48,940 nt of DNA, from IMG/VR virus record IMGVR_UViG_3300046009_003988, positions 1 to 48,940 of that record; one strand, given 5' to 3'. The notes beneath the pieces are model-generated. The model was not told where the DNA came from. It saw only the letters and a list, made by a program, of their open reading frames with translations, and did no database searches. The stretch comes from a virus. A program made the position numbers and the translations under genes. Shown piece after piece: positions 1 through 48,940 of this stretch (position 1 is the first letter of the stretch; the number at the start of each line of letters is the position of its first letter).

Positions 1-120
1 AAAGACAGACTCTAATGCCCATTGAAATGCCACATCTTGAGCTTGTAGCAAAGGCGCACGTTCTGCACGAAGTCTTGCCTTGGTTATTTCTTTAGCTTTA
101 TCAAAATTAATAACTATCAT
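1..120 (-). CDS. Small phage protein, 3' end outside window (partial)
   Basis: The reading frame starts at ATG 120-118 and runs off the left edge. The visible product begins MIVINFDKAKEITKARLRAE and is a basic, helical N-terminus. The start overlaps the stop of the upstream gene (ATGA), so the two are translationally coupled. I recall similar short proteins after tail-fibre genes in other phages, but no function can be given from 40 residues. Confidence 0.75.
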   Translation of the reverse strand, partial: MIVINFDKAKEITKARLRAERAPLLQAQDVAFQWALESVF

Positions 121-311
121 ACTTCATACTCCCAAGCGTCACGGAATGTTCTGTCAGACGGAATATCGGAGGCATTTACAATTTTATACTCAGCACCTGC
201 TGGTACATCTTTGACTGCTAGTTGCTGAATAGTGTTAAGTTCTAACCATTCGGCAGTAGGAATTATTACTGCTACACCACCACTATCTGTTTTATATATA
301 ATTCGTTTCAT
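117..311 (-). CDS. Small conserved phage protein downstream of fibre genes
   Basis: 64 residues, starting MKRIIYKTDSGGVAVIIPTA and containing IPSDRTFRDAWE near the C-terminus. A spacer with AGGATAA precedes the start, the same ribosome-binding site used by the three fibre-type genes upstream. The stop overlaps the next ATG. Similar DRTFRDAW proteins sit near tail-fibre genes in many phages, so a tail role or co-expression with fibres is likely. The exact function is unknown. Confidence 0.75.
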   Translation of the reverse strand: MKRIIYKTDSGGVAVIIPTAEWLELNTIQQLAVKDVPAGAEYKIVNASDIPSDRTFRDAWEYEV

Positions 312-320
312 TGTTTATCC

Positions 321-689
321 TTATGACATAGGCGCTTCATAAATATTTACAGTTTCAAAAGCATCAGTTCCTACAAAAGTAGATGGTGAGCGAATAAAAT
401 AAAATGCGCCAGCTTTTACAGGAAACCCGAATGAAAATCCTTTTGTATTATTATTTATATCATCACCTAATGTTGCAATCATGGTATTTACCGTAGTGCT
501 TGAACCAGCTAAAACATCTAATCCATTTCTAAACGAACCTAGCCCTCTTACAGTAACATAAGAATCTACTGTTGGACTATACCAAGTATTTACAGATCGA
601 GTTATAAGGTTAGTCCAAGATATACTGGTAGCACCTAATGTTGCTCTTGCACTAATAGTATTTGCACTTCCGTCTATTGTAACTGCCAT
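321..689 (-). CDS. Fibre-associated small structural protein
   Basis: 122 residues rich in Ser, Thr, Gly and Asn, with predicted beta character and no catalytic motif. It begins MAVTIDGSANTISARATLG, a style typical of phage fibre or decoration proteins. It follows two similar short genes, each preceded by the same AGGATAAATC-ATG start region, which suggests duplication of an expression cassette. Inference: part of, or attached to, the distal tail fibre. No receptor-binding domain can be named. Confidence 0.65.
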   Translation of the reverse strand: MAVTIDGSANTISARATLGATSISWTNLITRSVNTWYSPTVDSYVTVRGLGSFRNGLDVLAGSSTTVNTMIATLGDDINNNTKGFSFGFPVKAGAFYFIRSPSTFVGTDAFETVNIYEAPMS

Positions 690-697
690 GATTTATC

Positions 698-1291
698 CTA
701 TTCGTACATTATGTTGATTGAACCAGCGTCAAATGTTTGAGTGCCGATTACTGTGGTAATACTTAGTCTATCTATAACTCCGTTAGCAGTAACACTGCTA
801 CCACCATTAGCTCCTACCAAACCGCCTGGTGAAAAACCAATAACGCTTGTTGCGACATACGAATTCCCGCTTATGTTAGTTATTGTTACAAGCCCATGCC
901 TAGCAGTTGTCGCAGACGAACTAGCATTGGCAATGTCCACAGGAAAGCCATCCGTTACTGCACCACTGCCTTCCAAAGAGTTTGTATTGTATGTAATCAT
1001 TCCACCCACATATCCAGTTGTAACTAAAGTAGTGCGTCCAATTCTAATACGCACGGGTGAAGTACCATTTGTAGATAATCCTTGAAACATTACAGTAACT
1101 CGTTTTACCCAGCTTGGTATGCCGGTGAAGTCTATACTTGTTTGCCCAGCAGCTGCTATTGTTGTACCATGCACTAATGGTGCTAATGTGCCTGTTGCCG
1201 CAACCAAGGTCTGTGTTGATGAACCTGCTACTGTCGGTGCAGATAATGTAACTGAACCGCTTGTATCACCACTAATAACTACTGAAGCCAT
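698..1291 (-). CDS. Tail-fibre-like protein
   Basis: 197 residues. The N-terminus (MASVVISGDTSGSVTLSAP) is a repeat-like element common at the start of phage fibre tips, followed by a beta-rich Gly/Ser/Thr domain ending in DAGSINIMYE. There are no cysteines or enzymatic motifs. It lies in a run of short fibre-type genes after the main fibre gene with the same AGGATAAATC start region, so it is likely translated at a similar level. Probably a distal fibre or receptor-binding component. Confidence 0.7.
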   Translation of the reverse strand: MASVVISGDTSGSVTLSAPTVAGSSTQTLVAATGTLAPLVHGTTIAAAGQTSIDFTGIPSWVKRVTVMFQGLSTNGTSPVRIRIGRTTLVTTGYVGGMITYNTNSLEGSGAVTDGFPVDIANASSSATTARHGLVTITNISGNSYVATSVIGFSPGGLVGANGGSSVTANGVIDRLSITTVIGTQTFDAGSINIMYE

Positions 1292-1300
1292 GATTTATCC

Positions 1301-1735
1301 TTATCTAAAAAATGCAACACTAACATGATCCACATCGCCATTATTACCTGCATCATCTACCACCCAAATTCTTTGAGTAGTTGTTGTATTTGCAACAGTA
1401 GTAGCATTTTGTCTGGTGATTTGAACAGTCATACCATTTCGTGCAGTTAAAGATGCACAAGCACCAACACAAGCAAAATTTATGTCTGGCATTGCGTTTG
1501 TGAAATTAACTGTATATGTACCAACTCCATTATCAGTAATAGAGCTTACATTGAATGAAGCCCTTGCGGCTGGAGTACCTGTGCCGTTAAAATTTATCCA
1601 AGCACGACAGAATGTACCTATTTGCACATTATTGACATCAGCAATTGTAGGCGGAGTTAATGCAACGCCATTTTTAATATTTAATTGGCTTGTTGAAGCC
1701 GCTTGTACTATATCTGCTATTACCGTTCCTGCCAT
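1301..1735 (-). CDS. Tail-fibre tip-like protein
   Basis: 144 residues. The central part, with CRAWINFNGTGTPAARASFN and then NVSSITDNGVGTYTVNFTNA, matches a C-terminal domain I have seen at the ends of many phage tail fibres. Here it is a free-standing protein, with a short N-terminal stretch (TVIADIVQAASTSQLNIKNG) possibly for attachment. It is the first gene after the minus promoter at 1761-1789. Function as a fibre tip or exchangeable receptor-binding domain is inferred. Confidence 0.75.
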   Translation of the reverse strand: MAGTVIADIVQAASTSQLNIKNGVALTPPTIADVNNVQIGTFCRAWINFNGTGTPAARASFNVSSITDNGVGTYTVNFTNAMPDINFACVGACASLTARNGMTVQITRQNATTVANTTTTQRIWVVDDAGNNGDVDHVSVAFFR

Positions 1736-1760
1736 GATTTATCCTTTTTTGATTTTATTA

Positions 1761-1789
1761 ATTATAACAGCTATGGTACTTTAAGTCAA
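1761..1789 (-). promoter_or_regulatory. Sigma70-type promoter for distal fibre genes
   Basis: On the minus strand TTGACT is followed by 17 bases and TATAAT. It lies between the main fibre gene and the short fibre genes, so it can transcribe 1735 to 1 independently. Confidence 0.8.
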
Positions 1790-1824
1790 GGATAAAAATA
1801 TTTACCCCCAACTTATATTATAAG

Positions 1825-3384
1825 TTATAATATTACCCATCGTGATGTACTAGGAATTGTAACTGTAACATTTGAATCTATAGTAATAGGTCCTACTGAC
1901 ATAGCAGATTTTCCAAATGTTATAGAATAGGATGAAAGTATTGTTTGAGCATTTTCATACATAGTATCATCTGCTACTGTTGCCTTACTACTACCCCAAC
2001 CCAGTGATGAACCATTCCAAATCAATGCTGTATTTGCTATAGTTGGTGCTGCTACAAAACTAGTAGTATCTACGCCTGATTGAAATACTATGCGATTATT
2101 AGCACCACCTAAAATACCAGTAGCTAGGGGATTACCCCAACCTAGGGATGAACCATTCCAAATTACAGAAGTATTTGTTATAGTTGGAGCAGCTACAAAT
2201 CCAGTACTACCTACACCAGACTGAACTACTATTCGATTGGCAGCACCACCCAAAATATGGGTTGTAGAAGTTGCTGCAGTTACAGTATCTGTAGTTTTTG
2301 CCAACCTGCTCCAACTAGTAAAAGCACCTACACCAAGTTTAGCTCTAACATAAATATCCGTAGTATTAGCTACATGATAGTATTGATAGACTGCATTTAT
2401 AGTTGCATTTACATATACCTCTAATTTACCTGCTAAAGCTACTGGATAATTTAATAAAACTGTAGCATTTGCAGCTGTTGGTTGATGAAATACACCATTA
2501 CTGGTTCTAGTATCTAAATTTATACTCGCTCCAATGTCTGCTTGCAACATTAAGGCATTGGCATTAACATATGCAGTAGTAGCAATCTTAGTAGTATTAT
2601 CTAAGATTGGTGGGGTAGGTGCTACTGGAGTACCTGTAAAACTAGGACTAGCTAGATTAGCTTTTAAATTATTAGCAGTAGTTACAAACTCTGTTGTTGC
2701 TGGTAGCAAACTACTATTACCAGCAACTTGAGTTACAAAGAGTTTACCACTTAAACTTTGAGCAGAATCTAAATCTACAAAAGTTTTAGTAGCTGCTCCT
2801 GTTCCAATAGTTAATTTATCATTAACTGTGTCCCATTGAACTAAACCTTCGGAAGTAGATCCAGCTCCTGTAGGTATATTAAGGGATGTAATTCCAGCTA
2901 ATGTACCTCCAGTAATTGCTACTGATGATGCAGCTTGAGTAGCCATGCTTGCTAGACTTGCTGAGCTTACATTAGTTATTAAACCTTTAGCATTTACTGT
3001 AATTACTGGTACTACTGTAGTGGAACCATAGGTACCCACTGCAGCATTCACAGTTGCTAAAGTTGCGGCTGATGTTACATTGGCACTACCATTAATAGTA
3101 GTAGAGTAAGTAACATCACCTGTTAGTGCAATAGTTCTTGGAGTACTCCATGAATTTGCTGTACTTACATTTATTGCATAAGTACTTGAAAGATCGGCCC
3201 ATGCTGTACCACTCCACTTTTGCCACTTATTACTAGCCCCCTTCCACTGGATTGCTCCAGTGGGAAGGTTAGTAGGTGTAGTATCTAAACCTAGTGCTAA
3301 ATCATCTAATTTAGAATTTAGTTCTGATACAAAGTTGGAGTAGGTACTAGTTAGGGTCGGTAGATTCCAATTAGCTGATGGCAT
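1825..3384 (-). CDS. Tail fibre protein
   Basis: 519 residues, rich in Ser, Thr, Ala and Asn. The N-terminal part includes LPTGAIQWKGASNKWQKWSG, a phrase common in phage fibres. The middle has stretches such as ALTGDVTYSTTINGSANVTS followed by LATVNAAVGTYGSTTVVPVI, typical of fibre shaft repeats. Two near-identical direct repeats occur near residues 390-465 (ILGGAANRIVVQSGVGSTGF and ILGGANNRIVFQSGVDTTSF, each followed by IWNGSSLGWG). It starts 4 bases after the stop of J, consistent with attachment to the tail tip. Confidence 0.85.
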   Translation of the reverse strand: MPSANWNLPTLTSTYSNFVSELNSKLDDLALGLDTTPTNLPTGAIQWKGASNKWQKWSGTAWADLSSTYAINVSTANSWSTPRTIALTGDVTYSTTINGSANVTSAATLATVNAAVGTYGSTTVVPVITVNAKGLITNVSSASLASMATQAASSVAITGGTLAGITSLNIPTGAGSTSEGLVQWDTVNDKLTIGTGAATKTFVDLDSAQSLSGKLFVTQVAGNSSLLPATTEFVTTANNLKANLASPSFTGTPVAPTPPILDNTTKIATTAYVNANALMLQADIGASINLDTRTSNGVFHQPTAANATVLLNYPVALAGKLEVYVNATINAVYQYYHVANTTDIYVRAKLGVGAFTSWSRLAKTTDTVTAATSTTHILGGAANRIVVQSGVGSTGFVAAPTITNTSVIWNGSSLGWGNPLATGILGGANNRIVFQSGVDTTSFVAAPTIANTALIWNGSSLGWGSSKATVADDTMYENAQTILSSYSITFGKSAMSVGPITIDSNVTVTIPSTSRWVIL

Positions 3385-3387
3385 ATT

Positions 3388-6300
3388 TTATATTGTTCCT
3401 TTTGCAGACCATGAAAAGTTACCAGTTATAGGAGTACCAGAATTATTAAATAATAATACTCTAAAAAACTTAGGATATGTAGTATCTACAAAATCATAGA
3501 TAGCTATTCCCGGTGTTGTACCACCATAAGTTATTTGTATTCCACTGACATCTAAATAATCATAATTAAATGCAACTATAGTTCCTGAAGTTGCGGATGT
3601 TTTAACGATTGAAGCAACTACAGCACCGCCACCGCCACCGCCAGTAATAGTAATATTAGCTGGAAGTATGCTGGTATAGCCGGAACCTGAGTTAGTTACC
3701 TCAATACCAGTAACCGTTCCACCAGATATAATTGCTCTAGCTTTAGCACCAGTACCATTTCCACCTATTGTTACTGTAGGAATTGAGGTATAACCACTTC
3801 CACTACCCGATAGATTTATTTGATAGATTCCATTATCTGATACTTGACCACTACCACCATCATTAGTATATTTAATACTTAATTTTAATCTGTAATCATT
3901 GATACGAAGTAAGTCAATACCAGTAGTATTAGAGTTTAAAATTATCTCAACTTTAACATATCTAAAACTACTTGCAAATACACCGAAAGTTGTATTAATG
4001 TTGGTTCCTGGTTGTACTGCTGAACTTGCAGAGGTATATGTAATACCATCAGTACTTGTACTTAATATAACTTGATATGTACCAGTTGTACCAGATATAT
4101 TAGATATATCAGTAGCTATTGATACATATTGATTGGTATTAAAAATAATGCCATAGTCAATAACTTCTGTTAAAGTACCAGTATTTGTTGATGGTTGTGC
4201 ATATATAGGATATCCGGCATTTGGTTGATCTTGTATAATTGTCCAAGAATTACCAGTAAAATGAGTCTCAAAAGTTTGAGTAGGGCTCATAGGACCAATA
4301 AGCTTATTAATACCTGTAGTACCTAAAGCATCGGATTTAACTATATTAGTTCTAGTAGAAGTTACTGTATTAGAACCATAAGTTGTTACATTAAAGTTAT
4401 CTCGGTAAATATCACCAGTTAGTACATAATCTGGTGGTTGATTTACAACAGCATTTGTATGAGACATATCACTAATATTACCTGCTGTATCTATGGCAAC
4501 TAAAAAGTAAGTGAAGTTTCCAGAGGTTTCTTCAAATACTGTAGTAAAATTACCTGACTTAGTACCAATAGTTTCTGCTTGAGTATATGTTGCTAATGGA
4601 CTAAAAGATTTCTTTAACATAAATGTAGCTATAGGGAAACTATGTTGCGCTGAATCTTCCCAGTTTAATAGTATATTATTATCAATAACTTTATTAAAGA
4701 AATTAAGTGGTTTAGTTGGTTTAGTTATAGTTAGTTGTTTATTTGCTAAAGCCCCTGCTGTATTAAACGAATCGTATGCTCTTATTAAATAGTACCATGT
4801 TCCATCGGCATTATTTAAAGGATCTACGCTGGGATTAATTGGAGGGTCTAGTGCTATTGCTGAACCGCTTAATGAAGCTAAAGATGTGGCATTATTCCAT
4901 GCAGTTTCATCTACGTTAGCAGATCGGGTTGCACGAATTTCATATCTATCAATAGGTAAAGTAAATACATCTAGTAAAGTGCCTGTAATAATAGAAGTCC
5001 AGGCTGCATTAATAAATTGACCTACAATATTTACATTTAAACTATTTATAGCACTTGGCTTAGTTAAAGTTACTGATACAGTTGTTTGAGTAGTAGAAGC
5101 TAGACCAAAAGTATCTTTTGATGCTATTCTAAAAACTTTTGCCTGATTATACTTTAATGTACCTACCGGTACAGTTGATAACTCTGTTACATTAGTTATA
5201 CCATATAAATACTGTAGTATATTAATAGAAGCAGGAATATTAGCTACAAATGTAGCATTTTCCCAAGTTGTTCCACCTTCACGTAATTCATAGTATTCGA
5301 TAGGTAAAGAATTGATTGCAGTAGTTGCAGGATTCCATGAAAATAATAATTTACTTTCTTTCATAGTTGCCGATATATTACTAGGTGCATTAGGCGGTAC
5401 TATAGCAGTTGTTACTGTAGTTCTAGTATTTGATACATTACCATTAATATCTACTGCTTCAATATGTATGGCTTTTGTCCCTGCACCATAAGTCCATTCC
5501 AAAGAATACGAATTAGCAACAGTTTCCCCTATTTTAATAGGATTTCCCACATCACCAAAATATATATTATATTTAGCTATTGGGAAACTATTGCTTGCTA
5601 ATACTGAATGATTCCAAGTAGATCTTAATGTTGTGCCTGTTAAAGTATTTGTTAATCCAGTTGGAGCTGCTGGTACTAATACAGGAATAGTTACGGAAGC
5701 TCTTGGAGATACATTATTTATTATATCTACTGTTTCTATTGAAAATGTTCTAGATAGATTTTTATCTGCCCAAGTATACTCATATGTAGTACCAGTTACT
5801 TCGGCAATGGCCACTGAATCTATATATATTCTATATAGTTTAGTTGCTGCATCTGTAGAATCTACTACCGGTGCTGTCCATTTTAAAGTTAATTTATTTG
5901 CTGAAAATGTACTGGTTATTCCATTTACTTGATTTGGTAGTGTAAATGTTTTTGAAATTGATAAGTCTGGTAAACTTGATTGCCCACTATTATCAATAGT
6001 TTCTATTCTGAAAGTTTTTGATAGTATATTATCTAACCATAAATATTCATATGATGTACCGGTTACTTCTGCTACAGCTGATTCTACACCGTTGGATGTA
6101 ACAAAAATTCTATAACCATATGTAGAAATATTATTACTATTTACTACTGGTGCAGACCAAGATACTTTAAGAATATTACCATTTAATGAAAGCTGCGCAT
6201 TAGTTGCTGGATTTGGCAAAGCTATTATATTACTAACACTTGAAACAGAATTAGTTACTAGTATTGGTAATATAGCAGGTGCTGGAGTTTTTGTAAGAAG

Positions 6301-9300
6301 TATTTTTGCTGTTGTATTATCTATTAAACTACCTGATAATGTATATGAAGCAGACCAATTACCAGAAGTATCTTTAGCTTTTATATAAAATAAATGAGTT
6401 TTTCCAGATACATAAGTTTTTGTTGATAAAGTTACTTGAGTATCTTTACCACGATATATAGCAGCATTTGCAGAATCTAAACCCCATGTACCATAACGAA
6501 TCTCATAGTATTCAATATCTAAATCTGGCACCGCTGACCAACTTAATGTTAGCCCATCATTTGCTAGACTAGAATTAAAATTAGTTATATCTGCTGGATT
6601 TACTGTTTTACCTACTACTACATGATTTACTTCAGTTTTTTGTGATTTAGTACCTAAAGAATTTATAGCTTGTACTGATATAGTATATTCTGCTTCTGAG
6701 ATAGAAGATATTTCTATATTTGGTAAATTACTATATACTACTACTTCATTGCTATTTGTAGTTATATTTTTATAAGTTACCTGATAAGTATCTATAGTAG
6801 TATCTGGGCTTTCCCATGAAATAGATAATATATTACTTAGTACTTGCGGTGCTATTAAATACATATGTTCTGTAATAGTAATATTTTCTACTGGTTCTGG
6901 AACTAATGTTTGTGTATTTATTTTCTTTGGTTGTAGTCTATGATTATATTCTATATTATTAAATTTCTCTTCATTATAGCTTAAAGCAGTAATACCCATA
7001 ACACCTTTTGAAGGTTCTGATATTGATACTACTCTCCAAGATTGTAGTGCTAAATCACTAACTGATACTATCCATACTGAACCTACTGGAATAATAAAAG
7101 ATTGCGTTGTATTAACTATTAGGTCTATTTGATTTTGATTATTTGATATGTTAGATAATGGTAAACTTATAACTGTACCGTCATCTTTTGTAAATAGTGC
7201 AGTATATGTTTTACCTGTTGTAAATTTTATAGGATTATCAACAGTTACTATTACATTAGTACCAGTATTATATTGTACAGCAGCTACTCTTCCACCCAGT
7301 CTAATTCCAGATCTAAAAGGATCTTGGGTTTGGATTACATCACCTGGTTGACAAAGTAATCCATCTAAACCTGTTTTGAAAGATACGGTTTCAGTTTCAT
7401 ATTGTTCTGTATATAGTAACCACTTACCAAGTCTATGGGCTTGTCCTTGAGAGGTACAACCCATGGCAGATAGTTCAGTTTGTATAATACCATTTTGTAA
7501 TATAGAAGCCTCATCTTGTACATACTCTACTTCAATAGCATAACCATTTTTAGGATTATTCCAAGAAACTAATACTACGTTATGACGCGTTTTAGCCGAT
7601 GTACCAGTATATGTAAAAGTACCATCTATAACATTAGCAGCTGTATATATAGCATCTACAGATTTAGGAGAATCTTGAGATGCAGTAACTAAACCAGTAG
7701 ACCAAAATACCATACCTCTAAATATAGAGGCTAGATTAGATACTACTTTATATGCGTCTTCTCGGGTTTGTAAATATAAATTACAAGTAAATCTAGGTTC
7801 TACATCATCAATGATAATATTAATAGATGAACCTACTGGCACTGATTGCGCTTTACTAATAGTATATGTACCTATACCTCCGGTACCTGTTCCTAGTGCA
7901 GTAATAGTACATTCTTCTATACCAAAACCAGTAACTATAGAACCTACTCCTATAGAGGATAGATTTTTTCGGTTAGTTATAGTTAAAGTAGTTCCAGATA
8001 TTGAACCTACTACTACACCAGAAATACCCAAACCAGTAGGTACGGAACCATCACAATATTGAGCAATTGAATATAGTGTCCATTTATCTACTAAACTACC
8101 AGTTACTATATCTCCTAAACCATACCTTGTATTTGTTATTAAATCATAAAATACCCAGGCAGGATTATCGGTCCAATCTACTACAAATGTACCATCCCAA
8201 AAACCTGTATAGGTTCTATTAAGTGGGTCGTAGTTTGATGGAATTTTGCATTTGATACCATATATTTCATAAGATCTTGATGGTATACTTGAAAATTGTT
8301 CAGCATCTATAGCACAATACATCATAGCACTATTTGGATAGTTTAACTTAGCTTTTACTACTTCAGTATATGTACTCCAATATAGTTCGTTTGAAATACT
8401 TGCTTTTACTGATTCTTCTTCTACTCTGATTACCTGTACTTGCCAAGGACCTTCACCCCTTAAAGGTACTGTATAACCACGTTGATATTTAGCTAATGTT
8501 TTACCCTCTATTACCCCCAAGGTATCGAAAGCAACGGTATAGGATCTATTTGTAAAACCAAATAATCCTTGTGCAACTCCAATAACTTCGCACTTATATT
8601 CATAAATAGCTAAAGTATGCTCAACTAATACTGTTTTAGTAGTGTAAACTGGCACAGATACTGAATTAGTAATACCAAAACCTTGGGAAGCAGTTGTTCT
8701 GGTTTCATTCTTACCAGTAAATGCTACTGTAGCATGTATTTCCCAATTAGTGGCACCAACTAAACGTTTATATACTCCTATAGAAATATTTTGTTGTTTA
8801 TTACTAGTTGTTCTCCAACCAAGTACCAGTTGACTTGCTATTGCATCCTCTGTTTCGGTATATACTGAATAACCTTTTATAGCTACTGATTGTCTTCTAT
8901 TTGTATTTCCATACATATACATTGTACCAGAATTAGCATCTGGTGGTGGTGTTGCGTATAATACTGAACTACTACCTGAAGTACTATTGTAAGTACCTAA
9001 ATCACGTATTGTAACTTCGGTACCAGACAATGTACCATTATTTTTAGTATTATAACTTAATCCTACTCTTTCATATTTAGAATAAGGTTCGCTATTTTTT
9101 ACATTAATTACAAAGGATACTTTACTACCGTGTAAATCTCCAGTAGTTGTATCTTGCTCTGTAAGTTGTGGTACTTCCATAGTAATATAACATTCATCTG
9201 CTTCTAGGTTAGTTACTGAACGGACTGTTCCAGTTGCTCTTTGCATAAATACACTTGAAGCATTCAATGCTAATGGTTCATCTAGTAAAACTGTGAATGT

Positions 9301-10470
9301 ATTAGCGGTTGGTACAGTTTTTACTGTATAAACGCATAGTGGAAAGAAATCTCCTGCTGGCGTATATCTACGACCTTTTTTACCTATGGTATATGTAACA
9401 CCTTGCTCTTCTTTAGCCCATAGATAAATGGACTCACCTTCTTGAAAACCGTGTGCAGTTTTAGTTATAGTTTTAGTACTTCCTAAAGTAGAGGCTGCAT
9501 GGGTTCCGGTTTTAATATTATTAACTAAACTAGCATTGGCATATACTATTCCAGCAACATATGTTGCACTTGGAACTGTAATTGTATAGGTATCCGGAGT
9601 AACAGAATTTATTGTATATATATTTTCTGGTAAAGTTCCAGTTTTAGAAGCTATATATAAAGTTTGACCTGATAAATATCCATGATTAGCTAAAGTTAGT
9701 GTTAAACTTGTAGTTGCTGTTGTGGCATGTGGATATGTAGATTCTAATAATTTAGGGCGTTCTACTCTAGTTGATACATTAATAGTATTTTCTACTGAGT
9801 TTAAATCTGAAATAACTGCTTGATTTTGCGTACCTGTACGAACATCTATAAAACTATCTCTGAAGTTATAGGTTCCATCTGCATTTTGTAGTGGTACATC
9901 ATTAATAAATACGGATTGATCACCCGAGACTAGTCCCCCAATTTCCCCTTCGGAAACTAGGTCTAGTACTCTAGCAAATTGTTTTGAGCGTAATGTATTG
10001 GGGTCTTCTACTGCTGGACGACTTGCACCACCACCTTTACCTCCACCACCATTATGTACACGAATACCATCTACTATATAAGTATGGTCTGGTACTACTG
10101 ATAGGTTATATACATCTTCAATGCCAGCCTCTTCTGAGACTATCATTGGTCTTAGGGTACCATCACTATCAACCAAACAATCATGGGTTGATAAATTACC
10201 TATTTCTGAAAATGAGTTAAGTTGGTTTAAAACCCAGTGATTAGCAGTAGCATATATTTCACCACCCCAATAAGTATATTTTGATACCTCATTGTTTTTA
10301 TGGAAAAATACTTCTTCTACTACTGATGTAGCTAGTCTACCTGTATCATTATAGGAGATTACTTCATCACCTACAACTATTTCAGATATATTTTTATACC
10401 CAGAAGTTGTTAGAACTTTAGCATACTGTGGAAAACATCCACCACTACCTATAATTTCTTTTTGTGCCAT
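3388..10470 (-). CDS. J: Lambda J-like tail tip / host specificity protein with N-terminal Hint domain
   Basis: 2360 residues, about twice lambda J. After a Hint domain (residues 12-140) and a Gly-rich linker, the J-type N-terminus appears (LRSKQFARVLDLVSEGEIGG). The core continues to about residue 1200 with phrases typical of J proteins, such as GTFVVDWTDNPAWVFYDLIT. From about 1230 to 2000 there is a series of fibronectin type III-like modules with conserved Trp and Tyr (LSISWESP, LTLSWSAVPD, LKVSWSAP, LTLKWTAP). The C-terminus is Gly/Ser/Thr-rich. J forms the central tip that binds the host surface and guides DNA ejection. It starts at the stop of the I-like gene (TAATG overlap). Confidence 0.93.
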   Translation of the reverse strand: MAQKEIIGSGGCFPQYAKVLTTSGYKNISEIVVGDEVISYNDTGRLATSVVEEVFFHKNNEVSKYTYWGGEIYATANHWVLNQLNSFSEIGNLSTHDCLVDSDGTLRPMIVSEEAGIEDVYNLSVVPDHTYIVDGIRVHNGGGGKGGGASRPAVEDPNTLRSKQFARVLDLVSEGEIGGLVSGDQSVFINDVPLQNADGTYNFRDSFIDVRTGTQNQAVISDLNSVENTINVSTRVERPKLLESTYPHATTATTSLTLTLANHGYLSGQTLYIASKTGTLPENIYTINSVTPDTYTITVPSATYVAGIVYANASLVNNIKTGTHAASTLGSTKTITKTAHGFQEGESIYLWAKEEQGVTYTIGKKGRRYTPAGDFFPLCVYTVKTVPTANTFTVLLDEPLALNASSVFMQRATGTVRSVTNLEADECYITMEVPQLTEQDTTTGDLHGSKVSFVINVKNSEPYSKYERVGLSYNTKNNGTLSGTEVTIRDLGTYNSTSGSSSVLYATPPPDANSGTMYMYGNTNRRQSVAIKGYSVYTETEDAIASQLVLGWRTTSNKQQNISIGVYKRLVGATNWEIHATVAFTGKNETRTTASQGFGITNSVSVPVYTTKTVLVEHTLAIYEYKCEVIGVAQGLFGFTNRSYTVAFDTLGVIEGKTLAKYQRGYTVPLRGEGPWQVQVIRVEEESVKASISNELYWSTYTEVVKAKLNYPNSAMMYCAIDAEQFSSIPSRSYEIYGIKCKIPSNYDPLNRTYTGFWDGTFVVDWTDNPAWVFYDLITNTRYGLGDIVTGSLVDKWTLYSIAQYCDGSVPTGLGISGVVVGSISGTTLTITNRKNLSSIGVGSIVTGFGIEECTITALGTGTGGIGTYTISKAQSVPVGSSINIIIDDVEPRFTCNLYLQTREDAYKVVSNLASIFRGMVFWSTGLVTASQDSPKSVDAIYTAANVIDGTFTYTGTSAKTRHNVVLVSWNNPKNGYAIEVEYVQDEASILQNGIIQTELSAMGCTSQGQAHRLGKWLLYTEQYETETVSFKTGLDGLLCQPGDVIQTQDPFRSGIRLGGRVAAVQYNTGTNVIVTVDNPIKFTTGKTYTALFTKDDGTVISLPLSNISNNQNQIDLIVNTTQSFIIPVGSVWIVSVSDLALQSWRVVSISEPSKGVMGITALSYNEEKFNNIEYNHRLQPKKINTQTLVPEPVENITITEHMYLIAPQVLSNILSISWESPDTTIDTYQVTYKNITTNSNEVVVYSNLPNIEISSISEAEYTISVQAINSLGTKSQKTEVNHVVVGKTVNPADITNFNSSLANDGLTLSWSAVPDLDIEYYEIRYGTWGLDSANAAIYRGKDTQVTLSTKTYVSGKTHLFYIKAKDTSGNWSASYTLSGSLIDNTTAKILLTKTPAPAILPILVTNSVSSVSNIIALPNPATNAQLSLNGNILKVSWSAPVVNSNNISTYGYRIFVTSNGVESAVAEVTGTSYEYLWLDNILSKTFRIETIDNSGQSSLPDLSISKTFTLPNQVNGITSTFSANKLTLKWTAPVVDSTDAATKLYRIYIDSVAIAEVTGTTYEYTWADKNLSRTFSIETVDIINNVSPRASVTIPVLVPAAPTGLTNTLTGTTLRSTWNHSVLASNSFPIAKYNIYFGDVGNPIKIGETVANSYSLEWTYGAGTKAIHIEAVDINGNVSNTRTTVTTAIVPPNAPSNISATMKESKLLFSWNPATTAINSLPIEYYELREGGTTWENATFVANIPASINILQYLYGITNVTELSTVPVGTLKYNQAKVFRIASKDTFGLASTTQTTVSVTLTKPSAINSLNVNIVGQFINAAWTSIITGTLLDVFTLPIDRYEIRATRSANVDETAWNNATSLASLSGSAIALDPPINPSVDPLNNADGTWYYLIRAYDSFNTAGALANKQLTITKPTKPLNFFNKVIDNNILLNWEDSAQHSFPIATFMLKKSFSPLATYTQAETIGTKSGNFTTVFEETSGNFTYFLVAIDTAGNISDMSHTNAVVNQPPDYVLTGDIYRDNFNVTTYGSNTVTSTRTNIVKSDALGTTGINKLIGPMSPTQTFETHFTGNSWTIIQDQPNAGYPIYAQPSTNTGTLTEVIDYGIIFNTNQYVSIATDISNISGTTGTYQVILSTSTDGITYTSASSAVQPGTNINTTFGVFASSFRYVKVEIILNSNTTGIDLLRINDYRLKLSIKYTNDGGSGQVSDNGIYQINLSGSGSGYTSIPTVTIGGNGTGAKARAIISGGTVTGIEVTNSGSGYTSILPANITITGGGGGGAVVASIVKTSATSGTIVAFNYDYLDVSGIQITYGGTTPGIAIYDFVDTTYPKFFRVLLFNNSGTPITGNFSWSAKGTI
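10051..10437 (-). other. Hint / mini-intein-like domain inside J (residues 12-140)
   Basis: Block A: Cys12 in GGCFPQYAKVLTTSGYKNIS followed by VGDEVIS. Block B: GGEIYATANHWVLN with the conserved T-x-x-H (residues 75-78). Blocks F and G: VYNLSVVPDHTYIVDGIRVHN, ending in His139-Asn140. The length is 129 residues with no homing-endonuclease insert. The residue after Asn140 is Gly, not Cys, Ser or Thr, so canonical splicing lacks its acceptor. Both sides are Gly-rich (GSGG and GGGGKGGG), which looks like insertion into the Gly-rich N-terminus of J. Domain identity is high confidence; self-processing is inference. Confidence 0.88.
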
Positions 10471-11021
10471 TATATTGGAATCTCTCTTGAGGTAAGCCCT
10501 GCTGAAATAACTTGTGAACCTACACGTACTTTACCATAACATAAGGAAACTGGATTACCTGAACCTGTTGTATTTATTGGTCCATTAAATACATAAGAAG
10601 GTGTATTTTCTGGCTTCTCTGTACTAGTATCTTTATTTCTTCTTGGTGGGGCAAATAATATTTCTGATATGCCACTTAAAACCATTGATGCACCAACTGA
10701 AAACCATGTAGAACTCATCTCTGGTGCATATATCATTAAAGCAATACCAATAACTACTTTAAAAAACCCACCGGAACCAACTGTTACTGGTATTATTTTT
10801 ATAATATCTGCAGTTGTAATAGAACCAAGTTCTTCTTTACCAATATCCATTTTATCTAAAAATACATGGAAGTTATGTTGTTTTAAATATTCTTTGAAAC
10901 CTTTTAAATTTATTGATAGGGCTCGCACAGCCTCTGATGGTGTTGCTACCGCTAGTTGGAAACTTTTTCCAAATTTTTTACCTAGATGACCATATAGTTT
11001 TATTGTTTTTAATTCACTCAT
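10470..11021 (-). CDS. Lambda I-like tail assembly protein, copy 2
   Basis: 183 residues. It begins MSELKTIKLYGHLGKKFGKS, as in lambda I-type proteins, has a hydrophobic central segment near residues 88-120, and ends VSLCYGKVRVGSQVISAG plus LTSREIPI. It is a paralogue of the gene directly upstream, with identical last 26 residues but a diverged centre. I-like proteins assist assembly of the tail tip around J, which is the next gene (TAATG overlap). The start overlaps the stop of copy 1. Confidence 0.85.
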   Translation of the reverse strand: MSELKTIKLYGHLGKKFGKSFQLAVATPSEAVRALSINLKGFKEYLKQHNFHVFLDKMDIGKEELGSITTADIIKIIPVTVGSGGFFKVVIGIALMIYAPEMSSTWFSVGASMVLSGISEILFAPPRRNKDTSTEKPENTPSYVFNGPINTTGSGNPVSLCYGKVRVGSQVISAGLTSREIPI

Positions 11022-11581
11022 ATTGGTATCTCCCTAGATGTAAGTCCTGCTGATATAACTTGAGAACCAACTCGTACTTTTCCATAACATAATGATACTG
11101 GGTTCCCTTGAGAAATAGTATTAACAGGTCCATTAAATATATACGATGGACTATTTTCAGGTTTTTCACTATTATATGACTTAGGTTTCGGGGGTGCAAA
11201 TAGCACTTCTGCAATACCGGAAAGAGTCATACTTATACCTATTTTGGTTATCCAAGGCTGTTGAGTTACTATACCAACTACAATTAATACTATTCCAACT
11301 ATTGCTTTAAAAATACCACCACTACCTACTGTAACAGGTACTATTTTTATAATATCAGAAGATACTTTATAGTTGAGTTCATCTTGAGCTAAATCTTTTT
11401 TATCAATAAATATATGATAACCTGGTGCGCTATGTTTAGTTAAATACTGTTTAAAACCTTTAATATTAGTAGATAAAGCTCTTACAGCCTCGGCAGGTGT
11501 GGATACTGCTAGTTGGAAACTTTTTCCAAATTTTTTGCCCAAATGTCCATATAGCTTTACTGTTTTTAATTCGACGGACAT
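11018..11581 (-). CDS. Lambda I-like tail assembly protein, copy 1
   Basis: 187 residues with the family N-terminus (KTVKLYGHLGKKFGKSFQLA), a hydrophobic segment around residues 90-125 (FKAIVGIVLIVVGIV) and the same C-terminal 26 residues as copy 2. It lies in the lambda order K-I-J. The upstream spacer holds a purine-rich GAAGGGGG ribosome-binding site. Lambda has one I gene here, so this is a tandem duplication. Confidence 0.87.
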   Translation of the reverse strand: MSVELKTVKLYGHLGKKFGKSFQLAVSTPAEAVRALSTNIKGFKQYLTKHSAPGYHIFIDKKDLAQDELNYKVSSDIIKIVPVTVGSGGIFKAIVGIVLIVVGIVTQQPWITKIGISMTLSGIAEVLFAPPKPKSYNSEKPENSPSYIFNGPVNTISQGNPVSLCYGKVRVGSQVISAGLTSREIPI

Positions 11582-11593
11582 TTGTACCCCCTT

Positions 11594-12307
11594 CTACATA
11601 AGTGATTTATGTCTTATTACCTTACTAGTTATTTTTTGCCACCAACCACCATAAATCTCTTCGGAAGATAATCTATTCATTGGGTGATGTAATATTCTAT
11701 TATTTCCTATATATATTGCAGCGTGATTTTCTGTACTTGCGCCTACGCGCATTAGGAATAAGTCACCAATTTGTACACTACCATCAGTTACGACTTCAAA
11801 ACCTTGTTCTGGAAATCTCTCATTATATAAATCTTGCCCCTGTTCCCACCATAAATCTTTTCGTATATAATTAAATAAATCTATATTGAATTTTTCTTTA
11901 TAATAATCTCGGATTATAGAATAGCAATCTACTACACCATAATGATATGTTCTTCCTATTAAAGGTTGAACATATCCAGATGGATTAGTTATTGTATATT
12001 CTTTCAAGAATGGGTTAACTATAATCCATGGTATGGTATCTAATTCTAGGCTAGTTAAATCAGTTTGAGATGGTTTAGGGGATGACTTGGGGTGTGAGTG
12101 TACTATATAAACTATCTCACCTAAATCTTCTGCATCAGCATAATCAGTTGGACTAATAACGAAGTGATCTTCACTATTTAATTGATTAGTACAAGGTATA
12201 TATCTTAATCTACCTTTTAGTAGTATAACTACACCACAAGCCTCTACAGGAGCTTGTTGCTCTGCATGTGCATATATTTGTGTATTAATCAACTCTTCTA
12301 TTGTCAT
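11594..12307 (-). CDS. K: Lambda K-like tail tip protein: JAMM protease plus NlpC/P60 domain
   Basis: 237 residues. Residues 1-110 form a JAMM/MPN metallopeptidase: Glu22 in EACG, and the zinc motif H70-S-H72-P followed by PSQTD (Asp83). Residues 120-237 form an NlpC/P60 peptidase with Cys128 (VVDCYS) and His195 (NHAAIYIG). K-like proteins are minor tail-tip assembly factors, and the NlpC domain may cut peptidoglycan during entry. The order L-K-I-J matches lambda. The start codon overlaps the stop of the L gene. Confidence 0.92.
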   Translation of the reverse strand: MTIEELINTQIYAHAEQQAPVEACGVVILLKGRLRYIPCTNQLNSEDHFVISPTDYADAEDLGEIVYIVHSHPKSSPKPSQTDLTSLELDTIPWIIVNPFLKEYTITNPSGYVQPLIGRTYHYGVVDCYSIIRDYYKEKFNIDLFNYIRKDLWWEQGQDLYNERFPEQGFEVVTDGSVQIGDLFLMRVGASTENHAAIYIGNNRILHHPMNRLSSEEIYGGWWQKITSKVIRHKSLM

Positions 12308-13014
12308 TATCTTATTAATCCTACTGCAGGGAAACCACCAAATGGTAGTATTTCATTGACAAACCTAATCTCACATGAACCTAAACGTTTCCCGCACTTA
12401 TCGAGGCTTACTCCACAAGGTTCGTCGAATTCATTGAAGTAGTTAGTTCCAGTATATCCACACTCGGCACTTTTATAGTTCCAAGAACATAGATTTTTAA
12501 CTATTTGTCTACGTGGTAATACTACCCCTGTAAGTTCAAGTGCTGATGCAAGCTCGAATTCTACTTGTATTTTATCTTCTTTACTTTTTCTATCCACATA
12601 ATATATATCATCTGGAAAGTGTGCATTACTATCTGCTGTAGGATTAATTCCGTCTGGAAAATTTACAGCATCTAAATATTTAACAAAAGTACGTTTGCGT
12701 ATAAATTTACAAGTAACTAAGTCATTCATAGATAGCGTTAGCTCACCTATCATGCCAGATATATTTGCTAATAATAGTTTTGGTCTTGCTTGACTACCTA
12801 CGCCACTAGATTCAAATCCTGTTGCTTCTAGTGGGAATGGTACATAGGTTATGCCTTGCCAAACTACTTCTGCATTTAATGTATTAACATCAGAGTGAAA
12901 ATAATAAATCGGTCCACCCTGTTTAGTAGTATCTAACTCATATAATTCTATAAGTGAATCAGCATCTAATTTCTGAATCTCGGAAGTTATGCTTACTGGT
13001 GCGTCTAATGGCAT
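12307..13014 (-). CDS. L: Lambda L-like minor tail protein
   Basis: 235 residues. The C-terminal third has spaced cysteines (LCSWNYKSAECGYTG, then EPCGVSLDKCGKRLGSC) as in lambda L, which carries an iron-sulfur cluster in its C-terminal domain. The N-terminal part (ITSEIQKLDADSLIELYELD) is the usual phage minor tail L start. It sits between the M and K homologues with short spacing, in a tail-tip assembly operon. Cluster binding is inferred from the cysteines. Confidence 0.9.
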   Translation of the reverse strand: MPLDAPVSITSEIQKLDADSLIELYELDTTKQGGPIYYFHSDVNTLNAEVVWQGITYVPFPLEATGFESSGVGSQARPKLLLANISGMIGELTLSMNDLVTCKFIRKRTFVKYLDAVNFPDGINPTADSNAHFPDDIYYVDRKSKEDKIQVEFELASALELTGVVLPRRQIVKNLCSWNYKSAECGYTGTNYFNEFDEPCGVSLDKCGKRLGSCEIRFVNEILPFGGFPAVGLIR

Positions 13015-13022
13015 AAATTATC

Positions 13023-13364
13023 CTAAAGGTCAAAGACCTGAGTAAATGTTACTGATATATTACGAGAAATTGAAGTATCATGAACCATACTCCATTCTGA
13101 AGCAATTACTTTAATTTCTTGGGTCTCTCCAGCTGGGGTCCAGTTGAAGTATGTTCTACCTTCTGTATCCTCTAAAAAGGCTATGATGGCCTCGGCTGTG
13201 GTAACATCTCTTCCATTGAATGTTAGATTATATACTGAAGGCATATTATTGATGCCATCCCCTGTTCTTTGAGCATATCCGTCTCCGAACTGATAAAGTA
13301 ATACTCTAGGCTTGGTAGTCTTACTGAAACCCCTATCGGGAACGTATGAAAAGGTATTCGCCAT
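13023..13364 (-). CDS. M: Lambda M-like minor tail protein
   Basis: 113 residues, typical of the minor tail M family: FSKTTKPRVLLYQFGDGYAQ near the start and FNGRDVTTAEAIIAFLEDTE in the middle. M joins the tail tip to the tube around the tape measure. First gene of the M-L-K-I-I-J unit, downstream of its own promoter at 13392-13420. Confidence 0.92.
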   Translation of the reverse strand: MANTFSYVPDRGFSKTTKPRVLLYQFGDGYAQRTGDGINNMPSVYNLTFNGRDVTTAEAIIAFLEDTEGRTYFNWTPAGETQEIKVIASEWSMVHDTSISRNISVTFTQVFDL

Positions 13365-13391
13365 ATTTATTCCTATTTTTCTATTTTATCT

Positions 13392-13420
13392 AGTATATCA
13401 GATGTGCATAAAAAAGGCAA
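13392..13420 (-). promoter_or_regulatory. Promoter for tail tip operon
   Basis: Minus strand TTGCCT, 17 bases, TATACT. The -35 box lies inside the terminator hairpin that follows the tape measure gene, so termination and restart share the same bases. Confidence 0.7.
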
Positions 13421-13445
13421 GGATAAAAATTATCCTTGCCTTTTA
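13410..13445 (-). terminator. Terminator after tape measure gene
   Basis: AAGGCAAGGATAA pairs perfectly with TTATCCTTGCCTT around a 3-base loop, with T-rich sequence on both sides, so it can act on either strand. It starts just after the tape measure stop. Confidence 0.85.
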
Positions 13446-13450
13446 TTGGT

Positions 13451-16400
13451 TTACCTCTTATTGAGCAAACCACCGGAACGTTGTTGATTTACAATCTCTT
13501 CCCTAACTTTACTGCTGATTATCATACCTAGTTGTTTGGCATCTTGGGCATTAGTAGTACCAGTAGCTTGTGTATCAGTATTACCTTTAGCATCTACATT
13601 AACAACAACACTAATAGGACCGCTTCCACCACCGGTATTACCTTGCATAGTTACTGGAATAGTGCGACCATCTGGTAGGGGAACATAAGCTTCGTTCATT
13701 CTACCTTCGCCAAATACTGCCATTTGAGGTGAGTTAGCAATACCACCACTAGCATATTTATTTAGTTTAAGTGCACCATACTCACTCATGACACCGCCAT
13801 TAGCAAAGAATAATCCAGATAACCAACCTCCAAAACCTTCCATACCCATAGAACTACCAATAGCAGCACCAATATCACCCATGCCACCACCACTAAATAA
13901 ACCACCTATACTACCTAGTATACCACCTAATCCACCACCTGCTCCACCACCTGCTCCACCGCCTGAGAATATACTAAAAATACTAGAAAAGATTCCTCCG
14001 ATACCAGTACCTAAACCACTTAGTAAATTCATTACGATACCATTACTACCGAATAAACTTCCAAAACCATTTGCAATTCCACCAAATAAAGATGGTGTAC
14101 TTGTATTTAGATTAGCAACTTCATCTGATATATTAGTTAATGAACCATAGTACGCTTCATTAGCTGCTGTAGCTGCTTCAGTAGTCATATCGACAGTATC
14201 TGGTGCATTTTTATAGTCTTCAAAACCTCCAGCACCTGTTTGTCTAGTACCAAATAACTTGCTCCAAATACTAGGTGCTGCTGTTACTGGATTACTATTA
14301 CCTGCTGCTGCACCTCCTGTACCCATTGCAATAATTTTAAGATAATCCCTTGAGTCTTTAGCATAATCAAGTGCTTTTTCTTCATTAGTACTTATATCTA
14401 CACCAGGTAGTACAGCCCCCATAATATCTCTAATCATATTACGAGCACTAGATTTCATCTGTTCTGCAGCCATTTCTCTGAAACCTTCTGCAACTGTATT
14501 ACGGAATAAGTCACTTATTTCTTTAAATGTGATTTTAGTGCCATTCATCATTTTAGTAGTAATAGAATCTATAGCAGCATCCATGCCTGAATAAACTGCA
14601 TCAAAAACACCGGTTACAGTATCTTTCATGTTTGCAGCAAAATCACGTGCTCGTTTAGCTGCTTCATCATAGATTATTTGTGGTTTGTTATCTTCTTTCA
14701 TAAAGTTACGTTTTTTGGCTTCGTGTTGACGTTCTAAAGAGGCTAAGATTTCTTTATGTAATGCTAAATTACGTTCTAGTTCTTTACCATCTTGACCATT
14801 TTCTATATTTAAGCGTTTAGTTTCTGCTATCTTTTGCTGTATTAAATCTACTTCAAGTTGTACAGTAGAAGTATTATTTCTTAAACCCGCATCTATTTTT
14901 TGTTGTATGGATTCTTGGTCAGTAGCGAATTTTCTTTGTAGTGCTGCTCTTTCTTCTAAAATATCATTTTTTGCTTTTTCTAAGTTTAATGTTTGTTTTG
15001 ATCTTCCTAATCCCTCTAACTCTAGTGTTTGTACATCTGTTAGATTACCTTGTTTTTTAACAGCATTTAATGCATCTTCTTTATTTATTATAGTTTGTAA
15101 ATTATTAATATATTCTTTATCTAATACTTCTTGGTTAGATAAATTACCAAGATCTTTAGCTATAGATACTGCCGACTTACTATTTTCTAATAGTATATCT
15201 GCTTGCAAACCTTCTTGACGTTTATAATTTGTAAGATTAGCCGCATTTTTAGCTTCTTCTTTAATACTATTTACTTTTGCATCTGCATTTTCCTGTGCTT
15301 TTTTAGCTGCATCGACGGCTTCATTCATTATGGTTTTTGCTTGAGATTTATCAGAATCTTTGCTAAATTCAGTAGAATTAAATCTCATTTGAGCCTCTAA
15401 TTCTTGTTTTTTAAATTCTTTTTCATTTTTAGTTATTTCTAAAGCTGCTTTAGAATTTAAAAGATCAATACTAATAAGACCACTATACTTTTCTGCATTT
15501 GCTATTTTATCTGCTTCTAATTCTATTAATTTTTGTTGTGCGGTAATTTCATTATTAAGAAGATCCATTCTTTGTTGGTTTTGTTTTAGTTGCGCATCTG
15601 TAGAATTAGTTCCTAAAGTTGTTTGTTCGTCAATATTCTTTTTTAATGTTTCTGCGGCATTTAATTGCTTTAACTGCTCTTGTAATCTTTTTATTTCTTT
15701 TTCATATGGTTTTAAAGCAATATCCATAGCTGAAGTAGTTTCAGTTTTGGGGGCTTTAGGGGCTGTAGGTTTTTGATCTGTTTTAAGCATATTTGGTATA
15801 AAACTAATACTGTTCCACCAAGCTTCAAAATATGCAATAGCTTTATCAAATATATTAGTACCAAATTCCCAATTACTTAAAAGTAATAACCTTTCTTTGT
15901 CTTTTTCTATATTATAAGAAGCTAGTTTACTTTGGTAATCTTTTGAATCTTTAGCATATTTATCTAATGCCTCTAATTTTCTATTTTCGAAATCCCTTTG
16001 ATTACTATATACATACTCTTTTTCAAGTGCAAGCAGTTTTTGTGTACTTTGAATTTTTAATACTTCTTCAATAGATAGATTTTCTTCCATTAATTTACGT
16101 GATAAATCTGCTTCTTTTTGTACAAGTTCCATCAAACGAACATTAGATGGTCCAGTATTTAATTTATCTCTATCTGTCTTAGAAATATCCTTATATTTTC
16201 CTAAGTAAATATCTTGTGCATCAGTTAATTCTTTTTGTCTAAGACCTATTGCTTCTGTAATTGCTTGTATAGCTGCGGCAACTCTACGTACTTCTTCTAA
16301 TTGCTTACCAGCCTTAGTATTTAGTCCTTCAGGTACTTTAGCTAAAAGATTAATTTTTTCATCTGCTGTTAAAGTTATATCGTTTAATCCCTTTTGTAAA

Positions 16401-18922
16401 TCTTTTAAAAATTCTACAATAGTTCTACGTTTTTCATCCTTTATCCACTCTTTTTCATTTATTTTATCAATAGCTGTTCCAGCAGCGTTTGCTTTATCTT
16501 GAAACTCTTTTAAGAAAGAATTTTGATTTCTATTAGCAGTAGCTGCTCTAGTTGCTGAAGCCTCTAAACTTACATATGCTGAAGCTAATATTTGTAATCC
16601 TTCTGCTGAATCTTTTGTACCTGAAATACGTTCTTCTAGTGCTTTTAATTCTGCTGCTTGTGCCCCTGTAGCTTCTTTAGACATAATAGCTACTTGACCT
16701 GAAATATTTTCTTTTAAAGTATCAAATTTACTAGTACCTATTTTATCCCAGAAACTTGATATCCAGCCACCTGCTTCTCTCCATGCTGTAAATACTTCTA
16801 TTTGTTTCTGTATAGATGCAGTACCTTGTTCAAATGTATTAGCAGCTATATCATTTGCACTTTGTAAGGCTATCAATGAATAAGTAGATGCAGTTACTGC
16901 CTTAGTATAGTTTAAATATGAAGACTTTGCTGTTTCTAATACTTTGGTTCCTTCTTCTAATGCAGTATTTAATTCATCAGTTTTTTTATTTAAAAACCCA
17001 GCTTTATCCGCTAAAAAACTTAAAGCTTCGTATGCTATCATAGCAGCTATACCCCAAGTACCTAAAAAACCTACTACTTTTCCTAGTCCTGAGCCAACCT
17101 TAGATACCATCTCACCAATCTTACTTTTTACTCTATCTGTAGATTCTTCTATTTTACCAAATATATTTGGTACCATTTCACCAGATAATCCAAAGTTTTT
17201 ATTTTCTTTACCAGATGGATCTTTATTATATCCTTCACGTACATTAAATGCAGAAGTAAGTGTTTTAGCTTTTCTTGCCTCTTCTATTATTACAGCTTGC
17301 TTAGCTCTCTCTATTTCAGCAGCTGCTTGTCCTCTGAGAAATAGTGTATTCTGTACTATCTGAGCACCTTCTAGCTTTTTAACTTCTAAATTTAATATAG
17401 CTGCTTCTCTTTCAGCTAGAGAATATTTATTTTTAGAACGTAATGTATCTGCTATTTTTAATTCTGTAGCTTCTTGTCCTTTTAATACTATATCTATTTG
17501 TTCTGTTAATGCTAGACGTCTTTTTTCTTCTGTTACTATTTCTTTTTCTATACTAGCTAAAGCTACATATCTTGCATTTGCTGCGTCTGCCTCTTTGGCA
17601 GAACCTGTACCACTAGCATAATCAGTTAATATTTTTGATTCACGTTTCATGGCACTAGGTATTGCTTTTCTAAGTGTAGAATCATCTACAATAGCACCTA
17701 CAGAACCTACTTCTAGTAGATTTTTAGCTGTTTGACCCCTAGAAGTTTTAAATGCTGCTGTTGCCAATGCATTAATATTTCTTGCACCCATTTTAGATAA
17801 CGCAAGTGCTTCTCGCTCTTTTATCTGTATAATCTCTGCTGAAGCTTTTCTAGTAGATTCTACTTCAGCCCTATTACCAGCATCAATATCTGCAAGTAAA
17901 GACGTTAAAGCAGCATGTCTAGCAGTTACGACTGCTGGAGAAACACTAAACATTTTACTAATTTCTGGTATTGCTTTTAGTGTTAAACTTTTTACTAATA
18001 GTAATACACCTGCAAACATAAGTTCAATATTATTAGCTAGCATTGATACTACTGGAGTAATTACATTGTTTACTAAAGTTAATAGTTCTGTTCCTACATC
18101 TTTTAATTGGCCTAAAAATTTGGCATAAGGATTTGCTGGTACTTTATCCGCTATTGCCCCAAATTTTGTAAGTAATTCTATGCTAACAGCATTACTATAT
18201 GCTATTGTTTTTTGATAACTTGTTAAAGCATCTGCAGATGTACCAATAGATTGTGCATATTTTTTATATGCTTCTTGTGCCCTAGTAACTACGCCCAACT
18301 CATCTAATAGTTCGGGTTCTAACTTAGCAACACCACGAATTACACGGTCAATAGAATCGCCCATATCGCGACCAAGTGCAAGTGAAGCACCTTTAGCACC
18401 TTTAGTTAAATCTAATATTTTCTTTTCAGATAGTCCTGCTGCTGAACCTAATGCAGTTAAACGCATAGATTCTTGCATACTTAAAGCACCATCTGTTACA
18501 GCCTTCATTTGGCCAGCAATAGAACGTAATGCTGCACCGGTAGTTGCCTCAAGTGCTTTGGCACCTTGAATCATTTGTTCAAATTGTGCAGCTTTATCTA
18601 ACGCATTAAAAGCAGCTGATACAGCAAATATATTGGCAGCAAACGTTGCATATAAGCGTACTAACCCTCCAAGCCCTTGAGCTTGTTTTGCAAAGTCACG
18701 AGAACCACCACCACCTGTACCAGCAACCCCGCGAGCATTGCGGTAATCAATATTCTCTTGCTTAGTTGGGCCACCCATACCTGCAACACCAGAACCTGTT
18801 TGGCGCATTACGTTTCTAAGTGACGCTAAATCTTTGGTTGCGGCTTTAAGTCTTGCCTGCAGTTGGGCTACTGTTCCATTATCCGAAACATTTACACCAA
18901 CATTAATCATATTTGCTGCCAT
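13451..18922 (-). CDS. Tail tape measure protein
   Basis: 1823 residues, by far the longest alpha-helical protein here. Residues 1-300 have the TMP_2-like start (NVGVNVSDNGTVAQLQARLK) and a conserved-looking segment GDSIDRVIRGVAKLEPELLD. Extended coiled coil covers about residues 450-1400. There are hydrophobic segments (FAGVLLLVKSLTL near 310 and FLGTWGIAAMIAYEALSFLA near 620) and a Gly-rich hydrophobic region near 1640-1720. It sets tail length and is ejected into the host envelope. It lies directly after the G/GT chaperones, as in lambda H. Confidence 0.95.
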   Translation of the reverse strand: MAANMINVGVNVSDNGTVAQLQARLKAATKDLASLRNVMRQTGSGVAGMGGPTKQENIDYRNARGVAGTGGGGSRDFAKQAQGLGGLVRLYATFAANIFAVSAAFNALDKAAQFEQMIQGAKALEATTGAALRSIAGQMKAVTDGALSMQESMRLTALGSAAGLSEKKILDLTKGAKGASLALGRDMGDSIDRVIRGVAKLEPELLDELGVVTRAQEAYKKYAQSIGTSADALTSYQKTIAYSNAVSIELLTKFGAIADKVPANPYAKFLGQLKDVGTELLTLVNNVITPVVSMLANNIELMFAGVLLLVKSLTLKAIPEISKMFSVSPAVVTARHAALTSLLADIDAGNRAEVESTRKASAEIIQIKEREALALSKMGARNINALATAAFKTSRGQTAKNLLEVGSVGAIVDDSTLRKAIPSAMKRESKILTDYASGTGSAKEADAANARYVALASIEKEIVTEEKRRLALTEQIDIVLKGQEATELKIADTLRSKNKYSLAEREAAILNLEVKKLEGAQIVQNTLFLRGQAAAEIERAKQAVIIEEARKAKTLTSAFNVREGYNKDPSGKENKNFGLSGEMVPNIFGKIEESTDRVKSKIGEMVSKVGSGLGKVVGFLGTWGIAAMIAYEALSFLADKAGFLNKKTDELNTALEEGTKVLETAKSSYLNYTKAVTASTYSLIALQSANDIAANTFEQGTASIQKQIEVFTAWREAGGWISSFWDKIGTSKFDTLKENISGQVAIMSKEATGAQAAELKALEERISGTKDSAEGLQILASAYVSLEASATRAATANRNQNSFLKEFQDKANAAGTAIDKINEKEWIKDEKRRTIVEFLKDLQKGLNDITLTADEKINLLAKVPEGLNTKAGKQLEEVRRVAAAIQAITEAIGLRQKELTDAQDIYLGKYKDISKTDRDKLNTGPSNVRLMELVQKEADLSRKLMEENLSIEEVLKIQSTQKLLALEKEYVYSNQRDFENRKLEALDKYAKDSKDYQSKLASYNIEKDKERLLLLSNWEFGTNIFDKAIAYFEAWWNSISFIPNMLKTDQKPTAPKAPKTETTSAMDIALKPYEKEIKRLQEQLKQLNAAETLKKNIDEQTTLGTNSTDAQLKQNQQRMDLLNNEITAQQKLIELEADKIANAEKYSGLISIDLLNSKAALEITKNEKEFKKQELEAQMRFNSTEFSKDSDKSQAKTIMNEAVDAAKKAQENADAKVNSIKEEAKNAANLTNYKRQEGLQADILLENSKSAVSIAKDLGNLSNQEVLDKEYINNLQTIINKEDALNAVKKQGNLTDVQTLELEGLGRSKQTLNLEKAKNDILEERAALQRKFATDQESIQQKIDAGLRNNTSTVQLEVDLIQQKIAETKRLNIENGQDGKELERNLALHKEILASLERQHEAKKRNFMKEDNKPQIIYDEAAKRARDFAANMKDTVTGVFDAVYSGMDAAIDSITTKMMNGTKITFKEISDLFRNTVAEGFREMAAEQMKSSARNMIRDIMGAVLPGVDISTNEEKALDYAKDSRDYLKIIAMGTGGAAAGNSNPVTAAPSIWSKLFGTRQTGAGGFEDYKNAPDTVDMTTEAATAANEAYYGSLTNISDEVANLNTSTPSLFGGIANGFGSLFGSNGIVMNLLSGLGTGIGGIFSSIFSIFSGGGAGGGAGGGLGGILGSIGGLFSGGGMGDIGAAIGSSMGMEGFGGWLSGLFFANGGVMSEYGALKLNKYASGGIANSPQMAVFGEGRMNEAYVPLPDGRTIPVTMQGNTGGGSGPISVVVNVDAKGNTDTQATGTTNAQDAKQLGMIISSKVREEIVNQQRSGGLLNKR

Positions 18923-18931
18923 TGTATCTCC

Positions 18932-18976
18932 TTAATAAAAAACCAGCCTCTATATTATTTAGTAGGCTGGTTTTTT
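18932..18976 (-). terminator. Terminator between chaperone T frame and tape measure
   Basis: AACCAGCCT pairs with AGGCTGGTT around a 14-base loop and is followed on the minus strand by TTTTTTATT. The stop codon of the T frame lies in the loop, so the last ribosomes would disturb folding, giving possible coupling of translation to termination. Confidence 0.75.
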
Positions 18977-19323
18977 GTGGCTCTCTTATTATTAATAATT
19001 GTACGTCTTATAGAGTCTATACTATTAATTAATTGAAGAGTTAGCCTTGCATCTTCAATTCCATATATTTCCATAATATCTTTAACTCCTACCAAGTTTT
19101 TACCAAGGTAAGTACCTGACATGGTATCCCAGTTATCAGATATTATATTATATAGTAAATATGCTTCTTGTACTTCTAAAGGAAAATCATCAAATTCAAC
19201 TGGTATTTCTTCCTCCGATGGTTCGGACCCAAGCATACGACACATCTCAAAATACTGTTCCTTAGTCATAGAAACTTCGGAGTTTTTTAAGAATGAGTCA
19301 ATTTGCTTGAGTACTAGTTCCAT
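18955..19323 (-). CDS. Tail assembly chaperone, T-type frame of G/GT
   Basis: 122 residues if translated alone from MELVLKQIDSFLKNSEVS. It is acidic and helical and lies between the G-type gene and the tape measure, like lambda T. The frame is open upstream of this ATG in the -1 frame relative to gene G. Frameshifting at 19335-19341 would produce a G-T fusion chaperone of about 260 residues that binds the tape measure and recruits tube subunits. Independent translation from this ATG is possible but not expected from the lambda paradigm. Confidence 0.8.
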   Translation of the reverse strand: MELVLKQIDSFLKNSEVSMTKEQYFEMCRMLGSEPSEEEIPVEFDDFPLEVQEAYLLYNIISDNWDTMSGTYLGKNLVGVKDIMEIYGIEDARLTLQLINSIDSIRRTIINNKRATKNQPTK

Positions 19324-19328
19324 CTGTT

Positions 19329-19733
19329 CTATTGAAAATTTGCTAGGTCAGAAACCTGCTCACTTACAAAAGAATCGAATTCAGTTGATGATTTCATTAG
19401 GTAAAGTGCATTATCTTCTGTATAATCTAATGTTGCTTCTAAATCTTTTTGACCTTTTAAATCTACTGGTGCTAACTTTTGAAGAATTGAAAGTTTTAAA
19501 CCACTCCAACCTTTAACTGTACTTTGTACATATAAAGATAAGAATAAATCTTCATTTAGTTCTTCTGATTGTTGGCGATTTTTCCAAGTAATTTTAGTTG
19601 CTTTTTTACGGATTTTAACTAGCTCTTCACGGCTTAGAAAGCATAAATTTACTTTAAAGCCTGGATAGCCAGGATATTCTACTTCTGTTTCTTTGCTCGA
19701 CACTAAAAGTGTCGATAGGTTAAGTGCTGACAT
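19329..19733 (-). CDS. Tail assembly chaperone, G-type
   Basis: 134 residues beginning MSALNLSTLLVSSKETEVEY, acidic towards the C-terminus, ending SDLANFQ. The position after the major tail protein and before the tape measure defines it as the short (G) form of the chaperone pair. The slippery heptamer two codons before its stop allows a longer G-T product. It has its own promoter at 19782-19810. Confidence 0.85.
   Translation of the reverse strand: MSALNLSTLLVSSKETEVEYPGYPGFKVNLCFLSREELVKIRKKATKITWKNRQQSEELNEDLFLSLYVQSTVKGWSGLKLSILQKLAPVDLKGQKDLEATLDYTEDNALYLMKSSTEFDSFVSEQVSDLANFQ
19335..19341 (-). other. Programmed -1 frameshift site (G to GT)
   Basis: On the minus strand the last codons of the G gene read GCA AAT TTT CAA TAG. 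This contains the canonical slippery heptamer A-AAT-TTT two codons before the stop. A -1 slip continues as TCA ATA GAA CAG ATG GAA, exactly in frame with the downstream T gene. Position, heptamer and resulting fusion all match the lambda G/GT mechanism. Confidence 0.88.
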
Positions 19734-19781
19734 TTATAATTCCCTTTGTTAAATAAATTCAAATACTTTCGTATTTTAGTT

Positions 19782-19810
19782 AGTATACACCAAGTGCATA
19801 GAAATAGCAA
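19782..19810 (-). promoter_or_regulatory. Promoter for tail chaperone genes
   Basis: Minus strand TTGCTA, 17 bases, TATACT, just after the terminator of the tail tube gene and about 50 bases before the G start. Confidence 0.7.
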
Positions 19811-19829
19811 TGATAAAAATTTTAGTGCT

Positions 19830-19866
19830 ATAGATAAAATAAAACCCCAATTAAGGGGCTTTATTT
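19830..19866 (-). terminator. Terminator after major tail protein
   Basis: Minus strand GCCCC-TTAATT-GGGGT hairpin followed by TTTTATTTTAT, directly after the tail tube gene stop. Confidence 0.85.
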
Positions 19867-19875
19867 TTAGTTCAA

Positions 19876-21255
19876 TTAAGAGCTGTAGTAACGAACAGTC
19901 ATATCATTAGTTGCTGTAATATCATAGTTGTTTGTACTTAACAATGCATCAGAACCTTGAGCAGTAAAGTTAATTGTAGTAGAAACAACATCTGCAATAT
20001 CAATTGTAGGAACACTTAGAGATGCACCAGGAATATCTAATTCTACACGTACTGCATTAATACTTCCACCAACTTCAACTTGTAGTTTGAATTTAGTTTC
20101 TGGAGCACTTGCTGAAGTTGTAAGAATATCTGATAATAATGAACCTGTATCACCAGCAGTACCTGTTTTCAAGTATGCATTTAATGAACCAGTAATTGAA
20201 CGTGTACCTGTATAATAACCGATTGGAGTATTTACAACACCTAGGTTACTTGGAGTTATGTACGAAATATTATTATTGATAGTAATAGAACCACCAGTTA
20301 ATGGCACGCTATAACTAGTACCTGAAGCGCCACCAATATTACTTACTAAAGTTGTAGAACTTAGTTTATTAGTAATATAGTTTGCTGAAGTACTAAATGC
20401 TGTGGCTGAACTTAAGTTAGCAATTGCTAAAGTTTCTGCTTTCTTAACTGCGGTACCGAAACCAGTCCATGCAATCATACTAATAGCATCTAGACCGAAA
20501 TCAATTACTGCTTGGTTAAGTGCACAATTATCAACAATATAAATAGCATTATCAACCATGAAAATCATTGCAAATTTTTGTAGTTGATTCTTATTAGAAC
20601 CTACAAAAGATGTATATGCGTTGGTTGGAGTTTCTGCCCACTGACCTTTAAATACTTTAAGTGTACCACCTAAAGCTGCTGTTAAAGTTGCTGGAGCTTT
20701 GGCCATTGTTGCAACCATTGTGTAAGGACCAGTACCATTACTAGAAGTAATTATACCTGCACTATTCCAATCTAAAGTACCTGTAACACCAGTAATATTT
20801 ACTGCATCACCAACCGCATAACCTGTAAATGCTGTTGCACCTACAATAGTAACTGTTGGGGATAAAGTAGAAGCACGAGTGATGTTAGTAACTACTACAC
20901 CTGTTGAATCAATTGTTTCAGAACCTGTTAAAGCATTCCAAAGAACTTTCTCAATACAAGTAACGTTTGTAGCAACACGTGGACGAATATATGTAGAGAA
21001 TGATAAGTCTACTGGGTTTAATGCGGTATTAAATGAGCGTTGACCACGGTTAGGTGTATTGCCGGCTTCACTTAAAGTAATTGCAGTATTTGCAGTACCT
21101 TGACTAAAAGAATAGCCATCTAGTACTTGAAGTTCATAGGTATTTGCAGAAGTAAACGCAGTATACCCAGTTGCTGAATCAGGCAAAACGCCTGTTGTAG
21201 GGTTTACATTGGTTGTAAACCATACTCTGGTGTTACGACTTAAATTTAAAGCCAT
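19876..21255 (-). CDS. Major tail tube protein
   Basis: 459 residues, beginning MALNLSRNTRVWFTTNVNPT, beta-rich with repeated Ser/Thr/Gly and no enzymatic motifs. It lies between the tail terminator and the chaperones, where the tube gene sits in lambda-like phages. It is longer than typical tube proteins (150-300 residues). The middle (about 130-200; VVTNITRASTLSPTVTIVGA) reads like an inserted Ig-like surface domain. Separate terminator and promoter signals around it suggest high, isolated expression. Confidence 0.85.
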   Translation of the reverse strand: MALNLSRNTRVWFTTNVNPTTGVLPDSATGYTAFTSANTYELQVLDGYSFSQGTANTAITLSEAGNTPNRGQRSFNTALNPVDLSFSTYIRPRVATNVTCIEKVLWNALTGSETIDSTGVVVTNITRASTLSPTVTIVGATAFTGYAVGDAVNITGVTGTLDWNSAGIITSSNGTGPYTMVATMAKAPATLTAALGGTLKVFKGQWAETPTNAYTSFVGSNKNQLQKFAMIFMVDNAIYIVDNCALNQAVIDFGLDAISMIAWTGFGTAVKKAETLAIANLSSATAFSTSANYITNKLSSTTLVSNIGGASGTSYSVPLTGGSITINNNISYITPSNLGVVNTPIGYYTGTRSITGSLNAYLKTGTAGDTGSLLSDILTTSASAPETKFKLQVEVGGSINAVRVELDIPGASLSVPTIDIADVVSTTINFTAQGSDALLSTNNYDITATNDMTVRYYSS

Positions 21256-21319
21256 AGTTTGAATTCCTTTATATTGTAGTTCTATACTCTATTTGCTAGA
21301 TATTTATCTGCGTTATATA

Positions 21320-21757
21320 CTATAGAACTTGGTATCTAACTTGTAGGTTAATTTCACCTACACCGTATGGGGCTAAAAGACCCTCATCTGTTACTATAGA
21401 GGTTATAAGTATTTCAGTAGTACGAGCGTTCGTTGCTACATCATATGTTAATACCCTATTACTATCTACTACGTTTTCAACATCTTCGAGCAGTTTTTCT
21501 AGTTCTTCTAAAGGATTTTCACCTTTGGTGTATAATTTTAAGGAAACGTTTAAATAACCCCATTTAAAATCACCTGGTAAATATTCTCTAGATTCTGATC
21601 CAGGTACTACGCAAATATGTGGGAAATCATTGAGTTCATCCCAAAATATAAGTTTATTTTGAACATTATTAAAAACATTTGTTTGATAAGTACCTGACCC
21701 ATCAATAAGTTTTAAAGTATCTACTAAGGCTGATGTTATACTTGCTCTCGCACTCAT
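21320..21757 (-). CDS. Tail terminator protein (lambda U-like position)
   Basis: 145 residues. The layout is that of small tail terminators: N-terminal helix (ASITSALVDTLKLIDGSGTY), then HICVVPGSESREYLPGDFKW, then beta strands ending LQVRYQVL. Its position directly upstream of the tube gene supports the role: it caps the tube at the correct length and joins it to the head. The start overlaps the stop of the preceding gene (ATGA). Confidence 0.75.
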   Translation of the reverse strand: MSARASITSALVDTLKLIDGSGTYQTNVFNNVQNKLIFWDELNDFPHICVVPGSESREYLPGDFKWGYLNVSLKLYTKGENPLEELEKLLEDVENVVDSNRVLTYDVATNARTTEILITSIVTDEGLLAPYGVGEINLQVRYQVL

Positions 21758-23283
21758 ACTGGTACCACCTTAAGTCTATTTGCCATAATTCCAGTGGCTA
21801 GCTGTCTAATACTAAGTTGTATTAATTTATTTGGGTCTCTGCTGGCTGGGGAGCTTTGAGCACCTCCAGGGGCAAATGTTGCATATGGGTTTTTCATATA
21901 ACTATAAAATGCGGTTACAGCACCATCCCTACTACTAACATTTACTACTTGTGCAGATTCTGCGAATCTACCTGTACGATAATTAAGAACTGCTTTTGCA
22001 GTACCCTTGCCCATATTATTTTGTATCTGTTGTGCTAGCCTACTATTAAGTAAGTTCATTATACTTACTGGACTTATGAACTGACCTTTTTGAGTCCTTA
22101 GTTGGGTTGATTTTTTCTTTTCAGCTAGTACTTTTGCTTTTTTTGTTGCAGCTCTAAGTTCTCTTATGAGTCTTTGGACTTCAATTCTAGTTTTCTTAAG
22201 AGGATCTTCTAATTTAGTTAATTCTATATTATTAAAGGATGCTTTGGTTGATTTTACCTTTTCACCCTTTAAGGTAGATATAGTTAAATTCCGTATATGT
22301 TCTTTCATTGAAGGAGAACCACGTAAATTTACAAGAGTATCTAAATTTTCTAGTGCTGCTTCTTTTAATGAATCTGGATATTGCTCTAGTATTGCTCTGG
22401 CTCTATCTTCTATTTTAATAATATTTGATATTATATTATCAAATTCTGACTTAAGATTAACTGTTGTACTTGTTAAGTTAGCCTTTGCAAATTTAGCTAA
22501 GGCTGCTCCAAGCGGTGCAATCAAAGACCCAGTTTGTGCATTTCCAGTACCAGCAGCATTATTTTTAACTTGTAACTCAATATAAAATTGAGCATGTTCT
22601 TTAAAGTTTTTTACTGCATTAACATAAATACCTGTATCTGTTTTTATAGAATTAGTTGCAGCTAAGTCTAAATCTAGCAATAGTTGACTTAATCTATCAA
22701 AAGCAGCTAAGTCTGGCTCTTTTCTTATTTGTATTTTTCCACCATTACTTAAGTCTACGCTGGAACCAAAGGATACTAACGCTCTGAAGGTATTTAAGCC
22801 TAGTGTATGTCCGGCTTCGAATTCACCTAATGTGGCTTTAATTGTGGTTTGTGGTACTCCAATTAATTCTAAATATTCCTTAGTCCATAAAAATAAATTA
22901 TCATAAGGAGTATTTTTAATAATAGTCCAAGGATCTTTAGTATTTGGATTACTAGATTGGCTTACATTAGGATTTTTTCCTATAGTTAAGTCATTTAAAG
23001 AACTTGGCTTACCACTATTAACTCTTCTATATGCCATATATTGGGTATATGTACTATATTCTACATTATAGCCTACTAATTTTCTACCTAATTCTTCTAA
23101 GCCTTGTTTAGTAATAACTATATTATTATATTTAGCTGCCTTTAGTCTATTTCTTAGTGCAGATACCTTATCACCCTCAGCCCCAATAAAACCTTTTAAT
23201 GCAGAATTTTTTCTACTTATCTTTGTTCTAATGGATGCCGCCATTCGTTTTCTAAGTGTGTTGGAAAACTCTGCTACGCTCAT
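21754..23283 (-). CDS. Head-tail junction region protein, unrecognised family
   Basis: 509 residues, basic and helical, between the connector and the tail terminator. HK97-like phages have small head-closure and tail-completion proteins here. The last 90 residues (NYRTGRFAESAQVVNVSSRD ... FAPGGAQSSPASRDP) resemble the shape of HK97 gp10-type neck proteins, and this one carries a long N-terminal extension. The start codon coincides with the end of the connector gene. A neck or tail-completion role is inferred from position only. Confidence 0.65.
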   Translation of the reverse strand: MSVAEFSNTLRKRMAASIRTKISRKNSALKGFIGAEGDKVSALRNRLKAAKYNNIVITKQGLEELGRKLVGYNVEYSTYTQYMAYRRVNSGKPSSLNDLTIGKNPNVSQSSNPNTKDPWTIIKNTPYDNLFLWTKEYLELIGVPQTTIKATLGEFEAGHTLGLNTFRALVSFGSSVDLSNGGKIQIRKEPDLAAFDRLSQLLLDLDLAATNSIKTDTGIYVNAVKNFKEHAQFYIELQVKNNAAGTGNAQTGSLIAPLGAALAKFAKANLTSTTVNLKSEFDNIISNIIKIEDRARAILEQYPDSLKEAALENLDTLVNLRGSPSMKEHIRNLTISTLKGEKVKSTKASFNNIELTKLEDPLKKTRIEVQRLIRELRAATKKAKVLAEKKKSTQLRTQKGQFISPVSIMNLLNSRLAQQIQNNMGKGTAKAVLNYRTGRFAESAQVVNVSSRDGAVTAFYSYMKNPYATFAPGGAQSSPASRDPNKLIQLSIRQLATGIMANRLKVVPV

Positions 23284-23855
23284 TATATTAAGTCAAGACG
23301 ATAAAGGTCTAAAACTCTCCGTATGTGTGCTGGAAGGTTAGCGGTTGTTACATATTCAATAGAAGTATTATTAGCACCAGCATTTCTTGTAGATTTAATA
23401 GACATATCAGATTTCATATAATATCCAATTAAGTCTAGTGCCGCTAATTTAATTTCTTCGGGGGTAGTTTCATATCCACCAGTATAAGTTATTTTATAAC
23501 CGTTAAGTGCTTTTACAAAACCATTTACTGCATCTGTTGATTCAATTCTATCATGAGTTAAGTTTAAAACATAGTCAGTATATTCAGTTAGTGTTGTGTA
23601 TGTTCTACCAAAATCTTCACTAAATTCTACACTAGCAATATTTACTGTTGGGCACTCTTTTAAATAGATATATGGAACATTTCCATCACTATAAGTATAG
23701 GTGTTTTCATCATAGAAATCAATAAATGTGCGATTGCAGTAAGTTTTTATTAACTGACTAATTTTTGGAATCAGCACATTTATTTCTGCATCTTGCGTGG
23801 TACTATTTATACCATTGTAGGCTTTATATTCAGCCAATGTAATTAAATTTGCCAT
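23283..23855 (-). CDS. Head-tail connector, gp6-like
   Basis: 190 residues. The N-terminus LITLAEYKAYNGINSTTQDA followed by INVLIPKISQLIKTYCNRTF is typical of gp6-like adaptor proteins that form a ring under the portal. The C-terminal part includes a helix with LAALDLIGYYMKSDM. It lies between the capsid and neck genes, as expected. Stem-loops at 23871-23928 precede it. Confidence 0.85.
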   Translation of the reverse strand: MANLITLAEYKAYNGINSTTQDAEINVLIPKISQLIKTYCNRTFIDFYDENTYTYSDGNVPYIYLKECPTVNIASVEFSEDFGRTYTTLTEYTDYVLNLTHDRIESTDAVNGFVKALNGYKITYTGGYETTPEEIKLAALDLIGYYMKSDMSIKSTRNAGANNTSIEYVTTANLPAHIRRVLDLYRLDLI

Positions 23856-23870
23856 ATTAGTCCTCTTTGT

Positions 23871-23928
23871 ACTTCTTTAATACTCTTGTTAGAATATTAA
23901 AGAAGTAGGGCTATTGCTAGCCCTACTT
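23871..23928 (-). terminator. Tandem competing stem-loops after capsid gene
   Basis: Two perfect stems lie between the capsid and connector genes. AAGTAGGGCTA (23903-23913) pairs with TAGCCCTACTT (23918-23928). ACTTCTTTAATA (23871-23882) pairs with TATTAAAGAAGT (23895-23906). They share 23903-23906 and cannot form together completely. On the minus strand the first is followed by TCTTTAATATT. They probably reduce read-through or protect the capsid mRNA 3' end. Confidence 0.65.
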
Positions 23929-23971
23929 GGTAGTCAGCACTACCTAGCTGGTTTTACTCAGCTAAACTGAT

Positions 23972-25900
23972 TTAGCTCCAACGTAATGTTGAAACGCCTT
24001 GACCTAGATTAGTAGTCAATTGAGTAACACCAGTACGCAATGAACTTACTAGAACTTTACGTTGTGTTTCTACTAGATCTTGTGTATCTAAACGTAGACC
24101 ACGTTGATTACCGGCTAAGAAGTTAGCTGGGGCAACGCATAATGCACCGATATTAGTAGTTGCAGTAGCTGCACCACCTGCTTTAGCTGGGAACATGCTA
24201 GATACTAGAACTGGTGTATTACCAATCATACCAACTTGGCCTGTTAACAATGTAGCTGCAGGACCAACTTTATCCATAGTTTGGAAAGCTGTATCATCTA
24301 ACAAATCGTAGTAAACTTCAGTAGAAACGATAAACGCTAATTCTGAAGGCTCTAGACCCCAAGCACCTAAATCTTTACGCAATGCACGTAGGTTAGCAAT
24401 TGAAGCAACGCCAGTATTTGTTGGAACAACTACTGAAGTAGCGTCATAGATTGACAAACCTTTAACTGGATCAGAACCAGAACCGGCACCGATTAAGTAT
24501 GCTTTATCAACAGCACGAGCTACGCGACGGATCATTGCATCACGGATAGTAGGTAACAAGATTAACAATGAATCTTCTTCCTCTTCGTATGCTAAGTATT
24601 CCATTGTTGCAACTTTATATGCATTCAATGTTACAGCACCCAATTGATGAGTTTGTGCAGAACCTGGAGATGCGGTTGTACCGAATTGAGCATTAGTAAT
24701 CCAAGTTGCATCACCTGCTTCTGGGTTTACTGGAATTGTCATAACGTTAGTTTGCATATTGATGCCACGCAACAATGGAGCAACAACTAAACGACGACGG
24801 ATTTCATTTTCCATGTTCAATGAAACTTCTAATTCCCAAGTAGCTGAAGGAACGTGAGCTCCTGCTTTTTCAACGATGCCAGCACCGTATTTAGTATCTT
24901 GGATAGATTTACCAGTGATTTTTGAAAGTAGATATGCAGATTCTTTCTCAGCATAAGCAGCACCTTCTTTATCGCCAGCAAAGTTCATTTTGCTTTTTTG
25001 AATAGCTTCTAATTCTTTAGATTTTTCTTTGATTACTTCTTCTAAGCCAGCGATAGCTGATTTATTAGTAACTTCTTGAGCATCTAAACGTTTTGTGATA
25101 TCAGCTAAAAGTTGTTCAGCACCTGAAGTACCTGAAGTAACTACAGTAGCTTTAGCAACAGCGTCAGCGATGCGTTTTTCAACGGCAGCAGCTTCAGCAG
25201 CTTTTTCTGCATCAGCAGCTTTTTCAGCAGCTTGAGCGTCGATTACAGTTTGAGCAGCAGCAGCTGCAGTCTTAGCCAATAAGGCTTCTAAATCTTTTGG
25301 ATCCATAAAAATTTCCTCTTTTTGTTGAACGGTTGGTTCTTCTAATGTTTTTTGCTCTTTAGCAGGTTCATTAGTTGAAAACTGTTTTTTAAATAAATTA
25401 TAGTCATCGTCACTTTCAAAAGACTTTGACAAACTAAATGTACTATCTTGATTTGCAGGCACTGATACTACTGATATTTCTAGTAGCTCTAGCTCTTTAA
25501 TAATAAAGAGGTCAGTAATTGAATCATAAGTTGCATCTTTGATTATGAATCCTACAGAAAAAGCTGTAAGAACACCATCTTTTACTAAATTAAATACATC
25601 TTCTGCGGCTGCAGAAATACGTGCTTTAATCCATAAACCTTTATCCTCTATCTTGTATTCTGACATTCTGCCGATAGGTTCGTCATGGTCATGATACGCT
25701 AAAATAATAGGGTTTTTAAGGTAATTTTGAAGTCCCTTTTCCCAAACAGTTTTAGGGATTACATCACCACTTCTATCTACCGTAGTAGTATTTGCATACC
25801 CTTCAATAAATATAGAGTCTATAGTTTCCCCAGTTGTGGGTAAAGGGGCGCTTTTTTGGAAAAGCGAGTCCAGTCGAATGACTTTACCTTTTATATCCAT
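23972..25900 (-). CDS. HK97-type prohead protease fused to major capsid protein
   Basis: 642 residues. Residues 1-165 are an S78-type prohead protease: FIEGYANTTTVDRSGDVIPK, the catalytic-region His in ILAYHDHDEPIGR (His70/His72) and Ser115 in LTAFSVGF. Residues 199-305 are Ala/Lys/Glu-rich coiled coil, like the delta scaffold. Residues 310-642 are the HK97-fold capsid protein (N-arm AGAHVPSATWELEV; end LGQGVSTLRWS). In most HK97-like phages protease and capsid are separate; fusions are known. An internal start at Met199 could also yield a scaffold-capsid protein without protease. Confidence 0.92.
   Translation of the reverse strand: MDIKGKVIRLDSLFQKSAPLPTTGETIDSIFIEGYANTTTVDRSGDVIPKTVWEKGLQNYLKNPIILAYHDHDEPIGRMSEYKIEDKGLWIKARISAAAEDVFNLVKDGVLTAFSVGFIIKDATYDSITDLFIIKELELLEISVVSVPANQDSTFSLSKSFESDDDYNLFKKQFSTNEPAKEQKTLEEPTVQQKEEIFMDPKDLEALLAKTAAAAAQTVIDAQAAEKAADAEKAAEAAAVEKRIADAVAKATVVTSGTSGAEQLLADITKRLDAQEVTNKSAIAGLEEVIKEKSKELEAIQKSKMNFAGDKEGAAYAEKESAYLLSKITGKSIQDTKYGAGIVEKAGAHVPSATWELEVSLNMENEIRRRLVVAPLLRGINMQTNVMTIPVNPEAGDATWITNAQFGTTASPGSAQTHQLGAVTLNAYKVATMEYLAYEEEEDSLLILLPTIRDAMIRRVARAVDKAYLIGAGSGSDPVKGLSIYDATSVVVPTNTGVASIANLRALRKDLGAWGLEPSELAFIVSTEVYYDLLDDTAFQTMDKVGPAATLLTGQVGMIGNTPVLVSSMFPAKAGGAATATTNIGALCVAPANFLAGNQRGLRLDTQDLVETQRKVLVSSLRTGVTQLTTNLGQGVSTLRWS
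25304..25319 (-). promoter_or_regulatory. Internal ribosome-binding site and start in the capsid fusion
   Basis: On the minus strand AGAGGAAA lies 5 bases before the ATG of Met199 (ATGGATCCAAAAGAT). This ATG opens the delta-coiled coil and capsid part (MDPKDLEALLAKTAAAAA). The spacing and purine content are as good as at the real gene starts nearby. Confidence 0.7.
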
Positions 25901-25909
25901 ATTGCTCCT

Positions 25910-27100
25910 TTAATTATTCCCTGGGGGTGCTGGGTCGGCTTTAGGCTTACCACCTACCGAGGGATTTGCTGCAGAACCAGCTATATTAGCTGGGATTCTT
26001 ATTTCATCTGCCCCTTCTAACTTAGCATAACGTAATTCAATACGTGCTTCATTAGGGGTTAAGATGCCCGCATTTACTAATGTTGAGTGATACGCTGCAA
26101 CATCTTTAATATCGGGTTGTAATGCTGAAACACCTGAAGTGATTGGTTCGATATCATAACCGAAGAATCTTTCAAGAGCTGATGTATATTTTGTTACAAT
26201 GGGTAGTACTGTTTCAAGATATAGTAGTCTAAGATTAGGTGCTATATTTGCATTATTTCCACCATCTAAAAGAATTGGTGGAACTCCAAGAGCTTTAAGT
26301 ACTTTTGTATCGTGAGTTTGGATAGAGACATCAAAGTCCATATCTTTAAAACTTGCTGTAGACATTGATTTAAGTTTTAATCCACTGTCTAGTATAATTG
26401 GCTTCTTAGCCCCATTCTTTGGACTATACTGTGTACGCCATTTTTCTATTGTTTTATCTTTTGCTAACTGTGAAAGTGTATTCTCTGTTTCGAGTACTAA
26501 CCCTGTAACAGCACCATTTTCAAAAAACTGATCTTGGAAAGTTTGCATACGATATAGTATATCTAAACTTCTTTTTGCTGACTCTAATCTTGAGCTTCCG
26601 CGATATATGCCTATTGATGATAAATCACGTATATGGAAGACTTCATCTGTTGAGAACTTTGTAATATTATTATATAGGTAATGTGATATAAAAGTTTTAG
26701 GGTCTGGAGCAATTACCATCATATTTGCTGGTAGGTGGTATAGGAAAGCCCCATCCCAATAAATAAATATATTACCTTCTAGAATGAAATCTGTAAAGAT
26801 TGCTGTTCTAAAATCTTGAATGCTTTGATAAGGATTAGGTTTATAGTTTAATAAACTATTTAATTGTTTTGCACGAATACCTGTGGCAACTCCGTCAAAA
26901 ACTTTATCCTTAATATCATAGTTGAGACTAGCGCAAGAACTAGTAATCATATTAGTGCCGCGATTTACAGTCTCTAACTTACTAAATGCTTGTATATAAT
27001 TTATTAGTTGGTCAGAAGAAATTAGAGAACCACTGTTTTGAGCGATTATCTCCTGTGCTGGGTTGTTCTTCTGAAACCAATTTAACGGATTCCATTCCAT
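25910..27100 (-). CDS. Portal protein, HK97 family
   Basis: 396 residues. Family signatures: N-terminal NPLNWFQ, LLNYKPNPYQSIQDFRTAIF, LEGNIFIYWDG, and LKALGVPPILLDGGNNANIA near residue 270, with the C-terminal YAKLEGADEIRIPAN. The portal ring is the DNA channel and binds terminase. It lies between TerL and the protease-capsid gene. Its first 89 bases overlap the end of the HNH gene in another frame. Confidence 0.93.
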   Translation of the reverse strand: MEWNPLNWFQKNNPAQEIIAQNSGSLISSDQLINYIQAFSKLETVNRGTNMITSSCASLNYDIKDKVFDGVATGIRAKQLNSLLNYKPNPYQSIQDFRTAIFTDFILEGNIFIYWDGAFLYHLPANMMVIAPDPKTFISHYLYNNITKFSTDEVFHIRDLSSIGIYRGSSRLESAKRSLDILYRMQTFQDQFFENGAVTGLVLETENTLSQLAKDKTIEKWRTQYSPKNGAKKPIILDSGLKLKSMSTASFKDMDFDVSIQTHDTKVLKALGVPPILLDGGNNANIAPNLRLLYLETVLPIVTKYTSALERFFGYDIEPITSGVSALQPDIKDVAAYHSTLVNAGILTPNEARIELRYAKLEGADEIRIPANIAGSAANPSVGGKPKADPAPPGNN

Positions 27101-27470
27101 TTAACTTCCTTTTCTGGTTTTCGACCCACATACCTTGCTTGGAAGCAGTAATAAGCGCAGGCGATTTACCATAGATTTTATGCAGCTGTTGGTGATGCTT
27201 ATTGCATAACGTGAATACGTCTTCATACAACTCTTTATGATGTGTATTGATAAACTCTTCCCGTATTGCTAAAACATCGTCATCTGTTTCTATACTATAG
27301 TTCTTTTCCCTAGCCCACTTCTCAAAAAGATTGGTAAGTCCGTGTGTATGATGCAATTCTAAATCTTGTGTAGTTCCACAAATATAACAATTAGGTAGCT
27401 TTATATAAGCTGCTTTAGCCCCATCTCGTATCCATTTAATGGCTACACGCTTGTTCGTATTAGTTGCCAT
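27012..27470 (-). CDS. HNH endonuclease
   Basis: 152 residues. The core is CYICGTTQDLELHHTHGL (Cys-x-x-Cys and the HH of the HNH motif), followed by LCNKHHQQLHK, which completes the metal site. HNH proteins encoded next to terminase and portal often take part in DNA packaging, and others are free-standing homing enzymes; position favours packaging. The last 89 bases overlap the portal start. Promoter at 27497-27525. Confidence 0.88.
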   Translation of the reverse strand: MATNTNKRVAIKWIRDGAKAAYIKLPNCYICGTTQDLELHHTHGLTNLFEKWAREKNYSIETDDDVLAIREEFINTHHKELYEDVFTLCNKHHQQLHKIYGKSPALITASKQGMWVENQKRKLNGMESVKLVSEEQPSTGDNRSKQWFSNFF

Positions 27471-27496
27471 GTTATTATTCTTCTACAATTTTATAA

Positions 27497-27525
27497 AGTA
27501 TAGCATCATAGCAACTTGTGGTCAA
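27497..27525 (-). promoter_or_regulatory. Promoter for HNH-portal-capsid transcription
   Basis: Minus strand TTGACC, 17 bases, TATACT, 27 bases before the HNH gene and after the terminator at 27561-27592. Confidence 0.75.
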
Positions 27526-27560
27526 GGAGAAAAATTATTTTGGTATAAAATATAAAACAT

Positions 27561-27592
27561 AAAAAAGCCTAGAGGTTAATCTAGGCTTTTTT
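27561..27592 (-). terminator. Bidirectional terminator between TerL unit and HNH gene
   Basis: AAAAAAGCCTAGA and TCTAGGCTTTTTT form a perfect stem with A and T tracts on either side, immediately after the small coiled-coil gene. Confidence 0.9.
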
Positions 27593-27594
27593 AC

Positions 27595-27831
27595 TTACTT
27601 ACTACAAATACATTGCCAAAGACTTCTTGACCTCAGCGCTTCAATTTCAGCATTTAAAGAACTGATTTGATGCAATGAATCCTCCCGTATATTTTTAATA
27701 AGTACTTCAGCTGCTGACAGCTCTTCTAGTAAATCTACTATAAACTGATCTCGGTTTATTATCTTGTCATAGGCTTTCTCCAGTTCACTATATTGGAAGG
27801 TTAATCTATCTATTTCTTCTTGAAGTTCCAT
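27595..27831 (-). CDS. Small coiled-coil protein next to TerL
   Basis: 78 residues with a heptad-like acidic helix (LQEEIDRLTFQYSELEKAYD, later SSLNAEIEALRSR) and a C-terminal WQCICSK. It starts 2 bases after the TerL stop, so it is co-translated with TerL. No known family recognised. The predicted coiled coil suggests an oligomeric packaging accessory or an unrelated small protein; unresolved. Confidence 0.65.
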   Translation of the reverse strand: MELQEEIDRLTFQYSELEKAYDKIINRDQFIVDLLEELSAAEVLIKNIREDSLHQISSLNAEIEALRSRSLWQCICSK

Positions 27832-27833
27832 AA

Positions 27834-29120
27834 TTATCTTGTATAACTATAAAGTGCATAGCGAAGCGCATCCGCCATGTGTGAATATTCATTATGTTTT
27901 GGGCGTTCTTTTAATAGATTAGCATTAGTATCCCATTGATATTGATCTAACATATCTGTTACATTTGTACAATGTGACATTACATAAAGCTGGTCTGTTT
28001 CAATAATAGTACGACAATAAGCAATACCATCTAAAACAGATTTCTTGGCCTTGATAGTTGCTATATCATACTCATATGCTAAATCATGTGCCATCTGAGC
28101 TGCTGCACTATCTATAAATATTGTTTCGATTCCCCACTTATCTGATAGTTCTTGTATTTTAATAGCATGGTCTTTAGTACCAACTTCGTTATTTAAATAC
28201 TCGTCTAATATATAGAATTTATTTGTTGAGTAGTGAAATCCAATTACTAAGAACGCTGTATAGTCTCGATAACCGGGATCTAGTCCTGCAAATATTTCCA
28301 TATCACCAACTGGAAATTCTTCAATAATATTAGTATCTGGTAAGTTATAGATAGCACCTTGGAAACTATTAAATGAAGCCATGTACTCTTGTTCGAACTC
28401 TACCTTTGACATACCTTTACGGGCTTCAGCTACATCTTTTTCTGACATACGAGTATTCTCAGTATAGTCAGCGTGTAGGCTAATCCACTCATCAAAAGTT
28501 GGGTCATTTCCACGGTCAAAGAATTTACTAAACCAGTTCTGCTTACCACGAGGTGTAGAGATAAATATAGCTTTACTATTGGGTTTATCTAGTGTAGGTC
28601 GTAGTGCCACGTTGAAAGCATCTTCGCCTTCTGATGTTAGTGCGGCTTCATCAAATATAATTAGGTCATAGCTGCGACCAACGCAACTATCAACTTGCCC
28701 AACTGAACCCATACGAATAGTAGAACCATTACCTAGTTCCAGTACTCGATCCTTCATGTTATCTTTAGTAACTTCTAAGTCGAAATGTTTTACAAGCTTA
28801 CGTTGTAGTTCAAATGATATACTTGACAAGTTATAGTTAGGTGACATAATTAATACATTAGTATTTGGAACTAGTGTTACTAATTGACCAACTACATTTG
28901 CAATATATGTCTTGCCAACTCGACGAGAATAAGCTGCTACAATAAAACGATACTTAGGACTATTAACCGCATTAACCAATGCAGTTTGGGGTCTATTGAA
29001 TTCATCCCAACTATTAATAAGCTTAAGGTAGTTTTCAATAGGTAATTTTATAAACTTTAGGTCTGATGGAAATTCTTGTAGTAAGTCCCCTGTTATTTCT
29101 GGTCTACTAATGGTAAGCAT
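27834..29120 (-). CDS. terL: Terminase large subunit
   Basis: 428 residues. ATPase: Walker A AAYSRRVGKT (62-71), Walker B LIIFDEAAL (153-161), coupling motif FISTPRG near 187. RNase H-like nuclease: Asp281 in AGLDPGYRDYTAF, Asp337 in IFIDSAAAQ, and C-terminal HMADALRYALY. It pumps DNA into the prohead and cuts the concatemer. It lies between a small membrane ORF and a coiled-coil gene, with sugar-modifying genes inserted between it and the terS-like gene. Confidence 0.97.
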   Translation of the reverse strand: MLTISRPEITGDLLQEFPSDLKFIKLPIENYLKLINSWDEFNRPQTALVNAVNSPKYRFIVAAYSRRVGKTYIANVVGQLVTLVPNTNVLIMSPNYNLSSISFELQRKLVKHFDLEVTKDNMKDRVLELGNGSTIRMGSVGQVDSCVGRSYDLIIFDEAALTSEGEDAFNVALRPTLDKPNSKAIFISTPRGKQNWFSKFFDRGNDPTFDEWISLHADYTENTRMSEKDVAEARKGMSKVEFEQEYMASFNSFQGAIYNLPDTNIIEEFPVGDMEIFAGLDPGYRDYTAFLVIGFHYSTNKFYILDEYLNNEVGTKDHAIKIQELSDKWGIETIFIDSAAAQMAHDLAYEYDIATIKAKKSVLDGIAYCRTIIETDQLYVMSHCTNVTDMLDQYQWDTNANLLKERPKHNEYSHMADALRYALYSYTR

Positions 29121-29250
29121 AGTAACTGCTTACGCACATCAACACATAAAACCATGGGCTAACAAAGAAACCCAGTAAAAAGAAAGCTACTTCTAATACA
29201 CTTACTTGTATATTAGGCTTTCGGACGGCAGTCAATATTTTTGCTAACAT
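29107..29250 (-). CDS. Small single-span membrane protein overlapping FkbM and TerL genes
   Basis: 47 residues: a basic N-terminus (MLAKILTAVRKPN), then a strongly hydrophobic stretch (VLEVAFFLLGFFVSPWFYVL) and a Tyr-rich end. It overlaps the 3' end of the methyltransferase gene by 38 bases and the TerL start by 14. It fills a gap that otherwise has no gene. The ribosome-binding site is weak (GGGA). Hydrophobic pattern and gap-filling position support reality; function unknown. Confidence 0.5.
   Translation of the reverse strand: MLAKILTAVRKPNIQVSVLEVAFFLLGFFVSPWFYVLMCVSSYYAYH
29174..29222 (-). terminator. Possible terminator after FkbM gene
   Basis: Minus strand GAAAGC...GCTTTC encloses CTAATATAC/GTGTATTAG, followed by TTTTTACT. 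It overlaps the small membrane ORF, so it may be an attenuator rather than a full stop. Confidence 0.4.
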
Positions 29251-29938
29251 AGTTCTTATCCCATATATTTTGTTTAAGTTTAAAGAAGTTATCTGGTCGG
29301 TAAAGTGCAGGATTATGCGCAGTCCAAGTATATCCTAGTTCTTCCAAGAATTTGTGTAATTCAGCGCTTTTGCTAGGTCTATCATCTTCAATATATAGTA
29401 TAGGTTTACAACGAGCAATAGTTTCAACAGCTCCACGTAATACTTCTGTTTCATAGCCTTCAACATCAATCTTTATTAGCCCCACATTTTCAAAATTAAA
29501 ACTATCTAGTGTACGAACTTCTACATCTATAGTTCCCAATAACCCGCGACTACCAATGCTCATGCCACCGACATTATTTTTATCATCATACCTAATCTTA
29601 GGCATTTTGGCGGTTTCAGCCTTACTACCCAACCCTAAGTTGTAGCAGGTGCCAAGCATATTCTTTTGTAGCACATTGAAGACTTCGGGTTGAGGTTCAA
29701 ACGATACTACTTGAAATCCGCTAAACTCTAGTGCTTGGCTTATGCAGCCAATGTTAGCCCCAATATCAAGTACTAGCATATCTTGTTCTGTAGCACTCTC
29801 AGCTAGTTCTGCTAGTGAGATTATGTATTCTGTTTCATCTGGATTGTACTCACCATAGTGGTGAATACTTCTACCAACATATTCATCTTTACCAAAGTAA
29901 AAGCATTTACCCCAGCGACCATCTACACTTCTAATCAT
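29213..29938 (-). CDS. FkbM-family SAM-dependent methyltransferase
   Basis: 241 residues. SAM-binding motif I VLDIGANIG (56-64), FEPQPEVF (80-87), then LIKIDVEGYETEVLRG, the family signature in the C-terminal half. FkbM enzymes O-methylate sugars or small molecules. It sits after a TPR-glycosyltransferase and before TerL in the late operon. Inference: modifies a glycan, perhaps on host surface polysaccharide or a virion protein. Confidence 0.9.
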   Translation of the reverse strand: MIRSVDGRWGKCFYFGKDEYVGRSIHHYGEYNPDETEYIISLAELAESATEQDMLVLDIGANIGCISQALEFSGFQVVSFEPQPEVFNVLQKNMLGTCYNLGLGSKAETAKMPKIRYDDKNNVGGMSIGSRGLLGTIDVEVRTLDSFNFENVGLIKIDVEGYETEVLRGAVETIARCKPILYIEDDRPSKSAELHKFLEELGYTWTAHNPALYRPDNFFKLKQNIWDKNYVSKNIDCRPKA

Positions 29939-30065
29939 ATATTCTACGCACTTCCATTATAAATTCATATTTTGCTAATTGCAGTAGTAATTCGGCCTGA
30001 GTCCCAATAAACTCTTCAGACTGCATCATAGTTCCAACTTGATAATATATTCTCCATTTAGCCAT
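29931..30065 (-). CDS. Small protein between glycosyltransferase and methyltransferase
   Basis: 44 residues (MAKWRIYYQVGTMMQSEEFI then a helical LLLQLAKYEFIMEVRR). The start overlaps the glycosyltransferase stop by 8 bases, and the end overlaps the FkbM start by 8 bases (ATGATTAG). This tight double overlap is the best evidence that it is translated. No family recognised. Confidence 0.6.
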   Translation of the reverse strand: MAKWRIYYQVGTMMQSEEFIGTQAELLLQLAKYEFIMEVRRIYD

Positions 30066-31266
30066 AAAACTTATCCTTTGCATCGTTAATTACTTGTTTA
30101 AATACTTCATCCCAGCTATTGGGGTTACGGTATACTCGTACTGAATTGTACCAAGCGTTGCTAGAGCTATTAGTATTGCCCCAACGGAAGTCTGTGTCTT
30201 TCAATGGTTGCAATAACCAGCACTCAACACCAAGCGAACCACATAAGTGTGCAACGGATGTATCTACGCAAATTACTAAATCCATGTTTATGCAAGCTTG
30301 AGCAGTTGATACCCAGTCAGTGGTACCAAGTGACTTAATATGTTTAGTTCCGCGAAACCCAGGGGTTAAGCACCACAAGTTAGCATACTTAGCTAGCGGA
30401 TGGAATCTATGAGGATTAACACTACGATTATGATCGTTAGCATGATTTGGGTTACCACTGAATACAATTCCTATATTAATATCTGCCATGGGCTCACGGC
30501 TAAAACCAGTTATCCACTCACCGGGCATCATGGGAAATATATGCGCTAGTGAGGGCATAAAAATTGCATGAGTAGCAGGCGCATCACGACCGTCTAATAC
30601 CGTGGTAACATCTAAACAAGCAAATAGTGGTGCGATATCATTATTGCACTGAACATAAATATTTTTACAAAAGTTTTTCAACAATGGTATATAACGGGCA
30701 AACATCAGGTTGTCCCCATATCCCTGTTCTGCATACACAAGAATACTATCGACCTGCGACCCATCCCATAATTTTACATTGGGGTTAGGTAGTTGAATTT
30801 TTATTGCAGGTGTCTTACGGAAGCGTTCTTGGTAAAGAGTCCAGCCCTCTTCGAAAAATTCGGGGTGACCACTGCATGCTACACGTAGCAGTGCGCACGA
30901 TAGGTTCCAAGCACAACTATAGTAGTTGGGATCAATGGCCAGGGCACGACGGTAGTGTGCAATTGCCAACTCATCGTTGCCAACCGAGTAGTAGTACAAG
31001 CCAAGGTTAGATAAAGCTAAAGTATAGTCGGTGTCTAAAAAGCTACCATCCAGCATGGGCACAGTTGCCGAATTAGCTAATAATAGGTGTGTATAACACT
31101 GTGTATCACGATCAATGCCACGATAGCAAGTGGCTATATTTAGGTAAGCTTCCTTTGATGGAAAAAGCGCAATTGAACGTTTAAAAAATCCAATCGCTTT
31201 GTCATAAGACTTTTTCTCTAATAGTGCAACACCACGGTTGTATGCTAGGGCTGCTTCCAATCTCAT
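30058..31266 (-). CDS. TPR-repeat glycosyltransferase-like protein
   Basis: 402 residues. Residues 1-150 contain tetratricopeptide repeats (YNRGVALLEKKSYDKAIGFF; LGLYYYSVGNDELAIAHYRR). Residues 165-400 look like a GT-B glycosyltransferase C-terminal half: GYGDNLMFARYIPLL, GIVFSGNPNHANDHNRS and DLVICVDTSVAHLCGSLG, similar to heptosyltransferase (GT9) or SPINDLY-type ends. Such TPR-transferases occur in the late regions of some aquatic phages. Inference: glycosylates a virion or surface component, with FkbM then methylating it. Confidence 0.85.
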   Translation of the reverse strand: MRLEAALAYNRGVALLEKKSYDKAIGFFKRSIALFPSKEAYLNIATCYRGIDRDTQCYTHLLLANSATVPMLDGSFLDTDYTLALSNLGLYYYSVGNDELAIAHYRRALAIDPNYYSCAWNLSCALLRVACSGHPEFFEEGWTLYQERFRKTPAIKIQLPNPNVKLWDGSQVDSILVYAEQGYGDNLMFARYIPLLKNFCKNIYVQCNNDIAPLFACLDVTTVLDGRDAPATHAIFMPSLAHIFPMMPGEWITGFSREPMADINIGIVFSGNPNHANDHNRSVNPHRFHPLAKYANLWCLTPGFRGTKHIKSLGTTDWVSTAQACINMDLVICVDTSVAHLCGSLGVECWLLQPLKDTDFRWGNTNSSSNAWYNSVRVYRNPNSWDEVFKQVINDAKDKFYG

Positions 31267-31739
31267 AGTTGACCTTTTAGTAGTTTTTCCATTAGATTAC
31301 CATATGCCCCACTACCAAACTCATTTACTTGTACATTCACTTGATTTTTTACACTTTCTGATTTTAATTTTTCTAAGGCTATTTGCCTGTCTAAGGTTTC
31401 TATGGTCATTTTATGTGACAAGGCTAATAGGTCTGCAATATCTTTGCCCGACCCTACTCCGGCCTCCTCAAGTTCTTGAAACTTTTGACCTATTAATGCA
31501 TCCATGGCACTACGGAGTTTAAATTGATTGTTAAATCCAACATTCATAAATACATTGTCTATGTAAGTTTTAACCTCGCGCTTGGCAAGCATGGTAGTTA
31601 CCATATCTACAGGCATATCAAGTTCTGTGGCAACCTTTTGCAAATCCTGTAATTGTAGGTAGGCATTGGCTACTTCAAGACCCTCGGGACTTATTCGCAA
31701 AGTCTCTGCTGGCGTGTTGGTGGGTACGATATTGTTCAT
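31263..31739 (-). CDS. Terminase small subunit-like protein
   Basis: 158 residues. An N-terminal helix-turn-helix-like region (NAYLQLQDLQKVATELDMPV then MVTTMLAKREVKTYI) is followed by helices and a charged C-terminus. This fits small terminases, which bind the packaging site and regulate TerL. First gene of the minus late block, with its promoter at 31774-31802 and a G-rich region upstream. It is separated from TerL by sugar-modifying genes, which is unusual. Confidence 0.75.
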   Translation of the reverse strand: MNNIVPTNTPAETLRISPEGLEVANAYLQLQDLQKVATELDMPVDMVTTMLAKREVKTYIDNVFMNVGFNNQFKLRSAMDALIGQKFQELEEAGVGSGKDIADLLALSHKMTIETLDRQIALEKLKSESVKNQVNVQVNEFGSGAYGNLMEKLLKGQL

Positions 31740-31773
31740 GTTGTGTAACCTGGTTAAATTGACATTATATAGT

Positions 31774-31802
31774 ATTATAGCATTTCAAGAAAATTCCTGC
31801 AA
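31774..31802 (-). promoter_or_regulatory. Late-block promoter upstream of terS
   Basis: Minus strand TTGCAG, 17 bases, TATAAT, 35 bases before the terS-like start. It diverges from the plus promoter at 32048. Confidence 0.75.
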
Positions 31803-32040
31803 GTCAAAAATTTTTGAGGCATTGGTTGGGGATTTGGGGAATGTGGAAAATTTGGGAAGATTGTGTTGGCTTAGGGTCAGTTTCTGAGGCGGTGGTAGGC
31901 GCTGCGTACAAAGTGACTTTTTGAAAAAAATCCAAAATTAGGCTCTGTGTATGGGCCCCAGCAGGTCTAAATGCGAATGTGTCTCATTACCGCCCCCGTC
32001 TAAGCAAGAAGCGTGCCAACTATTTTTATTTATTTTACAT
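31803..32040. other. Non-coding G-rich intergenic region (candidate packaging or regulatory site)
   Basis: About 240 bases without a credible gene between divergent transcription units. Bases 31818-31900 are strongly G-rich on the plus strand with imperfect repeats (GGTTGGGGAT, GATTTGGGGAAT, AATTTGGGAAGA), followed by GGGCCCC and a C-rich stretch near 31990. Cos or pac sites usually lie next to the small terminase gene, so this is the natural candidate. Confidence 0.45.
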
Positions 32041-32047
32041 ATAATGC

Positions 32048-32075
32048 TTGCATTATTTAATCATTCATATATAAT
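32048..32075 (+). promoter_or_regulatory. First plus-strand promoter
   Basis: TTGCAT, 16 bases, TATAAT, 38 bases before the small gene at 32114. Confidence 0.65.
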
Positions 32076-32113
32076 AACTACATCAAGACAACAAACAAGC
32101 AACGGGAAATACA

Positions 32114-32239
32114 ATGACACAATATATAGCAACTAGAAAAGATAATACAACATTCACATTCTTTGCAAGCTCACTAGCTATGGCTAGGCATTTTGCACTA
32201 GCAACAGGTGAGATGGTTAAATCAATATCTAAAATATAA
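32114..32239 (+). CDS. Small hypothetical protein
   Basis: 41 residues (MTQYIATRKDNTTFTFFASS then AMARHFALATGEMVKSISKI). GGGAAATACA precedes the ATG as ribosome-binding site, and a promoter lies 38 bases upstream. The promoter of the next gene begins 4 bases after the stop, so this is a one-gene unit. No family recognised. Confidence 0.65.
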   Translation: MTQYIATRKDNTTFTFFASSLAMARHFALATGEMVKSISKI

Positions 32240-32242
32240 CAC

Positions 32243-32271
32243 TTGATTATTTTAATTAGATAGCGTATAAT
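32243..32271 (+). promoter_or_regulatory. Promoter of HTH paralogue A
   Basis: TTGATT, 17 bases, TATAAT. The leader that follows is similar to that of HTH paralogue B (TATAATG, TTTTAATGGTTA). Confidence 0.8.
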
Positions 32272-32285
32272 GTTTTTAATGGTTA

Positions 32286-32309
32286 GCAATTCACCATATC
32301 AAGAATTGC
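32286..32309 (+). promoter_or_regulatory. Inverted repeat in HTH paralogue A leader
   Basis: GCAATTC and GAATTGC are separated by 10 bases, starting about 8 bases after the expected transcription start. The paralogue B leader has AGCAAT and ATTGCT at the matching place (36411-36436). It may be an operator for the encoded HTH protein or a 5' mRNA hairpin. Confidence 0.6.
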
Positions 32310-32333
32310 AAATAAAATTTTGGAGAAATTAAA

Positions 32334-32654
32334 ATGGCTACATCAACTAAGGCGGTAAATTATACAACAGAGCAAACAGCAAATGCGATTGCTCAATATG
32401 CGACAGGTGCATCTATTGATGCAATCGCAACAGCTTTGGGTAAATCAACACGAAGCGTGATTGCAAAACTATCTCGCGAAGGTGTTTATAAAGCAAAAGA
32501 ATATAAAACAAAAACAGGTGGCACTGTGATTGCTAAAGAAACTTTTGTGGAATTGATTGCTAATGCTTTGAATGTGGACACTGAAAAATTAGGTGGCTTA
32601 GAAAAAGCAAATAAAGCAACATTGGAAATCATCTATAAAGCTTTGGTTGAATAA
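32334..32654 (+). CDS. Small HTH protein, paralogue A
   Basis: 106 residues. N-terminal helix-turn-helix: YTTEQTANAIAQYATGASID, then KSTRSVIAKLSREGVYKAKE, as in sigma region 4-like or recombinase-like HTH domains. A basic linker (KTKTG) leads to a helical C-terminal part (LIANALNVDTEKLGGLEKAN). Three more copies occur at 36455, 37409 and 38858 (minus). Probably a DNA-binding regulator. Start chosen at TGGAGAAATTAAAATG, also used by the next gene. Confidence 0.85.
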   Translation: MATSTKAVNYTTEQTANAIAQYATGASIDAIATALGKSTRSVIAKLSREGVYKAKEYKTKTGGTVIAKETFVELIANALNVDTEKLGGLEKANKATLEIIYKALVE

Positions 32655-32662
32655 TGTAATAA

Positions 32663-32690
32663 CCTGCTAACATTTGTTAGCAGGACTTTT
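32663..32690 (+). terminator. Hairpin with T-run between HTH paralogue A and next gene
   Basis: CCTGCTAACA pairs with TGTTAGCAGG, followed by ACTTTTTGG. The T-run abuts the TGGAGAAATT ribosome-binding site of the next gene, so partial termination may tune its expression. Confidence 0.6.
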
Positions 32691-32703
32691 TGGAGAAATT
32701 AAA

Positions 32704-32889
32704 ATGAAATTAAAAGATATTAAAAGAATACAATTTGAATTTATGGATGCCTTTGATTTGGATAAGATAGAAGAAGATTTGATTGATAAATTTGTAATGG
32801 CTTTGGAAAAAGCAAACAACAATAGAAAATGCGGAACAGGCGGAAAGCCCGAAGATTTTGTATCTATTGATTTAATCTTAGAAGATTAA
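32704..32889 (+). CDS. Small acidic hypothetical protein
   Basis: 61 residues from MKLKDIKRIQFEFMDAFDLD, with a Gly-rich CGTGGKPEDF near the end. This start is preferred over an upstream ATG at 32674 because TTTTGGAGAAATTAAAATG repeats exactly the ribosome-binding site of HTH paralogue A. No family recognised. Confidence 0.65.
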   Translation: MKLKDIKRIQFEFMDAFDLDKIEEDLIDKFVMALEKANNNRKCGTGGKPEDFVSIDLILED

Positions 32890-32895
32890 AACAAA

Positions 32896-32959
32896 CCCAA
32901 ATGAGAATGGTTCTCATTTGGGTGCGCCAATTATACCATGTATAATTGGGCGGTGTCAA
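32896..32959. repeat. Intergenic cassette 1: hairpin plus minus-strand promoter
   Basis: CCCAAATGAGAA-TGG-TTCTCATTTGGG (32896-32922), then GCGCC, then the palindrome AATTATAC-CAT-GTATAATT and GGGCGGTGTCAA. Read on the minus strand it is TTGACA (32959-32954), 18 bases, TATAAT (32935-32930), then the hairpin followed by TTTGTTTT. Six related copies lie between 32.9 and 36.9 kb. Confidence 0.8.
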
Positions 32960-33002
32960 TAGCTTTTGTGAAAATAAATATAAATATATTTGCATTTATT
33001 TG

Positions 33003-33030
33003 TTGCTTTTTTAATTGGTTGTTATATAAT
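33003..33030 (+). promoter_or_regulatory. Promoter of membrane-peptide operon
   Basis: TTGCTT, 16 bases, TATAAT, 38 bases before the gene at 33069. Confidence 0.6.
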
Positions 33031-33068
33031 TACTACATCAAACAACACAACACAAACGAGGAAATAAA

Positions 33069-33233
33069 ATGTTTACTACTAAAGCCGCACTAATAATTCA
33101 ATCTTTCTTAACAACAATGTTTTTATTATTTGCTAATGCAATACAAGAAAATCCTTCAATTTTTAATATTGCTATATTAACTTTGATTACTATTTTAATC
33201 GTTTTACTAATTACTGATAAAGGTGCGGAATAA
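33069..33233 (+). CDS. Small membrane protein
   Basis: 54 residues with two hydrophobic helices (AALIIQSFLTTMFLLFANAI and FNIAILTLITILIVLLI) joined by a short polar loop, ending DKGAE. The stop overlaps the next start (TAATG), so the genes are coupled. Holin-like topology is possible, but it lies far from late genes and no lysis gene is seen nearby, so I make no functional call. Confidence 0.65.
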   Translation: MFTTKAALIIQSFLTTMFLLFANAIQENPSIFNIAILTLITILIVLLITDKGAE

Positions 33234-33454
33234 TGCTTAATGCTTTATATTTGGTTGGTGCGTATGGCAGACAATACGATACTAAAGAATTGATGATTGC
33301 CGACTGGTTGGCTGGAAAAGATTTTAGATTGCAAGGCGGGCAATATATGTCAATCCGAGAAATGCAATATGTAAATGCACTAGATACTGTATATTTGGAT
33401 TGGATTAGCAAAGACTTTAAACAAACTGTTTTAATCAATGTAAGGGAAATTTAA
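33233..33454 (+). CDS. Small hypothetical protein
   Basis: 73 residues (MLNALYLVGAYGRQYDTKEL ... WLAGKDFRLQGGQYMSIREM). Coupled to the upstream membrane protein by a TAATG overlap and followed 2 bases later by another small membrane peptide. It reads like small phage proteins of about this size containing the phrase DWLAGKDF. Function unknown. Confidence 0.7.
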   Translation: MLNALYLVGAYGRQYDTKELMIADWLAGKDFRLQGGQYMSIREMQYVNALDTVYLDWISKDFKQTVLINVREI

Positions 33455-33456
33455 AA

Positions 33457-33534
33457 ATGGCTTTATATTCTGTTTTATCTATTATCTTAATTGGCTTATT
33501 TGTTTATTGGGTTATAGATATATTTAATGATTAG
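33457..33534 (+). CDS. Short membrane peptide
   Basis: 25 residues: one hydrophobic helix (LYSVLSIILIGLFVYWVIDI) ending FND. It starts 2 bases after the previous stop with AGGGAAATT as ribosome-binding site. Last gene of the three-gene unit before cassette 2. Confidence 0.55.
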   Translation: MALYSVLSIILIGLFVYWVIDIFND

Positions 33535-33540
33535 CCCAAG

Positions 33541-33603
33541 CCAAATGAGAATCGTTCTCATTTGGAGGCGCCAATTTTACCATATAAAATTGGTCGGTGT
33601 CAA
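33541..33603. repeat. Intergenic cassette 2: hairpin plus minus-strand promoter
   Basis: CCAAATGAGAA-TCG-TTCTCATTTGG, then GGCGCC and AATTTTACCATATAAAATT. On the minus strand: TTGACA (33603-33598), 18 bases, TAAAAT (33579-33574). The hairpin loop differs from cassette 1 while the stem is kept. Confidence 0.78.
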
Positions 33604-33636
33604 GCGATTTATTTACTTTTTTTGCAAATATATTTG

Positions 33637-33664
33637 TTGTTTTTTAAAATAATTACTGTATAAT
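33637..33664 (+). promoter_or_regulatory. Promoter of SprT-like gene
   Basis: TTGTTT, 16 bases, TATAAT (in CTGTATAAT), 30 bases before the start codon. Confidence 0.6.
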
Positions 33665-33694
33665 TACTAAATCAAATAAGGGGAAGAAACGGAA

Positions 33695-34081
33695 ATGAGA
33701 AAAAATTCAAAATTGGTTGATTTAATGTTCACTAAGGCGGAAAAATTATTCCCCGCTTTTCGGTTGCCGATTGCATGGGTTAAATTAAATAATGAGAATA
33801 TGGCAGAATGGCGGAATGGTTTTGTTGATGGTTTTGGTGAATATCACCTAATATCAATTAACTTTAAAATTCACGAAAATGAAAAAGATTTATTTGATAC
33901 AATTTGCCATGAACTAATACATGCATGGCAATTTGAGAATGGCATTGAAACTAATCATGGGATTGAATTTTGCACATGGGTTTTAATGCTAAAAAATCAA
34001 GGCATAAATGCGTCAAGCTCTGATTGCCTTGCTAAAACTTTGAAAAAGGCGCATAGGCGATTGATTAAAAAATCCAAATAA
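33695..34081 (+). CDS. SprT-like metalloprotease domain protein
   Basis: 128 residues. The zinc motif HELIHAWQ is at 72-79, with a third ligand probably His88 in ETNHGIEFC. The N-terminal half has the SprT-like pattern (FRLPIAWVK ... GEYHLISINFKIH). Such domains occur in DNA-protein crosslink proteases (Spartan) and many phage proteins. No zinc ribbon follows. A second, different SprT-like gene lies at 40747. Role in phage DNA metabolism is inferred. Confidence 0.82.
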   Translation: MRKNSKLVDLMFTKAEKLFPAFRLPIAWVKLNNENMAEWRNGFVDGFGEYHLISINFKIHENEKDLFDTICHELIHAWQFENGIETNHGIEFCTWVLMLKNQGINASSSDCLAKTLKKAHRRLIKKSK

Positions 34082-34086
34082 AAAAG

Positions 34087-34149
34087 CCAAATGAGAATTA
34101 TTCTCATTTAGGTGCGCCAATTTTACCATATAAAATTGGGCGGTGTCAA
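34087..34149. repeat. Intergenic cassette 3: hairpin plus minus-strand promoter
   Basis: CCAAATGAGAA-TTA-TTCTCATTT(A)GG, then GCGCC and AATTTTACCATATAAAATT. Minus strand TTGACA (34149-34144), 18 bases, TAAAAT (34125-34120). Confidence 0.78.
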
Positions 34150-34200
34150 GCGTTTTTTTGTAATTATTTGTAAATATATTTACAAATAATTACAAAATAA

Positions 34201-34230
34201 TTTACACAAAATTTAAAATTACTGTATAAT
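34201..34230 (+). promoter_or_regulatory. Promoter of HAD phosphatase gene
   Basis: TTTACA, 18 bases, TATAAT. A nearby ATG at 34238 lies at the expected transcription start, so it is unlikely to be the translation start. Confidence 0.65.
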
Positions 34231-34270
34231 TCTTTACATGAACAAAGAAAACAAAACAGGAAAAAACGAA

Positions 34271-34729
34271 ATGCAAACACTAATTTTTGATTTAGATGAA
34301 ACTGTAATAAATAGCTTACATAGAACACCAAATGATGCCGAAGGCAATTTAGATTTGGTTGCCTATAAAGCAAAACACAATCGCAAAAATGTTTTTAAAG
34401 ATAAACATTTGCCACTAGCTAGAATTTTTAAACAAGCTAAAAAAGCGGGTTATAAGGTTGTAATTTTAACGGCTCGTGATATGGCAAAATTTGATTATGA
34501 TTACTTAAATTTTCATGGCTTAAATGCAGATTTAATTTTAAGCCGTAATATCGCAAATTCAGAACATTACAAAATGAATGATGGCGATTACAAGGCAAAA
34601 TTTATTTTAGATAATAATTTGCAAAATGGCATTATGATAGATGATAATAAAAATGTAAAAAAAGCATTAAGAAAATTGGGCATGGTTGTTTTATGTGCAC
34701 ATAAATTAAATGCTAGATTAGGGAAATAA
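34271..34729 (+). CDS. HAD-family phosphatase
   Basis: 152 residues. Motif I IFDLDETVINS (Asp7, Asp9), motif II VVILTARD, and GIMIDDNKNV as the acidic motif. The compact size resembles phage 5' nucleotidases or the 3'-phosphatase half of polynucleotide kinase. Substrate unknown; a nucleotide or nucleic acid end is likely. Start chosen at 34271 because AGGAAAAAACGAAATG gives a ribosome-binding site, whereas 34238 has none. Confidence 0.85.
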   Translation: MQTLIFDLDETVINSLHRTPNDAEGNLDLVAYKAKHNRKNVFKDKHLPLARIFKQAKKAGYKVVILTARDMAKFDYDYLNFHGLNADLILSRNIANSEHYKMNDGDYKAKFILDNNLQNGIMIDDNKNVKKALRKLGMVVLCAHKLNARLGK

Positions 34730-34730
34730 A

Positions 34731-34805
34731 ATGAAATACTATGTTTATAAACTTGTTTATAATAAATTCTTATATGAAATTTGCAGATTTTTAACCTATA
34801 ATTAG
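34731..34805 (+). CDS. Short Tyr-rich peptide
   Basis: 24 residues (MKYYVYKLVYNKFLYEICRF). It starts one base after the HAD gene stop, with AGGGAAATAAA as ribosome-binding site. No family recognised. Plausible but unproven. Confidence 0.45.
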   Translation: MKYYVYKLVYNKFLYEICRFLTYN

Positions 34806-34811
34806 CCCAAT

Positions 34812-34877
34812 AAAAAAGCCTTATAAATCAATGACTTAGAGGCGCCCATTATATCTTATATAATGGGGCGCTGTCAA
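34812..34877. repeat. Intergenic cassette 4 (variant): minus-strand promoter
   Basis: Variant left arm AAAAAAGCCTTATAAATCAA plus GACTTAG, then GGCGCC and CATTATAT-CTT-ATATAATG. Minus strand TTGACA (34877-34872), 18 bases, TATAAT (34853-34848). The left arm is shared with cassettes 5 and 6 and replaces the ATGAGAA hairpin. Confidence 0.75.
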
Positions 34878-34940
34878 GCGTTTTCGCAAAAATAAATGAA
34901 AATAATTTATGCGTGTTGCAAAAATACAACAAAATAAATG

Positions 34941-34968
34941 TTGCAATAGGTTGCGATTACTGTATAAT
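34941..34968 (+). promoter_or_regulatory. Promoter of exonuclease gene
   Basis: TTGCAA, 16 bases, TATAAT within CTGTATAAT, 65 bases before the start. Confidence 0.65.
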
Positions 34969-35033
34969 CTTTTATGTAGGGCGTGGCGATTATCCGACCA
35001 TATTAAAATCGGTATAAAATAGGAAATTAAAAA

Positions 35034-35741
35034 ATGGCTAAAAAACAATTCTTTTTAATAATTGACACGGAAACAACACAATGCGATAATGTGGCGGATT
35101 TTGGTGCGGTTGTTTGCGATAGGCAAGGCAATATATTTGAGCATTGTGCGGTATTGGTAAACGATTTTAAAAACGAACAATTATTTCATAATGCCGAATT
35201 GGTAGATAATTCACTATGGGCAAAAAATAATTTGCAAAATCGTAGATTAAATTATGAAAAAATGCTAGAAAACGGCACTCGCACATTGGCAAGCGTGGGC
35301 GCAATAAATCGCTTTTTAGAAAGGGTTATTACAAAATACCCACAAATAACTTTGACTGCTTACAATTTGCCTTTTGATATTTCAAAATGTGCAAATAGCG
35401 GTATAAATTTAGATTTTTTTACTAATCGTGTTTGCCTTTGGAAATTGTTTTGCGGTTGTTTTGCAAAAACTAAAGCATACAAGAATTTTGTTTTGGCTAA
35501 TCATTATTTTGGCAATCGCACAATTAAAACTGCTTGCATTACTTATCGCACAAATGCCGAATGTGCAAGCCACTTTTTAACAGGTGTTGATGCCGTTGAG
35601 CCACATACAGCTTTTGAGGATATTGTAAGGCATGAAATTTTTATTTTGCAAGCAATTCTAAAAAAGAAAAATTGGCGAGATTTGGAAATTGGTTTTAATT
35701 ATAAAGATTACCAATTAAAAGACAATTTTCTAGCTAATTAA
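35034..35741 (+). CDS. DnaQ-like 3'-5' exonuclease (DEDD family)
   Basis: 235 residues. ExoI motif IIDTETTQ (Asp11, Glu13), ExoII TAYNLPFDISKC (Asp in PFD near 115), ExoIII HTAFEDI near 202-208 (H-x4-D). Alone and without a polymerase domain, it could serve phage replication proofreading, recombination or host DNA breakdown. It has its own promoter and a terminator at 35751. Confidence 0.85.
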   Translation: MAKKQFFLIIDTETTQCDNVADFGAVVCDRQGNIFEHCAVLVNDFKNEQLFHNAELVDNSLWAKNNLQNRRLNYEKMLENGTRTLASVGAINRFLERVITKYPQITLTAYNLPFDISKCANSGINLDFFTNRVCLWKLFCGCFAKTKAYKNFVLANHYFGNRTIKTACITYRTNAECASHFLTGVDAVEPHTAFEDIVRHEIFILQAILKKKNWRDLEIGFNYKDYQLKDNFLAN

Positions 35742-35750
35742 CCCAGCCTA

Positions 35751-35775
35751 AGCCCTTGATTTTCAAGGGCTTTTT
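35751..35775 (+). terminator. Terminator after exonuclease gene
   Basis: AGCCCTTGA-TTT-TCAAGGGCT followed by TTTT. The same hairpin sequence with loop AAA is reused at 36791. Confidence 0.88.
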
Positions 35776-35791
35776 ATTTGTCAAGCGAAAT

Positions 35792-35857
35792 AAAAAAGCC
35801 TTATAAATCAAGCACTTAGCGGCGCCAATTATATCATATATAATTGAGGGGTGTCAA
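35792..35857. repeat. Intergenic cassette 5 (variant): minus-strand promoter
   Basis: AAAAAAGCCTTATAAATCAA with CACTTAG, then GGCGCC and AATTATATCATATATAATT. Minus strand TTGACA (35857-35852), 18 bases, TATAAT (35833-35828). The 318-base gap 35742-36059 holds only this, the terminator before it and the promoter at 35994. Confidence 0.75.
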
Positions 35858-35993
35858 GCATTATTTTAACTATTTTTTGCTTATTTTCGTTTTTTACGGG
35901 CGTCAATCCATTGTAGCATAAAAAATCCCTCCCCGTCAAGCGTTTTTTTGTAAATAAATTGTAAATAATTGTTACATTCTATTTACAAAATAC

Positions 35994-36023
35994 TTTACAC
36001 AAAAACCAAAAAACCTGTATAAT
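35994..36023 (+). promoter_or_regulatory. Promoter of SemiSWEET-like gene
   Basis: TTTACA, 18 bases, TATAAT, 36 bases before the start. Confidence 0.65.
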
Positions 36024-36059
36024 TAGTTTATTGGAAATTTAAACAAAAAAGGAAATAAA

Positions 36060-36302
36060 ATGGATTTTAAAAATTATATCGGTTGGGTTGGCATGGCTAT
36101 GTTGCAATTTAACAGCATACCTGCAATTTTTAGCGCAATAGAAAATGGCTCAAAATACCCACTTGCTACAATCTTATTAACTATCGGTGGCTTAACTTGC
36201 TACATGGTGCGAGCTGTGGCAGATAATGATAAACTTTACATGGTAGGCAATACGATAGGAATTATCGGCAATTTAATTCTACTTTTCGTTACAATTTATT
36301 AG
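36060..36302 (+). CDS. Three-helix membrane protein, SemiSWEET-like
   Basis: 80 residues with three predicted transmembrane helices (IGWVGMAMLQFNSIPAIFSA; YPLATILLTIGGLTCYMVRA; MVGNTIGIIGNLILLFVTIY). Length, the three-helix topology, the Pro in helix 1 (SIPAIFSA, where SemiSWEET has a PQ-type motif) and the GNTIGIIGN of helix 3 resemble bacterial SemiSWEET sugar transporters. The match is by eye only; a generic small membrane protein is the alternative. Confidence 0.55.
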   Translation: MDFKNYIGWVGMAMLQFNSIPAIFSAIENGSKYPLATILLTIGGLTCYMVRAVADNDKLYMVGNTIGIIGNLILLFVTIY

Positions 36303-36312
36303 GGGATAAAAA

Positions 36313-36387
36313 ATGGAAACTTTACTAATTGGCTTTTTTTCAGGCATGGCTTTTTTAGCGATTTTGCTTGACGCTTGGGATAGATAA
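36313..36387 (+). CDS. Short membrane peptide
   Basis: 24 residues (METLLIGFFSGMAFLAILLD then AWDR), one hydrophobic helix. It starts 10 bases after the previous stop, with GGGGATAAAAA as ribosome-binding site. Its last codons contain the -35 box of the next promoter. Confidence 0.55.
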   Translation: METLLIGFFSGMAFLAILLDAWDR

Positions 36388-36396
36388 GCGTATAAT
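36368..36396 (+). promoter_or_regulatory. Promoter of HTH paralogue B
   Basis: TTGACG, 17 bases, TATAAT. The following leader (TTTTAATGGTTAAGCAAT) is related to that of paralogue A. Confidence 0.8.
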
Positions 36397-36410
36397 GATT
36401 TTAATGGTTA

Positions 36411-36436
36411 AGCAATCGCCACTTTCAAGAATTGCT
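36411..36436 (+). promoter_or_regulatory. Inverted repeat in HTH paralogue B leader
   Basis: AGCAAT and ATTGCT separated by 14 bases, at the place of GCAATTC/GAATTGC in paralogue A. Bases differ but pairing is kept. Confidence 0.55.
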
Positions 36437-36454
36437 AAAATTTTGGAGAAAATT

Positions 36455-36775
36455 ATGGCTACAACAAAAACTGTAAATTACACGGCAGAGCAAGCAAGCC
36501 AAGCCGTTTCAATGTATCAAGCTGGCGATAGCGTGGAAACAATCGCCACACTTTTGGCAAAATCAACCCGTTCTGTTATCGCTAAATTAAGCCGTGAGGG
36601 TGTTTATAAAGCGAAAGAATATAAAACGAAAGCGGGCGAGCCTGTAACCGCTAAAGACGAATTGGCGGAAAAAATTTGCGCTAAAGCTAATCTACCGCTA
36701 GACATGGCGGAAAGCATAGCAAAGGCAAATAAGCAAGCCCTTGTTGGAATTTTAAGCGCACTTAATCGCACTTAA
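36455..36775 (+). CDS. Small HTH protein, paralogue B
   Basis: 106 residues from MATTKTVNYTAEQASQAVSM. The HTH KSTRSVIAKLSREGVYKAKE is identical to paralogue A over 20 residues, while the C-terminal part has diverged (ELAEKICAKANLPLDMAESI). The start is set at 36455 because TTTTGGAGAAAATTATG matches the ribosome-binding site of paralogue A; the upstream in-frame ATG at 36368 lies in the promoter. A terminator follows. Confidence 0.85.
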   Translation: MATTKTVNYTAEQASQAVSMYQAGDSVETIATLLAKSTRSVIAKLSREGVYKAKEYKTKAGEPVTAKDELAEKICAKANLPLDMAESIAKANKQALVGILSALNRT

Positions 36776-36790
36776 TAAGAAAGGCAGATA

Positions 36791-36816
36791 AGCCCTTGAA
36801 AATCAAGGGCTTTTTT
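36791..36816 (+). terminator. Terminator after HTH paralogue B
   Basis: AGCCCTTGA-AAA-TCAAGGGCT with TTTTTT, nearly identical to the terminator at 35751. Confidence 0.9.
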
Positions 36817-36836
36817 GCGTCCAAAATCCGCCAAGA

Positions 36837-36900
36837 AAAAACCCTTATAAATCAAGGACTTAGCTGCGCCATTATATTATATATAATGGGGCGCTGTCAA
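36837..36900. repeat. Intergenic cassette 6 (variant): minus-strand promoter
   Basis: AAACCCTTATAAATCAAGGA then CTTAGCTGCGCC and CATTATATTATATATAATG. Minus strand TTGACA (36900-36895), 18 bases, TATAAT (36876-36871). Confidence 0.75.
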
Positions 36901-37023
36901 GCGTTATTTTGTAATTTTTTGTAAATAAATTGTAACAAATTGTAACAGGTTTTTCTGCTTAAATTTTAAGCAGAAGCCTGCGCCAACGCGCAAGTGCAAA
37001 AACTTTGTTGTGTAGTCTGCGCC

Positions 37024-37052
37024 ATTATACGCTAGTGCAGAAACTTTGTCAA
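37024..37052 (-). promoter_or_regulatory. Minus-strand promoter facing the plus genes
   Basis: On the minus strand TTGACA, 17 bases, TATAAT followed by GGCGC. Its -10 flank (TATAATGGCGC) matches that of the cassettes, but the spacer is not palindromic. It diverges from the stacked plus promoters that start 17 bases to its right. A strong stem (TTCTGCTTAA/TTAAGCAGAA) lies at about 36953-36976. Confidence 0.7.
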
Positions 37053-37068
37053 GTACATATTTTCAGAC

Positions 37069-37372
37069 TTGACTTGCCAAGCTAAAGCGCGTATAATTAT
37101 ATTTATCAGTTGAGAGAAACTGAAAAGTTTAAAGATTAAGAAATTTAGACTTGACTTCAAAGCCTAATTGCCGTATAATGTTTATATTGAGTTGAGAAAG
37201 ACTCGGCAAGATGGGGTTAAAAAATACTGACTTGATTTAAAATGCTGAACCCTGTATAATTATATAATCAGTTGAGAGAAAACTGAATGAAATAAGAATA
37301 AAAAATATTGACTTGATTTAGAAACTTAAAGCCTGTATAATATTATATATAAAGTGAAAGAACTAAACACTT
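37069..37372 (+). promoter_or_regulatory. Array of four tandem promoters with leader hairpins
   Basis: -35/-10 pairs at 37069/37092 (TTGACT), 37151/37174 (TTGACT), 37232/37255 (TTGATT) and 37313/37336 (TTGATT). Each has a 17-base spacer and TATAAT, at about 80-base spacing. A small stem follows each -10 near the expected transcript 5' end: CAGTT/AACTG, GAGTT/GACTC, CAGTT/AACTG, AAGTG/CACTT. The stems differ in sequence but keep pairing. Confidence 0.88.
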
Positions 37373-37408
37373 ACAATCTAGTTCAACAAATGAAAAAAGG
37401 AATTAAAA

Positions 37409-37723
37409 ATGACTACTAAACAACCTGTTGCAAATTATTCTGCTGAAGTTACTGCTGAAATCGTAGCCCGCTATACTGCTGGTGAAACTGTTGAAGCTCT
37501 TGCTACTTTCGCTGGTAAGTCTACTCGTTCTATCGTAGCTAAGTTAAGCCGTGAAGGTGTTTACACTTCTAAAGCTAAAACAAAAGCTGAAGCCCGTACT
37601 ACCAAAGGTGAGTTCGTTGCACAAATCGCTGAAGCGATGGGTGTTGATGAGGAAGCTCTTGATAGCCTAGAGAAAGCTACTGCTAGTGCTTTAAAATTAG
37701 TTTTAACTGCTGTTACTAAGTAG
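37409..37723 (+). CDS. Small HTH protein, paralogue C
   Basis: 104 residues. N-terminal HTH (YSAEVTAEIVARYTAGETVE; KSTRSIVAKLSREGVYTSKA), Lys-rich linker, then an acidic helical tail (FVAQIAEAMGVDEEALDSLE). Codon use looks optimised (Ala mostly GCT, many CGT) compared with paralogue A. With four stacked promoters upstream this is probably among the most expressed genes of the phage. No terminator separates it from the structured RNA that follows, so both are likely one transcript. Confidence 0.88.
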   Translation: MTTKQPVANYSAEVTAEIVARYTAGETVEALATFAGKSTRSIVAKLSREGVYTSKAKTKAEARTTKGEFVAQIAEAMGVDEEALDSLEKATASALKLVLTAVTK

Positions 37724-37734
37724 TTGTAAGAATA

Positions 37735-38357
37735 GGTGTTCTTTGGAAAGGCGTCAAGTTTACTTGCACACGACTGATAGATGAACTAAGTGTTGGGAAA
37801 GATTGTCCAAGCCAACAGCCTACCCCATGTTAACCCTACAAACACTAGGCTTTGCCTTAAAAATGCGGGGCGCTATGCAAGCGTAACGAGCATTGATGAG
37901 CTAGTACTAAATGTGAGTACCTAACAGACGTACCATACTAGCAGTCTGTTCATACTGGGTAGTCTACGACTATAGTAGTCTACTTTGGGTTTGAGTACCA
38001 CTGGCTACATTGTCCAGATGAGTTGATTAAATGTTGGTAAAGCGTTTTGGTGCTAACAGCCCTTGCTGTACCTTTGTATATGGCATAAGTCGCTATTTTT
38101 AGTGCGGTCTAATTAGGTATAGAGGAAGCAGTCACACGGGATGATGGCGTGGCTTCCACCTACTTCTCCAAAGTAGTCGAGCAGCGGACTTTAAATGCGT
38201 GCGACCTAGCTAGTGTCCCAGCTATGAAAAGGGGCGGTTTCGTGACATACTCCTAAAATGTCGTACCGCCGCGTCTCCCCGGCGTATGCTGTGCGAGCAG
38301 TTAGATACTCACATCTGCAAATAGCCTACCGGTTTCTAGACCTGTGTAGGCTTTTTT
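37735..38357 (+). ncRNA. Large structured RNA candidate 1 (about 620 nt)
   Basis: No gene-like frame here; instead many perfect stems: TGTTGG/CCAACA (37791, 37812), AACAGAC/GTCTGTT (37923, 37944), TGTTGG/CTAACA (38032, 38053), GGAAGC/GCTTCC (38124, 38152), CTACTT/AAGTAG (38160, 38171), GGCGGT/ACCGCC (38233, 38265) enclosing GACAT/ATGTC, and a final terminator. Higher G+C than its surroundings. Size, phage location and heavy expression recall the giant phage RNAs GOLLD and ROOL, but I cannot assign a class. Boundaries are approximate. Confidence 0.65.
38323..38357 (+). terminator. Terminator ending structured RNA 1
   Basis: AGCCTAC pairs with GTAGGCT, followed by TTTTT. Confidence 0.88.
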
Positions 38358-38405
38358 GCATCCAAAGATAGTGCTGCTGCGCCCACAAGTGGTCCAGCTG
38401 CGCCC

Positions 38406-38434
38406 ATTATACAGTACAAAAGCTTTTGTGTCAA
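38406..38434 (-). promoter_or_regulatory. Minus-strand promoter antisense to structured RNA 1
   Basis: On the minus strand TTGACA, 17 bases, TATAAT then GGGCGC, with a palindrome (CAAAAGCTTTTG) in the spacer. Transcription would run leftwards into the terminator and the complement of structured RNA 1. Confidence 0.7.
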
Positions 38435-38447
38435 GACAATCTTTTCT

Positions 38448-38700
38448 GACGTGAAAAACACCGCGCTCGGTGCAGGTCTACCGTGTTTGCGTTGAATTTA
38501 TAAGCTGACCCCCAGCTGCACAAATCCCAGCACACAGTGCTCAACCTTGTGCAACTTGGGGTAACGAACCCACCCCATGCCGACCAGCAAAAGTTTAAAA
38601 ATTTGCGTAAAACTAAACTAAAAGTAGAGAAAATCGCAAAAATTTAAACTTTAGCTACCTCCACACGCTAGTGTGGAACCTGCTACGGCTTAGGACAAAG
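38448..38700. other. Structured non-coding region
   Basis: Nested stems without a gene: CACCG-CGCT-CGGTG; CCCCA/TGGGG and TGCACAA/TTGTGCA enclosing AGCAC-ACA-GTGCT (about 38511-38565); a 17-base imperfect inverted repeat (AAGTTTAAAAATTTGCG and CGCAAAAATTTAAACTT); and TCCACAC-GCTA-GTGTGGA. It ends at a bidirectional terminator. No plus promoter is obvious, so the transcribed strand is uncertain. Confidence 0.5.
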
Positions 38701-38737
38701 AAAAAGCCCACTAATCATGCGATTAGTGGGCTTTTTT
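38701..38737. terminator. Bidirectional terminator between convergent units
   Basis: GCCCACTAATC pairs with GATTAGTGGGC, with AAAAA before and TTTTTT after. It separates the plus transcripts from the minus HTH paralogue D operon. Confidence 0.92.
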
Positions 38738-38760
38738 GATGCAAATACACGATTTTGAGA

Positions 38761-38786
38761 CGATTTGGTGCGATTTGGTGCGATTT
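38761..38786. repeat. Short tandem repeat CGATTTGGTG
   Basis: Two and a half copies of CGATTTGGTG in a row, with a related ACGATTTTGAG just before. It lies in the non-coding stretch 38738-38857, where nothing else is clear except a weak TATAAT on the minus strand near 38812. Confidence 0.6.
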
Positions 38787-38857
38787 ATGGCTCGTTGGGC
38801 TGCCCCAGCGATTATAGCCAGCAAAACCCAGTTGCTCATTCCAAAATTAGTACAAAA

Positions 38858-39226
38858 CTATTTAAATTGGTGGTCTGCTATCTGTTGCTCTAGTGAAGCG
38901 ATATAGGATAAATTATCTTTTATACCTTCATAGATTTGTGTTAAACCGATTTTGGTAACCTTCTCCATTGACTCCAGTAGTTGAGGTTCTATACCTAACA
39001 TTTCTGCGATACCATCAATATAAATTTCTTTTTTAATTGGTGGCTCACCTCGTTTGTTTAAGTACTCTTTCTTCTTGTAGATACCAAGACTACTTAGTTT
39101 ACTAATGATACTGCGTGGGCTAACATCTAATTTCTTAGCTAGTGTGGCAACAGTATCTAAGCCTGGGTTAGCTGTATATATTGCTGATATTTCTGTGATT
39201 ACTTCGGGTGTGTAGGTTATAGCCAT
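38858..39226 (-). CDS. Small HTH protein, paralogue D
   Basis: 122 residues. Same layout as paralogues A-C but the most diverged: YTPEVITEISAIYTANPGLD, HTH VSPRSIISKLSSLGIYKKKE, then IYIDGIAEMLGIEPQLLESM, with an extra C-terminal coiled coil (YIASLEQQIADHQFK). Encoded on the opposite strand as the last gene of a minus operon, start overlapping the upstream stop. Probably a DNA-binding regulator acting against or with A-C. Confidence 0.82.
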   Translation of the reverse strand: MAITYTPEVITEISAIYTANPGLDTVATLAKKLDVSPRSIISKLSSLGIYKKKEYLNKRGEPPIKKEIYIDGIAEMLGIEPQLLESMEKVTKIGLTQIYEGIKDNLSYIASLEQQIADHQFK

Positions 39227-39426
39227 TAGTAACTCCCCCTTTCATCTGAATAGGTAGTTGCTGATACAAAAGAATAGAATTCTCTACGTAAAGCATCGAA
39301 CTCGACCCTAAGTTGTTGCAATTCGGTACTAGGCTGCTGTGAAATAACTGAGGTCACATCTAAACTACGCTTACCAGTATCCCTGTCTGGATTAGGTGTA
39401 TTATTTTTTCCAAATACTATAACCAT
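39226..39426 (-). CDS. Small hypothetical protein
   Basis: 66 residues (MVIVFGKNNTPNPDRDTGKR ... LQQLRVEFDALRREFYSFVS), polar with one C-terminal helix. The start overlaps the end of the upstream 263-residue gene by 10 bases, and the stop overlaps the HTH paralogue D start, so all three are translated together. No family recognised. Confidence 0.65.
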   Translation of the reverse strand: MVIVFGKNNTPNPDRDTGKRSLDVTSVISQQPSTELQQLRVEFDALRREFYSFVSATTYSDERGSY

Positions 39427-40208
39427 TTGTCAAGTACCTCCACAGTTGGAGTTTCAAATATTTGAATACCACCAGTAATATCGGACCCTAAGCTGTCGAT
39501 ATCACGGCAATTGGTTATGCTATACTTATGTCGAATATTTGGTTGGTATACCCAAGTTTGACATAACATTAAGCGCAGCAATTTAGGCAAACCATCAAAC
39601 TCTGGATTACCTACTTTATTGATTACTGTAATGCTATTTAGGTGTTTGGTTTGACCTACTTTTTCACCACTACGATATGTACCTCCAATGGCTCGGTACT
39701 CAAGTAGTTGTTCATTTGAGAAGTCTGGTGGGTTACTAAAATATGGTACTAGTGCAATTATATCTTTATCTAAAAATATATCTAGGTTCTCTGTATCTGT
39801 CCAATCCCACTGTGAGTATTGAATATCCTTGTATTCTCGAAATGCACTAAGCACAAGTGGCACACCTGTTGCATATCGTGCCGACTTAGGGTCAATTTGT
39901 TTGGCTCCGCCAAGTACTTCACCACGCGGCGTTGCGTTAAGGAACTTTAGTATGCCATTAACTTCTGGCACTGTTAGCCCTTTGCCATTTGGGTAACTAA
40001 GAGTGCCTGCCTTGGCTTTAGCCTTTAAATCTTGAAATGTTGCAGTAAATGAATACTTATCACCTACTTTGATTGGTGTAATTTGTGAAGCTACCCAGGC
40101 TAATAATTGGGGGACTAGAAAAGAACCCTCAATATTAATATCTGCTATAACTCCATCTGGTTTTGCTAGTGCTGTCCAGTTGACGTGTGTAATATCGGTA
40201 AATACCAT
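39417..40208 (-). CDS. Hypothetical phage protein, 263 residues
   Basis: A soluble alpha/beta protein with no signal peptide, no membrane segment and no motif I recognise. Notable stretches: GSFLVPQLLAWVASQITPIK, SQWDWTDTENLDIFLDKDII and QTWVYQPNIRHKYSITNCRD. It heads a three-gene operon with an HTH regulator and is preceded by a long structured leader. Function not assigned. Confidence 0.7.
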   Translation of the reverse strand: MVFTDITHVNWTALAKPDGVIADINIEGSFLVPQLLAWVASQITPIKVGDKYSFTATFQDLKAKAKAGTLSYPNGKGLTVPEVNGILKFLNATPRGEVLGGAKQIDPKSARYATGVPLVLSAFREYKDIQYSQWDWTDTENLDIFLDKDIIALVPYFSNPPDFSNEQLLEYRAIGGTYRSGEKVGQTKHLNSITVINKVGNPEFDGLPKLLRLMLCQTWVYQPNIRHKYSITNCRDIDSLGSDITGGIQIFETPTVEVLDKWL

Positions 40209-40557
40209 GTGTTTCCTTTAGATTAAGGGACTAGTTAAAGGGCTAGTCTGACCCTAAGTTGATGCAGTTGGAAAGTGGCTAAAGCGTTATGTTTAGCCGA
40301 AGTAGGGCCAATGCTTTTGGAAGGCTATTTTAGCTTATGCAATCCAAACGGCTTTAATAAATACAATAGTTACAATTATAGCCAGCATTAGTTTTATTAA
40401 GTTTACACAACTCACCTCCGATGCGAAGAAGTTTCTAAAGTGTTAGAATTTCTCACATTTTTAGCAGAGCGAAAAACTATAAATTCTACACATTTTTAAC
40501 TTCCTCTGTCGAGGTGTTGTGTAATGTATTGAGTTGTATCAAATTATATATTATTAT
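40209..40557 (-). promoter_or_regulatory. Long 5' leader of the 263-residue gene
   Basis: About 340 bases between the promoter at 40558-40587 and the start codon. It contains an imperfect long-range pairing (ACACAACTCACCTC near 40403 and GAGGTGTTGTGT near 40511) and a direct repeat (TTTCTCACATTTTTA and ATTCTACACATTTTTA). No credible gene is visible. A regulatory leader RNA is possible. Confidence 0.45.
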
Positions 40558-40587
40558 ATCATACTCGCATAATAAATTACAAGTCAA
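40558..40587 (-). promoter_or_regulatory. Promoter of 263-residue gene operon
   Basis: Minus strand TTGACT, 18 bases, TATGAT; an overlapping TTGTAA, 18 bases, TATAAT is also possible. Confidence 0.6.
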
Positions 40588-40606
40588 TTTTTTCGTGAGA
40601 AGTTGT

Positions 40607-40750
40607 TTATAAGCTCATGTACAAATTATAGGCAAAAGACTCGATGTGTTCCTCACAGTCCTTTGGCATATCTAACAAGATTACCTTTAGTGCAGCGGCT
40701 TCTTCTTGAGTCAGTTTAATTTTTACTGACTCTTCATGTGTTACTTTCAT
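40607..40750 (-). CDS. Small hypothetical protein
   Basis: 47 residues (MKVTHEESVKIKLTQEEAAA then LKVILLDMPKDCEEHIESFA). The start overlaps the stop of the SprT-like gene (ATGA). The -35 of the next unit lies just after its stop. No family recognised; the alternating start suggests a beta strand followed by helices. Confidence 0.65.
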   Translation of the reverse strand: MKVTHEESVKIKLTQEEAAALKVILLDMPKDCEEHIESFAYNLYMSL

Positions 40751-41202
40751 AGTGTACCTCCATTAGTTATTTTACGAATTTCAGAGGTCATCACAACCTT
40801 TGAACCACAAAGCTTGCAACCCCAAGACTTGGTGCTAGCCTGTAGCGTGAATAAATGCTCCTTGCAGCCGCATTTACCTACCACTCGCTGCAAAGTTCTT
40901 TTAGCCTTCTGAACTTCGTAGTTGTGGTAAGTATTTGGTTTCCCTCCTAGTTCCAGCATTATCATGCGGAACTCAGGGCCATGTGCTTGTTTGGCATTGG
41001 GAAATCTAGCCGCTGTAAATAGATGTGCCAACTCATGCAACACTGTGTTGCTGTAGTTGGCATTGTGCATTAGCTTGGTGTTGAAAGCAACCTTGTTTAG
41101 CTGTGGATATGCACGACCTGCAATTGTGTTGTGTTCAAACCACTCTACCACAATTGCGGGGTCAAAGCTGTTGACTAACTCTATTATTTGTTCTTTATTC
41201 AT
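40747..41202 (-). CDS. SprT-like metalloprotease with zinc ribbon
   Basis: 151 residues. HELAH at 56-60 and His74 (QAHGPEFR) form the zinc site. The C-terminal zinc ribbon has Cys-x-Cys (GKCGCKEH) and Cys-x-x-Cys (WGCKLCGSK), the full SprT architecture. Related only distantly to the SprT-like protein at 33695. Possible roles: DNA-protein crosslink removal or host protein cleavage. Own promoter at 41228-41256. Confidence 0.88.
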   Translation of the reverse strand: MNKEQIIELVNSFDPAIVVEWFEHNTIAGRAYPQLNKVAFNTKLMHNANYSNTVLHELAHLFTAARFPNAKQAHGPEFRMIMLELGGKPNTYHNYEVQKAKRTLQRVVGKCGCKEHLFTLQASTKSWGCKLCGSKVVMTSEIRKITNGGTL

Positions 41203-41227
41203 TGCCCGTTTCCTCAGTTTATAAAGT

Positions 41228-41256
41228 ATTATACGCTAAATAACGGGCAATGTCAA
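41228..41256 (-). promoter_or_regulatory. Promoter of SprT-zinc ribbon gene
   Basis: Minus strand TTGACA, 17 bases, TATAAT; the -35 box begins 2 bases after the preceding gene stops. Confidence 0.85.
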
Positions 41257-41257
41257 G

Positions 41258-41464
41258 TTAAAGTTCTCGGATTACTTTATAACTCAATACCGCTTTAGCA
41301 AATGCTAACTCCGCTTCCTCGGCTGTATCAAACTTTGAGTATTTAGCCACATAGTCGCTACCATTCCACCAAAAGTTATTTTTACCTAAGAATTCTCGTG
41401 GCATTAGAAACCTACGACGAGTAACACCCCAAGTGCCATCATTGAATTTAATTAGTTTAGCCAT
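41258..41464 (-). CDS. Small hypothetical protein
   Basis: 68 residues from MAKLIKFNDGTWGVTRRRFL, basic, with WWNGSDYVAKYSKFDTAEEA, a fold reminiscent of small beta-alpha phage proteins. The start is chosen at 41464, two bases after the preceding stop (TAATATG), with AAGGA upstream. No family recognised. Confidence 0.65.
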   Translation of the reverse strand: MAKLIKFNDGTWGVTRRRFLMPREFLGKNNFWWNGSDYVAKYSKFDTAEEAELAFAKAVLSYKVIREL

Positions 41465-41465
41465 A

Positions 41466-41678
41466 TTAGAAGTATCCTTCAGCGCGTAAGTCTTCAATGA
41501 TAGTTGTTGGCTCAAATTGGTCAGTTGAGTCAATAACTTCTTCACCTACAAATAGTTGTAAGTATTCATGCTCATCACTATTATTAGCAGCAATATCTTC
41601 AGCTTCTTCTACTGTTTCAGCGTCAATAAAGTACTTATTAATAAAGGTTACTTCAGTTGTAATTAAAAATGTTTTCAT
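41466..41678 (-). CDS. Small acidic hypothetical protein
   Basis: 70 residues (MKTFLITTEVTFINKYFIDA, EDIAANNSDEHEYLQLFVGE). Strand-strand-helix pattern as in many tiny phage proteins. Ribosome-binding site AGGAGAA and promoter 41704-41732 upstream. Function unknown. Confidence 0.7.
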   Translation of the reverse strand: MKTFLITTEVTFINKYFIDAETVEEAEDIAANNSDEHEYLQLFVGEEVIDSTDQFEPTTIIEDLRAEGYF

Positions 41679-41703
41679 GGTCGGTTCTCCTATTTAATAT
41701 ATA

Positions 41704-41732
41704 ATTATACGGCAATTAAGCTATTCAGTCAA
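41704..41732 (-). promoter_or_regulatory. Promoter of two small genes
   Basis: Minus strand TTGACT, 17 bases, TATAAT. Confidence 0.82.
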
Positions 41733-41740
41733 GTCCATAA

Positions 41741-42004
41741 TTAGCGACGCATCTTACCTAAATCTTTAATATCATTATCCCTAAAAACTGGAATGGCATT
41801 AGACTTATGTAGCTGACCAATGCCTATCATTTCATCACCAGTATACTCTTGTATAGGCTTTGCGGTTGCATTACCTACTCCATCACCCAAACTAGGAATA
41901 TCCTTAGTACTAGAACCTTCTCGTGGGATATTCCCAGTAGTCTTAGTTGGGTTATATTTTGTTAGTCTAGAATTAACTTTTTTAAAGAACTCTGCCTTAT
42001 TCAT
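41741..42004 (-). CDS. Small basic hypothetical protein
   Basis: 87 residues from MNKAEFFKKVNSRLTKYNPT, mostly disordered in appearance (Thr, Gly, Pro) and ending KDLGKMRR. Start chosen at 42004 by AAGGATAAAAACAATG; it overlaps the end of the upstream gene by 8 bases. No family recognised. Confidence 0.6.
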   Translation of the reverse strand: MNKAEFFKKVNSRLTKYNPTKTTGNIPREGSSTKDIPSLGDGVGNATAKPIQEYTGDEMIGIGQLHKSNAIPVFRDNDIKDLGKMRR

Positions 42005-42152
42005 TGTTTTTATCCTTGCAATCACAGGTTCTACCTTGATTGCAGTTACCAGTACAATCACCACAATATCCATCTAAAGCTAATTTAATAAATGCATAGG
42101 TAAATACGAATACAATCAGCATTAAACCACAAACAGTAAGAAAAATATCCAT
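41997..42152 (-). CDS. Small membrane protein with Cys-rich tail
   Basis: 51 residues: one hydrophobic helix (IFLTVCGLMLIVFVFTYAFI), then a Cys-rich tail (YCGDCTGNCNQGRTCDCKDK) that could bind metal. It starts 2 bases after the AbrB-like gene stops and overlaps the following gene by 8 bases. Similar Cys-rich tails occur in small phage membrane proteins; function unknown. Confidence 0.65.
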   Translation of the reverse strand: MDIFLTVCGLMLIVFVFTYAFIKLALDGYCGDCTGNCNQGRTCDCKDKNNE

Positions 42153-42154
42153 AT

Positions 42155-42304
42155 CTAATCCTTTAATTTACTCAAAATAACAACACCTGATTCAGAAATA
42201 TCCCAAACTAATAAATCATCTACTACCCAACCTAATTCATCTAAGATTTCTTGGGGAATAGGTAAAACTAAATCACCATCTACTTCTTGCACTTCAACTA
42301 TCAT
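42155..42304 (-). CDS. AbrB/MazE-like small protein
   Basis: 49 residues. The pattern GDLVLPIPQEILDELGW then VWDISESGVVILSK matches the swapped-hairpin AbrB (SpoVT-AbrB) fold of MazE-type antitoxins and transition regulators. No toxin gene is obvious next to it. It overlaps the upstream gene by 11 bases. Possibly a DNA-binding dimer. Confidence 0.65.
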   Translation of the reverse strand: MIVEVQEVDGDLVLPIPQEILDELGWVVDDLLVWDISESGVVILSKLKD

Positions 42305-42476
42305 TTTTAGTTTCCTCTTCTAGTTTAGGGGTTTCTTCAACTACTACGGGCTTTTTTAAGTGTTTATATAATTTAACTTTTGCAGCAAACTGTCGTGGTT
42401 CATGCTCTGGGCTAGGTAAAACATTAAACATTGTAAACATACTATCTATGGTAGTTTCTAGTTCTGTGTCAGTCAT
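42294..42476 (-). CDS. Small charged hypothetical protein
   Basis: 60 residues with HEPRQFAAKVKLYKHLKKPV and an acidic tail (EETPKLEEETKNDS). The start overlaps the phosphoesterase stop by one base. Function unknown. Confidence 0.6.
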   Translation of the reverse strand: MTDTELETTIDSMFTMFNVLPSPEHEPRQFAAKVKLYKHLKKPVVVEETPKLEEETKNDS

Positions 42477-43207
42477 TATATCTCCACAATCAAATTATCA
42501 ACAAAGCCATGCCTATTTTCACTACCATACCCCCTAGGGTTGCAGAGTACTCTAGTATCTCCTTCTAGGAAGTCGACGCTACTATGACCATGCCCGTGAA
42601 CCCACAAACCTGGCCAGCCCATTACATCACTCATATCTGATGCAAAGTAAGGGTTCATAATACTTCCCGCAAACTTGGCATCACAACACTGTGCACTAGG
42701 CATAAAGTGGCTAATAACAACACGCTTTCTGCCCTCAGTGATGTGCAGGAAATAAGCCAACTCTTGACGAAAGAATTGATGTTCTTTGATGTGTTGTTCA
42801 ACACTCCAATCTTGGATATATGTGAAATCCGCAATACCTCGTCGTGCCTCTCGCTTAGCAAAGTTGCTATCATTACTGCCGTATAGTTGGAAGTCGGTAA
42901 ACATAGTACCACCGTAGAAACTTACATCACCTATGCTTATTATATCATTGTCTAAGAAAGTAAAGTTTGCGAAGTATCTTTGTAGGTTATTAAAGTAATT
43001 TTTAACATTTGTTACAGTAGAGTTATAATACTCATGATTGCCAGCAACCATGAGTATTTGAATATGTTCGGGAACGGTTTCAAAAAACTCATGATGACAA
43101 TTCCGTCCGTGAATATCTCCAGCTAAAATAAGAACATCTTCTTCGCCAGCTACATATTCAAAGGCGTAGCCTTCTAGGTGTAAGTCGCTTAGTATTCTTA
43201 TTTTCAT
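42476..43207 (-). CDS. Calcineurin-like metallophosphoesterase
   Basis: 243 residues from MKIRILSDLHLEG. The metal-binding signature is complete: DLH, LAGDIHGRN, VAGNHEYY, VISHFMPS and VHGHGHSS. Phage members act on nucleotides, RNA or DNA ends; substrate unknown here. The start at 43207 is preferred to 43219 because the motif begins directly after it. It sits in a compact operon of small genes. Confidence 0.9.
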   Translation of the reverse strand: MKIRILSDLHLEGYAFEYVAGEEDVLILAGDIHGRNCHHEFFETVPEHIQILMVAGNHEYYNSTVTNVKNYFNNLQRYFANFTFLDNDIISIGDVSFYGGTMFTDFQLYGSNDSNFAKREARRGIADFTYIQDWSVEQHIKEHQFFRQELAYFLHITEGRKRVVISHFMPSAQCCDAKFAGSIMNPYFASDMSDVMGWPGLWVHGHGHSSVDFLEGDTRVLCNPRGYGSENRHGFVDNLIVEI

Positions 43208-43383
43208 TACGCTTTCCATTCATCAATATCAACAAAATCTAAATTTGAAAAAGGCGTTGGTTTTTGATAACCTTGAGCCTGTAAAAACCTAGTAAAAGCT
43301 TCAACTAGTTCATCTAGTGATGGATTACCTTCAACAGTCATTTCAACTGACTCATTTTGGTCCTGCCAAATAAATTTATTCAT
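43207..43383 (-). CDS. Small hypothetical protein
   Basis: 58 residues (MNKFIWQDQNESVEMTVEGN, LDELVEAFTRFLQAQGYQ). Start at 43383 supported by GGGGGGAATTGTTAATG. The central helix LDELVEAFTRFLQAQGY occurs in many small phage proteins of similar layout. Overlaps the upstream gene by 8 bases and the next start by one base. Confidence 0.7.
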   Translation of the reverse strand: MNKFIWQDQNESVEMTVEGNPSLDELVEAFTRFLQAQGYQKPTPFSNLDFVDIDEWKA

Positions 43384-43531
43384 TAACAATTCCCCCCAAC
43401 AATATTTTATTAGCTTCATCTTCATCTTTGACTGGAATAATATATTCTGGTTTACCCAAGCTATTCCTAACAAGTACTTGGGGGTAAGTATCTACCATCC
43501 ATGAGCCATCATTATTTTCAAGTTTTTGCAT
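43376..43531 (-). CDS. Small hypothetical protein
   Basis: 51 residues (MQKLENNDGSWMVDTYPQVL, VKDEDEANKILLGGIVNE). First gene after the minus promoter at 43558-43586. ATGAATAA overlap with the next gene. No family recognised. Confidence 0.65.
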   Translation of the reverse strand: MQKLENNDGSWMVDTYPQVLVRNSLGKPEYIIPVKDEDEANKILLGGIVNE

Positions 43532-43557
43532 AGTGTTATTCTCCGATTTATAAATAT

Positions 43558-43586
43558 ATTATACTCGCTTTAACCCGCGAAGTCAA
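43558..43586 (-). promoter_or_regulatory. Promoter of phosphoesterase operon
   Basis: Minus strand TTGACT, 17 bases, TATAAT; drives 43531 down to at least 41741. Confidence 0.85.
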
Positions 43587-43792
43587 ATAAATTTTTGCGC
43601 GGTCTAAAAAACTTTTTGTTGTCAATACGAGTATAGCCATGACTTTTTCAGATAGTTTCAACAACGTTAAATTAAGTGGCTTTGCCTATACTAAAAAGCA
43701 GTTCCAAATACTGCGTCTGCGCATCAAAATCCAACAATAAAACTTTGGTTTTAGGAAAATTTGCACTGCGCCCAACCTCAAAAAATTTCTTC
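43587..43792. other. Intergenic region between divergent promoters
   Basis: About 200 bases without a credible gene; the short frames here have no ribosome-binding site. Nothing clear beyond the two flanking promoters. Confidence 0.6.
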
Positions 43793-43821
43793 TTGACATT
43801 GTTTCCTATTTGCCGTATAAT
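43793..43821 (+). promoter_or_regulatory. Promoter of 60-residue gene
   Basis: TTGACA, 17 bases, TATAAT. Confidence 0.88.
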
Positions 43822-43848
43822 AGTTATATTAAATCGTGAGAGGGGCAT

Positions 43849-44031
43849 ATGCGTTATACAAAAGAATATACCCAAGCTCTTGAAGATTTAGTTACAGAAA
43901 AACTTTTACCAGCATATATTGAACACTGCCGTAGAGCCAAGATTGACCCCAATACTAATGAAATCATAAGGGAGCTTCTTGGCATTATGAAAAAGAAACG
44001 CGAAATACCATTTCTACTAAAAGCTAAATAA
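43849..44031 (+). CDS. Small basic helical protein
   Basis: 60 residues (MRYTKEYTQALEDLVTEKLL, EHCRRAKIDPNTNEIIRELL, KKKREIPFLLKAK). Strong ribosome-binding site GAGAGGGG and a near-perfect promoter upstream. Helical and basic, so nucleic acid binding is possible. Next promoter begins 9 bases after its stop. Confidence 0.75.
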   Translation: MRYTKEYTQALEDLVTEKLLPAYIEHCRRAKIDPNTNEIIRELLGIMKKKREIPFLLKAK

Positions 44032-44039
44032 AAATTATC

Positions 44040-44068
44040 TTGACTTACAAAGCTAAACGCTGTATAAT
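44040..44068 (+). promoter_or_regulatory. Promoter of structured RNA 2 and DUF5664 operon
   Basis: TTGACT, 17 bases, TATAAT. Confidence 0.88.
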
Positions 44069-44074
44069 TATATA

Positions 44075-44650
44075 TTAAATTGAAAAAGTTATTAAGTCCC
44101 ACGAAATTCTCCAAACCTTACTATATTATATATACAAAAACGAGAATAGGTGGGAAAATAACTTTAATACTTTAAAGGGGTGTTTTGATTATTGACCTCT
44201 TACAAACAATCAACTCAATATATCTTAAGTGTTATTATGTTAGGAAAGCTTTGCGGCTCTACTAAGCACTAACGCTGACGGACAGAAATCCTACGCAAAT
44301 AGGTAGTCTACCCGAGATAGTAGCACAGCTAATTCCCAGAAATGGATTATGTATTAGAATAACGTATGCTATCTCAGCCTGCTTCGGCGGTGCTTTAAAT
44401 CCTATGAGGTCTTGTGTAAACAAGTAGCCAAGTAGGTTGCTTCCTAAGTATATAGTAACTTAGCTGGTTGGTCTTAGGAATAGACTAGACAACAAAATGT
44501 CTATAAATATAGCGTGGGATACCGATAACCCTAAGTTGTGAAGTTTACACTCAAAACTCACCTAGTGGCGCAATGCTGCTAGTCAGCCATTTGGAATAGT
44601 GGCTATTTCTTTTGTGCCTAGCAGTAGACATAAAAGAAATAATGAAGGAA
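44075..44650 (+). ncRNA. Large structured RNA / leader candidate 2 (about 575 nt)
   Basis: No gene between promoter and next start. Perfect stems: GTTATT/AATAAC (44088, 44157) with TCCCAC/GTGGGA (44097, 44150); GTTAG/CTAAC (44239, 44269); GAGATAG/CTATCTC (44314, 44369); long-range GTGTAAAC/GTTTACAC (44414, 44543) enclosing CTAAGT/ACTTAG (44444, 44458); ATTTCTTTT/AAAAGAAAT (44605, 44632). No terminator lies before the next gene, so it may be a 5' leader or a precursor from which the RNA is processed. Class not identified. Confidence 0.65.
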
Positions 44651-44654
44651 TAAT

Positions 44655-44981
44655 ATGGAATTAAAAGTAGCTACTAAATATGATATGGGTAAAAGAGATT
44701 GGTCTCTGCTACCTTTAGACAGCGTGGAAGAAATAGTTAAAGTATTAGAATTTGGCGCAAATAAATATGCAGCACACAATTGGTCTAATAATGGTGGTTT
44801 TAAATATACCAGAGTAATAAATGCTATGCTACGGCATATCTTTGCATTTATGCGGGGTGAAGACCTAGACCCAGAAACTGGCTTATCACATCTAGCACAC
44901 GCTGGCTGTAATATACTTTTTATTCTACACTTTATTAAGCATAAGGATAAATATTCTACTAACGATGATAGGGGTCTATAA
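44655..44981 (+). CDS. DUF5664-type dNTP diphosphohydrolase-like protein
   Basis: 108 residues. KYDMGKRDWSLLPLDSVEEI, then LEFGANKYAAHNW and LDPETGLSHLAHAGCNILFI follow the pattern of DUF5664 proteins annotated as dATP/dGTP diphosphohydrolase-like, an all-alpha MazG-related fold. Likely role: adjusting nucleotide pools during phage replication. Preceded by the large structured leader and followed by three tiny coupled genes. Confidence 0.82.
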   Translation: MELKVATKYDMGKRDWSLLPLDSVEEIVKVLEFGANKYAAHNWSNNGGFKYTRVINAMLRHIFAFMRGEDLDPETGLSHLAHAGCNILFILHFIKHKDKYSTNDDRGL

Positions 44982-45043
44982 TGGATGCGTACAAACCAAA
45001 ACCAGCTAAACCAGCAAAGATGCCACCTAAACCTAAAAAATGA
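44981..45043 (+). CDS. Pro/Lys-rich micropeptide
   Basis: 20 residues, almost only Pro, Lys and Ala (KPKPAKPAKMPPKPKK). It is coupled on both sides: TAATG overlap with the DUF5664 gene and a 4-base overlap with the next gene. The tight coupling supports translation. Confidence 0.55.
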   Translation: MDAYKPKPAKPAKMPPKPKK

Positions 45044-45186
45044 ATGAAACCTTAGTAAATCCCGAAGTACCTGATAGAGTTATAAATCTCTATCCAACAT
45101 TAGAACAAATAATGCACGTTATTAATCAAAGTCCTAGATTAGGTAGGTTAATATACACTCTTTTAAAAATAAAATATAGGAATTAA
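45040..45186 (+). CDS. Small hypothetical protein
   Basis: 48 residues (MNETLVNPEVPDRVINLYPT, LGRLIYTLLKIKYRN). ATGA overlap with the micropeptide gene. Function unknown. Confidence 0.6.
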   Translation: MNETLVNPEVPDRVINLYPTLEQIMHVINQSPRLGRLIYTLLKIKYRN

Positions 45187-45188
45187 GA

Positions 45189-45350
45189 ATGAATTTTGAA
45201 CTAACCTTAGACGAAGCCAATATTGTTTTAGCTGCCCTAAGTAAATTACCGTATGAACACTCAGCTGGGCTAATACAAAAAATGCAACAACAAGCGCAAC
45301 CTCAATTACCTGCTCAAGAACAACCAGCACAAGAACCTACAGCTGAATAA
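45189..45350 (+). CDS. Small Gln/Pro-rich protein
   Basis: 53 residues. The N-terminal part (MNFELTLDEANIVLAALSKL) reads like a small phage domain with LTxxEAxxILxALxxLP; the tail is rich in Gln, Pro and Ala. Last gene before the tRNA-Met; AGGAATTAAG ribosome-binding site. Confidence 0.7.
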   Translation: MNFELTLDEANIVLAALSKLPYEHSAGLIQKMQQQAQPQLPAQEQPAQEPTAE

Positions 45351-45356
45351 AAATAT

Positions 45357-45431
45357 AGCGGGGTAGGAAAGTGGAAATCCGCTAGGCTCATAACCTAGAG
45401 AACGCTGGTTCGATTCCAGTCCCCGCAACCA
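45357..45431 (+). tRNA. tRNA-Met(CAT), initiator-like
   Basis: Acceptor GCGGGG pairs with CCCCGC while position 1 (A) faces A72 unpaired, as the 1-72 mismatch is in initiator tRNA. The anticodon loop is CTCATAA in the stem CTAGG/CCTAG. The 3' end CCCCGCAACCA, with CCA encoded, equals that of bacterial initiator tRNAs. Only two of the three usual G-C pairs are present at the base of the anticodon stem. Confidence 0.88.
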
Positions 45432-45437
45432 AACAAG

Positions 45438-45473
45438 AGGCTGTCTTAACTTAATTGTTAGACAGCCTTTTTT
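45438..45473 (+). terminator. Terminator after tRNA-Met
   Basis: AGGCTGTC pairs with GACAGCCT, followed by TTTTTT. Confidence 0.92.
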
Positions 45474-45488
45474 ATTTATAGGAAATAT

Positions 45489-45851
45489 ATGTCGCGTTTA
45501 GAGGGTTATGTAGAAAAAGGTTGGGGTAGTGAGTTAATTTGGGCAACCAATAATAAGTATTGTGGTAAACTATTAAAGTTCAATACTGGTGCTAAGTTTA
45601 GTATGCACTTCCATGCTAAAAAAGAAGAAACTTGGTTTGTGTTGGGCGGTAGATTTATAGTTAGTTTTATTAAGACTAATGATGCCTCAGTACATGACGA
45701 GGAGTTAGGCCCTGGAGATGTATGGCATAATAATATATTAGAGCCACATCAACTAATATGCCTAGAAGAAGGCACTATTATTGAAGTTAGTACACCAGAT
45801 AGTGTAGAAGATAACTATAGAGTACTGCCTGGAGATAGTCAACGTGCGTAA
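45489..45851 (+). CDS. Cupin protein (sugar-metabolism type)
   Basis: 120 residues. Cupin motif 1 is GAKFSMHFHAKKEETWFVLG (two His, one Glu), and motif 2 is GPGDVWHNNILEPHQLICLE. Closest in look to the cupin half of mannose-6-phosphate isomerase/GMP proteins. It forms an overlapping operon with heptose nucleotidyltransferase- and kinase-like genes, so a sugar-phosphate role is likely. No promoter is seen directly upstream; read-through of the terminator may supply transcription. Confidence 0.85.
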   Translation: MSRLEGYVEKGWGSELIWATNNKYCGKLLKFNTGAKFSMHFHAKKEETWFVLGGRFIVSFIKTNDASVHDEELGPGDVWHNNILEPHQLICLEEGTIIEVSTPDSVEDNYRVLPGDSQRA

Positions 45852-46242
45852 AGCTGTTATAAATGGTAGTTTTGATATATTACATCCAGGACATTTAAAA
45901 CTAATAAACGTAGCTAGATTTTCAGCAGAACACTTACTAATATGTATAGATAGTGATAGGCGCATCAAAGAACTAAAGGGTGATAGTAGACCAATTAATA
46001 ATGAAGACTGGCGAGTAGCCATGTTGGATGCTATCAAAGGTGTAAACGAAGTAGTAGTATTTGATAGCCAAGAAGAACTAGAAAATATATTAAAGTACTA
46101 TCAAGCAGATGTTATGGTCAAAGGTAGTGATTATAAAGATAAACCAATTATAGGTAGTCAATACTGCCAAGAAATTATTTTTGTGGATAGATTAGATGAA
46201 TACTCAACAAGCGCGAAAATTCAAGATATTACTTCTAGGTGA
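45844..46242 (+). CDS. HldE C-terminal-like nucleotidyltransferase
   Basis: 132 residues. INGSFDILHPGHLKLI carries the HxGH nucleotide-binding motif, and ADVMVKGSDYKD fits the RfaE2/HldE domain that attaches a nucleotide to heptose 1-phosphate. GTG start, 8-base overlap with the cupin gene. In bacteria this domain is usually fused to the kinase; here the order is reversed and the domains are separate. Confidence 0.88.
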   Translation: MRKAVINGSFDILHPGHLKLINVARFSAEHLLICIDSDRRIKELKGDSRPINNEDWRVAMLDAIKGVNEVVVFDSQEELENILKYYQADVMVKGSDYKDKPIIGSQYCQEIIFVDRLDEYSTSAKIQDITSR

Positions 46243-46942
46243 TAGTTGTATTGATATCTACCAATATGGCTCAATAGAGCGTATTAGTCCAGAAGCCCCA
46301 GTACCCGTATTTAAATTACTATACGAAGAAACTCGTGAGGGTATGAGTTCCAATGTTAAAGCTAACTTAGAAATGCTGGGTTGCGATGTTACTCATTTCC
46401 ATGGTGCTACAAGTATTAAAACTAGATTAATAGATAATCATAGTAAACAGCATATTGTAAGAATAGATGTAGATAAAGAAACTCTACCACTTTACTATAA
46501 GTTTGATTTAGATGGGTATGATGCAATAGTAATTAGTGATTACTGTAAGGGTTATATAACCTACGACCTAGTACAAGACCTTAGACATAGATTTAAAGGG
46601 CCAATCTTTATAGATACTAAAAAACATGACTTAGTTAAATTTAAAGGTTGTTTTGTAAAAGTAAACAGTTCCGAAGCAACGCAGGCAACTTCTACTGTTA
46701 GTGACTTAATTGTTACTAAAGGTGGAGACGGTGCAAGTTATAATGGTAGAACTTATATAGGTAATAAAGTCACAGTACGAGATGTTTGTGGTGCAGGAGA
46801 TACCTTCTTGGCTGCCCTAGCATACCAGTATTTAAATACTAATAGTATTGAAGAGGCTATTGAGTTTGCTAATAAAGCAAGTTCTATTACAGTTCAAAAA
46901 CTTGGAGTATATGCCCCATCATTCTCAGAAATTCTGACTTGA
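46196..46942 (+). CDS. HldE N-terminal-like PfkB-family kinase
   Basis: 248 residues. LLLGDSCIDIYQYG, ISPEAPVPVFK (typical RfaE1), GMSSNVKANLEMLG and the anion-hole motif VCGAGDTFLAAL. Shorter than the usual domain of about 315 residues, mainly in the middle. It overlaps the nucleotidyltransferase gene by 47 bases in another frame. Together with it and the cupin it could make or alter an activated heptose for surface glycans. Confidence 0.88.
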   Translation: MNTQQARKFKILLLGDSCIDIYQYGSIERISPEAPVPVFKLLYEETREGMSSNVKANLEMLGCDVTHFHGATSIKTRLIDNHSKQHIVRIDVDKETLPLYYKFDLDGYDAIVISDYCKGYITYDLVQDLRHRFKGPIFIDTKKHDLVKFKGCFVKVNSSEATQATSTVSDLIVTKGGDGASYNGRTYIGNKVTVRDVCGAGDTFLAALAYQYLNTNSIEEAIEFANKASSITVQKLGVYAPSFSEILT

Positions 46943-46967
46943 TTGTTTAGTTAAATTGCCGTATAAT
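46939..46967 (+). promoter_or_regulatory. Promoter of small gene and tRNA-Arg
   Basis: TTGATT, 17 bases, TATAAT, overlapping the kinase stop codon. Confidence 0.82.
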
Positions 46968-46991
46968 TATATATTAAATCGGAGAATAACT

Positions 46992-47150
46992 ATGACAGAT
47001 AAAGAGTGGGTAGAAATGCTTAATAAACTTTTAAACCTAGAAGATGAAAAATACTGGGATGAAACTATACAAAAATTAAATGCTATGCGTTCAGACTTAG
47101 AATACTTAGAAATTCAACGCATACCATTTAAAACTAGACCAATAGTATAA
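46992..47150 (+). CDS. Small acidic hypothetical protein
   Basis: 52 residues from MTDKEWVEMLNKLLNLEDEK, helical. Start set at 46992 by CGGAGAATAACTATG; an upstream in-frame ATG at 46956 lies inside the promoter. Followed 6 bases later by tRNA-Arg on the same transcript. Confidence 0.7.
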   Translation: MTDKEWVEMLNKLLNLEDEKYWDETIQKLNAMRSDLEYLEIQRIPFKTRPIV

Positions 47151-47155
47151 CTAAT

Positions 47156-47230
47156 GCGTCTATGGTGAAACGGATATCACATGGGATTTCTACTCCCCTA
47201 TTCTAGGTTCGATTCCTAGTGGGCGTACCA
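47156..47230 (+). tRNA. tRNA-Arg(TCT)
   Basis: Acceptor GCGTCTA/TGGGCGT, anticodon loop TTTCTAC in GGGA/TCCC, T-arm CTAGG-TTCGATT-CCTAG, encoded ACCA end. TCT reads AGA and AGG, common in AT-rich phage genes. Confidence 0.92.
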
Positions 47231-47243
47231 AATAAATATTGAC

Positions 47244-47272
47244 TTGACCCTAAGTCGTAAAAGCTGTATAAT
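47244..47272 (+). promoter_or_regulatory. Promoter of 98-residue gene and tRNA-Glu
   Basis: TTGACC, 17 bases, TATAAT. The same TTGACCCTAAG start recurs at the promoter at 48833. Confidence 0.85.
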
Positions 47273-47301
47273 TATATTTTAAATCAAAAAAGGAAAATAA
47301 A

Positions 47302-47598
47302 ATGACAAATTATTTAGTAAGTTATGCAACAGACTCCACAACAGCTGCTACAGTTGTATATGGTGTAGAAAATTATGAAGACCTTTTTGAGTTAGCAATC
47401 CGCGACTTCTTTGACTATGCAACAGGTGAAGTTGACGAAAATGACAACGACATTTTAGAGTCTGTTAATGTTTTGCGTAAATTTGTAGAAAGTGGGGATT
47501 TCTTTGGAGCTTGTTCTGATAGTGGCGTTTATTTTGGTGATATCATTGCTGTAGATGAGGCATTAAAATATGTTACAACTCTAGCCGACTTTAATTAG
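47302..47598 (+). CDS. Acidic hypothetical protein
   Basis: 98 residues, strongly acidic (TGEVDENDNDILESVN), start MTNYLVSYATDSTTAATVVY. AAAAAGGAAAATAAAATG gives the ribosome-binding site. The acidity could suit a DNA mimic, but there is no specific evidence. tRNA-Glu follows 6 bases after its stop. Confidence 0.75.
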   Translation: MTNYLVSYATDSTTAATVVYGVENYEDLFELAIRDFFDYATGEVDENDNDILESVNVLRKFVESGDFFGACSDSGVYFGDIIAVDEALKYVTTLADFN

Positions 47599-47604
47599 TA
47601 AACT

Positions 47605-47679
47605 ACTTGCATCGTCTAATGGTTAGGACACCGCCCTTTCACGGCGTCAATACGAGTTCGAATCTCGTTGCGAGTACCA
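47605..47679 (+). tRNA. tRNA-Glu(TTC)
   Basis: Acceptor ACTTGCA/TGCGAGT, anticodon loop CTTTCAC in CCGCC/GGCGT, T-arm ACGAG-TTCGAAT-CTCGT, encoded ACCA end. Confidence 0.92.
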
Positions 47680-47696
47680 TATAAAATAGTATATTA

Positions 47697-47792
47697 GTGC
47701 CACTTAATCAATATATGCGGAGTAGTTCTAGACATTACCTTCCGCGGGTTACCAGTTGCGCGACTGGACTAGTATGCTACTTTATGTGGTAC
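47697..47792 (+). ncRNA. Cloverleaf-like structured element between tRNAs
   Basis: The ends GTGCCAC and GTGGTAC pair (7 bp) and enclose three stems: GCGGA/TCCGC (47717, 47741), CCAGT/ACTGG (47752, 47763) and AGTA/TACT (47771, 47778). The 96-base size and the multiloop shape recall a tRNA, but there is no T-loop sequence and no clear anticodon. Confidence 0.5.
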
Positions 47793-47809
47793 AATTGGAA
47801 TATTTAGGA

Positions 47810-47880
47810 GTGAATATAGTGTAATGGAAGCACCTTAGATTGTGATTCTAATAGTACGGGTTCGAACCCCGTTATTCACC
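47810..47880 (+). tRNA. tRNA-His(GTG) inside a long extra helix
   Basis: Acceptor GTGAATA/TATTCAC, anticodon loop TTGTGAT in TTAGA/TCTAA, T-arm ACGGG-TTCGAAC-CCCGT. Discriminator C as usual for His. CCA is not encoded, unlike the other tRNAs here. The tRNA is flanked by GGAATATTTAGG (47797-47808) and CCTAAATATTCC (47881-47892), a perfect 12-bp extension of the acceptor stem. Confidence 0.9.
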
Positions 47881-47895
47881 CCTAAATATTCCGAC

Positions 47896-47924
47896 TTGAT
47901 ATTTAGAGTTAAAGCCTGTATAAT
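47896..47924 (+). promoter_or_regulatory. Promoter of 62-residue gene
   Basis: TTGATA, 17 bases, TATAAT. Confidence 0.82.
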
Positions 47925-47945
47925 GTTTCTTTAATTGGAGAAATT

Positions 47946-48134
47946 ATGGCTAAAGCATATACAAAAGAAGATTTAATTGGTGCTTTCCTAATGCGCTTTA
48001 TTAAGGCTGGATTAGATATTACCAATTTAGAAATTATGGCAAATGAGTTCTTTGATAAAGTAGGTAGAGATAAGTTTCGTAGTTACGCAAGTGTTGATGC
48101 CGAAGTAATGCGAGAATACCGCGAATTTGTTTAA
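47946..48134 (+). CDS. Small hypothetical protein
   Basis: 62 residues, helical (MAKAYTKEDLIGAFLMRFIK, FDKVGRDKFRSYASVDAEVM). TTGGAGAAATTATG resembles the ribosome-binding sites of the HTH paralogues. Function unknown. Confidence 0.72.
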   Translation: MAKAYTKEDLIGAFLMRFIKAGLDITNLEIMANEFFDKVGRDKFRSYASVDAEVMREYREFV

Positions 48135-48140
48135 ATAATG

Positions 48141-48233
48141 GCAGACCCGCTAGAACTCTGCCTCCGCTGACGCGAAATCGGGATAGTCTGCGCTCACGGG
48201 GTTTGTTAGGTTCCTGACACACGAATACCTAAC
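48141..48233 (+). promoter_or_regulatory. Structured spacer before short membrane peptide
   Basis: GCAGAC (48141) pairs with GTCTGC (48186), extended by CCG/CGG, followed by the stem GTTAGGT/ACCTAAC (48205, 48227). No gene. Possible processing site or leader for the next gene. Confidence 0.5.
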
Positions 48234-48252
48234 ACTAATTTAAGGAAATAAA

Positions 48253-48336
48253 ATGAAAATACTAGCAATAATTCTAATAATAGCATGGATACTAGTAATT
48301 TCAGGAATGTGGATTTATATGTCCGCATTAATTTAA
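48253..48336 (+). CDS. Short membrane peptide
   Basis: 27 residues, nearly all hydrophobic (MKILAIILIIAWILVISGMW). TTAAGGAAATAAAATG as ribosome-binding site. Followed 7 bases later by tRNA-Asp. Confidence 0.6.
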   Translation: MKILAIILIIAWILVISGMWIYMSALI

Positions 48337-48343
48337 TTTTACT

Positions 48344-48418
48344 GGTTTAGTCGTATAATGGTTATTACGCAGGCTTGTCAAGCCTATTATCGGAGTTCAA
48401 TTCTCCGCTGAACCGCCA
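48344..48418 (+). tRNA. tRNA-Asp(GTC)
   Basis: Acceptor GGTTTAG/CTGAACC, anticodon loop TTGTCAA in CAGGC/GCCTA, T-arm CGGAG-TTCAATT-CTCCG, discriminator G as in Asp tRNAs, CCA encoded. Confidence 0.92.
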
Positions 48419-48436
48419 ATAAATAAAGGAATAGAT

Positions 48437-48610
48437 GTGCCACTATATAATTATAAATGTACTAAATGCGGTCATGAGTTTGAGGGTATTGCTAGATATA
48501 GTGAGTCAGCAACTAAACCTTGTCCAGAGTGTGAACAAATAGCAGAAAAACAAGTATCAGCAACAGAAAATATCAAATTTACAGGAATTCGTGGCTCTGC
48601 CACGATGTGA
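48437..48610 (+). CDS. FmdB-type zinc ribbon protein
   Basis: 57 residues with a GTG start: PLYNYKCTKCGHEFEGIA, then KPCPECEQIAEKQVS. Two Cys-x-x-Cys pairs (8/11 and 29/32) and the PLYxYxCxxCGHxFE opening match the FmdB/regulatory zinc ribbon family, first described near formamide and methylamide genes of a methylotroph. An overlapping ATG at 48435 opens another frame without motifs. Lies directly upstream of pqqA and its leader. Confidence 0.85.
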   Translation: MPLYNYKCTKCGHEFEGIARYSESATKPCPECEQIAEKQVSATENIKFTGIRGSATM

Positions 48611-48611
48611 C

Positions 48612-48698
48612 AGCTAGGAAAGACTAGCAGGCTAGCTCTCCAATGAATTGTAGAAAGTACTCAAATTGGACCTGCATATTATTAATCCAAATTAGGAG
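48612..48698 (+). promoter_or_regulatory. Structured leader of pqqA with competing stems
   Basis: GCTAG-GAAAGA-CTAGC hairpin (48613-48628). ATTGGA (48665-48670) can pair with TCCAAT (48639-48644), or in part (TTGGA) with TCCAA (48686-48690), which lies beside the AGGAG ribosome-binding site (48694-48698). Confidence 0.45.
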
Positions 48699-48705
48699 AA
48701 TTACT

Positions 48706-48777
48706 ATGTGGACATCACCAGCAGCGACAGAAATGCGCTTTGGCTTTGAAGTTACAATGTACGTTTGTAATCGTTAA
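48706..48777 (+). CDS. pqqA: PqqA, precursor peptide of PQQ (phage-encoded)
   Basis: 23 residues, the exact family length. It opens [10 protein letters not shown] and contains [12 protein letters not shown]. The conserved E-V-T-x-Y (Glu15, Tyr19) holds the two residues that PqqE crosslinks and later enzymes convert to pyrroloquinoline quinone, cofactor of methanol, glucose and other dehydrogenases. Good ribosome-binding site (AGGAG, 7 bases before ATG) and a terminator just after. No pqqB-E genes are in the window, so the peptide would feed the host pathway. An intact start, length and motif argue against chance. Confidence 0.9.
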
Positions 48778-48791
48778 GAGTTAAGGTCTTT

Positions 48792-48825
48792 GGTAGTTTC
48801 TACTTAATGAAACTACCATTAAATT
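48792..48825 (+). terminator. Terminator after pqqA
   Basis: GGTAGTTTC pairs with GAAACTACC, followed by ATTAAATTT. The T-run is interrupted, so efficiency may be moderate. Confidence 0.7.
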
Positions 48826-48832
48826 TATTTAC

Positions 48833-48861
48833 TTGACCCTAAGCTGAAAAATCCGTATAAT
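48833..48861 (+). promoter_or_regulatory. Promoter of the last, leaderless gene
   Basis: TTGACC, 17 bases, TATAAT. The ATG of the next gene begins 7 bases after the -10 box. Confidence 0.85.
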
Positions 48862-48867
48862 ACTAAA

Positions 48868-48940
48868 ATGAATATTTTTATATTAGACTATAACATTGAA
48901 AAATGTGCGCAGTACCATTGCGATAAACACGTAGTTAAAA
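48868..48940 (+). CDS. Phage protein of the HCDKHVVK family (partial)
   Basis: 24 residues visible before the window ends: MNIFILDYN then CAQYHCDKHVVK. This opening resembles a widespread uncharacterised phage protein family with the same AxxHCDKHVVK motif; function unknown to me. No ribosome-binding site precedes it and the promoter places transcription start at or next to the ATG, so the mRNA is probably leaderless. Confidence 0.75.
   Translation, partial: MNIFILDYNIEKCAQYHCDKHVVK

Follow-up and report, generated by a model that had tools for sequence, protein, structure and literature searches.

The locus considered here raises the question of whether a frame of only 23 codons in a phage genome truly encodes PqqA, the precursor peptide of the cofactor PQQ, and what a phage would gain from the precursor in a genome where it is the sole methylotrophy gene recognised. 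We examined the window (the whole stretch of DNA analysed, 48,940 nucleotides), in which the gene and its signals are as follows:

48694..48699, + strand: ribosome-binding site AGGAGA, six bases 5′ of the pqqA ATG
48706..48777, + strand: pqqA, 23-residue PQQ precursor peptide plus stop, ATG to TAA, with Pfam PqqA and TIGR02107 matches
48791..48818, + strand: terminator-like hairpin after pqqA, with a 10-bp stem, an 8-nt loop and a weak U tail

Judged by its sequence, the frame at 48706-48777 is a true PqqA. The core reads EVTMY, conforming to the short-peptide pattern E-V-T-x-Y with Glu and Tyr four residues apart, and both Glu15 and Tyr19 are present, which are the residues joined by PqqE in known PqqA. 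The peptide matched the Pfam family PqqA (PF08042) with an E-value of 1.6e-9 (37.9 bits, cutoff 21.1) and the NCBIfam equivalog TIGR02107 with an E-value of 4.7e-10 (39.1 bits, cutoff 20), and when the whole 48,940-base record was searched for PqqA this frame was the only match (E 8.3e-10). Neither PHROGs nor the PDB returned a family or structure match for the peptide. The preliminary description had reported a 23-residue PqqA frame here with the Glu15/Tyr19 core, a ribosome-binding site and a terminator; its coordinates, frame and length proved exact, AGGAGA is in place, and the homology to PqqA is well above chance. The terminator was upheld in part: the hairpin is the strongest terminator-like site in the right end of the window and has a folding z-score of -4.0, with none of 200 shuffles equally stable, but it is followed by a weak U tail. 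The linear contig ends 163 bp beyond the gene.

That the surrounding DNA belongs to a phage, as had also been proposed, is established by the following genes, listed with those closest to pqqA:

23972..25900, - strand: prohead protease fused to major capsid protein, phage hallmark (PF04586 + PF05065; phrog_80 + phrog_617)
25910..27100, - strand: portal protein, phage hallmark (PF04860, 1.5e-55)
27834..29120, - strand: terminase large subunit, phage hallmark (PF03237, 4.4e-12; phrog_2, 6.2e-43)
48344..48418, + strand: tRNA-Asp(GTC), closest to pqqA in a run of tRNA genes
48437..48610, + strand: 57-residue zinc-ribbon protein (Zn_ribbon_8; PF09723, E 7.7e-14), closest protein gene 5′ of pqqA

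The record also encodes a major tail protein, a tape measure protein and a small terminase, and is a bona fide phage genome. Within it, pqqA sits in the right-hand block, amid tRNA genes and downstream of the zinc-ribbon gene. The head module is T5-like. TerL shares 48% identity with its counterpart in 113-kb Vibrio phages, which makes it probable that the window is a fragment of a larger genome. The closest terminase relatives showed no pqqA, with the limit that two of them (L249 and L250), judged by terminase offset, stop short of the end at which the window carries it; relatives of the pfkB-like neighbour gene likewise carried no pqqA.

Several other features of the window may be recorded. 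Across the tRNA/pqqA region there are three sigma-70-like promoters on the + strand (47244, 47896 and 48833), each with 11 of 12 matching bases and 17-base spacing, the total number of promoter-like sites in the window being no higher than in shuffles. Consecutive cupin, cytidylyltransferase and pfkB kinase genes (45489-46942, +) resemble a split HldE-like sugar activation module, and the nearest annotated relatives of the kinase are in cyanophages S-CAM1 and S-CAM3. A large J-like tail tip protein (3388-10470, -) matches Hint / PT-HINT over the first 142 residues, which may represent an intein or a Hint domain fused to the protein. A small DNA-binding-like protein occurs in four diverged copies (32334-32654, 36368-36775, 37409-37723 and 38858-39226) that share a motif such as KSTRSVIAKLSREGVYK, one of the copies matching a PHROG of DNA-binding proteins, and two distinct SprT-like metalloprotease-type proteins (33695-34081 and 40747-41202) are encoded by this same phage.

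In an attempt to identify the likely host, we compared the peptide with cellular PqqA. It is one residue away from the PqqA of Methylobacillus flagellatus, Pseudomethylobacillus and other Methylophilaceae, having Ser4 instead of Thr or Lys, so that the host of the window phage was very probably a methylotroph; this putative assignment comes from the peptide and not from an isolate. At the DNA level the closest host coding sequence has 9 mismatches in 69 bases, which indicates that the window gene was not copied very recently from any of the genomes sampled. With 23 mostly invariant residues (69 bases), the gene is too short for a tree to resolve its donor. Three peptide types found in viruses are exactly identical to PqqA in host genomes of Methylophilaceae.

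The preliminary description had not known pqqA as a common phage gene, a view that is now outdated, and the search of phage and virome databases that it recommended was productive. A tblastn search of 50,697 phage records gave 12 pqqA matches. Nine are records of Methylophilaceae/Methylophilales phage isolates (P19250A, MEP301, MEP401, MEP402, Venkman and four Melnitz records), where the gene is mostly unannotated, lying between annotated genes or beneath an antisense "hypothetical protein"; the remaining three are the circular Manatee Spring virus and two records named "Acinetobacter phage MD-2021a". The latter was dropped as a pqqA phage; the larger record (CAKLQF020000010.1, L246) has pqqABCDE, ppk and other chromosomal genes, and looks like a mislabelled bacterial contig. 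The Methylophilales phages MEP431-434 and Venkman EXVC038S are named in the taxonomy and are not included in the matches from the phage collection. In IMG/VR, a scan for GFEVTMY in degenerate codons gave at least 120 contigs, and all 120 matches listed are 23-24-residue PqqA frames. A second scan relied on the N-terminal half of PqqA, its contig number being a lower bound; among newly fetched loci it yielded at least 95 matches with 73 distinct coding sequences, and all those listed run into the PqqA core and stop at residue 23. Of 128 viral pqqA copies, 121 have a Shine-Dalgarno-like motif ahead of the start, compared with 4.8% of random positions, and perfect stems of at least 7 bp occur downstream of 99 of 253 copies, compared with 12 in shuffles. 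We conclude that pqqA, which occurs in hundreds of virus contigs, is common among the phages that infect methylotrophs and has been overlooked for its small size.

The types of pqqA recovered follow the metabolism of the hosts. Patterns made for other host groups matched 42 IMG/VR contigs (methanotroph type), 2 contigs (alphaproteobacterial type) and none (Pseudomonas/Acinetobacter type), counts that give a direction and not a rate, as sensitivity differs between patterns. When the phage collection was queried with PqqA of the Pseudomonas and Klebsiella kinds, the same 12 records were returned and nothing further. As far as sampled, phage pqqA is confined to phages of C1 oxidisers.

We then considered whether the phages carry any more of the pathway. 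Relatives of PqqB, PqqC, PqqD and PqqE were found in none of 265 viral pqqA loci, compared with 54, 47, 36 and 32, respectively, of 118 host loci. PqqE did not exceed its cutoff in any of 50 and 45 whole viral pqqA records; a terminase was detected, with a single model, in 22 of the 50 and 12 of the 45, and the others are viral by IMG/VR classification. Phage pqqA thus has no pqqBCDE nearby, and such neighbours do not define the peptide, as host orphan copies likewise stand without them. All 60 sampled Methylophilaceae genomes contain pqqA, 57 of them in 2-12 copies, with the reservation that some copies may sit in prophages and that assemblies may be contaminated. PqqE exceeded its cutoff in eight of nine host genomes, the exception being a 0.9-Mb single-cell OM43 assembly.

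Selection was assessed from codons unconditioned by retrieval and from syntenic pairs; the all-codon pN/pS was discarded, as part of the sequence had been fixed by retrieval. Over the 73 distinct viral sequences, pN/pS was 0.037 at the codons that retrieval had not fixed, and in phage pairs that also have a homologous gene beside pqqA it was 0.04-0.11 at every distance. Viral pqqA is under strong purifying selection, although some of this signal may stem from the hosts if the gene is frequently re-acquired by phages. In pairs whose neighbouring phage proteins are 95-99.9% identical, pS for pqqA was 0.26, and such high synonymous difference between close relatives may mean that pqqA is often exchanged. 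Venkman and the Manatee Spring virus match in DNA at pqqA only, over a stretch of 85 bases; the pqqA stretch is also the only match between MEP301 and each of P19250A, MEP401 and MEP402, and Pelagibacter phages having other genes in common with MEP301 gave no pqqA match by tblastn in the phage collection. It therefore seems that pqqA is gained or exchanged as a tiny unit and retained where the host is a C1 oxidiser. The window gene has the features of an auxiliary metabolic gene, being a homologue of a host metabolic gene that lies in a phage genome and is maintained by selection, with the caveat of exchange with hosts.

A link to methane oxidation came from two contigs with methanotroph-type pqqA that also carry pmoC, IMGVR_UViG_3300043410_001892 (L404, 372 kb) and IMGVR_UViG_3300047560_002175 (L392, 172 kb). 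The larger has a terminase, and its single pmoC adjoins ClpP, a phage-type DNA ligase and other phage-family genes. The pmoC neighbourhoods of the two have identical gene order, and the contigs are consequently related rather than independent. In a third large contig (L400, 372 kb), pqqA is accompanied by a terminase, and no pmoC match was obtained. The text describing large pmoC phages (PMC7674155) does not mention PQQ. Taking the survey as a whole, we think it likely that phages of methanol and methane oxidisers follow a general, repeatedly acquired strategy of encoding the precursor peptide without the enzymes, in unrelated lineages that include the large pmoC phages, and that this has largely escaped notice because the gene falls below gene-calling length limits.

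PQQ is built from PqqA itself, such that each cofactor molecule costs one peptide whereas PqqB-E act repeatedly, and pqqA would thus be the cheapest single gene by which to raise PQQ supply. During infection, the phage would make additional PqqA peptide, which host PqqD and PqqE would bind and crosslink from Glu15 to Tyr19; other host enzymes would complete PQQ from it, and the PQQ-dependent methanol dehydrogenase, through which energy and carbon enter the host, would remain provided with cofactor through the lytic cycle. We infer the host of the window phage, the expression of pqqA, the rise in PQQ and the benefit to the phage. The preliminary description had proposed just this kind of supply, of the substrate only and for a PQQ dehydrogenase, and the proposal is strengthened by the viral loci without pqqBCDE, by host PqqE and multi-copy host pqqA, by purifying selection and by the confinement to C1 oxidisers. 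PqqA availability is described as a rate-determining step in Methylovorus MP688, a member of the Methylophilaceae with five pqqA copies, by PMC11317620, which cites Ge 2015, and methanol dehydrogenase is always the top transcript in OM43 (PMC5120137). PMC11317620, citing Toyama and Lidstrom, also describes one pqqA of Methylobacterium extorquens as dispensable, with orphan copies not looked at, so that extra PqqA need not bring a gain in all hosts. We assign a probability of roughly 0.77 to the reading that phage-borne pqqA, drawn from the Methylophilaceae PqqA pool, tops up the consumed substrate of PQQ synthesis for methanol dehydrogenase.

The peptide might be functional and yet serve something other than methanol dehydrogenase flux, such as the handling of lanthanides, defence against oxidative stress or some other quinoprotein. 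This would fit the suggestion in PMC11317620 that an alternative pathway of lanthanide uptake in M. extorquens may involve orphan pqqA copies; however, sampled phage pqqA comes only from phages of methanol or methane oxidisers, with none of the Pseudomonas type, and it occurs together with pmoC here and with methanol dehydrogenase in Lake Baikal phages, and we regard such a role as unlikely.

Much less credible is a decoy or regulator that ties up PqqD/PqqE or a protease and depresses PQQ synthesis or the metabolism of the host. Such a peptide would also be encoded without the enzymes, as is seen, yet the phages keep a complete substrate, often identical to host PqqA; loss or change of the crosslinked Glu15 and Tyr19 would be expected of a decoy, and no copy retrieved without conditioning on these residues showed it. 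The position of the window gene close to the end of a linear contig, and the ease with which one of the many pqqA copies scattered over host genomes could be captured by accident, might suggest a functionless passenger or a misassembly. This we hold to be the least probable of all, as pqqA occurs in independent complete isolate genomes, is under strong purifying selection within syntenic phage pairs, has its own ribosome-binding site in 121 of 128 copies along with an excess of terminator-like hairpins, and is accompanied by pathway neighbours in 0 of 265 viral loci.

The release of methanol and methane to the air is controlled by methylotrophs and methanotrophs, and if their phages routinely top up PQQ, a 69-base gene skipped by most annotation pipelines ties viral infection to C1 flux. 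The existing phage-host pairs (Venkman or Melnitz on H5P1, MEP401 on FZCC0133) offer a one-gene, one-metabolite system for the proposition that a phage gene raises cofactor supply. In addition, pqqA is usable as a host marker for uncultured virus contigs, and very small metabolic genes are undercounted in viromes.

Viral PqqA is already known but barely noticed, and the general pattern is the newer part. The Lake Baikal virus population VP_266, reported in 2020, is T4-type, encodes PqqA and methanol dehydrogenase and has a predicted Methylophilaceae host (PMC7678222); it shares with the window a viral PqqA and the same proposed purpose, whereas the window has a different, T5-like head module and pqqA as its sole recognised methylotrophy gene, and that paper presents one case and not a general trait. 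Viral pqqA, pqqD and pqqE are also named, with no further description, in a 2026 reservoir study, and the phage isolate papers searched do not report pqqA, their only mention of PQQ being as a medium supplement (Melnitz paper). In the literature that could be searched, neither the breadth nor the pqqA-only pattern nor the pmoC link appears to have been reported. The pmoC of large phages (PMC7674155, 2020) resembles pqqA in being a phage gene that supports the first steps of C1 oxidation, but it encodes an enzyme subunit, while pqqA encodes a substrate peptide that is consumed. Compared with the PqqA of Methylophilaceae (Methylobacillus flagellatus, Pseudomethylobacillus and uncultured members), the window peptide has the same 23 residues in length and all core residues, differing at residue 4; the host genes are chromosomal, multi-copy and sometimes beside pqqBCDE, whereas that of the window stands alone amid phage tRNA genes. 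Cyanophage photosynthesis genes such as psbA provide a phage copy of a fast-consumed component by which host energy metabolism is kept running. The psbA of cyanophages replaces a damaged protein, whereas pqqA would supply the raw material of a cofactor.
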